From positions 2,469,909 to 2,533,908 of the forward strand of contig NZ_MQWC01000004.1 of NCBI RefSeq assembly GCF_002954405.1: a stretch of DNA of 64,000 nt. The letters run 5' to 3'. Shown piece by piece: positions 1-64,000 of the stretch. The notes beneath the pieces were generated by a model. It had not been told where the DNA came from. It searched no databases and saw only the letters and a program-made list of their open reading frames with translations. This stretch comes from Salinibacter sp. 10B. GTDB taxonomy: Bacteria; Bacteroidota; Rhodothermia; Rhodothermales; Salinibacteraceae. The first letter of the stretch is position 1. Every line of letters starts with the position of its first letter. A program made the translations under genes and the position numbers.

Positions 1-2331
1 ACTGCCCCCTTCGCCGACCGTCGCGATGAAGCCCGGCTGGATGAGAATGTCGGTCGTCTCGCGGGTGTAGTAGTCGAAGGAGCCGACCAGCCTGTCGTCG
101 AACAGCCCATAGTCGGCGCCGATGCCGATCTCGGTCGTTTCCTCCCACTGCAGATCCAAGTTGGGCCGCTGGATCCGGCGGAAGCCTCCGGGGATCGACC
201 CCGTGTCGTTGCCGCCCAGGTCGTAGGCGGTGGAGGTCGGGGCCGTAAACAAGACGTCCTCCGAGCTGAACCCCGGCTCAAAGAGCTGGAGGGAAGCGAA
301 ATTGCCGATCTCCTGGTTCCCGACGCGACCCCAACTGCCGCGCAGCTTCAGTTCCGAGAGGACGTCGACCCGGTTCTCCATGAAGCTTTCCTCCGTCACC
401 CGCCACCCGAGCGAGAAGGCCGGGAAGAGGCCGAACCGGTTGTTTTCACCGAACCGCGAGGAGCCGTCGTACCGGACCGTCACCGATGCAAGGTAGCGAT
501 CCTGGTACGAGTAGTCGGCCTTCGAAAAATAAGACAGGAGCCGCGAATCGGTACGGGTCCCGCTCACAAGCTGTCGGCCCGTCCCCGCATTCTCGACGAA
601 ATAGTCGAGGGTCTGAACGGAAAATTCCTCCCGCAGCGAGGAGTTGGAGACTAGGTGCTCATCCTGCGTCTCGGCGCCCGCCAGCAGGTTGACGTTGTGA
701 CTTTCGCCGAACAGCACGTCGTACTCGATCGTGCCGTTGAACGTCCAGATGAAGTTGTCGGTGTCGGCGTTCGAGACAGAGTTGACGCTTCGCCCCAGGA
801 AGCCGGTCTGGTAGCGCTGCTGAATGTCGCGCTCCTGGGTCCGCTCCCAGTCCACGCCCAGGCGGCCCTGCAGCGTCAGGTGGTCGGTGAGGTCGAACGC
901 CCCATTGATGTTTCCGAAGACCTCGCCGGTGTTGATCTCGTCCCACCGGTTGTCTTGGATCAACCGGACGGGGTTGTCCCGGTCGCTGAACGACCCGGCG
1001 CCCGTGGGGCCGGCAAACGCCCCGTCGGCCGTGCGGACCGGGATGATGGGGCGGAGGCGAAGCGACAGCACGAACGGATTTCCACCGGCGCCTTCCGGCA
1101 GGGGCACGCCCTTCTCTTTCGACAGCGTAAGGTTCTCGCCGACCCGCAGCCGCCCGTCGAAGAAGTTGAAGTTGGAATTGATCTGGGCATTGACCCGCTG
1201 AAACTCGTTCTGTTTGACAATGCCCTCGTTGTCGTGGAAGCGGAGCCCGAAGTACGCACTTCCTCGTTCGCTCCCCACGCGGGCCGAGAGGTCGTGACTC
1301 TGAATGATCCCTGTACTGCTGATCTCTTCGGTCCAATCGGTGCCGGGCACCGCGGCCGGCGTGTTGTTGCCGATGTTGTCCGCAATCGTAATGTCGTTGA
1401 GCACCGCCGTGCCGTCGTCCCTCCGTTCGAAGTCGTAACTATACAAATTCGGGTCAATCGAATTCGGGTCGCGTCCGTCGTTGATGGCCGCCCGGAAAAT
1501 GGCGAGCGCCCGTTCCCGCGTGTTTAGCGGCTCGTAGGTGCGCCCGTCCGGCCAGCTCGAAAACGTCACGTCCGATCCGTAGCTGAATTCAAGCGTGTTG
1601 CCCCCGCCGGCCCCCGACTTCGTCTCGATGACGATGACGCCGTTCGAGGCGCGCGAGCCGTAAATGGACGCGGCCGCCGCATCCTTGAGCACCTGCATGG
1701 ACTTAATGGAGCCGGGGGAGAGGATCTGCTCCACATTGTTTTTGGTGGGCACCCCGTCGATCACAAAGAGCGGCGAGTTGTTGCCGAGTGTGCTCGCGCC
1801 TCGGATTAGCAGTTCGGCATCGCCGAAGGGGGAGCCGGTCGTCTGGACGTTGACCCCCGCAACCTGCCCCTGCAACGACTTGATGGGGTTGGTCGACGGA
1901 TCGTCTTCCAGGCCCTCTACATCGACACTGGAGACCGATCCAGTGAGCGTGCGCCGCTCCTGCGACTGATACCCGGTTACGATCACCTCGTCCTGCGTGA
2001 AGGTGCTGGACTGAAGTGTCACGTCGATCGTCGTACGCTCTTGGATCGGGACCCGCTGAGTCTGAAACCCAACGAACGAAAACATGAGCGTGTCGGTGGG
2101 GGACGGCACTCGCAGCTCGTACTGGCCGGTGCCGTCGGTCGTCGTCCCGATCATGGTGCCGGGAACGCTAATGTTGACCCCCGGAAGGCTCTCCCCGTTT
2201 GTCGCATCCGTCACGGTTCCCCGCACCGTGTGCTCTCGCTCCTGAGCCTGTACGGCGGAAGCGACGGGTCCTCCGAGAAGTCCCGCAAAGAGAAGTGCTG
2301 CAAACGCAGTGTGTAGCGTTGATAGGCGCAT
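1..2331 (-). CDS. SusC/RagA-type TonB-dependent outer-membrane receptor, 3' end outside window
   Basis: Translation from the ATG at 2331 gives a signal peptide (residues about 1-30, ending AVQAQ), a carboxypeptidase-regulatory-like domain (TVTDATNGESLPGVNI, FVGFQTQRVPI), the VIVTGYQSQERRTLTGSV linker typical of SusC, and a plug domain with LLIRGASTLGNNSPLFVIDG. The barrel then runs off the left edge; about 777 codons are present and SusC proteins usually have about 1000. It should act as the outer-membrane channel of a glycan or peptide importer. A SusD lipoprotein partner would be expected downstream, beyond position 1. No substrate can be inferred here. The neighbour at 2798 is divergent and unrelated. 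Confidence 0.92.
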   Translation of the reverse strand, partial: MRLSTLHTAFAALLFAGLLGGPVASAVQAQEREHTVRGTVTDATNGESLPGVNISVPGTMIGTTTDGTGQYELRVPSPTDTLMFSFVGFQTQRVPIQERTTIDVTLQSSTFTQDEVIVTGYQSQERRTLTGSVSSVDVEGLEDDPSTNPIKSLQGQVAGVNVQTTGSPFGDAELLIRGASTLGNNSPLFVIDGVPTKNNVEQILSPGSIKSMQVLKDAAAASIYGSRASNGVIVIETKSGAGGGNTLEFSYGSDVTFSSWPDGRTYEPLNTRERALAIFRAAINDGRDPNSIDPNLYSYDFERRDDGTAVLNDITIADNIGNNTPAAVPGTDWTEEISSTGIIQSHDLSARVGSERGSAYFGLRFHDNEGIVKQNEFQRVNAQINSNFNFFDGRLRVGENLTLSKEKGVPLPEGAGGNPFVLSLRLRPIIPVRTADGAFAGPTGAGSFSDRDNPVRLIQDNRWDEINTGEVFGNINGAFDLTDHLTLQGRLGVDWERTQERDIQQRYQTGFLGRSVNSVSNADTDNFIWTFNGTIEYDVLFGESHNVNLLAGAETQDEHLVSNSSLREEFSVQTLDYFVENAGTGRQLVSGTRTDSRLLSYFSKADYSYQDRYLASVTVRYDGSSRFGENNRFGLFPAFSLGWRVTEESFMENRVDVLSELKLRGSWGRVGNQEIGNFASLQLFEPGFSSEDVLFTAPTSTAYDLGGNDTGSIPGGFRRIQRPNLDLQWEETTEIGIGADYGLFDDRLVGSFDYYTRETTDILIQPGFIATVGEGGS

Positions 2332-2797
2332 ATCACGATGGGAGTCACGATGGGAGTAAATGAAAACGTTTCCATATTGCTAGATCAGCGGGGGTGTAAA
2401 GCCCACAACCACGGTCCATTCTCCAAATGAGGCGAAAAACAGCCGTTTCTTTTCCATCTCTTTTGTCGAGGCCGGGCACTCTCGATCCTCCTTGGACTCG
2501 CAAGCGCTTCCAGTTGGCATATTTTGGAAACGATTGCATAGATATACGTAACCTGCGCCGATGATTGACGCAAATCTACCCAATTTCTTTACTCTTAGTT
2601 AACAAAAGGGCGTCAATGGATGATGGCGGTCCGATCCAAACGCTCATTCTCGAGATCTTCTTGAAAACCTTTCCACAGCGTTGGGGGTCCGTGTCGGACT
2701 CCCTCAACGGTTCCCTCCGCCTCCCGAACCTCCCTCTCCCCGTATCGGTTTGTGCTCCTCCCGGAGTCATACGCCCCTCCCCAAGCGTCCCCCTCTC
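2332..2797. other. Divergent intergenic region between the SusC-like gene and the DUF58 gene
   Basis: Short open frames are present on both strands, but none shows a start signal, composition or motif of a real gene. The stretch 2681-2797 is open in frame with the DUF58 gene, but its translation (proline/arginine-rich) does not resemble that family's N-terminus. The region probably holds the two divergent promoters. No MoxR ATPase gene is here. Confidence 0.5.
2571..2606 (-). promoter_or_regulatory. Possible Bacteroidota-type promoter for the SusC-like receptor
   Basis: On the minus strand TAGATTTG (2571-2578) matches the TAnnTTTG -7 consensus, with TTTG 24 nt upstream (2603-2606), slightly more than the usual spacing. 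It would give a 5' UTR of roughly 230 nt. The assignment rests on the consensus alone. Confidence 0.3.
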
Positions 2798-3676
2798 GTG
2801 ATCCCCGACGAGCTCTTCGACAAGATTCGCCGCCTGGAGGTACGCACCCGCGGCGTGGTCGAAAATGTCTTCGGCGGTGAATACCATTCCGCATTCAAGG
2901 GACGGGGCATCGAGTTTGCCGAGGTACGCCCCTACCAGGTGGGCGACGACATCCGCAACATCGACTGGAACGTCTCTGCGCGGATGGACGAGACCTACGT
3001 GAAGGTCTACGAGGAGGAACGGGAGCAAACCGTCATGCTTTGCGTGGACGTGTCCGGCTCGGAAAACTTTGGATCACAGGAGAAGCAGAAGCGAGAGATT
3101 GCGGCCGAAATCTGCGCCGTCATGGCCTTCAGCGCAATCCAAAACAACGACCAGGTGGGCCTGCTGCTTTTTTCGGACGAGGTGGAAACATTCATACGTC
3201 CCCGGAAGGGACGACGACACGTTCTGCGCTGCATTCGCGAGCTCTACGCCGCCGAACCACAATCCACCGGCACCGACATCCAGGGCGCGCTCCGCCACGT
3301 GCTCCGCATCCTCCGGCGGCGGTCAATCCTTGTACTGGTAAGCGACTTTTTTGACGACGATTACGATTCGATGCTGCGCGCCGCGGCCCAGCGGCACGAC
3401 ACCGTGGGCGTGGAGCTTCAGGACCCCCGTGAAGAGGAACTGCCCCCCGTGGGGCTGGTTGACCTGACCGATGCCGAAACGGGCGAGACCGTAACGATCG
3501 ACACCCACGACCCGGCGGCCCGCCACGCCTTTGCCGAACGAGCCCGTGCCCGACGCGAACATACGGCGTCGCTCCTGCAGCGCACCGGCGTGGGCCACGT
3601 GCCCGTCCGCACAGACGAGGATGCCCTAGACCCCCTCATTGCGTTCTTCCGCGAGCGGTCGCGGCGGGGACGATAA
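2798..3676 (+). CDS. DUF58 family protein of the Bat aerotolerance locus
   Basis: The product has about 292 residues from a GTG start; the frame is open upstream to 2681, but homologous proteins begin close to this IPDELFDKIRRLEV segment. The DUF58 signature is intact (FKGRGIEFAEVR, then GDDIRNIDWNVSAR), followed by a von Willebrand A-like fold with the metal-site motif DVSGS. Family members usually work with a MoxR AAA+ ATPase and Bat proteins in envelope stress tolerance or complex assembly; the reaction is not defined. It is first of the plus-strand Bat genes, 169 nt before the next. Unusually, no MoxR gene precedes it. No Shine-Dalgarno sequence is evident, so the start is only moderately certain. 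Confidence 0.88.
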   Translation: MIPDELFDKIRRLEVRTRGVVENVFGGEYHSAFKGRGIEFAEVRPYQVGDDIRNIDWNVSARMDETYVKVYEEEREQTVMLCVDVSGSENFGSQEKQKREIAAEICAVMAFSAIQNNDQVGLLLFSDEVETFIRPRKGRRHVLRCIRELYAAEPQSTGTDIQGALRHVLRILRRRSILVLVSDFFDDDYDSMLRAAAQRHDTVGVELQDPREEELPPVGLVDLTDAETGETVTIDTHDPAARHAFAERARARREHTASLLQRTGVGHVPVRTDEDALDPLIAFFRERSRRGR

Positions 3677-3845
3677 CTTCGGGATTGCTCCTGACTGGGC
3701 GCTGGGAATTCGAGAGGACTGTCCGACGGAAGTCCCCGAAAGGGTGCGTGGGATGGGCAAGAGGCGTGTCAACGGCGGGGTGTTTGTCTTAGAATTAGCT
3801 GCAAGTGGCATGTGGTCGAGCAAGTACGGTTTTGCGGAGGAGACA

Positions 3846-4877
3846 ATGACGCAGGTCCTCCGTCTCGTACCGTTGGGCCTCGCGCTTGTGCTCGTCCACA
3901 CGGCCCTCCCCATCCAAGCACAACCGTCCCTCCAACTGCAAACCCGGGTGTCGACGGACAGTGTGGTCATCGGGGAGCGATTTACGGTGTCACTGGTCGC
4001 CACCCACGGAGAGGGCACAACGGTTGCCTTCCCAACGCCGGACGCCGGACCGGTCGTGTTTGGAAACGTAGACGTGCTCGACCGCAGTGGCATACACACC
4101 CGCCGCCTGGACAATAATCGAGTTGCGGATAGCGTAGCCTACACGGCGACCACCTTTTCGCTCGACTCGGTGCGTGTGCCCGCCGTGCCCATTCAGGTGG
4201 TGTCCGGGAGCGACACGAGCATAACGAGTGCTCCCGCCCGCCGTCTGACGGTGGTGTCGGTCGTGGGCCCCGACGCGAAGGGCCTCCACGGCGTGGCACC
4301 GCCCGCTCCGTTTCCGCGTCCGCTGTGGACCTGGCTGCTGCTCGGACTAGTCGTCCTCGGCCTCGTGGCCGGGCTGGCGTACCTCTGGTGGCGCCGGCGG
4401 CAGTCGTCCGAGACCGCCCCGGCCCAGCGGCCCCTGCAGGAGGATAAGACGCCCTACGAAGCGGCCACGACCTGGATTCGGCAGCTAGAGTCCTACGACC
4501 TCTCCGATCCGGCCGCCGTGAAACCATTCTACGTGGAGCTGTCCAACGCACTTCGGGTATACTTGGCCCGCGAGTTGGAAGTGGCCGCCCTGGAACGGAC
4601 GACGCGAGAGGTGGTCGACGTACTTGAGGCCCGTCCGGACGTGCCGACGGAGGCAGGCGCTCGAATTCGTGCCGTCCTGGAGCTGGCCGACCTCGTAAAA
4701 TTTGCGGATGCCCACCCCAACGCCTCCGACCACGAAAAGGCGCTCCGCGAGGCACGTGCTGCCCTCGACACCATCGAAGCAACCCGTCCTCAGCATTCTC
4801 CGTCCACGGAAAACGGATCCCCGTCGTCCGGTCCGGCCCCGCCGGAAGCGGTGGACGACGTCGCGTCTGCGGGATAG
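3846..4877 (+). CDS. Bat-locus membrane protein with exported N-terminus
   Basis: The protein has 343 residues starting at an ATG with a clear Shine-Dalgarno sequence (GGAGGAG ending about 3 nt upstream); the frame is open further upstream, but this start gives a proper signal peptide (MTQVLRL to IQAQ). An exported beta-rich domain (about residues 25-150) is followed by one transmembrane helix (about 157-178, WTWLLLGLVVLGLVAGLAYLWW) and a cytoplasmic helical domain with YEAATTWIRQLESY and FYVELSNALRVYLAREL. A gene of this design commonly sits between DUF58 and BatA in Bacteroidota. It resembles a short BatD with DUF4381-like features, but I do not assign a molecular function. Confidence 0.8.
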   Translation: MTQVLRLVPLGLALVLVHTALPIQAQPSLQLQTRVSTDSVVIGERFTVSLVATHGEGTTVAFPTPDAGPVVFGNVDVLDRSGIHTRRLDNNRVADSVAYTATTFSLDSVRVPAVPIQVVSGSDTSITSAPARRLTVVSVVGPDAKGLHGVAPPAPFPRPLWTWLLLGLVVLGLVAGLAYLWWRRRQSSETAPAQRPLQEDKTPYEAATTWIRQLESYDLSDPAAVKPFYVELSNALRVYLARELEVAALERTTREVVDVLEARPDVPTEAGARIRAVLELADLVKFADAHPNASDHEKALREARAALDTIEATRPQHSPSTENGSPSSGPAPPEAVDDVASAG

Positions 4878-5011
4878 GTGCGGCCCCCGCGTACCGAGGG
4901 AACGAGAAGGAATAAAAAACAGCGCCGTACCTCACATATTACGCATCATGGGGCGCGAAAACGGGTCTGTTGTTTTGCTCTCACCTTCCACTTATCCCAG
5001 CCAACATTCGC

Positions 5012-5770
5012 ATGTCCGCGTTTAGCAATACCCTCATCGACCGCCTCGCTGCGGCCGAGCACGTGGCCGTCCTCACCGGAGCCGGCATCAGTGCCGAAAG
5101 CGGGATTCCCACGTTTCGCGATCCGGACGGCCTCTGGGAGAAATTTGATCCGCAGGAACTGGCCAACGTGGAGGCCTTTCTCGACAATCCAGAGCTCGTA
5201 CAGGGATGGTACCAGCACCGGCGCCAGTTGGTCGAAGAGGCCGAGCCGAACGCCGGTCACCGCGCCCTCGCCGATCTGGAAGCACACGTCGAGGAAATCA
5301 GCATCATCACCCAAAACGTGGACGACCTCCACAACCGGGCGGGCAGCCGCACCGTGATTGAGCTCCACGGCAACATCACGCACAACTACTGCATGGACTG
5401 CGAGCGCCCCGCGGAGGCCGAGACGGTGGACGCCGCCATCCAAAACGGCACGCCCGCCCGCTGCCCCGAATGCGACGGCCTCATCCGACCGGATGTCGTG
5501 TGGTTTGGCGAAATGTTGCCCCCAAACGCCATTGAGCAGGCCGACGCGGCCACGACCCAGGCCGACGTCTTTCTAAGCGTGGGAACAAGCGCGGTCGTCT
5601 ATCCGGCGGCGCAGTTTCCGATGGAGGCGCGGGCCAACGGAGCGTACGTGGCCGAAATCAACCCGGACACGACGGGCATCACCGACGAGATCAATGAATC
5701 CATCCGCGGCCCGGCCGGCGATATTCTGCCCGCCCTGCGCGACGCCGTCGCCGAACGCAAGGGGCAGTAG
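5012..5770 (+). CDS. Sir2-family NAD-dependent protein deacylase, class III (CobB/SIRT5-like)
   Basis: The protein has 252 residues. It shows the NAD-binding motif GAGISAESGIPTFRD (from residue 23), TQNVDDLH, the catalytic-histidine ELHGN segment, two CxxC pairs for the structural zinc (CMDC, CPEC) and RPDVVWFGE. Y67 and R70 (WYQHR) form the YxxR pair that in SIRT5 and CobB binds acidic acyl groups, so desuccinylase or demalonylase activity is likely as well as deacetylation. The ATG at 5012 is preferred over 4970 because alignment begins at SNTLIDRL. It lies inside the Bat cluster, 134 nt after the previous gene, and is followed at once by a hairpin, so it may be separately terminated. Confidence 0.93.
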   Translation: MSAFSNTLIDRLAAAEHVAVLTGAGISAESGIPTFRDPDGLWEKFDPQELANVEAFLDNPELVQGWYQHRRQLVEEAEPNAGHRALADLEAHVEEISIITQNVDDLHNRAGSRTVIELHGNITHNYCMDCERPAEAETVDAAIQNGTPARCPECDGLIRPDVVWFGEMLPPNAIEQADAATTQADVFLSVGTSAVVYPAAQFPMEARANGAYVAEINPDTTGITDEINESIRGPAGDILPALRDAVAERKGQ

Positions 5771-5801
5771 CGGAGTTTGGGGGATTCAAGGCCAAACTCC
5801 G
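5771..5801 (+). terminator. Hairpin immediately after the sirtuin stop codon
   Basis: CGGAGTTTGG (5771-5780) and CCAAACTCCG (5792-5801) are perfect reverse complements, a 10-bp stem with an 11-nt loop starting at the base after the TAG stop. No T-tract follows, so it may be a weak terminator or an mRNA 3'-end stabiliser separating the sirtuin message from batA. Confidence 0.55.
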
Positions 5802-6053
5802 TCGCACTCGATTGCCAGCATGAAAGCGGGACACCTGAACGCGTGATCGAGGGGAGCTGCCCCTCTTCGTTTCACTCACCCTGACGCACGAAAAAAGCCC
5901 GGCGTTTTCCTGATGATGTACGCTGCGGCATCCACTGGCACCGCCATTGAGTGTGAGTACAACCGATCGTCCCCCTCACACATCCACATACGCTCCCGCC
6001 GGTAAAAGCAGCACCCGGCGGCCTTATTCTCCTCGCTCGACCCTACGCTTCCC

Positions 6054-7031
6054 GTGACCTTCGCCAATCCCCACGCCCTGTGGCTTCTACTTTTGGTCCC
6101 CCTGGTGGGCCTATGGACGTGGTGGCGCCGCCGAACGGAAAGAGGCCTCCGCTATAGCGATACAGAACTGACCGCCGGTATACCGGCGTCGTGGCGCATA
6201 CGGTTGCAGGGCCTTCCGGCCGTCCTCCGAATGGGAGCCCTCGCGCTTGGCGTGGTCGCCCTGGCCCGGCCCCAGGTGCACGACGTGATTCGCACCACCA
6301 CCGCGGAGGGCATCGACATCATGCTCGCTCTCGACACCTCCTCATCGATGCGGGCCGAGGACTTTCAACCCAACCGCTTCGAGGCCGCACGCGACGTGGC
6401 GGGCTCGTTCGTCGAGGGACGAACCTCCGACCGCGTGGGACTCATCGTCTTCGCGGCCGAGGCATACACGCAGGTCCCCCTTACCCTCGACTATTCCTTC
6501 CTCCAGCGCATGCTGGAACGGGTAAGCATCGGGGTGGTGGAGGACGGAACGGCCGTGGGCACGGCCCTCGCGACGGCCGTCAACCGCCTCCGCGAAACGG
6601 AGGCCGAGAGCAAGGTGGTGGTCCTCCTCACGGATGGCCGCAACAACCGGGGAGAAATTGATCCAGCGACCGCGGCCGAGATTGCAAGCACCATCGGCGT
6701 GCGCGTGTACGCAATCGGCGTGGGTGCGGCGGAGTCATCTGGCGCCGTGCCGCGCGGCCACCGGGAGCAGCAGCAACCGGGCGATGGGGGAGTAGACGAA
6801 GAGATGCTGCGCACCGTGGCCTCCACCACGAATGGGCGCTACTTTTCCGCCTCCAGCAAGGAGGCACTGAAGCGCATCTACGCCGAGATTGACGAGCTAG
6901 AGACCGCAGAGATCGACGAGCGGGTCTACACCGATCGGGAGGAATGGTTTGCCTGGGCGCTCGGCCCCGCCCTCGCCCTCGTGCTGCTAGAGATTAGCCT
7001 CTCGACGACGGCCTTCCGCCGCTTCCCCTAA
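6054..7031 (+). CDS. batA: BatA-like VWA-domain membrane protein
   Basis: The protein has 325 residues from a GTG start. There are N-terminal transmembrane helices (HALWLLLLVPLVGLWTWW and AVLRMGALALGVVALA), a von Willebrand A domain with an intact metal-ion-dependent adhesion site (DTSSS, GTAVGTAL, LLTDGRNN), and a C-terminal helix (FAWALGPALALVLLEISL). This matches BatA, which is thought to form an inner-membrane complex with BatB for oxidative or envelope stress tolerance. A glutamine/glycine-rich insertion (HREQQQPGDGG) sits between the last VWA strands. BatB follows after 92 nt. The assignment rests on family and synteny; its biochemical role is not established. Confidence 0.87.
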   Translation: MTFANPHALWLLLLVPLVGLWTWWRRRTERGLRYSDTELTAGIPASWRIRLQGLPAVLRMGALALGVVALARPQVHDVIRTTTAEGIDIMLALDTSSSMRAEDFQPNRFEAARDVAGSFVEGRTSDRVGLIVFAAEAYTQVPLTLDYSFLQRMLERVSIGVVEDGTAVGTALATAVNRLRETEAESKVVVLLTDGRNNRGEIDPATAAEIASTIGVRVYAIGVGAAESSGAVPRGHREQQQPGDGGVDEEMLRTVASTTNGRYFSASSKEALKRIYAEIDELETAEIDERVYTDREEWFAWALGPALALVLLEISLSTTAFRRFP

Positions 7032-7035
7032 ACAT

Positions 7036-7116
7036 TGGCGAGTTGCGATTTTCGAATTGCGAATTGAGGAGGCTCTTCCCGCTATTGATTCGTGATTCGA
7101 CAGTCGAAACTTGAAC
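7036..7116. repeat. Word-repeat intergenic sequence between batA and batB
   Basis: The gap is filled with reiterated TTCGA/GCGAATT words: GCGATTTTCGAATTGCGAAT, then GATTCGTGATTCGACAGTCG and GAACATCGAAA, which can fold as a poor inverted repeat. Gaps at 27093, 28945, 40560, 44490 and 55399 have a similar style. Confidence 0.4.
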
Positions 7117-7123
7117 ATCGAAA

Positions 7124-8149
7124 ATGGACCTCTTGTATCCGCACTTTGCGTGGGCCCTGCTGGCCGTGCCCGGCGTGGCGTATTTGTTCTGGCGTGCCGC
7201 GCGGGCCCAGACGACGGCCCTCCACCGGTTTGGCAATGCCGCTCTCGTGCGGCAGCTGGCTCCGTCTGCTCCTCGATGGCGCCGTTGGCTGAAGGCCACG
7301 CTCGTGGTGCTGGCCGTGGCCGGCCTTGCGCTCAGCCTGATGGGGCCACGCTTTGGCACGCAGTTGCGAACCGTGGAGCGCCGGGGGGTAGACCTCGTGG
7401 TGGCCCTCGATGTGTCGACGTCGATGCAAGCCCAGGATGTGGCGCCGAGCCGCCTCAAGCGTGCCAAGGAAGAAATCCGCGATCTCGTCGGGCAGCTGCG
7501 CGGCGATCGCGTCGGGCTGGTCCTCTTTGCAGGCTCCGGCTTCGTTCAATGCCCCCTTACCACCGACTACAACGCTCTCCGGCTCTTTCTCGATGTCGCC
7601 GGCCCCGACCAACTTCCGGTGCCCGGCACCAACTTCGAAGCCGCCTACGACGCCGCAACCGATGCCTTCGCCGCCCCTCGTCCGTCGTCGGACTCCACCC
7701 GCCCCGACCCGCAGCGCGCTCAGGTACTTCTCGTCCTGTCGGATGGCGAAAATCACGTCGGCAACCTTGAGTCTCTTAAGGAGCGTGCCCAGGCGGACGA
7801 CATCACCCTCTTTGCCGCTGGCCTCGGGACCGACGACGGCGCCCGTATTCCAGTATACAAGAACGGACGACAGGTGGACGTAAAACGGGATGAGAACGGC
7901 AATATCGTCCGCTCTCGGCTCGACGAGGCGGCGCTCACGACCCTTTCTGAGAATGGCGCCTATTTCCGAATTGGGAGCACGTCCAGTGCCCTTTCGGACC
8001 TGCCTACCGCCCTGCGCCAACTGCAAACGTCAACCGTGACGGAAGAGCAATTTGCGGACTATGCGCAAATGTACCAGTGGCCCCTTGCCGTGGCTCTGCT
8101 CCTCCTTCTCGTAGAGGCGTTCATTCCGATCCGGTCACGACGGGGGTGA
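7124..8149 (+). CDS. batB: BatB-like VWA-domain membrane protein
   Basis: The protein has 341 residues. An N-terminal helix (FAWALLAVPGVAYLFW) and a second (LKATLVVLAVAGLALSL) precede a von Willebrand A domain with DVSTS, GTNFEAAYD and LSDGEN at the metal site. A C-terminal helix (WPLAVALLLLLVEAFIPI) ends the protein. The domain is paralogous to the preceding BatA and both metal sites are intact. The insert PRPSSDSTRPDPQR is a low-complexity loop. BatA and BatB together are expected to recruit TPR proteins such as the next two genes. The ATG at 7124 starts right after a word-repeat gap without a clear Shine-Dalgarno sequence. Confidence 0.87.
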   Translation: MDLLYPHFAWALLAVPGVAYLFWRAARAQTTALHRFGNAALVRQLAPSAPRWRRWLKATLVVLAVAGLALSLMGPRFGTQLRTVERRGVDLVVALDVSTSMQAQDVAPSRLKRAKEEIRDLVGQLRGDRVGLVLFAGSGFVQCPLTTDYNALRLFLDVAGPDQLPVPGTNFEAAYDAATDAFAAPRPSSDSTRPDPQRAQVLLVLSDGENHVGNLESLKERAQADDITLFAAGLGTDDGARIPVYKNGRQVDVKRDENGNIVRSRLDEAALTTLSENGAYFRIGSTSSALSDLPTALRQLQTSTVTEEQFADYAQMYQWPLAVALLLLLVEAFIPIRSRRG

Positions 8150-8660
8150 GGTGCCGACGAATACGAACGGATGCACGGCGTGGCCTGTATATCCTGATCT
8201 GCTTGTGATTCTCCCCATCAAGCCCGGAGTCGATACTCGCGCGATCGGCCCGGCCAGAAGAGGTGCGGCTACAACAGGCATTGTCCCCTGGCAATGAACC
8301 AAAGGGGGATTTTGCGCTCTACCAGGCGCCGCTGGGGAGAAGATTCCCACTCTGAACTCCATGTCCCTGGTACGAGCCCTGTGAACCTCGGGGAGCATGA
8401 TTGCGACCGTTGATCCCGAGTGCTCCGTCATCGATGCAGTATCAGGGGGGGGGGCGATGCGAACCTCCCTTTTCCCAAAAATGAGCGCGGGATGGAAGGG
8501 AGCGGATGCTGCTGACTGCTTTATCCCCGAAGCGGATGAACTGGAATCGAACACCGGAGGTAATCGTTAGAAAACCAGTGGTCAGTCAAGCTGAGGATGC
8601 TGGTGCTGAATCGATCCGCAACGAGACCCACGGTCCTATTTTGCTGAGTCGCCTGTCCCT
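8150..8660. other. 511-nt gap inside the Bat cluster with a G10 tract
   Basis: No convincing gene is visible. A minus-strand frame over 8135-8554 can be read, but its product shows no family resemblance. A run of ten G (8445-8454) is the only striking element. A stretch around 8535-8590 vaguely resembles a reversed tRNA but does not fold as one. Confidence 0.4.
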
Positions 8661-9302
8661 ATGACCGCCCGTTTTGCCCTCCTTTTTCTCCTGTTTGGCC
8701 TGTTTGGCGATGCCGGGGCCGAGCATGGTCGTGCCGGCAATGCGCTGTACGAACAGGAACAGTACGCCGAAGCGGCCGCAGCGTACCGCGAGGGGCTCGC
8801 CGCAATCGACGATACGACAGGCAGCGTTTACGCAACCCTGCAGAACAACCTCGGGGCAGCACTGCACCGACAGAAGCAATATGCCGCTGCCCGCTCAGCT
8901 TTCCAGCGGGCTGTGCAGGCGGCTCCGACCGAGGAGGCGCGCGTCCGGGCCTTCTTCAATGCCGGAACTGCTGCTGCAGGCACGGGACGCCTGCAGACGG
9001 CCCTCGACGACTATCGGCAAGCCCTTCTGCTCGACCCCACCCACAAGCAGGCTCGGTACAACTACGAGTATATCAAGCGACAACGAGCCAACCAACAGTC
9101 CGGACAACGATCGCCCGACGTGGAACCGTCTGCGTACGCCCGTCGCTTGAAGAAGAAAGCAGAAGCAATGGTTGGTCGCGAGCAGTACGCGGACGCCGCT
9201 GAGCTCATGAGCGAGGGCTTGCAGAAAGACTCCACCGTAGCCGCGTACCGCGACTTCATTGGACGCCTTGACGACATCGCCCAAATTGCCCAGTCTCCAT
9301 AA
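8661..9302 (+). CDS. Exported TPR-repeat protein of the Bat locus
   Basis: The protein has 213 residues with a short signal-like N-terminus (MTARFALLFLLFGLFGDAGA). Tetratricopeptide repeats are visible at about residues 22-135: GNALYEQEQYAEAAAAYREG, NLGAALHRQKQYAAARSAF and ALDDYRQALLLDP. A further degenerate repeat lies near 170-195 (GREQYADAAELMSEGL). It resembles BatC/BatE proteins, which supply TPR scaffolds to the BatA/B complex. Its TAA stop overlaps the ATG of the next gene (TAATG), which indicates translational coupling. The C-terminal EKDW signature of BatC is absent here but present in the next protein. Confidence 0.82.
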   Translation: MTARFALLFLLFGLFGDAGAEHGRAGNALYEQEQYAEAAAAYREGLAAIDDTTGSVYATLQNNLGAALHRQKQYAAARSAFQRAVQAAPTEEARVRAFFNAGTAAAGTGRLQTALDDYRQALLLDPTHKQARYNYEYIKRQRANQQSGQRSPDVEPSAYARRLKKKAEAMVGREQYADAAELMSEGLQKDSTVAAYRDFIGRLDDIAQIAQSP

Positions 9303-9901
9303 TGCGTGTGTGCTGGATTGGACTTGTCGTAGGAGGACTACTTGCGGGGGGCCCCTCCCTCGTTGCAGCCCAGTCGTCTGCCGACGCCTACTTTCACGAG
9401 GCGGCCCAGTCGTACGTGGCTGGAGATCGTGCAGCCGCCCGGCGGGCGGTAGAGCAGGGCCTGGCGATGGCCCCCTCGGACCCGCGCCTACAGGCCCTCC
9501 TCCAAAAGTTGCGACAGAGCGGACGCTCGCAAAGCCGCCAGGACAGTTCGTCGGCCAACGGGTCCAACCGCTCCCAGCGAAATGAAGAGGCATCCTCTAA
9601 CGGGTCTTCCGAACGTAGTGAAAACCCGTCTCAGTCCGAGCAGAGCCCGACCCAACAGCCCGGCCCGCGTTCGGATTCCCAATCGGCCGCTGGCGGGACA
9701 CAATCGTCGTCCCAGACGTCTTCCGACGGACAGCAGCAGAGCGGATCTCAGCGCCGACCGGGCGAGGGACAGCCCGTGGACACTCTTAGTCGGGCCCAAG
9801 CGGAACGGCTCTTGCAGGCCCTGGAGGGGCAGGAGCGCCAGCTGTTGCGACGCATCCAGGTCCGCTCCCCCACGCCCCGACGAGTGGAGAAGGACTGGTA
9901 G
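9302..9901 (+). CDS. BatC-like protein with Ser/Gln-rich linker and EKDW C-terminus
   Basis: The protein has 199 residues. After a signal peptide (MRVCWIGLVVGGLLAGGPSLVAAQ) comes one TPR-like unit (DAYFHEAAQSYVAGDRAAAR), then about 95 residues of Ser/Gln/Asn-rich low-complexity linker. The conserved tail has ERLLQALEGQERQLLRRIQ and ends in VEKDW. That ending is characteristic of BatC in Bacteroidota. The start overlaps the upstream stop by one base. Having two separate TPR proteins is compatible with a split or duplicated BatC, or with a BatE-plus-BatC pair; I cannot distinguish these from sequence alone. Confidence 0.8.
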   Translation: MRVCWIGLVVGGLLAGGPSLVAAQSSADAYFHEAAQSYVAGDRAAARRAVEQGLAMAPSDPRLQALLQKLRQSGRSQSRQDSSSANGSNRSQRNEEASSNGSSERSENPSQSEQSPTQQPGPRSDSQSAAGGTQSSSQTSSDGQQQSGSQRRPGEGQPVDTLSRAQAERLLQALEGQERQLLRRIQVRSPTPRRVEKDW

Positions 9902-10095
9902 CCTGGCGTGTGGTGCCTTCGCACACCGCTAGGTTAGCCAATCGCCCACATTGAAACATTCCTTCGTACTTCAAGAGGACACGCCGGGGAACCATGGTTC
10001 TTTCCCGTCCGTCGGTCTGCTTCGAACCCCAATCCCCGGCGCGGGCAGCCCCGCCAGCTTCAACTGAACGTCCTCGCCCGACCTACGGCACGATT

Positions 10096-11946
10096 ATGCA
10101 CTCACTCCGCCTTCTTGCCCTCCTGACCGGGATGGGTCTCCTGCTCGTGGGGGGCGTCCGTGCCCAATCGGGAGATGAGGTCGAAGTGACCGCCTCGGCC
10201 CAGCCGTCGGAGGTGGGCACAGCCGGTACGGTTGTCTTCAAAATACAAGTGAAGGGAGCGCCCCTTTCGGCCATCGAGACCTCGTCTCCCCCGTCCACGA
10301 CGAACCTCGTCCTCCAAAATCCGACGCCCCAGACAGATCCAGAACTTTCGTTCGACAGTGGACGCCTCACCCGCCACGTCGCGATCAAATGGACGTATGA
10401 GCCGCTGCAGGTGGGCATCGGGCGCATCCGACCAACGACCATCCGAATTCGCGGCACCAAATACACCACCGACGAGATCCGCGTCCGCATCGTGCCGCAG
10501 TCGCAGCGCCCCTCGCGTGCTCCTTCCGCTTCTGCCCCCCCTGCGGCCTCTTCCCAGCGCCCCTCCTCGCAATCTAATGCCCTCGGGCCGCGGGCACTTT
10601 TCATTCGGGCCACGGCGTCCGCCGACACGGCCTACCAGAACGAGCAGGTCACCGCCGAGTATCGTCTTTTCTTTCGTCCCGGAGTACGCCTGCGCCAAAG
10701 CCGAATGGCAGACGCCTGGGACGCCCCGGGCTTCTGGCGAGAAGAGTTGGACGTTGCCTCTCGTCCCACCCCCCGTACAACGGATCTATACGACCAGACC
10801 TACAAGGCCATTACGCTGAAGCGCGTGGCCCTCTTTCCGACCCAAAGTGGCTCCCTAACCATTGACCCGCTCCGCATCGAGACAGAAGCGCGCCCCCGCC
10901 CACAAATGGGGCGACGCGAAACGGTGCCCCGAAGCCGCTACGAACCCGTGACGCTTTCGTCGGAAGAACTTACGGTTCATGTGGAGTCGCTGCCCCCGGA
11001 TTCGCCCCCGTCGTTTGATGGTGCCGTCGGGCGCTTTTCCCTAGACACCCAGATCAGCAACGACAGCGTAGAGGTGGGCGAGGCCGTTGACCTGACGGTT
11101 CGTCTCCAGGGATCCGGCAACCTCGCTACGATCGCGCCTCCACTCGTCGAGCCTCCTTCAGACTTTGAGACATATGAGCCGTCCGTCCAGACGGAGTTGG
11201 ACCGGAGCGGCGGCGAAGTGCAAGGGACGAAAACATTCAGCTATACGCTCGTCCCCCGTTCGAACGGGGGATACACCTTACCGCCCGTGACCTTCACGTA
11301 TTTTGACCCCGAGGCCGAGCAGTATAGAACGCTTCAGTCCGCCCCCATCACCCTCCACGCCACAGGCGACGTGCCGCCTCAGGCCGTGGGCCGAACGGGA
11401 GAAGGGCTCCCAATCGGAGACATTGCCGGCCCCATTGAGAACGCGCAATGGGTACGTGCTCACCAGGCCCCTCTCTACGCGCAACCGTGGGCCTATGCGG
11501 CCGTCTTCGTCCCCATTCTACTCGCCGCGGGCGGCGCTGTCTATCGACGGTACACCGCTGGCCCCACTGCCCCCAACGCTCCGCCCCCCGACGCACTAGA
11601 CACTGCTCAGCGCCATCTCCAAGACGCCCACACCCATCTCAGAGGGGGTGACGCCGATGCCTTCTACGGCACCGTGGAGCACGCCGTCCTGTCGGTACTG
11701 GACGCGCACCTTGACCTTCCCCAGCCGCCCGCCGGCTTAACGCAGCAAGCGCTCGACCAGCACCTCGTCCACCACGACGTGCCCCCCTCCGATCGAAAGG
11801 CCGTCCAGGAGCTTCTCGATACGTGCAATGAGGCGCAGTTCTCCCCGACTGATCCCTCTTACGACGCCATGGAGGCGACTCTCGACCACGCCCAGCGCCT
11901 TCTCCTTCGCCTCGACGACTCCCTCCCAACTGTGAAGAGCCGTTGA
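10096..11946 (+). CDS. batD: BatD-like exported membrane protein
   Basis: The protein has 616 residues from the ATG at 10096, which gives the signal peptide MHSLRLLALLTGMGLLLVGG ending VRAQ; the frame is open back to 9994 but that extension is not membrane-targeting. Residues about 25-460 are repeated beta-sandwich segments typical of BatD (oxygen tolerance): VTASAQPSEVGTAGTVVFKI, FIRATASADTAYQNEQVTAE and FSLDTQISNDSVEVGEAVDL. A transmembrane helix (AYAAVFVPILLAAGGAVY, about 490-510) and a helical cytoplasmic tail follow. It is the last gene of the Bat cluster, 194 nt after the BatC-like gene. A proline/serine linker lies at about residues 135-155. Confidence 0.85.
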   Translation: MHSLRLLALLTGMGLLLVGGVRAQSGDEVEVTASAQPSEVGTAGTVVFKIQVKGAPLSAIETSSPPSTTNLVLQNPTPQTDPELSFDSGRLTRHVAIKWTYEPLQVGIGRIRPTTIRIRGTKYTTDEIRVRIVPQSQRPSRAPSASAPPAASSQRPSSQSNALGPRALFIRATASADTAYQNEQVTAEYRLFFRPGVRLRQSRMADAWDAPGFWREELDVASRPTPRTTDLYDQTYKAITLKRVALFPTQSGSLTIDPLRIETEARPRPQMGRRETVPRSRYEPVTLSSEELTVHVESLPPDSPPSFDGAVGRFSLDTQISNDSVEVGEAVDLTVRLQGSGNLATIAPPLVEPPSDFETYEPSVQTELDRSGGEVQGTKTFSYTLVPRSNGGYTLPPVTFTYFDPEAEQYRTLQSAPITLHATGDVPPQAVGRTGEGLPIGDIAGPIENAQWVRAHQAPLYAQPWAYAAVFVPILLAAGGAVYRRYTAGPTAPNAPPPDALDTAQRHLQDAHTHLRGGDADAFYGTVEHAVLSVLDAHLDLPQPPAGLTQQALDQHLVHHDVPPSDRKAVQELLDTCNEAQFSPTDPSYDAMEATLDHAQRLLLRLDDSLPTVKSR

Positions 11947-12339
11947 GACTCTCACATGAGAATCAGGCGGTTGCATTCACCTTTCGTGGTTCTCATATTG
12001 CAGCAGCGTAACGTTCTCGTCGGACCGAACCGTCTTGACTGCGATGATGTCGCTGCGGCGGCGTCCGTCGATTGGGGCGCAGGCCCTGGGCACACTGCCC
12101 TGCGGTCGAACCGGATCTACACTGTCGTCCCTCGAGGAAGATCACGGAACATATTCCCTTCACCTGTCGCCGTTTTGTCATCGTCGCTGGCCCTCGTTTC
12201 GTCTTGAGAGCCATCCCCACCCAATTGTCATCCGATCCTCGTAGCGTTCGCGCTCGTCTCGGTCCGTGCTGATCCCGTCTACGTCTGTGGCCGGGATCGA
12301 CCCACCACTCGCATCGACACCGTTTGACTATCCAACACC
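11947..12339. other. 393-nt intergenic region after batD
   Basis: I see no gene. Near the batD stop, ATGAGAA (about 11955) and TTCTCAT (about 11990) form a loose 7-bp inverted repeat that could belong to the end of the bat message. The rest is ordinary GC-rich sequence leading to the AP2-like gene. Confidence 0.35.
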
Positions 12340-12927
12340 ATGAGCGACAAGCCGAAGAACGTTTTTCGCATCGACATCGAGCCGACCGAGGAGAATCCCG
12401 ATCGGCATCCCACGCACGGCTGGCAGGTGCGCATCAAGCGCCAGAAAGAACAGCACACAAAGTATTTCTCCGACAAGCGCTTCGGCGGCCGAGAAGGGGC
12501 GCTGGAGAAGGCGGTCGAGTACCGCGATGACTTGCTGGAGGAGCTGCCGGATCCGATGGATCCGGTCAAACGATCGGCAGAGGCGCGCTCAAAGACGGGC
12601 GTCATCGGCCTCAACTTCTGCTGGAAGGACGACGGCAGCGGTACCCCAAAACCCTACGTCCAACTCAGCTGGCTAGAGGACGACGATACGCGTCGCAGCG
12701 CGGCCTTTTCGGTGCGGAAGTGGAATCTGCGCCGCGCCGTCTGGAAGGCCTGCGTCCGCCTGCACAAGGCCCGCGCCGAGCAAGACGGGGAGGCCGAGGA
12801 GGTGAACGACATGTTTCAGACGGCCTTCCCCAACATTCGGGAGCAGTACGAAAAGGGCCCGGACGGCAACGGCCTGCCGGACGAGGAAGCGGAGGTAACT
12901 GAACCGGAGGAGATGGCGGAGGCGTAG
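12340..12927 (+). CDS. Acidic protein with two tandem AP2-like domains
   Basis: The protein has 195 residues. Repeat 1 (about 25-68: GWQVRIKRQKEQHTKYFSD, then GREGALEKAVEYRDDLLEEL) and repeat 2 (about 88-145: GLNFCWKDDGSG, YVQLSWLED, RRSAAFSVRKW, LRRAVWKACVRLH) each fit the AP2 layout of a three-stranded sheet followed by a helix. In bacteria and phages AP2 domains usually sit beside HNH nucleases or integrases; here no nuclease motif is present, so this is a free-standing protein. The tail is strongly acidic. DNA binding is an inference from fold resemblance. It has no operon partner, and the downstream gene is convergent. Confidence 0.6.
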   Translation: MSDKPKNVFRIDIEPTEENPDRHPTHGWQVRIKRQKEQHTKYFSDKRFGGREGALEKAVEYRDDLLEELPDPMDPVKRSAEARSKTGVIGLNFCWKDDGSGTPKPYVQLSWLEDDDTRRSAAFSVRKWNLRRAVWKACVRLHKARAEQDGEAEEVNDMFQTAFPNIREQYEKGPDGNGLPDEEAEVTEPEEMAEA

Positions 12928-12948
12928 CGCCAACGGGCGATGGGCGCG

Positions 12949-12989
12949 TGTAAAAACGGGCGACGGAGCGGTTCCCCCCGCCGTTTACA
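12949..12989. terminator. Possible bidirectional terminator between convergent genes
   Basis: TGTAAA (12949-12954) and TTTACA (12984-12989) are complementary, with additional imperfect G/C pairing inside. The A and T runs flank the stem on both strands. It lies between the AP2-like gene and the end of the minus-strand lipoprotein gene. Confidence 0.35.
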
Positions 12990-13006
12990 GGTGAGCGCCG
13001 TCGACG

Positions 13007-14065
13007 TTACTGGGGCGTTCCCTCGAGAAGACGCGCCAGAAAGGCCACGTCACTCCACGTTCGGTTTGCTCGCCCGAGCCGGACGACAACCATCTGCCGC
13101 GAGGGAATGACGTAGAGCCGCTGATTGTATCGTCCGGCGGCCATGAACAGCTCCGCGGGTGCGCCGTCGTAGATCAGGTGATCCTGTCCGCGAGGCAGAA
13201 GAATACGCTCGGGCACGTGCGGCCAAAACGACAGCGAGTCTGCTGTGCTGAGGTCGACGTTCAGCCACACGCCCAGTCCGAATGCGGGGCTCGCGGGCGT
13301 CGGTTCGGTCAGCCGATCCACGTTTTCAATGACCTGCTCTCCGTGCCATCGGCCGTCGTTGAGAAGGAGTCGACCAATCCGCCCCAGCTCCCTCGGCGTA
13401 AGGTGAGCGCCATCGAATAGGCGAGGGGGTAATGCCGTCCTTCTGCTCGACGCTCTCTCGGTTTCCGTCACGGCCCTCCACCGTCCACCGGGAATGCCGA
13501 GGGGCTGAAAAAGCCGGTCTTTCATCTGCTTGATGCGCTCCGAGCGCTCCATCACCGCCCCGAGAACCTGAACGGCCGTGGGACCAAATCGAAACGACTC
13601 TCCAGGAGCATGAACCAGCGGTGCTTCGAGGGCCTCGTCGAACATTGGCACGTCTCCGTGCCCAACGCCCGTTGCCTTTAGCCCACTCGTAAAGTGGAGG
13701 AGTTCGGACCACGTAATGGTGGCCTTTTCTTGAGTCGTGCTCCACGCCGGGAGGTCGGCCGAAACCGGCCTGTTCAAATCAAACTCTTCGTCGCTGTTCG
13801 CCAGCAGAGTTAACACAGGGAAGAGCATGCTGATCTCGGTTAGGATGTGCTGCTGCCCCCGGGAATCGCCGTTCGGATAGTCTTCGCGAACGAGCGTGCC
13901 GTCGATCCAAACTAGCAACGCATCCCCGTCCTTTTCTGCCGAGTACGCCGTGGCCCGATCCAAACGCTCCTGCTGACTCACAACCTGGCCGCCGCTACAT
14001 CCCGCACTGAAAATAGTAAGGACGAGAAACAGAGCCGAAAAGGAAAGTCCCAGATGTGCTCGCAT
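13007..14065 (-). CDS. Beta-lactamase-fold lipoprotein lacking the catalytic motifs
   Basis: The protein has 352 residues with a lipoprotein signal (FLVLTIFSAGC, lipid cysteine about residue 23). Its layout matches class C beta-lactamase/serine hydrolases: ALLVWIDGTLV, then FDLNRPVSADLPAW, TWSELLHFTSGL, LFQPLGIPGGRW, LTPRELGRIGRLLLNDGRW and MVVVRLG. At the position of the SxxK nucleophile it reads TEIS, and at YxN it reads FGP, so both catalytic motifs appear lost. It may bind peptidoglycan or peptides rather than cleave them. The N-terminal half tolerates no other start. A perfect inverted repeat (14085-14104) sits just upstream. Confidence 0.78.
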   Translation of the reverse strand: MRAHLGLSFSALFLVLTIFSAGCSGGQVVSQQERLDRATAYSAEKDGDALLVWIDGTLVREDYPNGDSRGQQHILTEISMLFPVLTLLANSDEEFDLNRPVSADLPAWSTTQEKATITWSELLHFTSGLKATGVGHGDVPMFDEALEAPLVHAPGESFRFGPTAVQVLGAVMERSERIKQMKDRLFQPLGIPGGRWRAVTETERASSRRTALPPRLFDGAHLTPRELGRIGRLLLNDGRWHGEQVIENVDRLTEPTPASPAFGLGVWLNVDLSTADSLSFWPHVPERILLPRGQDHLIYDGAPAELFMAAGRYNQRLYVIPSRQMVVVRLGRANRTWSDVAFLARLLEGTPQ

Positions 14066-14084
14066 GACCGAGGCAAGGTCTCAT

Positions 14085-14104
14085 AATACTATCTTGGTAG
14101 TATT
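14085..14104. promoter_or_regulatory. Perfect palindrome upstream of the lipoprotein gene
   Basis: AATACTA (14085-14091) and TAGTATT (14098-14104) are exact complements around a 6-nt spacer TCTTGG. It is 20-39 nt upstream of the lipoprotein start codon, in an AT-rich patch, so it is a good operator candidate; the regulator is unknown. Confidence 0.45.
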
Positions 14105-14172
14105 AAAGCGACAATTGCTACCAAAATCAAGATTTCAATGCAGGCACAAATGGGCACCACCTCCGATCAGAG

Positions 14173-14310
14173 GTGGAAAACGACGCCGAGGGTGCCGCCG
14201 AAGACGCACAGAAAACACTCGACTTCTACCGCGAGCACAACGTGGACTCCCGGTGGTCGCGCAAAGCCGAAGAGATTCTAGAAAAGACCCAGACGCCCGA
14301 CGCGTCCTGA
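14173..14310 (+). CDS. Possible small acidic protein or gene remnant
   Basis: A GTG at 14173 opens a 45-residue frame ending at TGA 14308-14310, with product VENDAEGAAEDAQKTLDFYR then EHNVDSRWSRKAEEILEKTQ. The amphipathic, Glu/Lys-rich helix and codon usage look coding, unlike the flanking frames. The same frame is open upstream to about 14105 without a normal start, so this may be the 3' remnant of a longer gene. I do not recognise a family. It lies between the divergent lipoprotein and the end of typA. Confidence 0.35.
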   Translation: MENDAEGAAEDAQKTLDFYREHNVDSRWSRKAEEILEKTQTPDAS

Positions 14311-14442
14311 ATCGAACGCCCTACGCTCCACGCCCCTGCGTGCTCTCTCCCATTCTCCCACGCTCCCATTCGCCCTTCCCCTCACGGTCCCGGCACGACG
14401 GAGGAAACTGGCACGGTGCCTCCGTCGCCCCCGAACGACAGC

Positions 14443-16275
14443 TTACGAGTGGCTGCCCGCCTTCTGCTTTTTCGCCTTCACGCGCTTCTCCGGATCGCGG
14501 TGGCGCTTGCGCAGACGATAGGCCTCCGGCGTGATCTCCACGAGCTCATCCTCCCGAATGAACTCCAGGCACTCCTCCAGCGACATGTCGCGCGGGGTCG
14601 GCACGTGCTCCAGCTCGTCTCCGGCGGCAGCGCGCATGTTGGTGAGCTTCTTCTCCCGCGTCACGTTGAGGTCGAGGTCTTGGGGCTTGTTGTTCTCGCC
14701 CACGATCATGCCCTTGTACACCCGGTCGCCGGGCGCGACGAAGAACTCGCCGCGGTCCTGGAGGTTGAGCAGCGCGTAGGCCGTCGTTTCGCCCTGACGA
14801 TCGGCCACGAGGGCACCGGTCGTGCGGTGCGGAATCTCGCCGGCCCACGGCCGAAATTCCTCAAAGCGGTGCGTGAGGAGGCCCGTCCCCTTCGTGTCGG
14901 CCAAAAACTTGGACCGGTACCCGATGAGGCCCCGGCTCGGCACGTCAAACTTGAGGCGGACGCGCCCGCTGTCGTTTTTCTGCATGTGCTGCATCTGTCC
15001 CTTCCGCTCGCCGAGGCGCTCCATCACTACGCCCATGTGCTCCTCCGGAATGTCGATCTCGGCAATCTCGTAGGGCTCGTGCGTCTCGCCGTCGACCTCC
15101 TTGGTGATGACCTGCGGCATGCCGACGCAGAACTCGTAGCCCTCGCGCCGCATCTGCTCGATGAGGATGGCCATCTGCAGCTCGCCGCGGCCGTAGACAT
15201 TGAGCGCGTTGGCGGTGTCGGTCTCCTCCACACGGATGGCGAGGTTGTTGCGCGCCTCGTCGAAGAGGCGGTCGCGCAGCTGGCGGGAGGTAACGAACTC
15301 GCCCTCCTGCCCGCTGAACGGCCCGTCGTTGATGCGGAACTCCATCGACATCGTCGGCTCGTCGATGTCAATCGGCTCCAGGGGCTCCGGATGTTCGGGG
15401 TGGGAGAGACTTTCGCCCAGGCCGATGCCTTCGACGCCCGCGATGGCGACAATCTCGCCCGGCCCGGCCTCCTCCGTTTCCACGCGCTGCAAGTCCTGGT
15501 AGGTAAACAGCTCGCTGATTTTGGCCTGCTCGGTGGTGCCATCGCGATGGCAGAGCGTCACCTTCTGTCGGTTCTTGAGGGTGCCCTGCTCCACGCGCCC
15601 CACGGCGATGGGGCCGAGGTAGTCGTCGCGCTGCACGCTGGTCACAAGCGTCTGGAGCGTGCCGTCGGGGTCGCCGGACGGCGCCGGAATCTCGTCGAGA
15701 ATCGTGTCGAGGAGGGGCCGGAGGTTCGACCATTCCTCTTCGGCGAGATCGCGCTTGCACTGCCCCTCGGTGGCCACGGTGTAGAGCACCGGGAAGTCGA
15801 TCTGGTCCATGTCGGCCCCGAGATCGATAAAGAGGTCGTAGATGGCATCGAGCGACTCCTCGGGGCGCGCATCGTCGCGGTCGATTTTGTTGAGGACCAC
15901 GATGGCCGGGAGGCCCAGGTTGAGCGCCTTCTGCACCACGAAGCGCGTCTGCGGGAGCGGCCCCTCGGCCGCATCGACCAGCAGCATGATGCCGTCCACC
16001 ATCCGGAGCGTGCGCTCTACCTCGCCCCCAAAGTCGGCGTGGCCGGGCGTATCGACAATGTTGATCTTTTTGCCCTCGTAGCGGATGGCCGTGTTGTTGG
16101 CCATGATGGTGATGCCCTTTTCCCGCTCCAGGTCCATCGTGTCCATCATCCGCTCCTGCACCGTCTCGTTGTCGCGGAAGATGCCGCTCTGCCACAGCAT
16201 CGCGTCCACGAGCGTGGTTTTGCCGTGGTCCACGTGGGCCACAATGGCGATGTCGCGAAGGTCGGACTGCTTCAT
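14443..16275 (-). CDS. typA: GTP-binding protein TypA/BipA
   Basis: The protein has 610 residues, the normal length. The GTPase motifs are complete: AHVDHGKTT (G1), GITI (G2), [10 protein letters not shown] (G3) and NKID (G4). Domain II ([14 protein letters not shown]) and EF-G-like domains III/V follow ([40 protein letters not shown]). The BipA-specific C-terminal domain ([36 protein letters not shown]) is present. It is a ribosome-associated translational GTPase needed for large-subunit assembly and stress growth. It is monocistronic here and divergent from the potassium channel gene 285 nt away. Confidence 0.97.
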
Positions 16276-16560
16276 ACTACGAGTAGGCTTTGGAAATGGA
16301 CTGTGGGACCGAGGCGTGGCGCCTGCATTTCAATATCAACGGTCGGGGAGGGGGAAGTTTCCGGCGAGCGACAGGGTGCCGGGGGAAGAATGGAGGAATC
16401 GAGACCGGATCGGCCGGAAAGAGCGCCGACAAAAGGCCGAACAACATGCAGAATTTCTCTCTCGACGGCGATGGGAATCCGCTGCGCAACGAGAATTGGA
16501 ACCAGACCGGCGCGATCATGAACACGAACGTGTCGCCCTGTCTGCAAGTCCCGCCGCATC

Positions 16561-18267
16561 ATGAAGACAATCAGCACCCAGCTCTCCTACTTTTTGGAGG
16601 ACCGCGCCGTCCAGCGCAATCTGTGGTTGCTGGTGCGCTACGTGCTCCTCCTGATCGCGGTCATCTTCGTGTTCACGGTGGGTTTTCACTTCATCATGCT
16701 GTACGTGGAGGGGGAGCAGCACTCGTGGATCACTGGACTGTACTGGACCCTCACGGTGATGAGCACGCTCGGCTTCGGGGACATCACGTTTCAGTCCGAC
16801 ATTGGCCGGCTCTTCAGCGTCGTCGTACTGATGACGGGGATCGTGATGCTGCTGATTGTGCTGCCGTTCGCGTTCATTCGCTTCTTCTACGCCCCGTGGC
16901 TGGAGGCCCAGATTCGCAATCGTGCCCCTCGTGCCCTCCCGGCCGACACTCGTGACCACGTCATTCTTTGCCACCATGATCCCATTGCCAAGGGGGTGAT
17001 CGACCGGCTGGAGCGGGACGACATTCCGTACGTGGTGCTGGAGCCCGATCCGCGAGCGGCCGGGGACCTGCTCTACGACGGCGTGACGGTGATGGCAGGA
17101 AATACCGACAGCCGCGACACCTACGACGCCGCGCGTGCATCCCAGGCGCGATTCGTTCTCGCCAACCAAGGCGACGTCGACAACACCAACGTCACGCTCA
17201 CGGTACGCGAGGCAGCCCCCGACGTGCCCATCGCTGCCATCGTCAACGACGACGATTCACAGGACATCTTGGAGCTGAGCGGGGCTACGCACACTCTCCC
17301 CATCAAGCGGTGGCTGGGCGAGCAGCTGGCCAGTCGTATTAATGCCCAGCACGCCGAACTCCATCCCATCGGCCAGTACCGTGACCTCCGGTTTGCCGAG
17401 CTGCCCGTTCATAACACCCCGCTGCAAGGAAAATCCATCCGTGAGGCTGGGCTGCGGGACAAGTTTGGGGTGACCGTGGGCGGAGTGTGGGAGCGCGGCA
17501 CCTTCCGTGCGGCACAGCCGGACTACACACTGGGCCCGTCGAGCGTGCCGGTCGTAGTGGGCACGACCGACCAGCTCCAGCGACTGAACGAGCGGATCTC
17601 GCCGTACGACGTGAATCCGAATCCTGTGCTCGTGATCGGTGGTGGAACCGTGGGTCGGGCGGCCGTTCGCACGCTGAGCCAACGGGACGTGCCGGTGCAC
17701 CTCGTGGAGCGCAATCCGGAGCGATGCCAGGCCCTGCGCCCGCACTGCGAGGCCGTCTTCCAGGGGGATGCGTCCGAATACACGCTGCTGCGCAAGGCGG
17801 GAATCGACGATGCCCCATCGGTTCTCCTCACGACCAACGACGACGCCGTCAACATCTACCTCGCCTCGTACTGCCGCCGCCTCAATCCCGAACTCCGTGT
17901 GGTAAGTCGCATCACGCACGAGCGCAACCTGGAGGCCATCCACCGCGCCGGAGCCGACTTCGTGCTCAGCTACGCCACCCTGGGGGTCGAGGCCGTCTAC
18001 TCAGCCCTCAAGGGCAAGCGGCTCGTGGTGCTGGGCGAGGGCGTCGATCTTCTTACGCGCGACGTCCCCTCTTCGCTTCGGGGACGCACGCTGGCGGAGA
18101 GCGAGATCGGCGCACGCACCGGCCTCAACGTCGTCGCTATCGAACACAACGGCACCTTCACGACGGACCTAACGGCCGATTCGACGCTCCCCCCGAACGG
18201 ACGCCTCATCATGATCGGCACTGATGCCCAGGCGTCAACGTTTGTCGAACAGTTCGAGCAAGAGTAA
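16561..18267 (+). CDS. Two-transmembrane potassium channel with two RCK (TrkA) domains
   Basis: The protein has 568 residues. TM1 (about 22-48) and TM2 (about 82-108) flank a pore loop with selectivity filter TLGFGD (residues 69-74) in place of the common TVGYGD. RCK1 begins at [13 protein letters not shown], where the usual GxGxxG nucleotide motif is not preserved. A TrkA-C domain follows ([18 protein letters not shown]). RCK2 starts at [14 protein letters not shown] with an intact glycine motif and an acidic LVERNPERC end. The second TrkA-C domain is at the C-terminus ([20 protein letters not shown]). It should control K+ flux, central to a salt-in halophile. No transporter gene is adjacent. 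Confidence 0.9.
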
Positions 18268-18448
18268 GGAAGAAAGCACTTGACATCGCGGGGCGACCTC
18301 CGGTCAGGCGCTCCACACTTTCATAACCGAAGCCTGCCACAGGACTCGGTATAGCGCTATATCCCCAGCCTCTGCCTCATGCTGGGCCGCCCCCCTGCTT
18401 GTGAAAAGAGGGGCAGATTCAAAATCCACGGTATCGCGTCCGTCCAAC

Positions 18449-19453
18449 TCAGAACTTCGAAAAGTCGAGGATGCGGAAGATGTTGAAACCGAGCCGGAAT
18501 TGCCCTTCGTAGATGTTGCCGGGGGCCAAGTCCCCCCCCGACAGGTATTGATCCGTGGACAGGCCAGCGTTGTTGCTGGCCACAACCTGAAAGACGTGCC
18601 CTTCGGTCGTGACCTCGATCCCAGCACTCCAGGTGGCGTAGCGCGTGGCGCCGGTGACGGTGCGATCAGAACGCGAAAGGATGGGAATCCACTCGGCCAC
18701 GAGGGCCACCTTTTCCTGAAGTTTCAACCGCGCTCCGAGCCCGAGAGTAACGAGGGGAGCCTCCCCGCTCACGTGCTCGTCTGGGTTCAGGGTTAGCCCC
18801 GGCACGACGGCCAGCCCAAGCCGCTCGCCGACCGTGCGGGTCAGGGTGACCTGGACGGTCTCCTTAAACGCATTGCCCCGCCACTGAGACTCGTTTGGAC
18901 GATCCTCAGTGAGCCAGTTGGCAGCCCCTTGGACGGAGAGCCCCAGAGGACTGGCGCCCGCCTCCTCCATCAGCCGGTACCGCATCTCCAGCTCGACGTT
19001 ATCATCGGAATTCGAGCGCGCCAGGGCCACGAGCCACTCGTCAGTGAGGGCGTATCCTAAGCTAAGATAGATGACAGCCGGCCCGTCGAGGCCGTAGAAT
19101 GCCGAATACCCTTCGCTCACGGCTGGGTTGAACCGGTGGCTGATCAGGAAGAGCCAGTTTCCGCCCTTCAAGGTCCGGTCCGTGGGCACGTTGATCACCT
19201 TCCAGCCGCTGAACGGCATCGGATCCTCGTACAGCCGAGTGGTATCACTCTCTGTGCTCGCAACGCCCGAAGAGTCCGGCGGCGTTCCTCCCGTAGCACG
19301 GGTGGGGACTTTTTGCGCCCCCGGCGCGGGCTGTGCCGCCACTCCCACAGGAAGTCCACTTGCGAGGAAAAGTCCCGCCGTGATAACGATCGACGGTATG
19401 CGAAACAGAGCGCAAATTCGTGTCCGCACGGTCAAACAAAAGTCTAGAAGCAT
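18449..19453 (-). CDS. DUF5777-like outer-membrane beta-barrel protein
   Basis: The protein has 334 residues. A hydrophobic export segment ends near PVGVAAQ (about residue 40). A disordered linker (about 41-75) is followed by LFLISHRFNPAVSEGYSAFY, GLDGPAVIYLSLGYALTDEW and alternating amphipathic strands to the C-terminus, which ends in aromatic LGFNIFRILDFSKF, an outer-membrane insertion signal. This fits the DUF5777 family of Bacteroidota, which often sits beside YceI genes. It starts 10 nt after the YceI-like gene, so the two are cotranscribed. It is the last member of the ECF-controlled operon; its substrate is unknown. Confidence 0.72.
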   Translation of the reverse strand: MLLDFCLTVRTRICALFRIPSIVITAGLFLASGLPVGVAAQPAPGAQKVPTRATGGTPPDSSGVASTESDTTRLYEDPMPFSGWKVINVPTDRTLKGGNWLFLISHRFNPAVSEGYSAFYGLDGPAVIYLSLGYALTDEWLVALARSNSDDNVELEMRYRLMEEAGASPLGLSVQGAANWLTEDRPNESQWRGNAFKETVQVTLTRTVGERLGLAVVPGLTLNPDEHVSGEAPLVTLGLGARLKLQEKVALVAEWIPILSRSDRTVTGATRYATWSAGIEVTTEGHVFQVVASNNAGLSTDQYLSGGDLAPGNIYEGQFRLGFNIFRILDFSKF

Positions 19454-19463
19454 GATCGGGGGG

Positions 19464-20564
19464 TCAGTTGCTCTCGTGGGTGGAGACCGGACGCGACGAG
19501 TGAGAGGACACCTCCTGCAGAATGCGCCGCAAGTCGCGCCGGGCCGTCCAGTCGGCCGAAAAGCGCGCCGTCCCCACGGTGGCCGTCACGGTAAGCGCCT
19601 CCGCAAGGGTTTCGAATGCCGGGCGCGTCACGTACATCCGCAAAATTTCGACGATCGTTTCGTCGTCGAGCCGCCGTTGCGAACTTTCCACTCGATACGG
19701 TTCCACCGAGTGCCGATCCGCCGTGAGTGTGACGGTCCGTGCGTCCGCAAGCCCAATCGGCTGGTCGGCAAATCCGTAGAGGGCAACCATCCACGTCCAC
19801 TCTCCTCCTGGCGACCGCCGGGCCTCGGCATATACGCTTGCACTATTGCCTGCATACTCAAGGGGGATCACGCTCCGAAGATCGGTGCTTGCAATGCTCT
19901 GCGTTCCAGTCCTCTCGCTGCGGTCCGCCTCGATGCGTCCGGTCCCCCCCTCAACCGACGCGATCGCCCCCGACACTCGAGCATCGATCCGAACGGTGTC
20001 GCCGATGGGCGCCATCCAGAGAAGCTCCGGACGCTCGACGTCGAACCGGGTTAAAGACACTGGAAAACGCGCCCGGGCGTGAACGCTGTCGTCAGTCGTT
20101 CGGACGCTCACCTCGGCTTCCACCGGGTGCGTCTGCCCGTGGAAGGTAAGATCACCCGTCGTCCGCCACCGGCCGGCGTGGCCCCCGGCGGTACGGCCCC
20201 ACTGGACCGGCTGAACCTCAGTCGTGCGAAACTCCACAACCGGGTACGTCTCGGCCTCGGTGACCTCACGCATCCGGCGGTCGCGCCGGTTGGGTCCGCT
20301 CTCGAAGCTGGCAACGGGAACCCGAACGACGACGCGGCTACTGTCGGGCGTGTCGAGGTCGAGCACCATCGTTCCGGACACGTCGCGGCTCGTTCCGGTC
20401 CAGTCGTGCAGCGTGGCCGAGCCGGTGTAGTCAATCACGCTGGCCGTGGAATCAACGGTGGCGGCTACGCGCTGGGCACAGGCCTCCATCGGTTCTAAAA
20501 GGCTCAGTCCACACGCGAGCAGAAGAAATGAGATACTGGCAACGAACGGGCTCGCTCTTAACAT
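19464..20564 (-). CDS. YceI-domain periplasmic protein with an extra C-terminal domain
   Basis: The protein has 366 residues from the ATG at 20564, which gives the signal peptide MLRASPFVASISFLLLACGL to EACAQ. Residues about 35-195 are a YceI lipocalin-like barrel: SVIDYTGSATLHDWTGTSRD, MREVTEAETYPVVEFRTTEV, GDLTFHGQTHPVEAEVSV and SLTRFDVERPELLWMAPIGD. YceI proteins bind polyisoprenoids in the periplasm. Residues about 200-366 form an additional region (SVIPLEYAGNSASVYAEARR, WTWMVALYGFADQPIG, RRLDDETIVEILRMYVTRPA) that I cannot assign; ordinary YceI proteins end before it. It lies 70 nt after the cupredoxin gene and 10 nt before DUF5777. Confidence 0.8.
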   Translation of the reverse strand: MLRASPFVASISFLLLACGLSLLEPMEACAQRVAATVDSTASVIDYTGSATLHDWTGTSRDVSGTMVLDLDTPDSSRVVVRVPVASFESGPNRRDRRMREVTEAETYPVVEFRTTEVQPVQWGRTAGGHAGRWRTTGDLTFHGQTHPVEAEVSVRTTDDSVHARARFPVSLTRFDVERPELLWMAPIGDTVRIDARVSGAIASVEGGTGRIEADRSERTGTQSIASTDLRSVIPLEYAGNSASVYAEARRSPGGEWTWMVALYGFADQPIGLADARTVTLTADRHSVEPYRVESSQRRLDDETIVEILRMYVTRPAFETLAEALTVTATVGTARFSADWTARRDLRRILQEVSSHSSRPVSTHESN

Positions 20565-20634
20565 GAGAACAGAAGACCATTGGAGAGCAGTACGAGAGGA
20601 CCACCGGTGCCGACGAGGTGCGTGTCGTCCGCCC

Positions 20635-21219
20635 TCAATATCCTCCGCCTCCGCCGGACGAGCCTCCACCGGAGGAATCCTCAATCCCCATCTCGCCACC
20701 CATGTAGACGTGATTGCCGCACTGATAGAAGAGCTGATCGGGGGCATCGGAGGGGACGGAAAAGGTGACAGTCCCCGTCGTGGCCTGCGCGTTCTCGACC
20801 CCGTCGTTGTACTCGTCGCCTCCCCCGCCCTCTGCCGAAGTCCCGACGTAGAAGGGATGAGGCAGGTCGTTCGGCCCACTGTCGACGCTCGATTCGAGCT
20901 CGAACGCGTACGTCTTCCCGCGCTCAAGCGTGATTACTGCTCCCACTTCCCCGTCAATCGCGTAGGCCACCCCAACGTTGTTCTGTTCACTATAGGGATA
21001 GCTGCTGTCAATTTCCTGAACGGTCACCGTGTAGGTCTGCGCGACCTCTTCTCCATTGCCTCCCCCGTTTCCGGTTCCGTTCTCGCCGTTTTCTGAGCCC
21101 GTTCCGCCACTGTCGCAGGCCGCCAGTCCTCCAACCACAGCCACTGCGAGAACGAGGTTGAGAAGGCATCGAACTGTGGCTCGAATCAATCGGAACGAGG
21201 CGATTCGGTGTAGTCGCAT
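20635..21219 (-). CDS. Cupredoxin-like lipoprotein
   Basis: The protein has 194 residues from the ATG at 21219. A lipobox (VVGGLAAC, Cys35) anchors it to a membrane. A Gly/Asn/Glu linker precedes a single cupredoxin-like domain with candidate type-1 copper ligands His (LPHPFYVG) and Cys-His-Met (YQCGNHVYMGGEM, spaced CxxHxxM). A Gly/Ser-rich tail ends the protein. It could pass electrons or carry copper at the cell surface. It begins 165 nt after the TonB-receptor gene and has its own copy of the 35-bp upstream element (21311-21345), so it can be transcribed from an internal promoter of the operon. Confidence 0.8.
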   Translation of the reverse strand: MRLHRIASFRLIRATVRCLLNLVLAVAVVGGLAACDSGGTGSENGENGTGNGGGNGEEVAQTYTVTVQEIDSSYPYSEQNNVGVAYAIDGEVGAVITLERGKTYAFELESSVDSGPNDLPHPFYVGTSAEGGGGDEYNDGVENAQATTGTVTFSVPSDAPDQLFYQCGNHVYMGGEMGIEDSSGGGSSGGGGGY

Positions 21220-21310
21220 GGTACTAGAGCGTGCATTGATGTGTAGACGGAAACGACGAGCCGCCGGCAACCAGCCCATCGTGCATCCGTCCAGCACGCG
21301 ACATCCCGCA

Positions 21311-21345
21311 GATGACTACCCCAAAACATGAAGACTTCGCGAACA
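21311..21345 (-). promoter_or_regulatory. 35-bp regulatory element, copy 2, upstream of the cupredoxin gene
   Basis: Read on the minus strand it begins TGTTCGCGAAGTCTTC, continues ATGTTTTGGGG and ends TAGTCATC. It matches copy 1 (25840-25874) at 29 of 35 positions. It ends 91 nt before the cupredoxin start codon, inside the gap after the TonB receptor. The core GAAGTCTTC is palindromic. It could be an ECF promoter or a repressor/activator site. Confidence 0.7.
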
Positions 21346-21384
21346 GAAAAAATTTTGGAGCGAGCGCGTCTCACCTACCCACTG

Positions 21385-24138
21385 TCAATAGCGCACTGTA
21401 AGGCCGCCCACCGCGCGACGACCCGGAAGCCGCCGCGTCGTGCGGGTCATGCCGTCGTCCGTGGGCCGGACGCCCCAATCGAAAGGATTCGCACGGTCGA
21501 AGACATTGATGACATCGAGCCGAGCCTCCAGGACCAAATCGCTCCACTGCAGGGTGTAGCGGAGGCCGAGATCGAGGCGCATACGGGGAGCCAAGACATG
21601 AGTAGAAGGCGCATTCAGCGACCGTCCGAGAACGGCCTCGATGTCCGACTGCCCACCGAGATAGTCGTAGTAGGTTTGCCGAAAGCCCCAGCTACGTCCC
21701 CATCCCCGCTCGCCTCGCACCATGAGCCGAAGAGCCTCGGTCGCCTCCATCTCGGTCGACAACGAGAGGCGGTGCGGCTGATTCCAGGGCACCGGCACCC
21801 GTTCCCCTCCAAAGCGCCCAGGAAACCGGCGATGGGACCGGCTCCAATCATACCGGAGCGTGGTCTGCAGAAGCGGCCCGTCTCGGGTGAGGGCGAGTCC
21901 GCCCCCGAGGGCGTATCCGTCTGTCGCAGCGATGGCGTCGGACGGGGCGACAGAAGTGCCAGGGTCTCCCTCCAGCGCAGTGTAGTCGAGTGACAGGAGG
22001 TGGGCATAGTGCTTGTAGTACGCTTCACCGGCGATCCGCCACCGGTCGTGGGGCCGAACGCGCCCGTTAAGGGCAGCGTGGTAGGCCCTCGGCGGGGCAT
22101 GGCCCGCCCCCACTGGCAGCCAGAAGCGCATGGACGGCAGGATGGCCGTGGGACTCGTGCTGCTGGCGTCGAACCGGTTTACGAACTGCCGGTAGAGGCC
22201 GACTGCTCCCCGCACAGCATAGGGACCAAGGCCGGGCGCTCCCCCCTCATGATGCAGTTGCGCGCGCGGCTCGGCGTAGAGGGTCTGCCGGATTGGGAGA
22301 TACGTGAGGCGTGTGCCGGCCGTGAGGGTTGTGTTCACGCTCAGCGACACCGCATCCCGAACATAGCCGCCGATCTGCCAGCGCGTATCCTCGAAGGCCG
22401 TGGGCTGGAGAAACCGTCCCCCCAGCCGGAACTGGCTCGTGAGGCGCGAGATCTCCACACCCCCCTTCAGATGATGGCGTGAGGTGACGGCGTACTGGCC
22501 CGTCGTTTCGAGGCTCAATTCCCGAATGCGGTTCCGGTCGTCGGGCCACAGGGACGGATCGAGGCTCTGCTGGAGCGAGTCGATGACGCCGTCGATGCTG
22601 TCGCCCGGGTCCGGATTTCCGTACGTCATCTGGTAGCCCCGATGCACTCGGTGCTCACTCGCCCGAAGCTGCACGGCGGCCGACGTACGGGCACCGAGCG
22701 TCCAGTCCACCCGCGCCTGCCCGGCGGTGTTGGCCCAGTCGTACCGGTCTTGCGTGAGCATGCCGGTGGGATCTTGCGCCACGAACTGGGTATGGAGGTG
22801 GTTGCGCCCCCGGTAGCCGGACACGGAAAGGGAACGAAAAGGGCCGAGATCGACGCGGGCGGCGGCGTGCAGGTCGGAAAAGCCTACGTCGGCCGTCTGC
22901 GCAACGGGCGAGAAGGCCGGCAGATCGGTGCCATCGCCGAAGTAGGACGATAGCAGCATCGGATCGACCACGTTCCACTCGCGCAGGAGGCGGTCGAGGG
23001 TCGGGTCCTGGTACACGTCCCACACGCTCGACCGCGCCGCTACACGCAGGTGGGCGCTGCGTCCTTCTCGAAGGTCGATCGAGCCATGCCCTTCCGCGTT
23101 CACGCTCATCGGATCGAGCGTGACTTCGCCATAGGTCGGGGTGCTCGTACTCAACGCGTGCTCGGCCGACACGATGCCCGAGATGGTGCTCCCGTGTTCG
23201 ACCCCAAAGCCCGCCTTTCGGACCGTCAGCCGATCGAGGGCCAGTGGGCTGAATGCCCCCAAGAGACGGCGGAGCGTGACGGGGTTGCGGATGGGCATGC
23301 CGTCGAGACGCACCTCGTGCTCACCAGCCCCGCCTCCCTGTACGTGCAGATCAGCCCGTGGAAACTGCCGGTACACGCCCATCCGGGTCCCGGCCCGGCC
23401 CAGCACGTCGGGCGTCCCCATACGTCCGGTCTTTTTGAGCTCGCCGGCCCCGAGAGACGGGGCGCCGAGGCCGTCCTCCGGCCCATGCCGCTCTGCGCCA
23501 TCCACCACGATGGGCTTGGACGCGAGGGCCGTGGGCTCCAGCGTAATGCGACGCTCCACACGGTCGCCGGGAAGCACACGGACACTATCGACCGCCGGCT
23601 CGTAGCCAAGGTGCGTGGCCACGACGCGATGGACGCCCGAGGTAAGTCCCGGCACCTGGAAGCGCCCGGCCTCGTTGCTCGCGGCGCCCGTGTTGGCAGT
23701 AGCGAGAATAACGTGAGCGTGGGAAAGCGGCTCGCCGGTGCGCGCGTCTACGACGATGCCGGTGAGGTCGCCGCGAAGCGACGGCTGCCGTGGGGAGTCC
23801 GTGAGTACGTAGGTGCCCCCTGAGGTCTCATAAAAGTCGAGCGCCACGTCCGCCAGGAGGCAGCGCAGCAGATCTTCTGGCGTCGCGTCACGGGCCGTGC
23901 AGTACACCTGCCGTCCCTGCACCAGCTCTGAGTCGTACACCAGGTTGATGCGAGTCGTCTCCGCCACGCGGCCGAGGGCCGTCTCCAGCGCCACGTCCCG
24001 AAACATCATGGTGTAGCGGGGCGCCTCCGGAGCCTGCTGGGCGTGAAGCGGGGGGAGTGCTCCGCCGCCGAGTCCCAGTACGAGGCCCAAGAGAATGCCC
24101 CCAACCTGCAGGGCTGGAAATCGAACAGATCGGGTCAT
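21385..24138 (-). CDS. TonB-dependent receptor with STN signalling domain
   Basis: The protein has 917 residues. Signal peptide to about 34 (LPPLHAQ); secretin/TonB short N-terminal (STN) domain about 40-115 (FRDVALETALGRVAETTRIN, ATPEDLLRCLLADVAL); carboxypeptidase-regulatory domain about 122-205 (GIVVDARTGEPLSHAHV); then plug (EVRLDGMPIRNPVTLRRLL, GVEHGSTISGIVSAEH) and a barrel ending LTVRY. The STN domain is the usual contact for a FecR anti-sigma factor, which is encoded immediately upstream with a 4-bp ATGA overlap. It should import a scarce ligand and signal its presence. No SusD partner is present, and the ligand is unknown; metal or a metal chelate fits the neighbouring cupredoxin. 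Confidence 0.93.
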   Translation of the reverse strand: MTRSVRFPALQVGGILLGLVLGLGGGALPPLHAQQAPEAPRYTMMFRDVALETALGRVAETTRINLVYDSELVQGRQVYCTARDATPEDLLRCLLADVALDFYETSGGTYVLTDSPRQPSLRGDLTGIVVDARTGEPLSHAHVILATANTGAASNEAGRFQVPGLTSGVHRVVATHLGYEPAVDSVRVLPGDRVERRITLEPTALASKPIVVDGAERHGPEDGLGAPSLGAGELKKTGRMGTPDVLGRAGTRMGVYRQFPRADLHVQGGGAGEHEVRLDGMPIRNPVTLRRLLGAFSPLALDRLTVRKAGFGVEHGSTISGIVSAEHALSTSTPTYGEVTLDPMSVNAEGHGSIDLREGRSAHLRVAARSSVWDVYQDPTLDRLLREWNVVDPMLLSSYFGDGTDLPAFSPVAQTADVGFSDLHAAARVDLGPFRSLSVSGYRGRNHLHTQFVAQDPTGMLTQDRYDWANTAGQARVDWTLGARTSAAVQLRASEHRVHRGYQMTYGNPDPGDSIDGVIDSLQQSLDPSLWPDDRNRIRELSLETTGQYAVTSRHHLKGGVEISRLTSQFRLGGRFLQPTAFEDTRWQIGGYVRDAVSLSVNTTLTAGTRLTYLPIRQTLYAEPRAQLHHEGGAPGLGPYAVRGAVGLYRQFVNRFDASSTSPTAILPSMRFWLPVGAGHAPPRAYHAALNGRVRPHDRWRIAGEAYYKHYAHLLSLDYTALEGDPGTSVAPSDAIAATDGYALGGGLALTRDGPLLQTTLRYDWSRSHRRFPGRFGGERVPVPWNQPHRLSLSTEMEATEALRLMVRGERGWGRSWGFRQTYYDYLGGQSDIEAVLGRSLNAPSTHVLAPRMRLDLGLRYTLQWSDLVLEARLDVINVFDRANPFDWGVRPTDDGMTRTTRRLPGRRAVGGLTVRY

Positions 24139-25172
24139 GGAAGCCGAGACGCTTGCGTGTCACCAGCGCGCGAGAGCACGAAGCCGTTGGCCGTGGACCG
24201 ATACGTCAGATTGCGAGCCATGCAAATGTCGTGGAGAATCTGTTCGAGGTCGGCATTCTGCGCGTAGTAAAGCGTGAGCGGTGCCGTGCGCATGGACTCT
24301 GAAATCGACGCATCCAGCTGAATAGTCTGCCCAAAGCGTCGTTCAAGGGCCTCGGCAAGATCGGGCAGAGGGGCGCCCGTCACGGCAAACCCCCCGCGCC
24401 GCCACACCGTCACCCGGTCGATGCTGGTGTCGCGCACTGCCGTCAGCGGACCGGTTCGTCCCACAGTCACGGCCTGTCCGGGTTGCACGGATGTCGTTCG
24501 GGCGTTGGCGGTCCGTCCCGTGACGCGGAGCTGCCCCTCGGCGAGGGCCACGAGCGTCCCTTCTTCTTCATCGACCCGACTGTTCACCGAGAAAGACGTA
24601 CCCACGACCTCAATTTGGGCCGTCGGCGTTTGCACCACGAACGGGCGGACGCCGTCCTCGACCTCAAAGAAGGCCTCACCGCGGAGGCGGACGAGGCGCC
24701 GCTCGGACTGTAGCAGAGAGACGGTTGAAAACGTCCGGTCGTACGCGAGGCGCGAGTCGGCATTGAGCTCCACTGTCGAGCCGTCCGGAAGCGTGTGCGT
24801 GACCGTAGCGCCGGGGGCCGTCCGCACGGAAAGGGGCCGCATCCACCACCAGCCGGCGACTGCAAGCACCAACAGGACGGCCACGGCACTGCCCCACCGC
24901 CATCGACGCTGCTGCGCCGAGGGGCGTGCCGAGCTTCGGTCGGCTGGGTTATGATCGTCCGCGCGACGCTCATTCTCTTCGCTGCTCCCCTCAATGTGCT
25001 CGCGCACCCCCGCCCAGGTGTCCTCCGCCTCCGGCAGGTCCTCATCCGACGGAACAGCGTCATCCAGAAGATCCCACACCTCCTCCAGATCCGACGACTG
25101 CTGACCGTCGGAACGGTGGCCCTCCAGGACCTCCCGGAGCTCAGGGGGAATGTTCGATTCGTCGCGGCTCAT
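24135..25172 (-). CDS. FecR-family anti-sigma factor
   Basis: The protein has 345 residues. An acidic cytoplasmic N-terminus (about 1-88), which should hold the sigma factor, precedes one transmembrane helix (about 92-110, GSAVAVLLVLAVAGWWWM). The periplasmic FecR domain follows: THTLPDGSTVELNADSRLAY, RRLVRLRGEAFFEVEDG, PFVVQTPTAQIEVVGTSFSV. A STN-like C-terminal segment is present (PLPDLAEALERRFGQTIQLD, NADLEQILHDICMARNLTYR). It relays the state of the STN receptor to the ECF sigma factor. It overlaps both neighbours by 4 bp, so the three proteins are probably translated as a unit. Confidence 0.93.
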   Translation of the reverse strand: MSRDESNIPPELREVLEGHRSDGQQSSDLEEVWDLLDDAVPSDEDLPEAEDTWAGVREHIEGSSEENERRADDHNPADRSSARPSAQQRRWRWGSAVAVLLVLAVAGWWWMRPLSVRTAPGATVTHTLPDGSTVELNADSRLAYDRTFSTVSLLQSERRLVRLRGEAFFEVEDGVRPFVVQTPTAQIEVVGTSFSVNSRVDEEEGTLVALAEGQLRVTGRTANARTTSVQPGQAVTVGRTGPLTAVRDTSIDRVTVWRRGGFAVTGAPLPDLAEALERRFGQTIQLDASISESMRTAPLTLYYAQNADLEQILHDICMARNLTYRSTANGFVLSRAGDTQASRLP

Positions 25173-25735
25173 GACGAAAGGTGGTCTGCGTGATGGGAGC
25201 GAACCCAGCGGCGAAGCTTTTTCAGGGCCTCCACAATGTGATTGTTCACGGTGCGGGGCGAAATGTCCATCACCTCGGCGATGGCGTCGTGGCTCAGGCC
25301 CTCGAACCGGCTGAGGGTGAGCGCCTCCCGCTGCCGGTCGGGGAGTTCGTCGATCCGTAACCGGAGGTCGGCCGCCAGTCGATCGGCATCCATCTGCGCT
25401 CCGGCATCTGGCTGGACCGGCCCTGTGTCGCGCTTGATTTCGTCGTGCTTGGCCGCTCGATTTCGTCGATCGCGCTCCGCGTTGTAGGCCCGGTTCCGCA
25501 CGAGACGGAAGAGCAGCGCCTCTAGCGACTCACTGGGGTCAAGGTTCTCCCGCATGTCCCAGAGCGTCGTGAACGCGTACTGCACAATGTCCTGCGCGAC
25601 GGCCGTGCGCCCCGTAATCTGGAGAGCGTAGCGGGCCAGTGGATCGTGGAGGGCATTGAACACGGCCCGGAACGCCTCGCGGTCGGAGGCCTTGATGCGG
25701 CGGCACCACGTCGCAAATTGCTCGTCGGTTGGCAT
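25169..25735 (-). CDS. ECF-type RNA polymerase sigma factor (FecI-like)
   Basis: The protein has 188 residues from the ATG at 25735; the frame extends upstream, but family members begin near this point. Sigma region 2 is seen in DIVQYAFTTLWDMRENLD and ALLFRLVRNRAYNAERDRR. Region 4 is seen in ELPDRQREALTLSRFEGLSH and the helix-turn-helix AIAEVMDISPRTVNNHIVEA. It should direct RNA polymerase to the local operon when FecR is released by the receptor. One 35-bp element lies 104 nt upstream of its own start, consistent with autoregulation. Its stop overlaps the FecR start. Confidence 0.94.
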   Translation of the reverse strand: MPTDEQFATWCRRIKASDREAFRAVFNALHDPLARYALQITGRTAVAQDIVQYAFTTLWDMRENLDPSESLEALLFRLVRNRAYNAERDRRNRAAKHDEIKRDTGPVQPDAGAQMDADRLAADLRLRIDELPDRQREALTLSRFEGLSHDAIAEVMDISPRTVNNHIVEALKKLRRWVRSHHADHLSS

Positions 25736-25839
25736 AAGGACATCGCAACGGCCGTGTCGAACGGGAACGGCTCCGTATCGAGGATCGTCTTCTCTATCCG
25801 TTTTCCGCGGGGGACCTCTCCAGCACGCAGACAGCGGGG

Positions 25840-25874
25840 AATGACCACCCAACAACACGAAGACTTCGTGAACA
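25840..25874 (-). promoter_or_regulatory. 35-bp regulatory element, copy 1, upstream of the ECF sigma gene
   Basis: On the minus strand it begins TGTTCACGAAGTCTTC, continues GTGTTGTTGGG and ends TGGTCATT. It contains the perfect palindrome CACGAAG-T-CTTCGTG. It shares 29 of 35 positions with copy 2 (21311-21345), and the spacing to the start codon (104 nt) is close to that of copy 2 (91 nt). Confidence 0.7.
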
Positions 25875-26044
25875 CATAGACGAAAGGAAGGACAAAAATG
25901 GTCCCTGAGGCAAAAACGAGCGACGCCTCCTCCAGCACGGGGATGTGCTGAAGGAGTCGAAGAGATCTTTTTGCGATACTCGATCCTGTGTCGGTATCTT
26001 CACGGGCGAACGCGCATTCCCAACCACAATTCCACCTTCTACTC

Positions 26045-26206
26045 GTGGCAGATTCCTCGACCCGCAATCTCGGTCTTCGCATTCTGGGCGTGTGGCTTCT
26101 CCTCTGGGCGCTCTTCCGCTTCGTCGACCTCTCATTCGCCTACGACCACCTTGTGCTTCCCATCCTGGGCCTCGTGGCCGGGGTCCTGCTTATTATCGGC
26201 AGCTAG
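26045..26206 (+). CDS. Small two-helix membrane protein
   Basis: The protein has 53 residues from a GTG start. The product contains NLGLRILGVWLLLWALFRFV and YDHLVLPILGLVAGVLLIIG, two transmembrane helices joined by a short polar turn. Small proteins of this layout (NLG.ILLG.WLIL then a Gly-rich second helix) recur in Bacteroidota; no function is known to me. The frame is open upstream to about 25988, but that part is not hydrophobic or conserved-looking. It is divergent from the ECF operon and ends 23 nt before a strong terminator, which supports a real transcript. Confidence 0.6.
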   Translation: MADSSTRNLGLRILGVWLLLWALFRFVDLSFAYDHLVLPILGLVAGVLLIIGS

Positions 26207-26229
26207 GGACCTACGTCTTTTCCCCAACG

Positions 26230-26277
26230 TGCCCCACACTGCTGTGCCCCCCACGGGGCAACGGTGTGGGGCATTTT
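26230..26277 (+). terminator. Rho-independent terminator after the small membrane protein
   Basis: TGCCCCACAC (26230-26239) and GTGTGGGGCA (26264-26273) are perfect complements; TTTT follows directly. An inner GCCCC/GGGGC pairing is also possible in the loop. It closes the plus-strand small gene. Confidence 0.8.
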
Positions 26278-26306
26278 GGATTTGACGGCTCGAACTGCCT
26301 CTCAAT

Positions 26307-26341
26307 AAAAAAGCCCCACCTCCGGTGACGGAAGGCGGGGC
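26307..26341 (-). terminator. Rho-independent terminator after sdhB
   Basis: On the minus strand GCCCCGCCTTCCG pairs imperfectly with CGGAGGTGGGGC and is followed by TTTTTT (26312-26307). It lies 23 nt beyond the sdhB stop and closes the gltA-sdh block. Confidence 0.8.
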
Positions 26342-26364
26342 GAGGAGAGGGAGAGCAGAAACCA

Positions 26365-27087
26365 CTAGGCCTTCGTCGAGGCCTGAGAAGTCGCAGCGCG
26401 GCGCTTGAGGGCCGAAAGCCAGCGCGTGATGTCGATGTCCTTGGGACAGGCCTCGTTGCAGTTGAAGATGGTGTAGCACTTCCAAAGGCCGTCCGGCGAG
26501 TCCACTACATCGAGTCGCTCTTCGGCGCCGTCGTCGCGACTGTCGAACGTGTAGCGGTAGGCCTTGAGCATGGCCGCGGGGCCGAGGTAGTCCGGATCCG
26601 CCCACGTAGAGGGGCACGCGTGTGTGCACGCCCCGCACATGATGCACTTCGTCGCGTCCTCGATGACCTCATGCTCTTCGGGACTCTGCTCGCGCTCACG
26701 CTCCGGCGCCGGGCCATCGGTGATGAGCCACGGCTTCACGTCGCGGTACTTCTCAAAGAAGCGGCTCTGATCGATGACGAGGTCCTTCACGACCGGGGCA
26801 GAAGGGAGAGGCGCAAACGTAATCGTGTCGCCGTCCCCACTCACGAGATCTTTCACCAGCACCGAGCAGGCGAGTTTATTCTCACCGTTGATCTGCATGG
26901 CGTCGGAGCCACAGATGCCGTGCGCGCAACTCTTGCGAAAGGAGAGCGTGCCGTCCTCGTGCCACTTCACGTGCAGGAGGAGGGAGAGAGCACTGTCAAG
27001 TGGCTCAGCCGGCACCTCGTAGGCTTCCCAGTGCGGCTCGTCGTCCTCATCAGGATTGTAGCGCTTGATTTCAACAGTAAGGTCCAT
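26365..27087 (-). CDS. sdhB: Succinate dehydrogenase iron-sulfur subunit
   Basis: The protein has 240 residues. The [2Fe-2S] site is CAHGICGSDAM with a further Cys in NKLACSVLV. The [4Fe-4S] site is CIMCGACTHACP, and the last cluster uses CYTIFNCNEACPKD. It passes electrons from FAD in SdhA to quinone in complex II of the TCA cycle and respiratory chain. It is the last gene of sdhC-D-A-B, 100 nt after sdhA across a word-repeat inverted sequence, and is followed by a terminator. The C-terminal tail is short and alanine-rich. Confidence 0.97.
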   Translation of the reverse strand: MDLTVEIKRYNPDEDDEPHWEAYEVPAEPLDSALSLLLHVKWHEDGTLSFRKSCAHGICGSDAMQINGENKLACSVLVKDLVSGDGDTITFAPLPSAPVVKDLVIDQSRFFEKYRDVKPWLITDGPAPEREREQSPEEHEVIEDATKCIMCGACTHACPSTWADPDYLGPAAMLKAYRYTFDSRDDGAEERLDVVDSPDGLWKCYTIFNCNEACPKDIDITRWLSALKRRAATSQASTKA

Positions 27088-27092
27088 ACTAA

Positions 27093-27187
27093 TTTCGAGT
27101 TTCGAATGTCGAATTTCGAATGTTCAGAACGGCGAGCAAGCGCCGAAAAGCCTCCATTCGACACTCGACATTCGCCATTCGACATTG
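27093..27187. repeat. Word-repeat inverted repeat between sdhA and sdhB
   Basis: The left arm contains TTTCGAATGTCGAATTTCGA and the right arm CATTCGACACTCGACATTCG then CCATTCGACATT. The arms are built from reiterated GTCGAA/TTCGAC words and pair imperfectly across about 30 nt. The structure lies inside the sdh operon and may set the relative amounts of mRNA segments. Confidence 0.6.
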
Positions 27188-28930
27188 CTAGTATTTGCGT
27201 TCTTTCGGCTCAAAGCGGGTGATGACGACGTCCTTATCGTCAAACTCGTAGTCCCCCTCACAGTCGCTCCGAAAGAGCGTGTGCTTGAGCCACTCGTCGT
27301 CATTGCGATTCTGGTAGTCTTCTCGCGAGTGGGCGCCGCGGCTTTCCGTACGGTGGCGGGCACAGGCCGCAATGGCCTCGGCGTAATCCACCATGTACCC
27401 CATCTCCACTGCGTCCATGAGGTCGGTATTGAACCGCTTGCCCTTATCGTCCACGACCACGTTCTTCGCACGCTGACGCAGGCCCTGAATGTGGTCGAGC
27501 GCCGTGCTGAGGGTGTCGTCGTTGCGGAAGACACTCACGTTCTCCATCATCGTCTCCTGGAGCTCCGTCCGCACGTTCACGGTAGGCTCTCCTTCGTCCC
27601 GGGTGTTAGAGAGGAGGTCGTCGAGCATGTCGCGCGTATTCTTCTCGGGCTCCTCCGGCAGCGGGGCGTAATCCTTGCCCTGGCGCACCTGTCGGGCCAT
27701 CTCCATGCCGGCGCGCCGGCCCATCACGACAAGCTCCAGTAGCGCGTTGGTGCCAAGGCGGTTCGCGCCGTGAATACTCACACAAGCGCACTCGCCCACG
27801 GCGTAGAGGCCGGGCACGTACTCTCCACGCTCCCCTCGCTCCACGTGCCCATCCTCGTTGGCCGGAATGCCGCCCATTGCGTAGTGACAGGTCGGCACGA
27901 CCGGGATGGGCTCCTCTTTGGGATTGACGCCCATGTAGGTACGGGAGAACTCCGAAATCTCCGGGAGCTTCTTGTCTAGAATGTCCTCATCCACGTGCGT
28001 CAGGTCGAGGTGCACGTAGTTCTTGCCCTGAATGCCCCGCCCCTCCCGAATTTCCTTATAGATGCACTGGCTCACGAGATCGCGCGGCGCAAGGTCCTTG
28101 ACGGTGGGGGCGTAGCGCTCCATGAAGCGCTCGCCTTCGCTGTTGCGCAAGATGCCCCCTTCCCCACGGGCGCCCTCGGTAATCAGGATGCCGAGGCGGT
28201 ACAGCCCAGTCGGGTGAAACTGAACGAACTCCATGTCCTCCAGCGGGATCCCGTTGCGCAGCATGATGCCCATACCGTCGCCCGTGCTGGCGTGCGCATT
28301 TGAGGTCGTCTCGAAGGCACGGCCGTACCCACCAGTGGCAAAGCAGACCTGCTTGGCGTGGAAGGTGTGAATTTCACCGGTCAGGATCTCGTACGCGATC
28401 ACGCCCGCACACTCCCCGTCCTCCGTCATGATGAGGTCGAGGACCTGAAACTCGTCGTAGAAGCGAACCCCCTGCTTCGTGCACTGGTCGTAGAGCGTGT
28501 GGAGGATCGTGTGCCCCGTGCGGTCGGCGGCGTGGCAGGACCGCTTGACGGGCGCCTCTCCGAAGTTGCGGGTGTGTCCCCCAAAGCGGCGCTGCGAGAT
28601 CGTCCCTTCCTCGTTCCGGCTAAAGGGCACGCCGTAATGCTCCAGCTCCACAATGGTGCGAGGAGCATCCTTGCAGAGCGCCTCGATGGCGTCCTGGTCG
28701 CCCACGTAGTCACTTCCTTTGACCGTATCGAAGGCGTGCCAGAGCCAGTGATCCTCCTCTTCGTTGCCGAGGGCCGCAGCAATTCCCCCCTGTGCGGCTC
28801 CAGTGTGTGACCGGAGGGGATGAAGCTTCGATACGACCCCTACGTCGGCCCCGCCTTCACGGGCGTAAAGGGCAGCCATCAACCCGGATCCCCCTGCCCC
28901 AACGACGACGACATCATGCTCAAAAGTCAT
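27188..28930 (-). CDS. sdhA: Succinate dehydrogenase flavoprotein subunit
   Basis: The protein has 580 residues from the ATG at 28930; a frame runs further upstream only because the flanking repeat is open. The FAD motif [20 protein letters not shown] is at the N-terminus. [10 protein letters not shown]-type residues ([12 protein letters not shown]) carry the covalent FAD histidine. Substrate and active-site segments include [46 protein letters not shown] and [20 protein letters not shown]. It oxidises succinate to fumarate at the inner face of the membrane. The gene lies between sdhD (169-nt gap) and sdhB. Confidence 0.97.
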
Positions 28931-28944
28931 AGTTGGTATTGCGT

Positions 28945-29043
28945 ATTTCGTATTGCGTGATGCGTGAGGCGTGAGGAGTGATACGTGAAGCGTGAGGAGG
29001 ACATGCCCGCCTCTGTTCACGCATCACGATTCACGCTTCACGA
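28945..29043. repeat. Word-repeat inverted repeat between sdhD and sdhA
   Basis: The left side reiterates GCGTGA words (GCGTGATGCGTGAGGCGTGA, then GTGATACGTGAAGCGTGAGG). The right side (29016-29042) reads TTCACGCATCACGATTCACG, then CTTCACG, the complementary word set. It is the same design as the sdhA-sdhB gap with a different word. Confidence 0.6.
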
Positions 29044-29099
29044 CCCGGTACCCAACAGCAGCATCGTGTCCACTTCCCTTCTTCGTTTGCCCCTGCCTG

Positions 29100-29558
29100 T
29101 CACCACCCGGCCGTAATCACCGAGTAGAGCCCAATAATGAATAGCCCGAGCGCAACCGTCCACGACAAGGATCGGGCCACGAGGCGTCCCATGGGATTTC
29201 GGATGTAGTCGGTGAGGACGTTGTTTAGCCCGTAGAAGCCGTGATGTAGCGCCACGATGAGGAACAGGATGTTAAACCCCTTCCACAGCACCGCGTAGAC
29301 CGGATCGGCGAGGCGTTGCATCACCACCTGATACGGTGTCGCTTCGGCGTCAGGCCCAAACTTGGCCTTTACCCCTTCTTTCGCAGCGTCCGGATAGTCC
29401 GGCATTGCGCCCTTCTCCGTCACCACCTCATGCGTGACAGAGGCGACCTGATGGTCGTAGTGCTGTACCCAGAAGTGGGTAATCAGCATAAAGATCAGGA
29501 ACGTCCCCGTGATGCGGTGCAGAAACCAATTCAGTGCGTTGGACTTCGAGGCAGCCAT
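29100..29558 (-). CDS. sdhD: Succinate dehydrogenase membrane anchor SdhD
   Basis: The protein has 152 residues with three transmembrane helices: WFLHRITGTFLIFMLITHFW, NILFLIVALHHGFYGLNNVL and SWTVALGLFIIGLYSVITAG. The first helix carries the RITG motif of quinone-site anchors, and histidines in helices 1 and 2 are heme-ligand candidates. The loop between helices 1 and 2 is long and charged, about 50 residues. With SdhC it anchors complex II and binds quinone. It follows sdhC after 53 nt. It is paired with a separate sdhC, unlike the single fused anchor common in Bacteroidota. Confidence 0.88.
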   Translation of the reverse strand: MAASKSNALNWFLHRITGTFLIFMLITHFWVQHYDHQVASVTHEVVTEKGAMPDYPDAAKEGVKAKFGPDAEATPYQVVMQRLADPVYAVLWKGFNILFLIVALHHGFYGLNNVLTDYIRNPMGRLVARSLSWTVALGLFIIGLYSVITAGW

Positions 29559-29611
29559 GTCTCAGAACAGAGCCTAGGGATGGACGGAGGCGACGAACAA
29601 GGAGGGGAGAC

Positions 29612-30076
29612 TCACAGAAAGAGCGACGGCATCGTGCCAGGGCCAAAGAGCCACTCGCCCAATGCGTAAATCGACGGCCAGCCGCCGACGAGGATGATGA
29701 GCACCGTCACCGCCCCGAGGGTCACGAATAGCCGCTTCTGCTTCGGGCTCCACCCCAGGAAGTCGATCAGGACGATGCGGAGGCCATTCATGGCGTGATA
29801 GGCCACCGCCACAAGCAAGGCAAACTCGCCCACCTTGAAGAGGGGGCTGTGGTACTTTGCGATCAACGCATTAAACGTCTCCGGATCGCTCAGCGACTTC
29901 AATCCCCAGATATGGATCACGAGATACACGACCAGCCCCACGCCGGTCAGGCGGTGCATGAGCCAGGCAAACATGCCGGTACGCACGCGGTAGCGCTGGA
30001 AGCGGCTATCCTGCGTCGCGGTGGACTCATTCTCGGCGGCAGTCGCCGCAGGACGGTCTTGGGTGTCAACAGCCAT
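29612..30076 (-). CDS. sdhC: Succinate dehydrogenase cytochrome b subunit SdhC
   Basis: The protein has 154 residues. After a polar acidic N-terminus (about 1-30) it has three helices: MFAWLMHRLTGVGLVVYLVI, FALLVAVAYHAMNGLRIVLI and LFVTLGAVTVLIILVGGW. The HRLTG motif and His residues HIWG and YHAMNG are the usual quinone-site and heme-ligand positions. It opens the sdh operon; gltA is 178 nt upstream on the same strand. Confidence 0.92.
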   Translation of the reverse strand: MAVDTQDRPAATAAENESTATQDSRFQRYRVRTGMFAWLMHRLTGVGLVVYLVIHIWGLKSLSDPETFNALIAKYHSPLFKVGEFALLVAVAYHAMNGLRIVLIDFLGWSPKQKRLFVTLGAVTVLIILVGGWPSIYALGEWLFGPGTMPSLFL

Positions 30077-30254
30077 GAGAGAGAGGAGGCATTATGACGC
30101 AAAAGGAGGCGGCCGGAGGGCATAGATGGGCACGCAAACCCCGGGGCGTCCGTTCCGACGGGGGAGCGGAACAGAACACCCTCGTTACGGGCGAACGCCC
30201 CGGGGAAGATGGCGGCCGCCCCTTCGACAATTTGCGGCCTTGCCCATCAAACGT

Positions 30255-31418
30255 CTACCGATCGGCGAGAGGAACGAACGTCTGGTTCTCCGCGCCTACG
30301 TACTCGGCCCGGGGACGGATGAGGCGATTGTCCTGCCACTGCTCCAGGAGATGGGCCGTCCATCCAGCCGTACGGCTCAGCGCGAAGATGGGCGTAAAGA
30401 GGTCGGGGTCGAGGCCCAGCTGATAGTAGGTCGAGGCACTGAAGAAGTCAACGTTCGGGTCAATTCCCTTGTCCTCCCGCATTGCTTCGAGGATGGCCAT
30501 GCTATAGTCGTACCACTTCATCTCGCCCTCTTCTTCGCTCAGTTCCTTCACCATGTCGCGAAGAATGGCGGCCCGGGGATCCATGGTTTTATAAACACGG
30601 TGACCGAAGCCCATCACGCGCTCCCCGTCGTCGAGCTTCTTTCTCACGTATTCAGCCGGATCAGCGCCCTGCTCGTCAATCTCCAAGAGCATGCGCATGA
30701 CCTCCCGATTCGCTCCGCCGTGCAGCGGGCCCTTGAGTGCCCCAATCGACCCGGAGACGGCCGAATACATGTCCGAAAGCGTGGACCCAATCACACGTCC
30801 CGTAAACGTCGACGCGTTGAGCCCGTGGTCGGCGTGCAGAACAAGACACACGTCGAAGATGCGCTCGGCGGCTTCGCCCGGCTCCTCACCGTTCAACATG
30901 TATAGGAAGTTGTGCGCCATCGAGCCGTCGTTGAGCGGCGACACCGGATCAAGGCCCTTCCGCAGCCGATCGAAGGACGCAATGATGGTTGGGATTTGCG
31001 CGAGGATGCGGGCGGCCTTGCGCCGATTGGCCTGTGGATTCATCGTGTCGGCCTCCCCGTCGTACAGGGCGAGGGAGGACACCGCCGTGCGGAGCACCGC
31101 CATCGGGTGGGCATCGTCCGGGGCATTGCGCAAGATGTCCATCACCGGCGCCGGAAGCGCGCGCTCGCCCCGCAGCTCGTCCCGAAGCGTGTCGAGCTCC
31201 TCCTGTGTCGGGAGACCTCCGTTCCATAAGAGGTGAACCACCTCCTCAAAGCACGCGCCTTCGGCCAGGTCGTGGATATCGTAGCCACGATACACAAGCT
31301 CCCCCTTCTGGCCATCAATGGAAGAGAGCTCAGACTCAAGGGCAATGACCCCTTCGAGTCCACGCGCCTTGACGGGCGCATCGTTCGTCGTCAACTCTTT
31401 CACGTCGTTATCAGCCAT
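30255..31418 (-). CDS. gltA: Citrate synthase
   Basis: The protein has 387 residues from the ATG at 31418; the upstream part of the frame is not family-like. Catalytic segments are intact: LHADHGLNASTFTGRVIGST, GGANREVMRMLLEI, MGFGHRVYKTMDPRA and the aspartate in NVDFFSASTYYQLGL. It condenses acetyl-CoA with oxaloacetate at entry to the TCA cycle. The length is that of the shorter, dimer-type enzymes rather than the longer hexameric type. It lies directly upstream of sdhCDAB on the same strand, forming a TCA block, possibly with readthrough across the 178-nt gap. Confidence 0.96.
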   Translation of the reverse strand: MADNDVKELTTNDAPVKARGLEGVIALESELSSIDGQKGELVYRGYDIHDLAEGACFEEVVHLLWNGGLPTQEELDTLRDELRGERALPAPVMDILRNAPDDAHPMAVLRTAVSSLALYDGEADTMNPQANRRKAARILAQIPTIIASFDRLRKGLDPVSPLNDGSMAHNFLYMLNGEEPGEAAERIFDVCLVLHADHGLNASTFTGRVIGSTLSDMYSAVSGSIGALKGPLHGGANREVMRMLLEIDEQGADPAEYVRKKLDDGERVMGFGHRVYKTMDPRAAILRDMVKELSEEEGEMKWYDYSMAILEAMREDKGIDPNVDFFSASTYYQLGLDPDLFTPIFALSRTAGWTAHLLEQWQDNRLIRPRAEYVGAENQTFVPLADR

Positions 31419-31661
31419 GGGTGTCGATCCAGTAAATGTCGGAACGGTGTGTGGAAAGTGCATACCGGAACGTGGAGGGCGCTCCCGAAACGTCCCTGGT
31501 GCGACCGAGGGACACACCTGGAGTGGGTATCAGGACGTCGGGCGTCTAAAAGATAGCGCTTCCAGCGTGTCCAAAACAAGAGGAAAATTAGAGAATACTT
31601 CCCTCTCGGGGGCCTTGGCAAAAGCCTCACGCCTGCATGGGTTTCCTTCACCCAAACGTCA

Positions 31662-31695
31662 CAAATATACTTGTGGAAACGGCCCGAGGCCCCAA
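31662..31695 (-). promoter_or_regulatory. Possible Bacteroidota-type promoter for gltA
   Basis: On the minus strand TATATTTG (31662-31669) matches TAnnTTTG exactly, with TTG 23 nt upstream (31693-31695). It overlaps a near-palindrome CACAAATATACTTGTG (31660-31675), which could be an operator. The implied 5' UTR is about 235 nt. Confidence 0.4.
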
Positions 31696-31831
31696 CACCT
31701 AGTGGGCCGGGCGGCGCCCGAATGGCCCCAATTCGGCGACGGTATCCGCGCCCGTTCCCCTTGAGCGCAGCCGCCTCTTTTTCAGGGTCGGGATCATTTG
31801 CGTACGGATGCCAATACTCAATATGACCTTT

Positions 31832-31862
31832 GCTACACGTTGGAGTTTACTCAACGTGTGGC
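31832..31862 (+). promoter_or_regulatory. Strong hairpin in the region upstream of the RNase G gene
   Basis: GCTACACGTTG (31832-31842) pairs with CAACGTGTGGC (31852-31862) through 11 bp including one G-U, and AG/CT extend the stem around one bulged G with loop TTTA. No T-run follows. RNase E mRNA in Escherichia coli is autoregulated through 5' UTR stem-loops, so a similar role is possible here. Confidence 0.45.
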
Positions 31863-32333
31863 AGATGCCGGCTGGACCGACGGCGAGGGGGCGACGGGCG
31901 ATGCGTCGCCCCACCCCTCAGGGCCGGCCCGAGGCGAGCCGAATGGGCCTTTCGCTCACCGGCTGTTGGGACCGATCGCTCTGCACAGCAGACGCGCGGT
32001 CCTCCTCGTTGCCTCGGCCCGACGCATCCATCGGATCTCTGTTCGGCATTCTTATACCTACCGCCGCTCCGAAGCGGCCCCCTTTTCGACCCCAATGCTC
32101 ACGAGTCAACTTGTATCTGAGCGCTCTCGCACTGGCGTCGGTCGGCCGGTTGAGACTCCGCACAGCGGAGTTGCTGCCCAGCCGTCCGTCCGCGACGCCC
32201 CTTGCCGTCCTCCTGTCTTTACGCGAGGCGGTCCGTTCTCTTCTTCTCGACAGCACACAACGAATGCCTTGGTTCTCCATCCGGACGGATCAGGGGCCCC
32301 CGGTGCCCGCTCAGGTGCACACCTACCCCGCTT

Positions 32334-34166
32334 ATGTCCAAAGAAATTGTTGTTAACGTCGGCGAGACGCAAACCCGAATCGCGATTGTCGAGGACGGAA
32401 AGCTCGCCGAGCTCTACATCGAAGACGCTGAAAATAAACGTACGATCGGCAACCTTTATCTCGGACGCATCCGGAAGGTGATGCCCAGCATCCAGGCTGC
32501 GTTCGTGGACATCGGCCAAGAGCAGGACGCCTTCCTTCACTTCTCGGATCTGGCCGACAACCTGCCGTACCTCATCAAGTACCTCGACCTCGACACCCCA
32601 AAGGTCGAGAAGGTCGACGTCCCGGCCGGCGGGAAAGACTGGGACAAGCGTCCCTCCGACCTTCTGAACCGCGGGCAGGAAATCCTCGTCCAAATTACGA
32701 AGGAGCCGATCTCAAACAAAGGCAGCCGCATCTCCACGGACCTGTCGCTGGCCGGTCGCTTTCTCGTACTGGTGCCCCTGCAGAACTACGTGGCCGTCTC
32801 CCGCAAGATTACGGAGGAAAAGGAGCGGCGCCGTCTCAAAGCCCTTGCCGGCAGCCTCGTGCCGGACAACTTCGGAGTCATCGTGCGCACCGTGGCGGAA
32901 GACCGCGACGCCAAGTCGCTCGACAAGGACCTAAAGCTGCTCATGGAGCGGTGGCGCCGGGTCGAGAACAAGCTGCAAGAGCAGCCAAGTGCGCCTGCCC
33001 TCATCCACGAGGACGTGGACATGGCCTCCTCCATCATTCGCGACCAGTTCTCGGAGGAGTACAACCGGCTGCTCGTGGACCACGAGAATCTGTACCACAG
33101 CATCCGCAGCTACGTGCGGGCCGTGGCCCCAAGCATGGTCGACTGTGTGGAGCTTCACGACGGCAACGAGCCCGTCTTTGAGGCCGCTGGCATCCAACAG
33201 GGTGCCGACCGGGCCTTCAAGGACCGCGTGGAGCTTCCATCTGGCGGCTACCTCTTTATCGAGCAGACCGAGGCGATGCACGTGGTGGACGTAAACTCGG
33301 GACGCTCGGGAAAAGGCAAATCTCAGGCCGAAAACTCGCTGAGCGTGAACATGGAGGCGGCCCGCGTTATTGCCCGCCAGATTCGCCTGCGCGACCTGGG
33401 CGGCATTATCGTGGTCGACTTCATCGACCTGCGCAACGAGGACGACAAGAAGAAGGTCTACGAGGAGCTCAAGGACGGCTTTGAAGACGACCGGGCCATC
33501 ACGAAAGTGCTCCCGATGAGCGACTTTGGTCTCGTCGAGATTACACGCCAGCGCCTCCGCCCCAGCATCACCACCACCTTCTCGTCGGCCGACGGCGACT
33601 CCGATACCGAAGGCCAGGGCACGCCGAAGAAGCTCCAAAAGGCGGAGCGGAAGATCCAACGCCTCCAGCAGGAGGTCAAAAAGCGAGAGCAGGAGATGGA
33701 GCGCCTCCGCAAGCAGGAAAAATCCGACGAAGGGGAATCGGCGGAAAAGGTGGAGCGAATGCAGCAAAAGATTCGCGAACTGGAGCAAGAGTTGGAAACG
33801 GCTCGCGCGCAGGCGCAGGACGCCCAAAAGCAACAGTCTGCTCCGTCCGACAACGGCGAAGCCGGCACCCCGCACTCCGAACTACAACCGGACGACGAGG
33901 CCCCGGCGCCGAACAAATTTGTGGAGACCCTCGAACAGTGGATCGCCGACCATCAGGCTCAACACCGGTCCGTTACCCTTCAGGTTCACCCCTTCACCGC
34001 GGCCTTTCTGCGCCGCCCGGTCCCGACCTATCCGACACGCTGGTTTATGGATCACCTCGTGCGCGTCCACCTCGAAACGGACGATAGTCTTGCGCCCCAA
34101 TCCTTCCGCCTCATCGATCCCCATGGGGACGTTCTCGCCGAAGGAGCCCCCACGAAAACGACCTGA
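32334..34166 (+). CDS. rng: Ribonuclease G/E family endoribonuclease with coiled-coil region
   Basis: The protein has 610 residues from the ATG at 32334. An S1-like domain (RTIGNLYLGRIRKVMPSIQA, FVDIGQEQDAFLHFSD) leads into the RNase E/G catalytic domain, with FIEQTEAMHVVDVNSGRSG and GGIIVVDFIDLRNEDDKKK; the Asp residues in these two segments bind the catalytic metal. After LVEITRQRLRPS the zinc-link CPxC found in RNase E/G is absent. Instead there is a Glu/Lys/Gln-rich coiled coil (about 429-502). A C-terminal domain (SVTLQVHPFTAAFLRR, WFMDHLVRVHLE) resembles the tail of Bacteroidota RNase G. It processes rRNA and degrades mRNA. Two smaller genes follow. Confidence 0.9.
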   Translation: MSKEIVVNVGETQTRIAIVEDGKLAELYIEDAENKRTIGNLYLGRIRKVMPSIQAAFVDIGQEQDAFLHFSDLADNLPYLIKYLDLDTPKVEKVDVPAGGKDWDKRPSDLLNRGQEILVQITKEPISNKGSRISTDLSLAGRFLVLVPLQNYVAVSRKITEEKERRRLKALAGSLVPDNFGVIVRTVAEDRDAKSLDKDLKLLMERWRRVENKLQEQPSAPALIHEDVDMASSIIRDQFSEEYNRLLVDHENLYHSIRSYVRAVAPSMVDCVELHDGNEPVFEAAGIQQGADRAFKDRVELPSGGYLFIEQTEAMHVVDVNSGRSGKGKSQAENSLSVNMEAARVIARQIRLRDLGGIIVVDFIDLRNEDDKKKVYEELKDGFEDDRAITKVLPMSDFGLVEITRQRLRPSITTTFSSADGDSDTEGQGTPKKLQKAERKIQRLQQEVKKREQEMERLRKQEKSDEGESAEKVERMQQKIRELEQELETARAQAQDAQKQQSAPSDNGEAGTPHSELQPDDEAPAPNKFVETLEQWIADHQAQHRSVTLQVHPFTAAFLRRPVPTYPTRWFMDHLVRVHLETDDSLAPQSFRLIDPHGDVLAEGAPTKTT

Positions 34167-34351
34167 CGCCCATCGCGAGGACAGAGTCGCACCCGACGAG
34201 TCCCCGCAGCGGGAGGGCCCTTCCCCACAGCCCTCCGTGACGCATAGGCCCCGCGGCCGGCAAGAATCCGGGCAATAACCAGCCTGTGCTGGGGAACCGA
34301 CGTGGTGCTCACACGGAGTTGTGGCTTTTGCTGGACCAGTTTGTCATCTGT

Positions 34352-34645
34352 ATGGACACGCCGACCATCATCGAAGAACTTGAGGACGTCGCCCAGCGGC
34401 TCGGCTTTGAAGTGCGATCCGAAAAGGGAAACTTTCGGGGCGGACGCTGCATCGTGGAGGGAGAAGAGCTCATCATGCTCAACAAACGCCACCAGCCCGA
34501 AACACAGCTCGTCGTGATGGCAAATGCGCTTCGAGACGCCCCGCTCGACACCATTTACCTGAAACCGGCTGTGCGTCAGGCCCTGGAAGACACCTGGGCC
34601 GCCCTGGACGCAGAGACGGAGGAGGCGTCGCATGTCGAGGGATAA
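34352..34645 (+). CDS. Conserved-looking small protein of unknown function
   Basis: The protein has 97 residues from the ATG at 34352. I do not recognise a family. It is soluble and acidic, with an N-terminal helix (IIEELEDVAQRLGFEVRSEK), a beta hairpin (FRGGRCIVEGEELIMLNKRH) and a helical second half (ETQLVVMANALRDAPLDTIY, VRQALEDTWAALDAETEE). Its end overlaps the start of the metallohydrolase gene by 14 bp, which implies translational coupling and probably a shared role. The upstream RNase G gene is 185 nt away. Confidence 0.7.
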   Translation: MDTPTIIEELEDVAQRLGFEVRSEKGNFRGGRCIVEGEELIMLNKRHQPETQLVVMANALRDAPLDTIYLKPAVRQALEDTWAALDAETEEASHVEG

Positions 34646-35525
34646 CCACGAGCCTCCTCTCTCGCCCACTGCTGCGTCCGTCGTGTCCAACGCAGCGGCC
34701 GATCGGCACGCCTCGTCTCCACCGATCCGCGTCACGATGCTCGGTACTGGTACCTCCACCGGCGTGCCCGTATTGGGCTGCTCGTGCGAGGTCTGCTCGT
34801 CGGACGATCCCCGCGATACCCGAACCCGCTGCTCTTGTTACGTCCAAGTGGGGAACATGGGCCTCCTCATCGACACCGGCCCCGACTTTCGGCGGCAGGC
34901 CCTGCGGGAAGAAATCGGGCGGATCGATGCCGTCTGTTACACCCACCACCACTTCGATCACGTGGTGGGGCTCGACGACCTGCGTCCCTTCTTTTTCGAG
35001 AACACGCAGGTGATGCCCTGCTACATGCATCCGGATACCGCGTCCATCCTGCGGGACAACTACGATTACATCTTTGGCGCGGACCCGTACCCCGGCGCCG
35101 CAAACGTCGCCATCGAAGAGGTGACCGGCCCGTTCACCGTGCCCAGTCGCTATAACGATGCCCCTCCCGTGCCCGTGGATCCCCTTCTCCTCTACCACGG
35201 CCAGACGCCCGTCTACGGCTACCGCATCGGCAGCTTTGCGTATCTCACCGACGTGAACCGCATCCCGGAGGCGAGCTACGAAGCGCTGGAGGAGATCGAC
35301 GTGCTGGTGCTCGACGCCCTGCGTCCCGACCCACACCCCACCCATTTCTCCTTCGATGAGGCCGTGACAGTGGCCCGGCGCATCGGGGCGCGGCAGACCT
35401 ACTTTGTGCACATGACCCACAACGTGCGCCACGCCGAGGCCAACGCTCGCCTGCCGGACGACATTCAGCTGGCGTACGACGGGCTGACCCTTCCCGTCTC
35501 GTCCCGCACGTCGTCGACGCCGTAA
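34632..35525 (+). CDS. MBL-fold metallohydrolase, PhnP-like
   Basis: The protein has 297 residues. The metallo-beta-lactamase motif is THHHFDHVVGLDD, and further metal ligands are the Asp in FAYLTDVNRIP and the His in DALRPDPHPTHF. The N-terminal GTGTSTGVPVLGCSCEVC carries the Cys-rich loop characteristic of PhnP-type phosphodiesterases, with DTGPDFRRQALREE following. These enzymes hydrolyse cyclic or alkyl phosphodiesters; there is no C-P lyase locus here, so the substrate is open. The first about 30 residues are a polar extension; MLGTGTSTG could be close to the ancestral start. It overlaps the 97-aa gene. Confidence 0.88.
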   Translation: MSRDNHEPPLSPTAASVVSNAAADRHASSPPIRVTMLGTGTSTGVPVLGCSCEVCSSDDPRDTRTRCSCYVQVGNMGLLIDTGPDFRRQALREEIGRIDAVCYTHHHFDHVVGLDDLRPFFFENTQVMPCYMHPDTASILRDNYDYIFGADPYPGAANVAIEEVTGPFTVPSRYNDAPPVPVDPLLLYHGQTPVYGYRIGSFAYLTDVNRIPEASYEALEEIDVLVLDALRPDPHPTHFSFDEAVTVARRIGARQTYFVHMTHNVRHAEANARLPDDIQLAYDGLTLPVSSRTSSTP

Positions 35526-35902
35526 GCTCACGTCTGGAGGTTCGGCGTTGGGCGCAAGAAATCACGGGACAGTGCTACTGCAGCGTCAAGCGTCACTGTA
35601 CGGGTGTAAGCGAACTAAAAAGCACGTCATTTCGAGTAACGTCAAGATCCCCTCCTGGTGAAGCTGTCTGCTTCGAGGAGGCTTCTCGACTTTGGCAATC
35701 TCTGTGTCTTTTCAGATTAATCGTCGGACGCCTCTCGGAGGGAGCGCGCTGGAAATTCTTCATTGTCCGAGTGCGTCAGGCAAGAGGAGCGTATGCGCTC
35801 CAGGATTGCCGCGAGCGAGTTTGAAGAATTTCCGCGTGACCGGAGATTGGGGATCTTTGATGCCCGAGGTCAGGCATTTTCTTCACTGGCGTGATCTTTT
35901 TA

Positions 35903-35932
35903 GTCCATTTTTGGATCCAGCCAAAAATGGAC
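35903..35932. repeat. Perfect 12-bp inverted repeat
   Basis: GTCCATTTTTGG (35903-35914) and CCAAAAATGGAC (35921-35932) are exact complements around ATCCAG. Neither strand has a T-tract after the stem. No gene ends close by, so it is not an obvious terminator. Confidence 0.75.
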
Positions 35933-36079
35933 GCCTCTTCTGGAAAGAAGCACCGGTGAATGAAGGGAGTAACATCGTACGGCGCTTATTTTCATAATCC
36001 CACACAGATTGCCACGCTCGAAGCGACCTGCCGTAGGGATTTTGAGTTCGCAATCAGATTGAGACTTGACAACCCACTA

Positions 36080-36095
36080 CTCTAGCCTGCTAGAG
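36080..36095. repeat. Short perfect inverted repeat
   Basis: CTCTAGC (36080-36086) and GCTAGAG (36089-36095) are complementary around a 2-nt centre. It lies about 130 nt downstream of the nitroreductase-family gene's stop and could contribute to 3'-end formation or be an operator. Confidence 0.45.
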
Positions 36096-36222
36096 ATGGA
36101 ACCAGTGGCGCCATTGGAGTCCAACGACACTCCGAAGTGGAAGTCTGCCTTCGAACGGTGATGTCAGGAGCGAAGCAGTCACTCCACTCCCTCTGCTCCC
36201 ACGCGCCCACTCTCTTGCCCTC

Positions 36223-36894
36223 TCATCGGTTCCACTGCACAATTTCGTCGAGCGACTTCTTGTCGATGTCCGGGACCGTAGCATCTTCTGCCGGATAGCC
36301 GACCGGGAAGAGGATGTAGGGTCGCTCGTTCGACGGCCGCCCCAGCAAGTCATTCAGGAAGCCCATGGGAGCGGGCGTGTGCGTGAGTGTCGCGAGGCCC
36401 ATCTGGTGAAGGGCCGTGATGAACATCCCGCAGGCGATGCCCACGCTCTCCTGCACGTAATAATTCGTGGTCTTGCTGCCGTCCTCGTCGACGTCATAGG
36501 GCTTGGCAAAACAGACCACGAGCCAGGGGGCCGTTTCAAGGAATGGCTTCCGCCAGTCCGTCCCCAGCGGCGCCAGGGCCTCCCGCCACTCATCGGACAT
36601 CCGCTCCTCGTAGGTCGTCTTCTCCTCTTCCTCCGCCGCCTCGCGAATCTCCCGCTTGAGGGCCGGGTCGTCCACCGCCACGAACTGCCAGGGCTGCCGG
36701 TTGGCGCCACTCGGGGCCGTGCCCGCCGTTCGGATCGCCGCGGCGATACACTCGCGCGGCACCGACCGGTCCGAAAAGTCGCGCACCGACCGGCGCTGGG
36801 CCATCACTTCGTAGAACGACTGCGCTCGCTCCCGTATCTCTTCAGGAGGACGCTCAGTGAAGTCGAGAGGAATGGAGTCGTATGGGTCGGGCAT
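36223..36894 (-). CDS. Nitroreductase-family flavoprotein, iodotyrosine deiodinase-like
   Basis: The protein has 223 residues. FMN-binding motifs are RRSVRDFSD and [14 protein letters not shown] near the N-terminus, and [20 protein letters not shown] with DATVPD near the end. The whole pattern matches iodotyrosine deiodinase (IYD) better than ordinary nitroreductases. Residues that bind the zwitterion of halotyrosine in IYD appear conserved: E91 and Y95 (EKTTYEERM) and K116 (DWRKPFL). Reductive dehalogenation of halotyrosines is therefore plausible; general nitro or quinone reduction is the alternative. It stands alone on the minus strand. Confidence 0.88.
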
Positions 36895-37275
36895 ACCTGG
36901 AGGAAGCTGGTTAGAACAGACGATCCTGATTCCGCCTCAACCGCCAGAAAGGGGAACAGGATTCGATGTCGATCAGAGGCACGTAGGGAACGAACCAGCT
37001 GGATACTGAGGTACGAAAAAAACCTACGTACCCATCTCTAAAGTGTGGAAAACGAGCGCCCCTCCTAACGACATGGGCTGAGATGTATACCGAGACGCGC
37101 GCCGATCAAGCGTAGAGGGCGGCTTCGGTTTCTTCGGGGCCATTACGCGGATTGCAGGAACGATCTCGCTTCCTGCCGTCGATACGGCAAAAACTCATAC
37201 GGAATCGCCGCCGCTCCGTCCACTGCACGGACGCAATCACCCATAGAAGGAGGCCGCGCGGCAGCCCGAACGACG
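36895..37275. other. 381-nt intergenic region
   Basis: I see no gene. It holds the presumed promoter of the deiodinase-like gene on the minus strand (near 36900-37000) and the 3' end of the outer-membrane-protein transcript. Confidence 0.4.
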
Positions 37276-38478
37276 TTATCGCCGGAAGTCGTAGCTGATG
37301 CCGGCACTCATCGAGAAGCGGGCCCCATCGCCCGCCGCGCCCGTCACGTCCATCATAGCGGGCGTGATGACGATGGGCCACTTCGGCACCGGAGCGATCG
37401 ACAGGCCAAGCGCGAGGTCCTGCCCCGTCCAGTTGGCGATGGCGTTCACGGGCGGCAGGACGCGCACGGCCACGCTCCCGAATGGATTCATGCCGTCCGC
37501 TCCCCGAGCAAAGTCCGCCTCGCGGAGAAACCGATCCGTGCCGAGCCCCACGTTGAACACCATTGAGCCGAGTGCGGAGGCTGGACGATCTCGCAGCAGG
37601 ACGACCTTTGACACCACCACGTACCGGCTGCTGCCGCCGTCCGTGCCGTCGGTATGCCAGATGTTTTCGTGCCCCACGGCAATTGCACTGTGGAAGGGCA
37701 GCCGACGGTGCAGTTTGAGGCTCAAGCTCCGGTCCTCAGCAAACTCGGTGTAGGTGTCAAGGATGTTGACCGTCACATCGAGCCCCACATACCGCGTCGG
37801 GTTGCCGAGACCAAATCCAGCCGAGGCGACCCCATCCGTCCAGTCGTCGTACCGGATGCGCTCCTGATACCCCACCCCGGCAAAGACTTGTCCCCACCGT
37901 GGGCCGTATCCCGTGGGTGTGTTGATGGTGGACGACGGCTGGCCCCGTGTCACATCCACAGGGAGGAGCTGCCCCGTTGGCAGGGCAATGCGAAGCCGGT
38001 CTCGGAGCGAATCGGCCGGAACGAGCAGCAGACCGGAGGTTCTTCCCCAACCGGTCGCAAGCGTTCGTGAACTGAGAGCAAGAAGGGCGTCGACCCGGTG
38101 GTCCGGCAGATGTACCACAGGCAAAGCAGAGCGGTAGGGCACCGGTGATTCGATCGAGCGCTCTCCGACTCCGAATGGGGCGGAAGCGTTCTCCCGAGAG
38201 ATCGATACTGCAGAACTCGGGGCCGGCTCATTCAGTTCAGCGGATAGAGCTGTCGGTGTGTCTTCATCAGACTGCGTTTCCCCTTTTTCCACTGCGAAAA
38301 CAGGGACGGTTGAAGCATTGGAGCCCCCGACGTCCTGCACGGGGAGCTGCTGGGAAAAAGAAGCAGCGGCACTCGACATTTGCGACGCGTCATGCTCTCC
38401 CTGCCAGGGACTGCCCATGAACACGAGGACCGTAAGAACGACAAAAATAGAGGGCAAGAAGGTAACGGATTTTTTCAT
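37276..38478 (-). CDS. Predicted outer-membrane beta-barrel protein of unknown function
   Basis: The protein has 400 residues. An N-terminal hydrophobic segment (FLPSIFVVLTVLVFMGSPW) is followed by a disordered Ser/Glu-rich linker (about 30-110) and then a region of alternating strands: YGPRWGQVFAGVGYQERIRY, ASAGFGLGNPTRYVGLDVTV, SLSLKLHRRLPFHSAIAVG and SMSAGISYDFRR at the C-terminus, a typical aromatic outer-membrane end. I do not recognise a family. It follows a small secreted-protein gene on the same strand after 131 nt, so the two may be cotranscribed. Confidence 0.65.
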   Translation of the reverse strand: MKKSVTFLPSIFVVLTVLVFMGSPWQGEHDASQMSSAAASFSQQLPVQDVGGSNASTVPVFAVEKGETQSDEDTPTALSAELNEPAPSSAVSISRENASAPFGVGERSIESPVPYRSALPVVHLPDHRVDALLALSSRTLATGWGRTSGLLLVPADSLRDRLRIALPTGQLLPVDVTRGQPSSTINTPTGYGPRWGQVFAGVGYQERIRYDDWTDGVASAGFGLGNPTRYVGLDVTVNILDTYTEFAEDRSLSLKLHRRLPFHSAIAVGHENIWHTDGTDGGSSRYVVVSKVVLLRDRPASALGSMVFNVGLGTDRFLREADFARGADGMNPFGSVAVRVLPPVNAIANWTGQDLALGLSIAPVPKWPIVITPAMMDVTGAAGDGARFSMSAGISYDFRR

Positions 38479-38609
38479 TGCGACGTGGAGCCGATAATCA
38501 ACGAAGCGGGGCGGGGGAGCGCAAAGAGGCTCCCTCCGCCCCTCTACGGGTCATCAGCAGGCTGTGCACGACCTCAAAATCGGCAATTCCCATTCCCCCC
38601 TGCCCCCCG

Positions 38610-39173
38610 TCAGAGGGTCGCCGCATCGAGGAGTGTTATAAGCAGGATCCGTGCAGCAATAAAGTCGGACGGTGGCTGGGCGAGAAAAGCGGTTGGGGCA
38701 ATCTCAACGACCGAATTGAATGCCTGCAAGGCTGTCACAAGTTGGGTCGGCTGCACGGTCTCGTTTTCAAGGAGCCCCGTGAGCGCCGTGGTAAAAGCGG
38801 TGGCCTCAGAGGCGGGGACCCCTTGGCCAACCAGCAGGTCATAGAGTTGCTGGGACGCGGCGTGCCTCTTCGCTCGCGTCGGCACAAATACGAGGTCCAT
38901 CATCTGCGGGGAGACCGTGACCGAGGTCCCGTCTCCCGTCGCTAGCACCCCGGACCGCACGGATTGGGCAAGCTGAGACGACACTGCCACCAACCGCCCT
39001 TGGGCCGCCTCGGTCTGAAAAGCGTCGAGGTCGCTGAGGGTGCCGGATACGTCACTACCAGACACGTCGCTCTGCGGAATCGATCCCCCCGTATCGGTGT
39101 TTTGGGCCCACACCGGGCTGGCTGTAAGGACGCACACCGCCGCAATGAGAATAGATCGAGCAAAAAGAGTCAT
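38610..39173 (-). CDS. Small secreted protein of unknown function
   Basis: The protein has 187 residues from the ATG at 39173, giving the signal peptide MTLFARSILIAAVCVLTASP to VWAQ. The mature part is helical and Ala/Thr/Gln-rich (LDAFQTEAAQGRLVAVSSQL, SQQLYDLLVGQGVPASEATA, TTALTGLLENETV). No motif is recognised. It lies upstream of the barrel protein (131-nt gap), so a shared envelope role is possible. An upstream extension of the frame (to 39221) would bury the signal peptide and is rejected. Confidence 0.65.
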   Translation of the reverse strand: MTLFARSILIAAVCVLTASPVWAQNTDTGGSIPQSDVSGSDVSGTLSDLDAFQTEAAQGRLVAVSSQLAQSVRSGVLATGDGTSVTVSPQMMDLVFVPTRAKRHAASQQLYDLLVGQGVPASEATAFTTALTGLLENETVQPTQLVTALQAFNSVVEIAPTAFLAQPPSDFIAARILLITLLDAATL

Positions 39174-39546
39174 CGGAGAGACGCGGGAACGCGGGAGAGG
39201 AGGGGGAACGTCGGGATTCAAGATCCCAAATGGACTGGTGGGACTTCTCTGTCGTTTGGCTTGCTCATAACAGAAGGTTTGGAGCGTATCTTGTCCGGCA
39301 ATGGCCTATGCCGTGGGCCGAAGCCTCTGCTCTACGTTTCGGGCTCTGCACACTCCCTGGATGGCCCCGTTCTCCCCCCTGCCTCCTCGGCGCCCCCTCA
39401 CAGCGCTTCTTGGTAGCTGGTATCAGACGTCCCTGACACACAGGCGGCGCGTCTCCGTTGCGGCCCTCCATTCCTGCACGAACGTGCACAGGAGGTAAGC
39501 GTACACGCCAGTCCCTTCGTCTCGCTGACGTGTGCTCTCTCCATCC
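39174..39546. other. 373-nt divergent intergenic region
   Basis: No gene is seen. It must contain the promoters of the secreted-protein gene (-) and queG (+). No sequence matching the TAnnTTTG element was found by eye. Confidence 0.4.
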
Positions 39547-40530
39547 ATGCCCGGATTCGACGCCACCAGCCAAGAGCGACTGGCCCAGGCCACGAAGCTA
39601 GAGGCCACCCGTCTCGGCTTCGACGCGTGCGGCATTTCCAAGGCTGAGCCGCTCGACGAGGAGGCGATTCGGCTGGAGCAGTGGCTGCTGGAGGGCCGCC
39701 ACGGCACCATGGACTGGATGGAGCGCAACTTCGACAAGCGCATCGATCCCACGAAGCTGGTGGACGGCGCCGAGTCCGTTATCTCGGTGCTGCACAACTA
39801 CTATCAGCCCACCGATCATCCCGACGATCCGGAGGTCGGCAAAATCAGCCGGTACGCCTGGGGCACCGACTACCACGAGGTGATGAAGGAGAAGCTGTAC
39901 CTCCTCTACCAGTGGCTGCAGGAGGCAGTGGACGCCGAGATCAACGGCCGCGCCTTCGTCGACAGTGCGCCGGTAATGGACAAGGCGTGGGCGAAGCGGA
40001 GCGGCCTGGGATGGCAGGGCAAGCACTCGAACGTCCTCAACCGCGAGACCGGCTCGTTCTTCTTCCTCGGCGAGCTCATCGTGAGCGTGCCGATGGACAC
40101 CGACGATCCGATGGCCGACTACTGCGGCTCCTGCACGCGCTGCATCGACGCGTGCCCCACCGACGCCATCTACGAGCCCTACGCCGTGGACGCCAACCGG
40201 TGCATCTCGTACCTCACCATCGAGCACGGCCCCGACGACGTGCCCGACGGCCTCCAGCCCGACGTGGGAAACTGGCTCTTCGGCTGCGACATCTGCCAGG
40301 ACGTGTGCCCGTGGAATAAATTCAGCCAGCCGACCGACGAGGAGCGGTATCTGCCGCGCGAAGGGGTGACGGACACGGCGCTGGAGGACTGGGCGGAGAT
40401 GAACCTGGACGAGTTCGAGCGTCGCTTTGAGGCCAGCCCCGTAAAGCGCGCCACGTTCGACGGCTTCAAGCGCAACGTGCGCAATGCGATCCAGAATGCC
40501 CTGAACCGACGGGCAGACGACTCCTCTTGA
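39547..40530 (+). CDS. queG: Epoxyqueuosine reductase
   Basis: The protein has 327 residues from the ATG at 39547. It has the N-terminal cobalamin-binding reductase region (RLGFDACGISKAEPLDEEAI, YGTDYH-like YAWGTDYHEVMKEKL, FVDSAPVMDKAWAKRSGLGW) and two [4Fe-4S] motifs, CGSCTRCIDACPTDAI and CDICQDVCPWN. It catalyses the last step of queuosine synthesis, reducing epoxyqueuosine in tRNA. No HEAT-repeat extension is present, so this is the short form. It stands alone; the gene after it is convergent across a word-repeat gap. Confidence 0.95.
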   Translation: MPGFDATSQERLAQATKLEATRLGFDACGISKAEPLDEEAIRLEQWLLEGRHGTMDWMERNFDKRIDPTKLVDGAESVISVLHNYYQPTDHPDDPEVGKISRYAWGTDYHEVMKEKLYLLYQWLQEAVDAEINGRAFVDSAPVMDKAWAKRSGLGWQGKHSNVLNRETGSFFFLGELIVSVPMDTDDPMADYCGSCTRCIDACPTDAIYEPYAVDANRCISYLTIEHGPDDVPDGLQPDVGNWLFGCDICQDVCPWNKFSQPTDEERYLPREGVTDTALEDWAEMNLDEFERRFEASPVKRATFDGFKRNVRNAIQNALNRRADDSS

Positions 40531-40559
40531 TGCTCAGGGGTGCGAACTTCTGCGCAGAC

Positions 40560-40640
40560 AGTGAATCGGGAAGACGTGATCCGTGAATCCGTAGCCGAAG
40601 CACACGCCGGTTCCTCACGCTTCACTCCTTACGAGTCACG
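40560..40640. repeat. Word-repeat inverted sequence after queG
   Basis: Left words include GTGAATCGGGAAGACGTGAT and CCGTGAATCCGTAG; right words include CCTCACGCTTCACTCCTTAC and GAGTCACG. The arms pair imperfectly. The position between convergent genes fits a transcript-end function. Confidence 0.4.
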
Positions 40641-40646
40641 AACCGT

Positions 40647-41270
40647 CTACTCCTCTTCGTCGGACGGATCCTGCGGAAGCACTACCCCCACCTCAAACGA
40701 TAGCAAATCGTCGAAGAGCGGCGTGACCGACCCGTCCCGCGTCATCGTCTCACGCTGCCGGTATTCTCCATCGGCGGGCTCTCGGTAGACCTCAATCGTG
40801 TCGTTCTGGAGATTGACGATCCAATATTCCGGAATCCCGTTCGTCGCATAGCACCGGAGCTTCGTCGTTCGATCCTTCTCCAGTGAGGTGTCTGCCACCT
40901 CCACAATCAGGGGAATCTCGTCCGGCTCCCCCTCCAGAAGATCATCGGCTGTTCCGCTCAACACGGCAAGATCCGACTCCGGCACGTTGTGGCAGTCGAG
41001 CGGAAGGGTCGATTGCGTCTGGACGACGTACGGCGCGGCGCGAAGACGGTCGACCAGAAGCTCGGTCGCTTTGATGACGGCGGCACGATGAGGAGCGTTT
41101 TGGGCAACCATTTCTACGATGTGACCATCCAGGAGCTCGGTCCGGTCGTCTTCATCGAGAATGCCGACCTCTACCATCCGGAAATACTCCTCCTGCGTGA
41201 ACCGGCGGGGGCCTGCAGACGGCTCGTTATCAACCTCGGACGAGGGACGTGAAGCGACGGTTGTAGCCAT
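40647..41270 (-). CDS. Uma2-family (DUF820) PD-(D/E)xK nuclease-like protein
   Basis: The protein has 207 residues. The Uma2 pattern is visible: FTQEEYFRMVEVGILDEDDR, ELLDGHIVEMVAQNAPHRAA, PESDLAVL and IVEVADTSLEKDRTTKLRCY then GIPEYWIVNLQ. The acidic residue in PESD, the Glu in VEVAD and the Lys in TTKLRCY fit a PD-(D/E)xK active site. The family is abundant in cyanobacteria and Bacteroidota and is often linked to mobile elements; biological function is unknown. Small inverted repeats near its start (TTGTT-AA-AACAA at 41307-41318) may be regulatory. Confidence 0.85.
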   Translation of the reverse strand: MATTVASRPSSEVDNEPSAGPRRFTQEEYFRMVEVGILDEDDRTELLDGHIVEMVAQNAPHRAAVIKATELLVDRLRAAPYVVQTQSTLPLDCHNVPESDLAVLSGTADDLLEGEPDEIPLIVEVADTSLEKDRTTKLRCYATNGIPEYWIVNLQNDTIEVYREPADGEYRQRETMTRDGSVTPLFDDLLSFEVGVVLPQDPSDEEE

Positions 41271-41376
41271 GTCGGATCCGAGCAGAAATGAGAGAAGGAC
41301 ACGGACTTGTTAAAACAACCAGAGTTGTCTCAAGGATCCGACAACCGACGCTAGAGTTCGGGACGCTGGATTCGCC

Positions 41377-42717
41377 TCAGGCACCATATTCGGCGGTCCG
41401 CGGTCCGCCGTCCGCAGCTGCCTCCGCCCGCTCGTCCCGCCACTCGCGCGGCACCACCACAAGGAGCCAGCCCAATCCACAGGCCATCTGCAGCCCGGCA
41501 AACGCCAGCACTGCGCTCTCTAGCGTCAGCCAGCCGACCTCCAGCAGCGCACTGCCCACGAGAATCGACATCGACTCGGCGGTCATAACGAAGAGCCAGT
41601 CCGTCGAGAACACCCGCCCCCGGTATCGGTCCTCCGTCCGCTTCTGCAAGATGACCGTGCTGAGGACCCAGTTGCCTCCGCTGGCGGCGTGCCCCAGCAC
41701 CACGAGCGTACAGACGAGCGCGATGATCGACAGGCTCGACGACCACGGCACGAGGCCGATGCCCACGTAGCACAGCCCGCTAATCATCACGGCCCCGCCG
41801 ATGACGACCGGCCACTGATGCCGCTCGGGAAAGAGGGCGCGCACCACGATGGGCCCGATGCCGGTGCCAATGCCGCGGGCCATGTAGAGAATGCCGATGC
41901 CCGCAGCCAGGGCAGAGGGCGCAATCCGATCGCCCAGAAGCGCGAGCATGTAGACGAGAGATCCCCCCGCCACCGCCCAGGTCGCCTTCGCAAAGGCAAA
42001 CCGCCCAATGCGGGGATGAGCGCGGAGGTGCTGCCAGCCGTCCATCACCTCACGAGCGGCGGATCGGAGGAGGGAGGTCTGGGCAGGCTCGGTGTCCTGT
42101 GGAATGGTGGTTCCGATGATGAAGACGGCTGAGAGGACGTAGGTCGCACTATCGATCCAAAACACCGCTTCTGTCCCCAGCGCCTCCACGGCAAAGCCGC
42201 CGAGGGCCGCCCCCACCGCGAGCATTGTCGACCACGTGGCCGACATGAGCGCATTGGCTGTGAGGAGCTCCCGCGGCGTGGTGATGTTGGGGAGCGCGGC
42301 GCTCTTGGCCGGGTTGAAGACCGCCCCCGCCACGACCTGTGCCGTCAGCAGCACGTAGAGCCAGGGCACCTCCGCCGGCTGGTCGATGAGCAGAAAGCCC
42401 AACACGATTACGGCCCGCAGCACGTCCATCCCGATCATGAGCCGCCGCCGGTTGTAGCGGTCCACAAGGACCCCGGCCAGCGGCGCCGAGATGGCCCAGG
42501 GCAACATCTTGGTGATGAACACGGCCCCCAGCGCCAGGGGCGAGCCGGTGAGCTCGGTAATGAGGACGTAGAGAGCGATGGTGTTGAACCAGTCGCCCAG
42601 CAAGGAGATGAGATTCCCGATCCAGAGGCGCCGGAAGTTTTTGTTGCCGGAGACAAGTGCCCAGTATCCGGCCTGGTCCTCGACCTCAACGTCGTGTGCG
42701 GTGTGGGATGTGGCCAT
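41377..42717 (-). CDS. Major facilitator superfamily transporter (EntS/MFS_3-like)
   Basis: The protein has 446 residues with about twelve hydrophobic segments. NFRRLWIGNLISLLGDWFNT at helix 1, LAGVLVDRYNRRRLMIGMDV at the loop between helices 2 and 3 and FNPAKSAALPNITTPRELLT are characteristic of MFS_3/EntS-type exporters. It probably expels a small molecule or drug. The last residues (ADGGPRTAEYGA) arise from the word-repeat sequence GGTCCGCGGTCCGCCGTCCG, so the C-terminus seems to have been extended into a repeat. It is monocistronic on the minus strand. Confidence 0.88.
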   Translation of the reverse strand: MATSHTAHDVEVEDQAGYWALVSGNKNFRRLWIGNLISLLGDWFNTIALYVLITELTGSPLALGAVFITKMLPWAISAPLAGVLVDRYNRRRLMIGMDVLRAVIVLGFLLIDQPAEVPWLYVLLTAQVVAGAVFNPAKSAALPNITTPRELLTANALMSATWSTMLAVGAALGGFAVEALGTEAVFWIDSATYVLSAVFIIGTTIPQDTEPAQTSLLRSAAREVMDGWQHLRAHPRIGRFAFAKATWAVAGGSLVYMLALLGDRIAPSALAAGIGILYMARGIGTGIGPIVVRALFPERHQWPVVIGGAVMISGLCYVGIGLVPWSSSLSIIALVCTLVVLGHAASGGNWVLSTVILQKRTEDRYRGRVFSTDWLFVMTAESMSILVGSALLEVGWLTLESAVLAFAGLQMACGLGWLLVVVPREWRDERAEAAADGGPRTAEYGA

Positions 42718-42990
42718 AACGGCGATTCAACCCAGCAGCGGCGGGGCGGGGTTCGGACGAATCCCTGTCCCATCAAAAAAATCACAGGTGCATCGTCCGT
42801 GTTCTTCCCACGGATGGGCCTCTTACAACCAGATCTGCTCTGCTTTTGGACACGTGCCCTCAACAGGGAGTAGGTTGAAAAGAAGCGGTCGAGAAATCCC
42901 ACTGAGTACGAAGACGGACGATCTGTAAGGGGGAGTGGCTTTAATCTCAGGACTCACGTCTCCCTCACAGCGTGTCGCGTCGACGGGTCT

Positions 42991-43446
42991 TCAGAGCTGA
43001 ATCACCGCTACGGCCAAGCCAATGCCGACCGCATCGGCCACGAGGTCCTTGCCGCTGGCCGTGCCCGTGAGGCGCGACGCGTCATAGAGCTCTTTTAGAA
43101 TGCCGATGGCCGCCCCTGACGCGATGGAGGCAGGGAGGGCGTCGCGCTCCGTCCAGTCGGCCTTGTTCACGAGAATGTACTGCGTGGAGAGGGTCCAGAG
43201 GCCGCTAAACACGACGTGTTGCACCTTGTCCCGCCCCAACCAGCGATCTCGGATCGGAGCAGGAGTAGGGGAGGCCCCGTAGCGCAACTCAAACGCCACC
43301 GCCGCAGCTGTCAGCGAATCGGCGGAGGAGGGAGAGGCGGCCTGCGCCCACCCCAGCGGGGCAAATCCAAAGAGGATAACAATGCCGAGTCCGAGGATCC
43401 CACATCGCCACCTGAAAGACACGCTACTCCTCATCGTCATCATCAT
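42991..43446 (-). CDS. DUF2279/YfiM-like exported protein
   Basis: The protein has up to 151 residues; the start may be the ATG at 43446 or 43434 (MRSSVSFRW). A signal segment (CGILGLGIVILFGFAPLGWA) precedes the YfiM/DUF2279 pattern: GRDKVQHVVFSGLWTLSTQY, ASGAAIGILKELYD, then SGKDLVADAVGIGLAVAV. The function of the family is unknown. The start lies inside the Asp-codon run that ends the upstream esterase gene, so the genes overlap by 11-23 nt and are probably translationally coupled. Confidence 0.75.
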   Translation of the reverse strand: MMMTMRSSVSFRWRCGILGLGIVILFGFAPLGWAQAASPSSADSLTAAAVAFELRYGASPTPAPIRDRWLGRDKVQHVVFSGLWTLSTQYILVNKADWTERDALPASIASGAAIGILKELYDASRLTGTASGKDLVADAVGIGLAVAVIQL

Positions 43447-44116
43447 CGGCCGTTTCGACTGTGGAGGGCACGTCGACGTACCGGCCCAGCAGCGACCGGA
43501 TGTGCTGGATCTCGTCCTCGTTCGTCGTGTGTCCCATGCCCTCGTAGATCCGCTTCGTGACCGTCGCGCTCATGCCTCGAAGCACATCGGCCGTTTCCTC
43601 CACTCGTTCCAGCGGAATGTAGGGATCCTGGTCGCTGCAGCCGAGAAAGACGGGCGTGCCGTCGAGGGTGCCCTCGTAGTCGAACGTCGTGTCCTCCGGA
43701 CCGATGAGACCGCCGCTGAGTCCCACGACGCCGCCGTATCGCTGCGGATTGCGGGCGGCATACTCGGTGGCCAGACAGGCGCCCTGCGAAAACCCACACA
43801 GGACGATCTCTTCCTCGCTCAGTCCAGCGTCGGTGACTTTTGCAATCGTGTCGGACACAACCTTGAGCGCCGAGCTCAGCGCCGGTTCGTTGTTCTCAAT
43901 CGGCGCCATGAACGACTCGGGGTACCAGGAGCGTTGTGCGGCCTGCGGAGCGAGGTACGCCACGTCGGGCATGCTCAACTCGTCGGACAGACTCAGGATG
44001 CCGCGGGCCGAGGCGCCGCGCCCATGGAGGAGGATCATGACCGCAGAGGCCTCCGAGAGCGGAACGCCGCGGTCGAGGAGGGGCTGGTCCTGATGAGGAT
44101 GGTCGGAGGAAGGCAT
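43424..44116 (-). CDS. Alpha/beta-hydrolase, carboxylesterase/phospholipase (Abhydrolase_2) type
   Basis: The protein has 230 residues from the ATG at 44116; ATG 44140 is an alternative. HGRGASARG is the oxyanion-hole region, GFSQG the nucleophile elbow, the Asp lies in GCSDQDPYIPLERV and the His in YEGMGHTTNEDEIQH. The fold resembles YpfH and acyl-protein thioesterase-like esterases. The C-terminus is a run of acidic residues (ADDDDDEE), a halophilic feature whose GAT codons supply the start of the downstream gene. The long frame upstream to 44461 does not look like protein. Confidence 0.88.
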   Translation of the reverse strand: MPSSDHPHQDQPLLDRGVPLSEASAVMILLHGRGASARGILSLSDELSMPDVAYLAPQAAQRSWYPESFMAPIENNEPALSSALKVVSDTIAKVTDAGLSEEEIVLCGFSQGACLATEYAARNPQRYGGVVGLSGGLIGPEDTTFDYEGTLDGTPVFLGCSDQDPYIPLERVEETADVLRGMSATVTKRIYEGMGHTTNEDEIQHIRSLLGRYVDVPSTVETADDDDDEE

Positions 44117-44815
44117 ATGGTTTTTAGATTCGTGCAGCATCAACCAGTTTAGTGTCGCGTCCGTACCGGGGAACGCCTTCCGACGGAAATCGCTCCAACA
44201 GTCCAGAGAGGGTTCCCCAGTCCCACGCTCACTGCTCCGCCTGCCCCCCAGCATCATGTGGCCCCGGGAGGCACGAGGCGACATCGCCGGATTGCCGAAC
44301 ACGAGGTGCCGCCATTTCCAGGATCGCCGCCCCCTCTGCGTTCCCTTCCTCCGCCAGAGGCGCATACCAACCTCCTCCATCTGCCCGTTCTTGGCGAGAG
44401 GATTGTGTAAACCGAGCATAGAAGCGGTTCCAGGATTTTCCGTGTGGGGATCAACCTCCATCGTTTGCAGTTTCGATAGTGTAAAGTCGGGACTCTGCCG
44501 AGTGCTGGCTCGTGCTGTGTTGCGTGCTCCGTGTCGGGTTGAGCATTGCTGACCGAGTCGTAACTTCGTAGCAGACAGTCAACCTTCGAACACTGAGTAC
44601 ACGTTCGACACTCAACATCCTCTGCTTGACTACGCACGAGTACTGCGGCACAATGATCGGGATGGACCGCCCGTTTCACAATCGTGCACGGTCCGTTCGG
44701 TGGAAATTAGAGGACGAACGTGTGCAGAGGGCGTCCCGTCCCAACCATCGTGATTGAGTACTAGCGTCCCGCCTCGCCCCCGTTCCACGAACTGCGGTTT
44801 CCGCTGCCGCCGCCC
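44117..44815. other. 699-nt divergent region between the esterase and purF
   Basis: No gene is supported, although minus-strand frames are open. Within it, about 44490-44640 is a word-repeat region (GTGCTGGCTCGTGCTGTGTT, then GAACACTGAGTACACGTTCG and ACACTCAACATCC) of the same style as the other intergenic inverted repeats. The purF promoter should lie at the right end. Confidence 0.4.
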
Positions 44816-46345
44816 ATGAGCGACGCCGTCCAAGACCACTGTGGCATCTTCGGCATTTTCAATCACCCTGAGGCCGCCCGGCATACGTACTACGGGCTCC
44901 ATGCCCTGCAGCACCGGGGACAGGAGTCGGCGGGCATCGCCACTTCCACCTTCGACGAGAAGCAGCAGGAGCCGGTTATGCCGGTCCACAAGGACTTTGG
45001 CCTTGTGCTCGACGTCTTCGACGACCCAGACCTCTTCGAAAAGCAGTTGCTGGGAGACGCAAGCATTGGCCATAATCGATACTCCACGAGTGGCTCTTCG
45101 GCCAACCGGGCCAATATTCAGCCCCTCGTCGTCCACCACCGGAAAGGCAACCTCGCCCTCTCGCACAACGGCAACCTGTCCAACGCCCGCGAGCTTCGGA
45201 AAAGCTTTAGCGAGCGCGGCACCCTCTTCCAGACCACCAGCGACAGCGAGCTGATTCTGCACCTCACGGCCCAGAGCCGACGGCAGAATCACCTCGATCA
45301 GATCATCGACGCGCTGATGCAGATCGAGGGCGCCTACTCGCTGCTCCTGCTCACGGACGACCACATGATCGCCGTCCGCGACCCGAACGGCTTCCGTCCG
45401 CTGGCCCTGGGCCGCATGGACACGCCCGATACCCACGAGGGCTCCGCCTACTGCGTCGCCAGCGAGACGTGCGCCTTCGACATGATCGACGCGGAGTACG
45501 TGCGCGACATCGAGCCGGGCGAGGTGCTGGTCATCGACCGCGAGGGCTGTGCCAACGAGGGCGACTTTGAGAGCCACGAGATCCCGACCAAGTTCGGCGT
45601 CAGCCAGTGCGTCTTCGAGTACGTCTACTTCTCACGGCCGGACTCGCAGATCTTCGGCGAAATGGTGGACAAGGTCCGCCGACAACTCGGCATTCAGCTC
45701 GCCCAGGAGGCCCCGATTCCCGAAGAAGCCAACGACGACGAAAAGACGCCGATCGTGGTGCCGGTGCCGGACTCTGCCAACACCTCCACGCTCGGCTTTG
45801 CGGAAGAATGCCAGGAGATGGGCCGCCGCTGTCGGTTCGACCTCGGCCTCATCCGCAATCACTACGTGGGGCGCACGTTTATCGCTCCGGGCCAGGACCG
45901 CCGCGAGATGAAGGTCCGATGTAAGTTCAACACCGTGCAGGGCCTGCTGGAGGACCGCACCGTCGTCGTGCTCGACGACAGTATCGTGCGGGGCACCACC
46001 GCGCGCTACCTCGTCGACATGCTGCGCGACTCCGGGGCCAAGAGCGTCCACTTCCGCGTCACGTCTCCCCCGGTCATCAGCCCCTGCTTCTACGGCATGG
46101 ACTTCCCGGACGCCGAGGAGCTGCTGGCCAACCGGTTCGACAGCATCGAGGACATGCGGGACTACCTCGGCGTCGATTCGCTGGCGTACCTCTCCGTCGA
46201 GGGCCTCATGAAGGCCGTAAACCGCGCCAACGACAACCACCTCGGCTACTGCAATGCCTGCTTCACCGGTGACTATCCGGTCCCTGTCAACAAGGACATG
46301 ACGAAAGAGGAGTTCGACTGGCAAGCCCCCGCGCCGCGAGCGTAG
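44816..46345 (+). CDS. purF: Amidophosphoribosyltransferase
   Basis: The protein has 509 residues. Cys9 (DHCGIFGIF) is the catalytic N-terminal nucleophile after removal of an eight-residue propeptide. The class II glutaminase domain includes HRGQESAGIA, GHNRYSTSG and SHNGNLSNA. The PRPP-binding motif is VVVLDDSIVRGTT. Cysteines in VSQCVFEY, SPCFYGMD and YCNACFTGDYP match the four ligands of the [4Fe-4S] cluster in the Bacillus-type enzyme. It makes phosphoribosylamine, the first step of purine synthesis. The stop codon is inside a tandem duplication (46331-46398). Confidence 0.97.
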   Translation: MSDAVQDHCGIFGIFNHPEAARHTYYGLHALQHRGQESAGIATSTFDEKQQEPVMPVHKDFGLVLDVFDDPDLFEKQLLGDASIGHNRYSTSGSSANRANIQPLVVHHRKGNLALSHNGNLSNARELRKSFSERGTLFQTTSDSELILHLTAQSRRQNHLDQIIDALMQIEGAYSLLLLTDDHMIAVRDPNGFRPLALGRMDTPDTHEGSAYCVASETCAFDMIDAEYVRDIEPGEVLVIDREGCANEGDFESHEIPTKFGVSQCVFEYVYFSRPDSQIFGEMVDKVRRQLGIQLAQEAPIPEEANDDEKTPIVVPVPDSANTSTLGFAEECQEMGRRCRFDLGLIRNHYVGRTFIAPGQDRREMKVRCKFNTVQGLLEDRTVVVLDDSIVRGTTARYLVDMLRDSGAKSVHFRVTSPPVISPCFYGMDFPDAEELLANRFDSIEDMRDYLGVDSLAYLSVEGLMKAVNRANDNHLGYCNACFTGDYPVPVNKDMTKEEFDWQAPAPRA

Positions 46346-46398
46346 TGAGCAAGTAGTTTCAGACTGCGCCGCGAGCGTAGCGATCAAGTGATTTCAGA
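46331..46398. repeat. Tandem duplication spanning the purF stop codon
   Basis: The unit GCGCCGCGAGCGTAG plus about 18 nt occurs at 46331-46363 and again at 46366-46398, period 35. The first 15 nt are identical; the remainder differ at about five positions (GAGCAAGTAGTTTCAGA against GATCAAGTGATTTCAGA). The first copy encodes the last residues and the stop of PurF. Confidence 0.75.
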
Positions 46399-46594
46399 TC
46401 GCTCCGCCCAAGGCCTTCGTCCGTTGCCTGTGAGCTGCCCACTCTGTCCGAGAGTGATCGGCCTGCCACACTCGCAATCAAGGATGATGAAATTGAAGAC
46501 AGAGAGGTGTATTTGGTAACATTGGGCGAACCCTCGCTCGTTGTACTGTGCTAGAAGAAGTCGCATACTTCTCCTCACAGTCGACGGCGTTGTT

Positions 46595-49021
46595 ATGGAC
46601 TTCATTTCGAGAGCACGTCTGCTCGCCCTTCTCCTCGTCTCCCTCGCCCTCTTTTCCGCCCCCTCAGCTTGGGCCCAGCAGACGGGTCGCCTCACGGGTC
46701 AAGTCGTAAGTGAGGAGTCGGGCGAACCGCTCGTGGGAGCCACCGTCGCGCTCTGGACCGAGACGGCAGAGGACTCGACGCTGGTAACGGGCACGGCCAC
46801 CGGCTCGGACGGTGGGTTCGTTCTGGAGGCCGATCCCGGCCCCCGATACGTGCTCCGGATCAGCTACGTCGGCTTTGCCAACCGCCGCTTTCCCAACACG
46901 CGCCCGACGACGGGAGAAGGGACGGACCTCGGGACCATTCGCCTCGCCTCCGAAACGACGCAGGCCGGAGAGGTTGAAGTCATGGCCGACCGGCCCGCGG
47001 CCCGAATGGAAACGGACCGAAACGTCTACAACACGTCCGACCAGACGCTGAGCGCTGGCGGGTCGGCCCGGTCGGTACTGGAGGACCTCCCCTCGGTGCG
47101 GATCGACATGGACGGAAGCATCAGCTTTCGAGGGAGTGAGAGCGTCTCCCTCCACATCAACGGAGAACCCGCGTCTCTGCAGGGACAGAGCCTGGTAAGC
47201 TACCTGGAAAGTCTCTCGGCCGATGCGGTGGAGCGGGTAGAGATCATCCCGAATCCCTCGGCAAAATACGACCCGACGGGCATGGCCGGAATTATCAATG
47301 TCGTGCTCAAACACGACCTGGCCGCTGGCTGGAACGGCGGCATGACGCTCGGCACCGAACGGGACGCCAACGCACGGTGGGGCGGCAACGCTTCGGGAAA
47401 TGTGGGCTACCAGTCCGGGGGCTGGCGGGCGATGGCAACCTATTCCCACCGCCGCGACAGTGAGGAGGATTCCGATGCTCGCTTTCTCGAACAGCTCAAC
47501 GCCGACTCCCCCAACCGGCTTACGGAGCAGTCCGGTCAGGAGGAAGAGCAAGACCGCTCCCACTCCCTTAACACGCAGGTGGAGTACTCTTTCTCAGAGA
47601 ACACCTCGTTCGACCTGGAGACGACCTTCAGCTATCGCGGAGATGAGGAAACGGGCACAACAGAATACTGGGAATACCGTAGCTCGACCACACCGGAGAA
47701 CCGGCAGGACCGCTACGCCCGCGTGACCGAGTCCGAAAATCTCGACCGCAGCATTGACGGACGCCTCGGGGTTGACCATGAGTTTGGGCAGGGACATACC
47801 CTGAGTGCCCAGCTCCGCTACGACCGCGAATTCGAAACCGAGGATGGCCTCTACAAGGTATTCGGCTACGAAAATGGCACCCGCCGCCCCGCTCCCCGCA
47901 CCCAGGAACTGGAGACGCTCAATGAAGACGAGCAGGACGGCTCCCTGAAGCTCGACTACGAACGGTCTCTCGGGGACTTTGCCCTGGAAACGGGGTACAA
48001 GGGCACGCTTCGCCGCCTCGACAACGACCAAACCTTCGAAGGAACCGAGACGACCTTTACGTTCGACGAGCAAATCCATGCGGCCTACGCAACCGTAAAC
48101 CGCGGCTTCGGGGACGTGAGCCTGGAGGCAGGCCTGCGCGCCGAAACTGTGGGGACCGCCTTCGACCTCAGCGGCACGGGAACCACCAAAAGCTCGTACG
48201 TGAGCCTGTATCCGAGTGCCTTCCTCACCTACAAGCCCAGCCCCCGACGCCAGGCGCGCCTCTCCTACAGCAAACGTGTGGATCGGCCCAACCTCTGGCA
48301 CATTAGCCCCCTAGAGGACAACGAAGACCCCACGTTTCGGCGCGAGGGCAACCCCGGACTCGACCCGGAATACATCCACTCTTTTGAGCTGAGCATGACG
48401 CAGCGATGGGGAATTGGCTCAGTCACCCTCACGCCGTACGTACGCCACACGGTAAATGAGATCGAGCGCGTCCCCCGACAGGAAACCAACGAGAATGGAG
48501 AGACCGTGATTGTCCTCCGGGCCGAAAATCTCTCCTCAAGCACCGCCTACGGCACCGAGGTGGTCGGGACCTATAGCATCGGGGAGTGGCTCCAGGGACG
48601 GCTGAATGGGAGCGTCTACCGGTCCGTGACCGACGGATCGAACCTGACGACTGACCGTAGCCAGGACGCTCTCCTTTACTCGGGACGTGCCAACCTACGG
48701 ATCAAACTGCGGGACGGCCTGCAGTTGCAGATGAGCCAGTTTTACCGTCCGGCCCGCGAGATTCCGCCCCAGGGCCGAATGGACGCTTTTTCCAGCACGG
48801 AAATGGGCCTCCGGCAACAGCTCTTCGGGGGCAACGGAAGCCTCACCCTGCGGGTCGACGACCTCTTCGACCAGACGCAGATGAACATCTGGTACCGGGA
48901 CGAGGACGTCTTCCAGGACTCCAATTTTCAGTGGGGGCGCCGGGAAGTGTCGCTGGCCTTCCAGTACACGTTTGGCTCCGGATCGCAGGACGGCGGCCGG
49001 GATCGGCGACGGCGACGGTAA
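46595..49021 (+). CDS. TonB-dependent outer-membrane receptor (OMP_b-brl_3 type)
   Basis: The protein has 808 residues from the ATG at 46595 with signal peptide LLALLLVSLALFSAPSAWAQ. A carboxypeptidase-regulatory-like domain (GQVVSEESGEPLVGATVALW, ISYVGFANRRF) is followed by a plug (SVLEDLPSVRIDMDGSISFR, VERVEIIPNPSAKYDPTGMA, GIINVVLK) and a barrel ending FQYTFGSG then Gly/Arg-rich residues. This type in Bacteroidota lacks an SusD partner. The final RDRRRRR tail is unusual because barrels usually end with an aromatic residue; FAFQYTF a few residues earlier is probably the true last strand. Substrate unknown. Confidence 0.9.
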   Translation: MDFISRARLLALLLVSLALFSAPSAWAQQTGRLTGQVVSEESGEPLVGATVALWTETAEDSTLVTGTATGSDGGFVLEADPGPRYVLRISYVGFANRRFPNTRPTTGEGTDLGTIRLASETTQAGEVEVMADRPAARMETDRNVYNTSDQTLSAGGSARSVLEDLPSVRIDMDGSISFRGSESVSLHINGEPASLQGQSLVSYLESLSADAVERVEIIPNPSAKYDPTGMAGIINVVLKHDLAAGWNGGMTLGTERDANARWGGNASGNVGYQSGGWRAMATYSHRRDSEEDSDARFLEQLNADSPNRLTEQSGQEEEQDRSHSLNTQVEYSFSENTSFDLETTFSYRGDEETGTTEYWEYRSSTTPENRQDRYARVTESENLDRSIDGRLGVDHEFGQGHTLSAQLRYDREFETEDGLYKVFGYENGTRRPAPRTQELETLNEDEQDGSLKLDYERSLGDFALETGYKGTLRRLDNDQTFEGTETTFTFDEQIHAAYATVNRGFGDVSLEAGLRAETVGTAFDLSGTGTTKSSYVSLYPSAFLTYKPSPRRQARLSYSKRVDRPNLWHISPLEDNEDPTFRREGNPGLDPEYIHSFELSMTQRWGIGSVTLTPYVRHTVNEIERVPRQETNENGETVIVLRAENLSSSTAYGTEVVGTYSIGEWLQGRLNGSVYRSVTDGSNLTTDRSQDALLYSGRANLRIKLRDGLQLQMSQFYRPAREIPPQGRMDAFSSTEMGLRQQLFGGNGSLTLRVDDLFDQTQMNIWYRDEDVFQDSNFQWGRREVSLAFQYTFGSGSQDGGRDRRRRR

Positions 49022-49059
49022 GCCGTCAAGGCACGAAGTACAGACTTGCTATAAATGAT

Positions 49060-49117
49060 GGCAGACCACAGACAACCGACCGCCTCAAGAGCCATCTCCG
49101 TCGGTCCGCCGTCTGCC
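49060..49117. repeat. Word-repeat inverted sequence between convergent genes
   Basis: GGCAGAC (49060-49066) pairs with GTCTGCC (49111-49117), with GACCG/CGGTC also pairing inside, built from reiterated ACCGAC/CGGTC words. It lies between the converging receptor and J-protein genes and is a likely transcript end. Confidence 0.45.
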
Positions 49118-49127
49118 CAGCCGCAGC

Positions 49128-50093
49128 CTAAAGTAGACCTGCGTCCTCAGCAGCCTCGCGAAGCGTCTCACGCTGCTCATCGCTCAGGTCGGACGGCACG
49201 TCCACGTCCACCTCGACGTAGAGGTCGCCCTGCCCGTCCTCGGTCTTCACGCCCTGGCCGCGCAGGCGCAGCTTCTCGCCCGGCTGGGTGCCCGCCGGAA
49301 TCGTGAGCTTGATGCGCTGGCCGTAGGGCGTGGGGATGCGTCGTTCCGTGCCGAGTAGGGCCTCGAACACGCCGATTTCCTCCGTGAGGTGGATGTCGTC
49401 GCCCTTGCGTCGGAAGCGTGGGTGCTCGCCCACTTCAAAGGTCACGTAGAGGTCGCCGCGCTCTCCCGTCGGCCCGGCCTGTCCCCGCCCCTTCAGCCGA
49501 ATCTTGTAGCCGTTGCGCACGCCCTGGGGAATGGTGAGTCGGATGGACTCGCCGGTGGGCAGCTCCACTTCCCGACGTCCCCCTTCCAGGGCCTCCCGAA
49601 ACGACAACCGCAGCTTCGTCTCAATGTCCTGACCGCCGCGCCGCTGCCGTTGGCGTTGCTGTCCGCGCTGCTGACGGAAGGGATCTTGTCCGCGCGTGGC
49701 CCCGCCTCCGCCACGTCCCCCAAAGAAGCTCTCAAAGATGTCGCCAAGGCCGCCCCGCCCGCCGAAGACCTCGTCGAAGCCGCCCTGCTCGAAGTGCACA
49801 TTGGGACCGCCGCCGCGCTGCCCCCCGAATCCACGACCGCCCCCATTCGGGCCACCAAAGCCCCCGCCCCCGCCGAAGCGACGTTGGGCATCGTACTGCT
49901 GACGCTTCTCCTCGTCGGAGAGGATCGAATACGCCTTCTGTACTTTCTTGAACTTCTCCTCGGCGTTCGGATCGTCCGGGTTGCGGTCCGGGTGGTGCTT
50001 GCGCGCGAGCTCCCGATACGCCTTCTTGATTTCCTTCTTGCTCGCGTCTTCGTCGACGCCGAGAATGTCGTATAGGTCTTTCGTTTGCGGCAT
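49128..50093 (-). CDS. DnaJ-class J-domain co-chaperone without zinc fingers (CbpA type)
   Basis: The protein has 321 residues. The J domain (about 5-70) has the HPD motif ([10 protein letters not shown]). A Gly/Phe-rich region (about 73-135: [24 protein letters not shown]) and a Gln/Arg-rich linker ([15 protein letters not shown]) follow. The C-terminal substrate-binding domains start at [17 protein letters not shown] ([46 protein letters not shown]). The CxxCxGxG zinc fingers of DnaJ are absent, as in CbpA. It works with DnaK in folding. A perfect palindrome lies 54 nt upstream of its start. Confidence 0.94.
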
Positions 50094-50443
50094 AGGAGTA
50101 CAACGCTATGAGAGCGCAGTCCAGCGCAAAATGGTGAGGTACGCGTCCCTGTCAAAAGTGACAGGACGACGCTCCGGGCCCGCCGCGTCCCGCCAAAATG
50201 TAGCCGCGGAGACGCCGGAACGTCCCGCAAATCCGGGACACTGGGCATTCTTTTCTTTTCACACATTCCATGCCACCCCACACATCAGACGAAATGGCGG
50301 ACGTCCTCGTGTCATCGCGTCTGACTTGTGTCATTTCCGGAGACGTTCTGAACCTTCAGTCTCCCTGACCGTCCGTCAGTTTGACGAGAGTGCACAAATC
50401 CAACCGTGCCTCATTCAGCGCTCCGAACAGGTAATCCCCCGAA
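50094..50443. other. 350-nt region between the J-protein gene and the broken permease
   Basis: No gene is recognised. The promoter of the J-protein gene and the palindrome at 50148-50165 are near its left side. The right side would have held the promoter of the permease gene. Confidence 0.4.
50148..50165. promoter_or_regulatory. Palindrome upstream of the J-protein gene
   Basis: CCTGTCA (50148-50154) and TGACAGG (50159-50165) are exact complements around AAAG. It starts 54 nt upstream of the J-protein start codon. It does not match the CIRCE element of HrcA, so the regulator is unknown; a promoter-proximal operator is likely. Confidence 0.4.
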
Positions 50444-51957
50444 ATGTCTCCGTTCTGGATCCTACTCCGGCACCGCTGGTGACGCCTACGGCGAAGTTTA
50501 TACCGTCATGTAGACCTATTCAACGTTCTTCTGGTCCTGTTCCTGGGTCTGCTCCCCCTGTATGGCCTCGGGGTCGGGAGTTACGTGGTGACGGACCTGC
50601 TCCAACAGCGGTACCCAGATGCCGACCCGACGGCGCTCGTCAACGGCAGTATGCTGTATCTGGTCCTGGGGTTGGTCCTCGTCCGCCTCCTGTTCCGGTT
50701 CCTGCGTACGGAGCGGCTGGATTCGTATTTGCCCCTTCCGATCTCAACAAACAGGCTGCTGCGCGCGCAATTTCTTCTGTCCCTGGTCTCCCCCCATACG
50801 CTCCTAGCCCTCGTCATCGTGGGCCCGCTCTGGAGTGCGGAGATGGGTGGAGCGACATCAACCGTGGGCGCTCTCGCTTGGCTCGCGTCCGCCCTGTTGC
50901 TGAACGTCGTAGGCCCGGCGTTGAGCACGCAGGGGCTGAGTGTGCTCCTGGACTGTCGTCCGTGGACGGGAAGTGTGAGTCTACTTCTCGGGGTCTTAGC
51001 AATTGGGCTGGACGCGGCAACAGGACTCGGCCTGGTGCATGCAGCCTCCCAGTTCATATTCGGCACACCGGTTCCCGGACTGGCCTGCACACTCGTCGGG
51101 GTCGGTGGGGCGACCGTCGCGCTACTCCGGGCGATGCGCATACGGCTGGACACCGACCAGCAAACGCACCGGGCAAGCACTCGATCCGGTGGACGCGGTG
51201 CCTTCTACCGATGTATCGAAGACACACTGCCGGCAGGCCAACTCGTTGCGCTGGAGCTTCGACAGATGATTCGCACGCGGCTGCTCCGACGCTTCCTTCC
51301 TGGATTGCTGCCGATCTTATTGATTGGATACGGAAATTATTTCATCGCCGCGGTTCCGGGAGGGTCGTTGTCTCCTCTAGGAGAGGCCAGAAGTGCGTTT
51401 TGGATCGTTGGCGTCGTCGCGGGAATAATGATCTACGGGGGATATTCCTACGGGGTGCTCTCCGATTACGCCGATGGACTGTTCGCCCGTCCTCACGCCC
51501 TCGCTATGATCGTGAAGAGCCGGATGATCATGCTCGGGCTGTGGGCGCTCTTCGGATTGCTCCTCACGATCCCCTTGTGGCCGTGGGTGCCGCGGGCCCA
51601 AGTTGTTTCCGCACTGGCCTTCGTCGTCTTTCTGATTGGCACGTTCATCCCCGGACTGGTCTTTTTTGGCCGCGAACGCGAACCCCGGTCGACTCCTCCA
51701 CTGCAGAGGGCATTTCTGCGTCTCCGGCCGCGATGGAGATCGGCCTCAAAATGGGCCTGCCGGTAGGCTTGATCCTCGCAGTCGGAATCGTCGTTGGGGG
51801 ACTCTTTTCCGCCTGGCTCACGGTGTCCGTCTTGTTCGCGAGCATCGGTCTTATCGGCGTGCTAAGCCTCCCGTGGATGGTCCCGAGTTTCGTCCGCCAG
51901 TTGGACCGCCACCGGCGCGAAATGTTGGAGGGGTTCTGGAAAAACGACCCCGTTTGA
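50444..51957 (+). pseudogene. ABC-2-like (DUF5687-like) permease, broken by a stop codon and a frameshift
   Basis: A permease reading frame begins at ATG 50444 (MSPFWILLRHRW), meets an in-frame TGA at 50480-50482 (codon 13), and resumes with RLRRSLYRHVDLFNVLLVLF and many transmembrane segments (SMLYLVLGLVLVRLLFRFLR, LPLPISTNRLLRAQFLL, YSYGVLSDYADGLFARP). Near 51670-51735 the frame shifts by one base: the first frame ends in Arg-rich sequence at 51766, while the last two helices and tail (VGLILAVGIVVGGLFSAWL to EGFWKNDPV) continue in another frame to 51957. Two independent lesions suggest a pseudogene rather than one sequencing error. DUF5687-like permeases normally have an adjacent ATPase gene; none is here. 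Translation could still start at GTG 50585. Confidence 0.7.
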
Positions 51958-52102
51958 CGTTCAGGCGCTGGGCCTCCAGGATGTACCGACGCCGGTCATC
52001 CGCCTCTTCCCTCTTCGCCCTATTGCGTAAGAGGATCAGGCCCCTCCAGTACTCGTTCCGCAGCCCCCTTCGATTCACAATTCTTCCTCTCCCAAGTCAT
52101 AG

Positions 52103-53641
52103 ATGAACGGAATGTCAGCTTACCCGGACTCGACCCGCCCCCTCCAGACGGTCCTCGTGGCCAACCGCGGCGAAATTGCCGTGCGCGTCCTGCGCACCTG
52201 TCACGAACAGGGCCTCCGCACGGTGGCCGTTTACAGCACGCCGGACCGCTCGGCCCCCCACGTGCGTCTGGCGGACGAGGCGTACCACATCGGTCCGGCG
52301 CCCGCCGCCGAGTCGTACCTCGACCAGGAGGCGATCCTGAAGGTGGCCGATCGCAGCGGGGCCGACGCCATTCATCCCGGCTACGGCTTCCTCTCAGAAA
52401 ACGCCGATTTTGCGGAGGCCTGTGCCGACGCTAGCGTCCACTTTGTGGGCCCGCCCCCGGAGGCCATTCGCGCGATGGGCGATAAGACCGCCGCCCGGCA
52501 ACTCATGGAGGAGGCGGGGGTCCCGATGGCCCCCGGCACGACCGACGCGGTGGCGACCACGGAGGACGGAGAGGAAATCGCCAAAGAGATCGGCTATCCG
52601 GTGCTCATCAAAGCGGCGGCCGGCGGGGGCGGAAAGGGCATGCGCATCGTGCACGAGCCTGAGAATTTCGCAGGGGCGATGGATCGGGCGCAAGGCGAGG
52701 CCGAGTCCTCGTTCGGCGACGACCGCGTCTTTATCGAGAAGTACATCGAGGAGCCCCGTCACATTGAGTTTCAGATTCTGGCGGACCACCACGGGAATAC
52801 GATCCACCTCTTCGAGCGGGAGTGCTCCATCCAACGGCGGCATCAGAAGGTGATCGAAGAGGCGCCGTCGTCGGTCCTCACGCCGGAGGTCCGTCGCGAA
52901 ATGGGCGAGGCGGCAGTGGCGGCCGCGGAGTCCTGCGGCTACCGGAACGCCGGGACGGTCGAGTTTCTGGTGGACAAGGACTTGAACTACTACTTCATGG
53001 AGATGAATACCCGGCTGCAGGTGGAGCACCCGGTCACGGAGTGGGTGACGGGCGTGGACTTGGTCGCCGAGCAACTGCGCGTGGCGCAGGGCGAAGAATT
53101 GGGATACACGACGGACGATTTGTCGATCGACGGGCACGCCGTGGAGAGCCGCATCTATGCTGAGGACCCCGCTTCGAATTTTTTGCCGGACCCCGGCCCG
53201 CTGAAGCGGCACGCGGCGCCGTCCGGCTTCGGCGTGCGGGTGGACGCGGGGGTGGAGGAGGGGGGCGAGGTGCTCATCCACTACGACCCGATGATCTCGA
53301 AACTCACCACGTGGGGCGTGGACAGAGAGGACGCCATCGACCGCATGATCCGGGCGCTGGACGAGTACGAGGTGGCGGGCATGGCCACCACGATTCCGTT
53401 CTGCCGATTCGCCATGCAGCACGAGGGATTCCGCCAGGGAGATTTCACCACTCATTTCGTGGATGAGGAATTCGATCCGGATGCCCTTCACCTCGACAAC
53501 CCGGACCGCGACGAGCTGGCGGCCCTCGCTGCTACGCTCTACTACCGCCGAACGCAGGAGGAAGATGCCCCTACGATTGCCTCGACGGACAATGGAACGA
53601 AAGAGATCAGTCCGTGGCGCCAGCGGCGGCGCAGATCATAA
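52103..53641 (+). CDS. accC: Biotin carboxylase subunit (acetyl-/propionyl-CoA carboxylase type)
   Basis: The protein has 512 residues. The N-terminal domain starts VLVANRGEIAVRVLRTC. The ATP-grasp domain has IKAAAGGGGKGMRIV, the ERECSIQRRHQKVIEEAPS segment and EMNTRLQVEHPVTEWVTGVD. The C-terminal domain includes AVESRIYAEDP and HYDPMISKL. There is no biotin-carrier domain and no carboxyltransferase gene nearby, so the partner subunits must be elsewhere. The C-terminus is basic (WRQRRRRS), unusual for this acidic proteome. It follows the broken permease by 145 nt. Confidence 0.95.
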   Translation: MNGMSAYPDSTRPLQTVLVANRGEIAVRVLRTCHEQGLRTVAVYSTPDRSAPHVRLADEAYHIGPAPAAESYLDQEAILKVADRSGADAIHPGYGFLSENADFAEACADASVHFVGPPPEAIRAMGDKTAARQLMEEAGVPMAPGTTDAVATTEDGEEIAKEIGYPVLIKAAAGGGGKGMRIVHEPENFAGAMDRAQGEAESSFGDDRVFIEKYIEEPRHIEFQILADHHGNTIHLFERECSIQRRHQKVIEEAPSSVLTPEVRREMGEAAVAAAESCGYRNAGTVEFLVDKDLNYYFMEMNTRLQVEHPVTEWVTGVDLVAEQLRVAQGEELGYTTDDLSIDGHAVESRIYAEDPASNFLPDPGPLKRHAAPSGFGVRVDAGVEEGGEVLIHYDPMISKLTTWGVDREDAIDRMIRALDEYEVAGMATTIPFCRFAMQHEGFRQGDFTTHFVDEEFDPDALHLDNPDRDELAALAATLYYRRTQEEDAPTIASTDNGTKEISPWRQRRRRS

Positions 53642-53735
53642 GACTTTCGGAATCCGTTCGTCGGACCGACCCACGCCCCCCCTTTCACGCCCCACAAGAG
53701 AGCCCGGCTGCACAAGAGATCGTATGTGGATGGAG

Positions 53736-53744
53736 TGTGGATAA
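53736..53744 (-). promoter_or_regulatory. DnaA box (exact consensus)
   Basis: TGTGGATAA is the exact complement of TTATCCACA. A near match TGTGGATGG lies 11 nt to the left at 53725-53733. Confidence 0.5.
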
Positions 53745-53883
53745 GTCTCCAGAGCGGCCTTCTGCCGAGCTAACCCGCCCCAATAACAGAACCAAACCCG
53801 GGGAGTGCGTCGTCGTGTCCCTCCCCATTTCTGCAAACTGGATCTCCGTTATTCCTTCTGGTGCTCGATCAGGCTCAGCCGGT

Positions 53884-53892
53884 TGTGGATAA
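53884..53892 (-). promoter_or_regulatory. DnaA box (exact consensus), second copy
   Basis: TTGTGGATAAGT contains a second exact TGTGGATAA in the same orientation, 148 bp from the first copy. The two copies also share the following GT, which makes an 11-nt identity. Confidence 0.5.
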
Positions 53893-54042
53893 GTTTGGGA
53901 TTGCCCTCTGGCTGTTGCTGGAGGCCCATCCGGACCCGTGTTCGTCCCGCCTGCCGCCGCTTGAAGTTCCATGGAGCAACCGAGGCTGTATTAGGTTATA
54001 GCTCGCCCGTGATTACACACGAATGTACGTTCTCCACTCCTC

Positions 54043-55347
54043 ATGCCTGAGACTGCCCCGCAGACCACCACTCCCGAATCACGTGACGCCGTGTCCGTCG
54101 AATCGCTGGCGGCCGAGTGTGCAACCGCCGCACGGGAGCTCAGCACCCTCTCGACCGACGCGAAGAACCGCGTCCTCCGCCGCATGGCTGACGAGTTGGA
54201 AGCGTCGACCGACGCGATCTTGTCCGCCAACGAGACCGACATGGAGAATGGGCGTGAGGAGGGCCTGTCCGAGGCGCTCCTCGACCGGCTGCTCCTCACC
54301 CCCGAACGCATCGAGAAGATGGCCAACGCCCTGCGCGACGTGGCGTCCTTCTCCGACCCGGTGGGCGAGATGAGCGGCACCCGGAAGCGACCCAGCGGCA
54401 TCGAGGTGGGCAAGATGCGCGTGCCGCTCGGCGTCATCGGCATGATCTACGAGGCGCGTCCCAACGTGACGGCCGACGCCGCGGGCCTCTGCTTTAAAGC
54501 CGGAAATGCGGTGCTGCTGCGCGGCGGGTCGAATGCGTTCAATTCGAACCAGGCCGTCGCTGCGGCGCTGCATCGCGCCCTGGAGGCCGAAGACGTGAAC
54601 CCGGCCGCCGTGACGCTCATCCCCACCACCGACCGCGAAGCGGTGCAGGAGATGTTGACGCTCAACGAGCACATCGACCTCATCATCCCCCGTGGGGGGG
54701 AGGGACTCATCCGGTTCGTGGACGAGACGAGCCGCATCCCCGTCATCAAGCACTACAAGGGGGTCTGCCACCTCTACGTGGACGACGATGCCGATCTGGA
54801 GATTGCGGAGGACCTACTGCTGGACGGCAAGGTCTCGCGCCCGAGTGTCTGCAACGCGCTCGAGACTATGCTCGTGCACGAGGACGTGGCGGAGGATTTT
54901 CTGCCCCGCGCCCAGCAGCTTCTGGACAAATCCAACGTGGAACTCCGCGGCGACGAACGTACCCGTGAGATTCTGGACGGCGTGTCTGAGGTGACGGAGG
55001 ACGATTACGCGGCGGAATACCTCGACCTGACGCTGGCGGTGCGCGTGGTGGACAGCGACGACACGGCGATGAACCACATCACCGAGTACGGCTCCAACCA
55101 CACCGAGGTCATCGTGACCGACACGCTGCCCACGGCTCGGCGCTTCGTGCGCTCGATCGATGCCTCGGTCGTGCTGGTGAACGCGTCCTCGCGCTTCTCG
55201 GACGGGGGCGAGCTGGGCCTCGGCGCCGAGATCGGCATTTCCACCACCAAGCTGCACGCCTACGGCCCGATGGGGCTCGACGCGCTCACGACGGAGAAGT
55301 TTGTGGTGTATGGGGAGGGGGAAACGCGACACGACGTTGAAAAATAA
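54043..55347 (+). CDS. proA: Gamma-glutamyl phosphate reductase
   Basis: The protein has 434 residues. Family segments include KMRVPLGVIGMIYEARPNVT, CFKAGNAVLLRGGSNAFNSN, LIIPRGGEGLIRFV, IPVIKHYKGVCHLYVD and RPSVCNALETMLVHE with the catalytic Cys. The C-terminal part has SRFSDGGELGLGAEIGIST. It makes glutamate semialdehyde in proline synthesis, where proline can also be an osmolyte. proB is not in the window. The N-terminus has an acidic extension of about 20 residues before SLAAECATAAREL. Confidence 0.96.
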   Translation: MPETAPQTTTPESRDAVSVESLAAECATAARELSTLSTDAKNRVLRRMADELEASTDAILSANETDMENGREEGLSEALLDRLLLTPERIEKMANALRDVASFSDPVGEMSGTRKRPSGIEVGKMRVPLGVIGMIYEARPNVTADAAGLCFKAGNAVLLRGGSNAFNSNQAVAAALHRALEAEDVNPAAVTLIPTTDREAVQEMLTLNEHIDLIIPRGGEGLIRFVDETSRIPVIKHYKGVCHLYVDDDADLEIAEDLLLDGKVSRPSVCNALETMLVHEDVAEDFLPRAQQLLDKSNVELRGDERTREILDGVSEVTEDDYAAEYLDLTLAVRVVDSDDTAMNHITEYGSNHTEVIVTDTLPTARRFVRSIDASVVLVNASSRFSDGGELGLGAEIGISTTKLHAYGPMGLDALTTEKFVVYGEGETRHDVEK

Positions 55348-55398
55348 CCCCAGCTGACTGGATATGTCGTCCAAAGGGTTCTGCTGACGTCCTCGTCG

Positions 55399-55500
55399 GA
55401 AAGTTGAAGGTTGGAAGGGCGACGGTTTTGAGTTCTGCGCTACATGCCTCTCATCGTGGGTGAGGGGACCTCTTCCTCAACCTTCCAACCTTCGACTTTC
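55399..55500. repeat. Near-perfect 20-bp inverted repeat between convergent genes
   Basis: GAAAGTTGAAGGTTGGAAGG (55399-55418) and CCTTCCAACCTTCGACTTTC (55481-55500) are complementary at 19 of 20 positions, separated by 62 nt. The arms are made of reiterated AAGGTTGG words. It lies between proA (+) and an AhpD-like gene (-) and is the clearest member of the intergenic word-repeat set. Confidence 0.75.
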
Positions 55501-55578
55501 CCCTGCCCCGAAAACACCTTCTCACCCGAGGGATGGACGCTCTGGCAAGAGAAAAGCCACATCGTCTGGGGGTGAATC

Positions 55579-56160
55579 CTACCAGTCCATCTTGCCGAGC
55601 ACCGGCCACATCTCTTGAATGTCATCATTCTCCGTGACGAGATCGTCGACCTCCGTCTGGGCGATGTGATTGACGTAGTTGCTAAAGATCTTGAGGCCGA
55701 TGAGGGTATTGATCTCGTAGAGCTCGGTCTTGCCGATGCCTTCCCACTGTAGATTGGAGAGGTCGTCCTCATCCAGCCAGCCCCGCTTGTCGAGGAGGAG
55801 GCGGGTCGCTTTGACGAGGGTCCGCAAACGATCGTCCTCGGGAAGCCCCCCCCGGTGGATGGTCTCGATGGTCTCCTGGTCGAGCCCGGCCTGCCGCCCC
55901 AAAAAGGCATGGGTGCGGGTGCAATAGTGGCAGTCGTTGTACCGGGAGATGGTAAGGATAACCGCCTCCCGTTCGTGATCCGGCAACTCGCCCTGCTCTA
56001 CCAAGTCCATCGTGGCGATGTAGGCGCGGGCCGCCGCGGGACTGTGCTCATTCAGCACCTTGATCTGGTTCGGCACGAAGCCGCCGTAGAAGTCCTTCGC
56101 CATGTCGCGCACCTCCTCCACGGCATCGGTAGAGGGGGCACTGGTCGATTGATCGGGCAT
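55579..56160 (-). CDS. AhpD-like alkylhydroperoxidase/carboxymuconolactone decarboxylase-fold protein
   Basis: The protein has 193 residues from the ATG at 56160. The AhpD catalytic pattern is complete: CHYCTRTH gives Cys77, Cys80 and His84, after DHEREAVILTISRYND. The fold is all-helical (TRLLLDKRGWLDEDDLSNLQ, ELYEINTLIGLKIFSNYVNH). It should act as a disulfide-linked peroxidase reductant or a related thiol enzyme in oxidative defence. A paralogue lies 191 nt upstream on the same strand and shares ERGWLD and GELYEIF..IGLK-type segments. An upstream extension of the frame is not family-like. Confidence 0.88.
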   Translation of the reverse strand: MPDQSTSAPSTDAVEEVRDMAKDFYGGFVPNQIKVLNEHSPAAARAYIATMDLVEQGELPDHEREAVILTISRYNDCHYCTRTHAFLGRQAGLDQETIETIHRGGLPEDDRLRTLVKATRLLLDKRGWLDEDDLSNLQWEGIGKTELYEINTLIGLKIFSNYVNHIAQTEVDDLVTENDDIQEMWPVLGKMDW

Positions 56161-56351
56161 CGGTTCAGACGATGTGTTATCTGTCGATCTTTGAATGAGG
56201 TGACCTTCGTCTCCTTGGTATTCTGCGACCGCAGACGGCTGCTTGCCGACTGCTGTTTGTATGATTCCCAAGCCTGCCCTCAGAGCGTTCTTCTGCAGGA
56301 GAGGGCCTCGGTTGCGGCCTCTCTTCTCCGCGCTTCCACGCGCCTACGCAT

Positions 56352-56927
56352 TCAGCCCATAAACAGGCGCTGCCGTTCGATCGTGTCCGGCTCATCCGGA
56401 ACGTGGTCGAGTGCATCCTCAACATTTTCCAGAGGGGGGTCCACGTCCGGATCCGCGATGTGACTGGTGAAGCTCGTGAACGTCTTCAGCCCAATGAAGG
56501 CAAAAATCTCATACAGCTCTCCGCGCCCCACCCCCCGCTCCTGAAAGTCGCGGAGCGTGTCGGCATCCAACCAGCCCCGTTCCTCACACGACGTGAGGGT
56601 GGCCTCCACGAGGGCCTGGATCCGATCGTCCGACACCGTCTCTCCCGCCAGCAATTGCTCGATCACCTTCGGTGAGAGCCCCGCATCGAGTGCCATGCGC
56701 GCATGCACGACGGCATCGTACCGACTATCGTGGTAGCGCGCCATCGTGAGAAGGACGACCTGCTGGTCGACCGGCCGCAGGTTGCCGTCCATGAGGGCCG
56801 CATCGGCGGCCACGTAGACCGCTCCCGGGGCCCCGGTGTACTGATTCGTTTCCTCGAAAAGATTTGGCACGGTCCCGTACGCCTTGGTCGCCGTCTGTTC
56901 GACGTCTTGGGTGAGGTCGGACGACAT
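56352..56927 (-). CDS. AhpD-like paralogue lacking the redox cysteines
   Basis: The protein has 191 residues from the ATG at 56927. It aligns along its length with the downstream AhpD-like protein (VDQQVVLLTMARYHD, LVEATLTSCEERGWLDADTL, GELYEIFAFIGLKTFTSFTS), but the CxxC is replaced by SRYD (Ser68, Asp71); the following His75 is kept. Peroxidase chemistry through a disulfide is therefore unlikely. It may be a binding protein, a decarboxylase-like enzyme, or a structural partner of its paralogue. The single Cys (SCEERG) is elsewhere. Confidence 0.83.
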   Translation of the reverse strand: MSSDLTQDVEQTATKAYGTVPNLFEETNQYTGAPGAVYVAADAALMDGNLRPVDQQVVLLTMARYHDSRYDAVVHARMALDAGLSPKVIEQLLAGETVSDDRIQALVEATLTSCEERGWLDADTLRDFQERGVGRGELYEIFAFIGLKTFTSFTSHIADPDVDPPLENVEDALDHVPDEPDTIERQRLFMG

Positions 56928-57229
56928 GGAAGAGAGGAGAGTCGGGAGCGAAATAGCGAATGTGGAACGCTCATGGTACCTGCCCGGCGCCCGTTCGTGC
57001 CCACTACCGTGGGGCTCGTTGAGAGATTTGGACACGACGGGCGTCCAAATGGAGGAAATGGCTCCCCATCGGTCCACTAGACGCAGCTGTACAGGTGCTA
57101 CTACACCCAATCGTTTTCACTTTAGGGCATTACTCTATGCTGTTCAATGATACCAATGCCCACCAAACCGATAGGGCAGTCCTTTGTAGGATGTATGATC
57201 ACCGGTGCTGCATTTTTTCCTTTGTCCTC
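56928..57229. other. 302-nt divergent intergenic region
   Basis: No gene is seen. It should carry promoters for the AhpD-like pair (-) and the exported methyltransferase (+). The part near 57115-57230 is AT-richer, as expected for a promoter. Confidence 0.4.
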
Positions 57230-57841
57230 ATGATACAACGGACTATCCTTCTTTTGGCCTGGGGCTTTCTGCTCGCCGCCGTCGGTCCGCTGTCCGGCTG
57301 CGCTCAAGAACAAGAGCGCGCGTCTCCCTCCGCGAAACCAACGACGACGGATTCGTCCCTTACCAAGGACGTAGCCTACGTGAAAACGCCCCAGCGGGTC
57401 GTGGAGCGGATGCTCGAAATGGCAGACGTCTCGGAAACCGACGTGGTGTATGACCTGGGGAGTGGGGACGGGCGCTTTGTGATTACCGCCGCACAGCAGT
57501 ATGGGGCCCGGGGCGTGGGCATTGAAATCGATCCGGAGCTGATCCGAACGGCCCGGGCAAAGGCCCGTCTGGCCGGCGTGTCCGACCGGGTCACGTTTCG
57601 GCAAGGAAACCTCTTCGACGCCGATCTGCACAACGCGTCGGTCGTCACGCTGTACTTGCAAGCCGACCTTAACCTCCGCCTCCGTCCCAAACTCCTTCTT
57701 CAGCTCGACCCGGGCGACCGTGTGGTTTCGCACGATTTCGGGATGGGGGCCTGGTCGCCGGACCGGACCGAGACCTTGGCCGGAAGCACGATCTACCTTT
57801 GGACCATCTCCGACCGGATCCCCGATTCCCTCGCCCACTAG
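57230..57841 (+). CDS. Predicted exported lipoprotein with a SAM-methyltransferase domain
   Basis: The protein has 203 residues from the ATG at 57230. The N-terminus is a lipoprotein signal (MIQRTILLLAWGFLLAAVGP then LSGC). After a polar linker the class I methyltransferase core starts: YVKTPQRVVERMLEMADVSE, motif I VVYDLGSGDGRFVITAA, motif post-I GVGIEIDPELI, then VVTLYLQADLNLRLRPKLL and RVVSHDFGMGAW. This subfamily is widespread in bacteria and usually described only as a methyltransferase. A membrane-anchored periplasmic location would be odd because S-adenosylmethionine is cytoplasmic. The ATG at 57230 is the last one before the signal; a longer frame opens at 57095. Confidence 0.85.
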   Translation: MIQRTILLLAWGFLLAAVGPLSGCAQEQERASPSAKPTTTDSSLTKDVAYVKTPQRVVERMLEMADVSETDVVYDLGSGDGRFVITAAQQYGARGVGIEIDPELIRTARAKARLAGVSDRVTFRQGNLFDADLHNASVVTLYLQADLNLRLRPKLLLQLDPGDRVVSHDFGMGAWSPDRTETLAGSTIYLWTISDRIPDSLAH

Positions 57842-57959
57842 CCTCCGTCCGTCTCTATCCTGCTCGGCGAGGCGTTCGGCCCCTTTCCCATACCGGGTGA
57901 ATCCTCGCCAAAAACGGCCTACGGCATGTGTCCGTCTGGGGGCCGCTTCGTACTGCCGG

Positions 57960-57990
57960 TTGCGCCCGTGACCTGAGAGGACTACGTTTG
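57960..57990 (+). promoter_or_regulatory. Bacteroidota-type promoter of nuoH
   Basis: TTG (57960-57962), 20-nt spacer, then TACGTTTG (57983-57990) matches the TTG/TAnnTTTG consensus exactly. Transcription would start near 57996, giving a leader of about 65 nt to the ATG at 58060. Confidence 0.55.
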
Positions 57991-58059
57991 GATGTTGCGT
58001 GGCTCCTATTGCCGCATCCACGCCTTTTTCGACGACCCGCCTTCATCCATCGTGGAGAC

Positions 58060-59097
58060 ATGGATCTATCGCTGTTCCTGACTGCCGCCTTCGCCTTTCT
58101 CGTCATCAACGGGATGCTGCTCTCAGCCTCCCTGCTGGTGTACGCAGAGCGGCGCGTCTCGGCCTTTATGCAAAATCGCCCCGGCCCGAACCGCGTGGGC
58201 CCTGTGGGCATCCTCCAGCCGTTTGCCGACGTGCTCAAGTTCGTGCTGAAGGAGGACGTGCAGCCGGCGCAGTCGAACAAATTCATCCACGCCATGGCGC
58301 CGGTGCTCATGGTGGTCATCGCAATGACGACGGCGGCGCTCATTCCCTTTGCCGAGGGCGTAGTGGTGGCCGACATCAGCGTGGGGGTCGTGATGCTGCT
58401 GGCTCTCACGTCCATCAGCGTCTACGGCGTGACGCTCGCCGGCTGGAGCTCCAACAGTAAGTTTCCACTCCTGGGCGGCCTTCGCTCGGCGGCGCAGATG
58501 GTAAGCTACGAGTTGTCGATGGGCCTGGCGGTCATCTCCGTCGCGCTCATCGCGGGCTCGCTCAACTTTATGACCATCGTCGAAGATCAGGCCTCCGGAC
58601 AGGCCCTGTTGGGATGGAATATGATCCGCAACCCAATTGGCGGTCTGATCTTCATCGTCACGGCCTTCGCCGAAACGAACCGCGCCCCCTTCGACCTGCC
58701 GGAGGCGGAGGAGGAACTGGTGGGCGGGTTCCACACCGAGTACAGTGGGATGAAATTCGGCATGTTCTTCCTGGCTGAGTACGTGAACTGGTTCATCGCC
58801 TCCTTCTTCATCGTCACCCTCTTCTTTGGCGGCTACCTCATTCCCTTCCAGCCGCTACTGCTGGACATTGCCCCGGCCCTGGACGGCACAGCCCTTTTTG
58901 CGGTGCTTCAGTTCCTCAGTCTCATGCTGAAGGTCTGCTTCTTCGTCTTCCTCTTCATCTGGGTGCGATGGACGTTCCCCCGTTTCAAGTACAACCAGCT
59001 CATGGACGTGGGGTGGCGCTACCTGCTGCCGATTGCCCTGGCAAACGCGATCCTCATTGCCGTGGGCGTCATTCTCTTCGATTCGATTGGGCTGTAG
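58060..59097 (+). CDS. nuoH: NADH-quinone oxidoreductase subunit H
   Basis: The protein has 345 residues from the ATG at 58060 (preceded by GTGGAG). About eight transmembrane helices are visible. Conserved quinone-site segments are YAERRVSAFMQNRPGPNRVG, PFADVLKFVLKED and AFAETNRAPFDLPEAEEELV then GGFHTEYSGMKFGMFFLAEY. It forms the heel of the membrane arm of complex I next to the quinone pocket. No other nuo gene is adjacent, so complex I genes are dispersed in this genome. Confidence 0.97.
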   Translation: MDLSLFLTAAFAFLVINGMLLSASLLVYAERRVSAFMQNRPGPNRVGPVGILQPFADVLKFVLKEDVQPAQSNKFIHAMAPVLMVVIAMTTAALIPFAEGVVVADISVGVVMLLALTSISVYGVTLAGWSSNSKFPLLGGLRSAAQMVSYELSMGLAVISVALIAGSLNFMTIVEDQASGQALLGWNMIRNPIGGLIFIVTAFAETNRAPFDLPEAEEELVGGFHTEYSGMKFGMFFLAEYVNWFIASFFIVTLFFGGYLIPFQPLLLDIAPALDGTALFAVLQFLSLMLKVCFFVFLFIWVRWTFPRFKYNQLMDVGWRYLLPIALANAILIAVGVILFDSIGL

Positions 59098-59426
59098 GCT
59101 CCCGTTTTTTGCGGGTCGGATTGGGCAATGGCGGCTCCCTGCCCGCTTCTTGCAGTCCTGCCCTGTAGCGTGTGGGAGTGGGGGAGGTGGCGCGGGTCTG
59201 CTTCTTTCGGTCGCTTGGCGTAGCTCCGCGCGGACGTGCTTTTCGGATGGGAGGGAAGAGGATCGAGGAGTGAGGATTGACGCTCAGCGGGACGGACCTG
59301 TGAGTGCTCTCTTCGCCCGCGCTCTCTACGCCCGTACCCTCTTTCTCCTTTGGGATAGACGTTCCCCCCGACAACACCTATCATGTCCGGCCCGTCCCCT
59401 CGTAGGACCACTGCTCTCGCACTGTT
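59098..59426. other. 329-nt intergenic region after nuoH
   Basis: I see no gene. CCCG-TTTTTTG-CGGG directly after the nuoH stop (about 59102-59116) is a very short hairpin with the T-run in its loop, so it is not a standard terminator. Confidence 0.4.
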
Positions 59427-60365
59427 ATGCCGGACGAAATCTCCCCTACCCGTACGTCGCCCGTCGCCATCGTAGGGGCCGGTGCAGTGGGCACGGCGCT
59501 CGCCCGGCGGCTCGTGACGCAAGGGCATCCGGTACAGGCCGTGCTCAGCCGAACTGCGGACTCCGCCCAGGCGCTGGCCGAGCGGGTGGAGGCCCCAGTT
59601 GATTCCGATGATGTTTCGGCCCTGCCGAGCGACGTGCGGCTCGTGCTCCTCTGCGTCCCCGACGACGCGATTGCCTCCGTGGCCGAGCGGCTTGCAACGG
59701 TCGATCATCCGTGGGCGGACACCATCGTGGGCCACACCTCCGGGGCACACACCGCCGAGATCCTGTCGCCGCTGGCGGACCGGGGAGCGGCGACGCTCAG
59801 CTTTCACCCGCTCCAAACCTTCGCGCCCACAACGCCGCCCGAAGCCTTTGAGAACATTCTCGTAGGGGTGGAGGGCAAGGCGTCGGCTGTGGCGGCGGGA
59901 ACTGCCCTCGCCAAAACCATCGGGGCTCGTCCTGTGGAGCTTACCGCGGAAAGCAAAGCCCTGTACCACTGCGCCGCCGCACTGGCCTCGAACGGACTCG
60001 TGGCCCTCATGGCCGTGGTGGAAGAGGTGTTTGCGGCGGCAGACGTGGACGCGCCTGCCGTCGACCTCGTGGCCCCGCTCGTACACCAGACCTGGCAAAA
60101 CCTGAAAGAGGACTCGCCCGAACGCAGTCTCACCGGTCCCGTGGCCCGGGGCGACCGTGCGACGGTCGAGTCGCACCTGGACGCGCTGAGCGACGCGGCC
60201 CCACACCTCGTCCCTCTCTACGCCGCCCTCTCCACAGAAATGACCCGCACCGCCGTCCGCGGGGGACACCTCGACAGTGCCACTGCGGAGGAAGTGCTTC
60301 AAATGCTCCAAAAACCCCTACAGTCCTCCTCCAATTCTCCAGATTCAACAGGGGCTTTGCATTGA
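59427..60365 (+). CDS. Rossmann-fold NADP-dependent oxidoreductase, DUF2520 type
   Basis: The protein has 312 residues. The N-terminal Rossmann domain has VAIVGAGAVGTALARRLVTQ (GxGxxG) and VRLVLLCVPDDAIASVAERL; GHTSGAHTAEILSPL follows. The C-terminal helical DUF2520 domain starts with LSFHPLQTFA and contains ALYHCAAALASNGLVALMA and SLTGPVARGDRATVESHLDA. The family resembles ketopantoate and pyrroline-5-carboxylate reductases, but its substrate is unknown. A Ser/Pro-rich tail (LQSSSNSPDS) ends the protein. It is not in an obvious operon. Confidence 0.88.
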   Translation: MPDEISPTRTSPVAIVGAGAVGTALARRLVTQGHPVQAVLSRTADSAQALAERVEAPVDSDDVSALPSDVRLVLLCVPDDAIASVAERLATVDHPWADTIVGHTSGAHTAEILSPLADRGAATLSFHPLQTFAPTTPPEAFENILVGVEGKASAVAAGTALAKTIGARPVELTAESKALYHCAAALASNGLVALMAVVEEVFAAADVDAPAVDLVAPLVHQTWQNLKEDSPERSLTGPVARGDRATVESHLDALSDAAPHLVPLYAALSTEMTRTAVRGGHLDSATAEEVLQMLQKPLQSSSNSPDSTGALH

Positions 60366-60583
60366 TTCTTTCGAAGAATGGTGTTTTCTTCATGCGACAC
60401 CCACACAATGCGGAACCCGTACCGGGTTTTGTTCGATATCACGGGCTGTTGTGACGCTGGCGTCCGAATGAGATTGTTGCGCCCTCTGAGCCCGTTTCCC
60501 TACGGTTGTAGAGTGCAGATGTCTCAGGAAACAGATTCGGGTGCCGGTGATGCTCACAGACTTCCCCATAGCAGCTTGTTGAC

Positions 60584-61189
60584 ATGAATACGCGCCGCAG
60601 TGCCTCTCCCGACGCGTCCTCGACTTCGGACGAAACCGCCTATCGGGAGCGCATTGAACGCCGCCCTCTCCTTCTGGAGCAGGAAGGCGACCACTCCCGT
60701 TCTTCCGAGGTCACTCAGCCGGACGTGGAGGCCCTTCAGGCACTGATCGAGCGGGTCGGGCAGGAAGGATCGGCCTTTCAATCCGTCGCGGTGGCGGCGG
60801 TGCAGATCCTCGAGCGGGCCCTGTCCTACGAACGCGAAGCGGCCGATGCCGCCCTTTCGCTCGGCCAGCAAGAAAAGCTGCAATCAATGGTCAACACGGC
60901 CGAGCAGGCCGTCGCCCTCCTCCGAAGCACCCTTACCTCTCAGGGCAGCGGCAAGGTCATCCACCTGTGTGCGCAAGGTGAGCCCCCGACCCCTGCCGAC
61001 AACCAGCCCTGGTGGTTTGCCCTCACCGATGCTCTGGAAGTGCTGGAAGAGGGCACCGGCCGCATGACCTCGCTCACCACGGCCCAGGCCGAAGGCAGCC
61101 CGGCGTGCGAACTGAGCCGCGCCGTGGCCCAACTCCTCCGCGAGCATCACGACGCTCTGCTCCTCGAAGCCGACGAGTGGATCTCGTAG
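60584..61189 (+). CDS. Acidic helical protein of unknown function
   Basis: The protein has 201 residues. I do not recognise a family. It has a disordered Ser/Arg-rich start (about 1-45), then helices with heptad-like spacing (VEALQALIERVGQEGSAFQS, QEKLQSMVNTAEQAVALLRS, LTDALEVLEEGTGRMTSLTT) and ends ALLLEADEWIS. No signal peptide or membrane segment is present. It starts 218 nt after the DUF2520 gene and ends 130 nt before lysS; the codon usage matches its neighbours. Confidence 0.65.
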   Translation: MNTRRSASPDASSTSDETAYRERIERRPLLLEQEGDHSRSSEVTQPDVEALQALIERVGQEGSAFQSVAVAAVQILERALSYEREAADAALSLGQQEKLQSMVNTAEQAVALLRSTLTSQGSGKVIHLCAQGEPPTPADNQPWWFALTDALEVLEEGTGRMTSLTTAQAEGSPACELSRAVAQLLREHHDALLLEADEWIS

Positions 61190-61319
61190 GCCGAGGCCGC
61201 ATGATTTTTCCCGTTTCCTCAGACGCAGCCCGGCACCCGGGAGGCGTCTTTTTCTTTGGAGGCCCTGGAGGCGCCTTCCTTCGTTCTCACTGTTTCATTT
61301 CCCAGACCCTTCTTCCCGA

Positions 61320-62876
61320 ATGCCATCGTCGTCCGCCGATCGGAACGAACAAGAACAACGCCGGCGCGAGGAGCGCACCGCACTCGAAGAGCGGGGCATC
61401 GATCCTTATCCCTATGCCTGGGACGTAGATGCCCACGCCGAAGACATCCTCGACACCTTCGACGACGACAAACACCAACCGGAGGATGGGGAGCCGGGCG
61501 AGTATGCGGTCTCGATTGCCGGACGCATCACGGGGCTTCGTGTGATGGGCGGCTCGGCCTTCTTTGACCTGCGGGACGAGAGTGGGACGATTCAGGTCTA
61601 CGTCCGCTCACAGGACCTCGGCGAAGATTTCTACGAGGAGGTCTTCACGGAGCTGTTCGACATCGGCGACATCGTGGGCGTCAAGGGCTTCGTCTTCCGC
61701 ACCGGAATGGGGGAAGTCACCGTCCGTGCGGCCGACGACTTCCAGCTGCTGGCCAAGTCGCTGCGCCCCCCGCCCCCGGTGAAAGAGGTCACGGAGGATG
61801 GGGAGGTCGTGGAAAAGCACTACGAGGTCACCGACAAGGAATTCCGCTATCGGCAGCGGTACGTCGACCTTTTCGTCAATCCCGACACGCGCGATGTCTT
61901 CCGCCAACGGGCGGAGCTTATCTCCACGATGCGCGACTTTCTGGATGACCGCGGCTACCTGGAGGCGGAGACTCCGGTCCTACAGCCGGTCTACGGGGGC
62001 GCGACGGCCCGCCCCTTCAAGACGCATCACAATGCGCTCGACATGCCGCTCTATCTCCGCATTGCGGACGAGCTGTACCTGAAGCGGCTCCTCGTGGGCG
62101 GTCTAGAGGGCGTCTATGAGATTGGCAAGGACTTCCGGAACGAGGGCCTCAGCCGGTTCCACAACCCGGAGTTCACGATGATGGAGTGCTACGTGGCCTA
62201 CAAGGACTACCGGTGGATGATGGACATGACGGAGGAGCTGCTCCGCACCGTCACTACCGCGCTCCACGACGATCCCGTGATCGAGTTTGAGGGCCACGAA
62301 ATCGACATGGGGGGCGACTGGACGCGCATTCCGTTCTTCGACGCCATCGAGGAGATGACGGGCTTCAACCTCTACCAGGCCGACACGGAGCGGGTCTACG
62401 AGGTGGCCAATGATGAGCTGGGACTGGACGAAGTGGACCCGGACATGGACCTCGGGGCGCTGCTCGACGAGATCTTCAGCGAAACGGTGGAGCCGGAGTG
62501 CATCGAGCCGACGTTCATCACCGATTATCCAATTGAGCTCAGTCCCCTTGCCAAGAAGCACCGCGAGAAGGAGGGGCTCGTGGAGCGGTTCGAGCTGGTG
62601 GTGGCCGGGCGCGAGATCGCCAATGCCTTCAGCGAGCTCAACGATCCGCAGGACCAGCGCGAGCGCTTCGAGGCACAGGCGCGCCAGCGGGCCGAGGAGG
62701 AAGACGTGGACGTGTCCGACCTCATCGACGAGGACTACCTCCGTGCGCTCGAATACGGCATGCCTCCCGCCGCCGGGCTCGGCATCGGCATCGACCGCCT
62801 CACGATGCTTCTCACCGGCCAGGAGTCCATCCGCGACGTGATTCTCTTCCCGCTCCTTCGCCCCGAACGAAAGTGA
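61320..62876 (+). CDS. lysS: Lysine-tRNA ligase, class II
   Basis: The protein has 518 residues. The OB-fold anticodon domain (ISIAGRITGLRVMGGSAFF-type residues YAVSIAGRITGLRVMGGS, SGTIQVYVRSQDL) is followed by the class II core. Motif 2 is FRNEGLSRFHNPEFTMMECY and motif 3 GLGIGIDRLTMLLTGQESIR. The segment ETPVLQPVYGGATARPFKTH belongs to the lysine-specific family. It charges tRNA-Lys. The N-terminus is charged and about 25 residues longer than the core; the acidic inserts DEDDVDVSDL-like (EEDVDVSDLIDED) reflect halophilic adaptation. Confidence 0.97.
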   Translation: MPSSSADRNEQEQRRREERTALEERGIDPYPYAWDVDAHAEDILDTFDDDKHQPEDGEPGEYAVSIAGRITGLRVMGGSAFFDLRDESGTIQVYVRSQDLGEDFYEEVFTELFDIGDIVGVKGFVFRTGMGEVTVRAADDFQLLAKSLRPPPPVKEVTEDGEVVEKHYEVTDKEFRYRQRYVDLFVNPDTRDVFRQRAELISTMRDFLDDRGYLEAETPVLQPVYGGATARPFKTHHNALDMPLYLRIADELYLKRLLVGGLEGVYEIGKDFRNEGLSRFHNPEFTMMECYVAYKDYRWMMDMTEELLRTVTTALHDDPVIEFEGHEIDMGGDWTRIPFFDAIEEMTGFNLYQADTERVYEVANDELGLDEVDPDMDLGALLDEIFSETVEPECIEPTFITDYPIELSPLAKKHREKEGLVERFELVVAGREIANAFSELNDPQDQRERFEAQARQRAEEEDVDVSDLIDEDYLRALEYGMPPAAGLGIGIDRLTMLLTGQESIRDVILFPLLRPERK

Positions 62877-63042
62877 GGAAGCTGGTCTTGGGCCGCGCCC
62901 CGAATCAGGCAATCGATGAGTGCGACAATCGGTATGGGATTATGAGGATTCCCCGCCGGACGTGATGGATGCTCCTGCGGTTAATCTCGCAAAGGCCCAG
63001 TCCAGCGGCGCGACGGTCAACCCATCTCTCCAAGATCTGGCC

Positions 63043-64000
63043 TCAGTCGCCCCGGAGGCCCCGATTGACGGACGACCAGTCCCCCTCCAGGGTGGGCGCG
63101 CGCATCACTCCGCGGTCGGTGCTTAGGTACCACTGTCCATCAAGGACCTGCACGGCAGCGTGGACGCGGGTGTCCGGTCCCGAGAGGCGAGACCATCCAT
63201 CGTCGCCCCGAACGAACATCCCGTCCATGCCGAGCCCCAGCACGCGCCCCTTGGCGTCGCGGGTGAAGTCGACCACACGCTCCAATGCCCCCACCGGACG
63301 CCACGTCTCTCCTCGATCGTCCGACCGAACGGCTTCCAGTCCGGCCCCGAACCCCACGCCGAAGAGCACGCCGTCCCGCGCAGCAGTAAGCGCGCGAAAC
63401 GGCACCGGGGGATCGGGCAGGCGCGCCCAAGTGGTGCCCCCATCCTCAGAGCGGTGAACGGTAGGCTCTGAACCGTACGTATCCGTCAGCACAGCGTAGA
63501 GCGTGCCGTCAGGGGCCTCGGTGAAGGCTCGCGCCCCGCGGTCCTCACTCCCCAACACACGCGACCAGAGCCCGCCCTGATTGGGGGAGCGGAGGAGTCC
63601 ACCGTTCGCAAACCCGGCGAAAAGCGCGCTGTCGGTGTGGGCAAGAAGCAAAACGTCCGAGCGTCCCCCGTTGTCGTGTCGTACGTTTTCTTTGAGAGAC
63701 GACCAGGTGGCGCCGCCGTCGAGCGAGCGGTAGAGGCTGTGATGCGCCGACAGCAGGGTTCCGCGGGGGCCTTCGGTGAGGTGCTTCACCATACTGTGCG
63801 CCCGCCCCCGGGCGGCTGCGGCGCCGGTCGTCACAAACTGCCAGACCGAGTCGGCCGGGGCGCGGCGAAAGAGGCCGTGGTCGGTACCGGCCCACAGCAC
63901 ACTGTCGTCCGCGGCCAGGAGAGCGTAGATGCGGTTGTCCGCAGGCGGAGGGGAAGAAGCAGCAGCGGTCGTCGTGGACTCTTCAGGAGCGGATGTCGGG
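63043..64000 (-). CDS. BNR/YCF48-like beta-propeller protein, 5' end outside window
   Basis: The frame is open through the right edge; its visible start has a Ser/Thr/Ala/Pro-rich linker (PTSAPEESTTTAAASSPPP) before ADNRIYALLAADDSVLWAGT. Repeated BNR units follow: YRSLDGGATWSSL, LRSPNQGGLWSRVL, HRSEDGGTTWARL, VRSDDRGETWRPV and FVRGDDGWSRL, each with the S/N-x-D-x-G-x-x-W pattern of a propeller blade. It is probably a secreted or cell-surface sensor-like protein or part of a larger multidomain protein. The C-terminus RGLRGD carries no sorting signal that I recognise. Confidence 0.8.
   Translation of the reverse strand, partial: PTSAPEESTTTAAASSPPPADNRIYALLAADDSVLWAGTDHGLFRRAPADSVWQFVTTGAAAARGRAHSMVKHLTEGPRGTLLSAHHSLYRSLDGGATWSSLKENVRHDNGGRSDVLLLAHTDSALFAGFANGGLLRSPNQGGLWSRVLGSEDRGARAFTEAPDGTLYAVLTDTYGSEPTVHRSEDGGTTWARLPDPPVPFRALTAARDGVLFGVGFGAGLEAVRSDDRGETWRPVGALERVVDFTRDAKGRVLGLGMDGMFVRGDDGWSRLSGPDTRVHAAVQVLDGQWYLSTDRGVMRAPTLEGDWSSVNRGLRGD

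Follow-up and report, generated by a model that had tools for sequence, protein, structure and literature searches.

The operon of a FecI-like sigma gene and an internal unit of cupredoxin-like, YceI and DUF5777 genes in Salinibacter sp. 10B are probably each preceded by a copy of the same composite ECF promoter, in which a core predicted to be read by the sigma factor is joined to an upstream box that a second protein would bind. The locus lies in a stretch of 64,000 nucleotides that was analyzed as a whole (the window), and the encoded proteins identify it as a FecI–FecR–receptor system together with the cupredoxin-like, YceI and DUF5777 genes (Table 1). The sigma–FecR–receptor order recurs in related genomes, where receptor homologues follow FecR; one related locus (L063) also has YceI and DUF5777 genes. 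The window receptor has a possible N-terminal STN-like signalling domain (residues 64-113; STN below cut-off, E 0.25) and no plug or barrel match, such matches being weak and below cut-off in two homologues. The cupredoxin-like protein could not be assigned above cut-off to any Pfam or NCBIfam family, and a fold prediction from its single sequence (pLDDT 39) was too poor to establish the fold. Its ligand residues H, C, H and M are conserved in six homologues from other genomes.

Table 1. Genes and predicted promoter elements of the locus, in window coordinates
Feature	Position	Strand	Evidence
19-bp upstream box, sigma-operon copy, TGTTCACGAAGTCTTCGTG	25856..25874	-	17/19 versus cupredoxin copy; 17/19 versus G008 orthologous promoter
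Predicted -35, sigma-operon promoter, TGGTCAT	25841..25847	-	Family motif before homologous sigma genes
Predicted extended -10, sigma-operon promoter, GCGTGCTGGA, N12 after -35	25819..25828	-	CGTG within family motif
FecI-like ECF sigma factor, 188 aa	25169..25735	-	TIGR02985 130.2 bits (cut-off 126.4); Sigma70_r2, Sigma70_r4_2
FecR-like anti-sigma factor/regulator, 345 aa	24135..25172	-	PF04773 1.2e-16; PF16344 FecR_C 3e-6
Outer-membrane receptor, probably TonB-dependent, 917 aa	21385..24138	-	CarboxypepD_reg 9e-15
19-bp upstream box, cupredoxin copy, TGTTCGCGAAGTCTTCATG	21327..21345	-	Pattern searches and alignment
Predicted -35, internal promoter, TAGTCAT	21312..21318	-	Core search and alignment
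Predicted extended -10, internal promoter, GCGTGCTGGA	21290..21299	-	Alignment
Cupredoxin-like protein, 194 aa, lipoprotein-type start	20635..21219	-	HPF...YQCGNHVYMGG, type-1 copper-like ligands by eye
YceI-domain protein	19464..20600	-	PF04264 4e-24
DUF5777 membrane beta-barrel protein	18449..19453	-	PF19089 1.4e-44

The first-pass annotation had described two 35-mers on the reverse strand (21311-21345 and 25840-25874) as identical at 29 of 35 positions, lying 91 nt and 104 nt from the start codons (ATG 21219 and ATG 25735, respectively), and both the identity and the distances were confirmed. When both upstream regions were shuffled 12 times, the best 35-nt match between them was 18-23, compared with 29 in the real sequence; all shuffles in this study were first-order Markov samples rather than exact dinucleotide shuffles. 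With the starts adopted, both copies are non-coding, as had been stated. Mechanical open reading frames that begin at earlier GTG codons reach 25858 and 21297; a promoter at these places would exclude the earlier starts. The boundaries of the repeat had been misplaced, with the -35 inside and the -10 left out. At 12 nt past the GTCAT identity returns as GCGTGCTGGA (10/10), and the conserved unit is therefore 56 nt long. It reads TGTTCRCRRAGTCTTCRTG-N8-TRGTCAT-N12-GCGTGCTGGA, occupies 21290-21345 and 25819-25874, and consists of two parts, a 5' box and a 3' core. Across these two copies and a third from another genome (see below), GCGTGCTGGA is identical at 10/10 positions. A 38-nt pattern occurred twice in the window against an expectation of 0, and the 21-nt core, allowing up to three mismatches, was found in the source genome only at the two known places.

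The core belongs to a motif that is shared by the FecI-like sigma family. When the regions before 30 FecI-like sigma genes were searched de novo for word pairs, with L021 omitted as a near copy of L020, GTCA-N14-CGTG was recovered in 14 of them, compared with maxima of 3-6 in 30 shuffles. The strict form TRGTCAY-N12-SCGTG precedes 13 of 31 genes, starting 73-112 nt before the sigma match (chance expectation ~0.0002 per 400 nt). Among 71 FecI-like sigma homologues of the order, the strict core was found before 15 (13/31 and 2/40) and the looser GTCA-N14-CGTG before 17, while a second form, TTGG.TA-N15-GTGT, precedes 11 sigma genes of another clade and 43 have neither; L040, which fits the second form and also the first with CGTA for CGTG, was counted as the second. 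Neither motif as defined was present in ten further loci (eight from other orders of the class and two of the same order); a near form, TGGTCA-N15-GTGTA, occurs in L182, one of the eight sigma homologues from other orders. The source genome contains seven strict core sites (one in the backwards control), and those looked at comprised the two module copies, the promoter of a sigma paralogue and three sites inside long open frames. When 26 sigma-locus stretches were scanned with the last base of the core left loose, a single core site was present in 15 and two sites in none, so that among these stretches an internal copy is a feature of the source genome alone.

Furthermore, the form of the -35 sorts with the recognition helix of the sigma factor. 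Among the 71 homologues, all 17 sigma factors with GTCA-N14-CGTG have Arg (PRTVN) and all 11 with TTGG.TA-N15-GTGT have Lys (PKTVN), the helix having been left unread in nine rows, none of which carries a motif. The association takes one change per motif on the tree, and shared descent alone could thus account for it. Given its place before homologous sigma genes and its correspondence with the recognition helix, the 3' half of the module is probably the -35/-10 of the sigma factor itself. The same predicted -35/-10 stands before the sigma gene and before the putative target unit, and the earlier proposal of autoregulation together with an internal cupredoxin–YceI–DUF5777 promoter gains support from these comparisons. 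A housekeeping-type promoter was also considered and rejected, no sigma-70-like site being found at either element by a scan that takes no account of promoters of the Bacteroidota type.

The full module is rare. Allowing three mismatches, it was found at three sites in two of 114 genomes of the order (backwards control, 0), none of them an unrelated site. Likewise, the box was located in the genomes searched at the two sites in the source genome and at one site before the orthologous sigma gene of a same-genus MAG, which is the only clear orthologous sigma gene found. The MAG sigma frame is interrupted and its promoter may therefore be a relic. Three of the 13 genus genomes are only 62-83% complete, which makes the absence of the module there weak evidence. 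An exact gapped pattern in a cross-species scan, which may omit the window's own record, matched three records: one was the MAG orthologue, and those in an actinobacterial MAG and a Chthonomonas MAG lay inside long open frames and were taken as chance. The first 21-mer also had three-mismatch matches in eight other genomes of 60, none of which extends into the module. The related genomes searched yielded no orthologue of the cupredoxin gene in this gene setting, and the seven stretches (L107-L113, from six other genomes) that encode cupredoxin-like homologues have no core site near them.

The 19-bp box is probably the site of a second regulator. Its three copies agree pairwise at 17/19, 17/19 and 15/19 positions, and in the genomes searched it is confined to this regulon, being absent from the other sigma-family promoters examined: 150 other promoter pairs of the family agree at no more than 10/19 positions there, save L020/L021 (17/19), which are alike throughout. 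The box was also considered as a dispersed repeat, but additional three-mismatch sites (five in G000 and eight in G008) were about as numerous as in the backwards control (three and nine). The first-pass annotation had offered a sigma promoter or the palindrome of a dimeric regulator as alternatives; both are retained, as adjacent parts of one module, whereas the choice between them falls away, the palindromic box being separate from the -35/-10.

The distance from box to -35 is 8 nt in all three copies, and exact box sites in the two genomes (G000 and G008) are only the three core-bearing promoters. Both observations would also agree with a unit read in its entirety by the sigma holoenzyme (sigma and the alpha C-terminal domains) with no second regulator. 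This reading is unlikely, however, as other family promoters have the core without the box. In addition, alpha-binding DNA is usually A+T-rich, which the box is not, and the box is centred ~18 nt upstream of the first base of the -35, a position beyond the usual reach of sigma. It is less probable still that the internal copy arose by recent duplication of the sigma promoter, with a shared box that reflects ancestry instead of function: the second species keeps the box (17/19) but not the spacer (1/8) or the upstream flank (6/18), and at the box position the paralogue's promoters of these two genomes agree at 5/19. The N8 spacer matches at 6/8 positions between the copies of the source genome and at 1/8 against the MAG copy, a pattern expected if the upstream part had been duplicated. 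The internal copy may have originated in this way, but duplication leaves the retention of the box unexplained. There is little likelihood that the element is solely the operator of a dimeric regulator and is not read by the sigma factor, since the adjoining GTCA-N14-CGTG is the motif recovered de novo before homologous sigma genes and the perfect 7+1+7 palindrome of the sigma-operon box (CACGAAG-T-CTTCGTG, 15 bp), which such an operator would explain, falls from 7/7 pairs to 5/7 in both remaining copies when their sequences are read, with the breaks at different pairs. A riboswitch or RNA thermometer in the 5' leaders, for which leaders of ~70-85 nt would be available if transcription begins just below the -10, can practically be set aside, as no Rfam match reached the gathering score in 18000-27000, folds of element plus leader hardly surpassed those of shuffled sequences (z -1.5 and -0.16) and the conserved bases are mostly upstream of the expected start site.

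Under the preferred reading of two composite promoters, engagement of the receptor would cause FecR to release the FecI-like sigma factor, which would direct RNA polymerase to TRGTCAT-N12-GCGTG(CTGGA). One copy would drive the sigma-fecR-receptor operon, resulting in positive feedback, and the other would drive cupredoxin-yceI-DUF5777 as a separate output unit. The box, at its fixed position upstream of the -35, would be occupied by a second DNA-binding protein, probably dimeric, that touches the polymerase or gates it, and would keep the regulon apart from the paralogous sigma factor, whose own promoter has the same core. No candidate for this regulator was found among the neighbouring genes. 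A broader proposal, which we advance tentatively and regard as doubtful, is that of a two-key ECF promoter: paralogous sigma factors would share the -35/-10 (TRGTCAT-N12-GCGTG) and a near-identical helix, and a dedicated regulator at a locus-specific box would decide firing, insulating a copper/electron-transfer regulon from the paralogue. In the wider family, a single Arg/Lys helix position would re-target the -35 from TGGTCA to TGGGTA with the spacing to the -10 GTGT unchanged.

The motif constitutes a sequence-defined promoter class for FecI-type sigma factors of Rhodothermales. No such motif is described in the available portions of the literature searched. As the class is paired with a recognition-helix position, specificity can be tested by point mutation. 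In this small regulon (two promoters and six genes) the ECF promoter appears, from its conservation, to hold a second conserved input, and the regulon offers a simple setting for how paralogous ECF sigma factors avoid cross-talk.

Among known systems, the Escherichia coli fecA promoter is of the GGAAAT type, from which the present core differs, and here, unlike in E. coli Fec, the sigma, FecR and receptor genes form one string. The two systems are alike in combining an ECF sigma factor, a FecR regulator and an outer-membrane receptor as the expected signal input (PMC9249621). However, in the available text of that source (PMC9249621) fecIR transcription is reported as not autoregulated, FecI acting on fecA, whereas in the present locus it is the sigma gene that has the family motif upstream. 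Bacteroides ECF/anti-sigma/SusC systems are described in the accessible part of PMC7782687 as under anti-sigma control through an STN-bearing outer-membrane transporter; here the STN is below cut-off. In contrast to those systems, no SusD is found among the genes assigned at this locus, the predicted targets are cupredoxin-like, YceI and DUF5777 genes, and among 148 sampled genomes of the phylum the sigma factor has relatives (E<=1e-28) only inside the class. For SigW-1 and SigH-1 of B. thetaiotaomicron, stated to be of the ECF251 and ECF114 groups, no 19-bp upstream box is seen in the available text, where the SigW-1 motif is called non-significant (PMC12596196). As predicted for the present locus, these ECF regulons have more than one promoter, and the TGTT noted near their -10 resembles the CGTGTT/CGTGTA here; Cur is given there as another regulator acting on the SigH-1 iModulon (PMC12596196).

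The first-pass annotation had described a 35-bp element repeated upstream of the cupredoxin-like and ECF sigma genes. The match was reproduced, with 29 of 35 positions identical as against 18-23 in first-order shuffles of both upstream regions (12 shuffles), and the 21-nt core was found at these two sites only in the 4.75 Mb genome (≤3 mismatches). The repeat was retained and its 3' boundary moved, as both copies read GCGTGCTGGA 12 nt past GTCAT; the full unit is TGTTCRCRRAGTCTTCRTG-N8-TRGTCAT-N12-GCGTGCTGGA. A scan of 114 genomes of the order located this module at three sites in two of them (backwards control 0), one of the two being a metagenome-assembled genome (MAG); it was not found in the eleven remaining members of the genus, three of which are 62-83% complete.

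Copies of the 56-nt module
Feature	Position	Strand	Basis or source
Module, cupredoxin-side copy	21290-21345	minus	sequence match
Module, sigma-side copy	25819-25874	minus	sequence match
Third module copy	L056 527-582		same-genus MAG, record JAHENZ010000069.1, Salinivenus sp.

By comparative sequence, the basis of the analysis throughout, the 3' half of the module is the predicted promoter of a FecI-like sigma family. Upstream regions were taken from 31 FecI-like sigma genes, the top-scoring homologue from each of 30 genomes and a paralogue from the same genome as the window; 13 of these regions contain TRGTCAY-N12-SCGTG, starting 73-112 nt ahead of the sigma match, the chance expectation being ∼0.0002 per 400 nt. 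In a de novo search the top-ranked pattern was GTCA-N14-CGTG, present in 14 of 30 regions as against 3-6 in 30 shuffles. The strict core preceded only two of 40 further, mostly more distant homologues, for which a de novo search ranked TTGG-N19-TGTA first (12/40; 4-7 in 20 shuffles). This second form corresponds to TTGGGTA-N15-GTGTA, in which the distance to GTGT is unchanged relative to the first form and the -35 is different. The first form is carried by 17 of all 71 sigma genes and the second by 11, which leaves 43 with neither. Seven strict cores occur in the genome of the window (backwards control 1): the two window promoters, that of the paralogous sigma gene, three positions within long open frames and one other site.

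The two forms correspond to a residue of the xP(R/K)TVN helix in region 4, where the sigma is expected to touch the -35: Arg is present in 17/17 sigmas with the first form and Lys in 11/11 with the second. One change on the tree suffices for each motif, so that the correspondence may reflect a single evolutionary event and does not count as independent support. Sigmas with neither form include eight of K type and many of R type. The second-form clade (TTGG.TA-N15-GTGT, Lys) comprises the loci L031, L037, L038, L040, L125, L126, L136, L138, L139, L148 and L152. A third FecI-like sigma of the same genome as the window (L156, G000:C4:2745693-2746220; helix SPKTVNNH) has neither form upstream, and N, S, H and K vary at that helix position in its clade.

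The 5' half, a 19-bp box, was compared in 18 promoters aligned on the -35. Identity among the three module copies is 17/19, 17/19 and 15/19, whereas the same position in 150 other promoter pairs reaches at most 10/19, except for 17/19 in L020/L021, a close pair that is alike throughout. The best control is the promoter of the paralogue in the same two genomes, which retains the core and has 5/19 identity at the position of the box. Given this control and the restriction of the module to two genomes, the box is apparently constrained in its own right, at a constant distance from the -35. Its palindrome is a perfect 7+1+7 in the sigma copy and retains 5/7 pairs in each other copy, with different pairs lost; AGTCTTCRTG is the most constant part. 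This pattern fits, without proving, a site for a dimeric protein with tolerant half-sites. The N8 spacer is the same at 6/8 positions between the window copies and at 1/8 relative to the MAG copy, which suggests that the internal copy arose through duplication of the upstream part.

The sigma (TIGR02985, above cut-off), a FecR protein carrying FecR_C and a 917-aa receptor-type protein (subthreshold STN domain match) are encoded in one gene string. The second module copy lies in the 165-nt gap after the receptor gene, followed by the cupredoxin-like, YceI and DUF5777 genes; the cupredoxin label is taken from a set of residues (H, C, H and M) that six homologues also conserve, rather than from a family or fold assignment. 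In another genome of the family (L063 1653-10278), sigma, FecR and receptor genes are followed by five more, encoding in turn a protein of 492 aa, a Rieske protein, a small protein that matches no Pfam family, YceI and DUF5777, and the core site was found before the sigma only. YceI-DUF5777 therefore accompanies FecI-type signalling in two genera, here next to a cupredoxin-like protein and there next to a Rieske protein. The set that follows the receptor in L063 is possibly a recurring redox module. In a further FecI-type locus, a fasciclin-domain protein gene (L071 1759-2685) lies 3' of the receptor gene.

In the MAG, the third module copy is complete and precedes the orthologous sigma gene and then fecR. 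The sigma frame (L056 671-1215, G008:C69) is interrupted by a stop and a frame change, which may be decay or sequencing error; the fecR frame is open and 77% identical. A search of this 7.4-kb contig for relatives of the receptor and of the cupredoxin-like, YceI and DUF5777 proteins found none. A divergent gene for a small membrane-type protein (window 26046-26207, plus strand; 54 codons in the query) adjoins the sigma operon and was found, among 13 genomes of the genus (three of the other eleven 62-83% complete), in these two only.

Most likely, the receptor would signal via FecR, the released sigma would read both cores and the box would contribute a second input. No description of this promoter motif was found in the literature searched, which excluded the predicted motifs of the main ECF classification. 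For Bacteroides thetaiotaomicron (PMC12596196), TGTT near the -10 of ECF-linked promoters is reported as a non-significant motif, and the regulator Cur additionally acts on one ECF iModulon. In the Fec system of Escherichia coli, fecIR is reported as not autoregulated (PMC9249621), in contrast to the present locus, where the sigma would read both cores.
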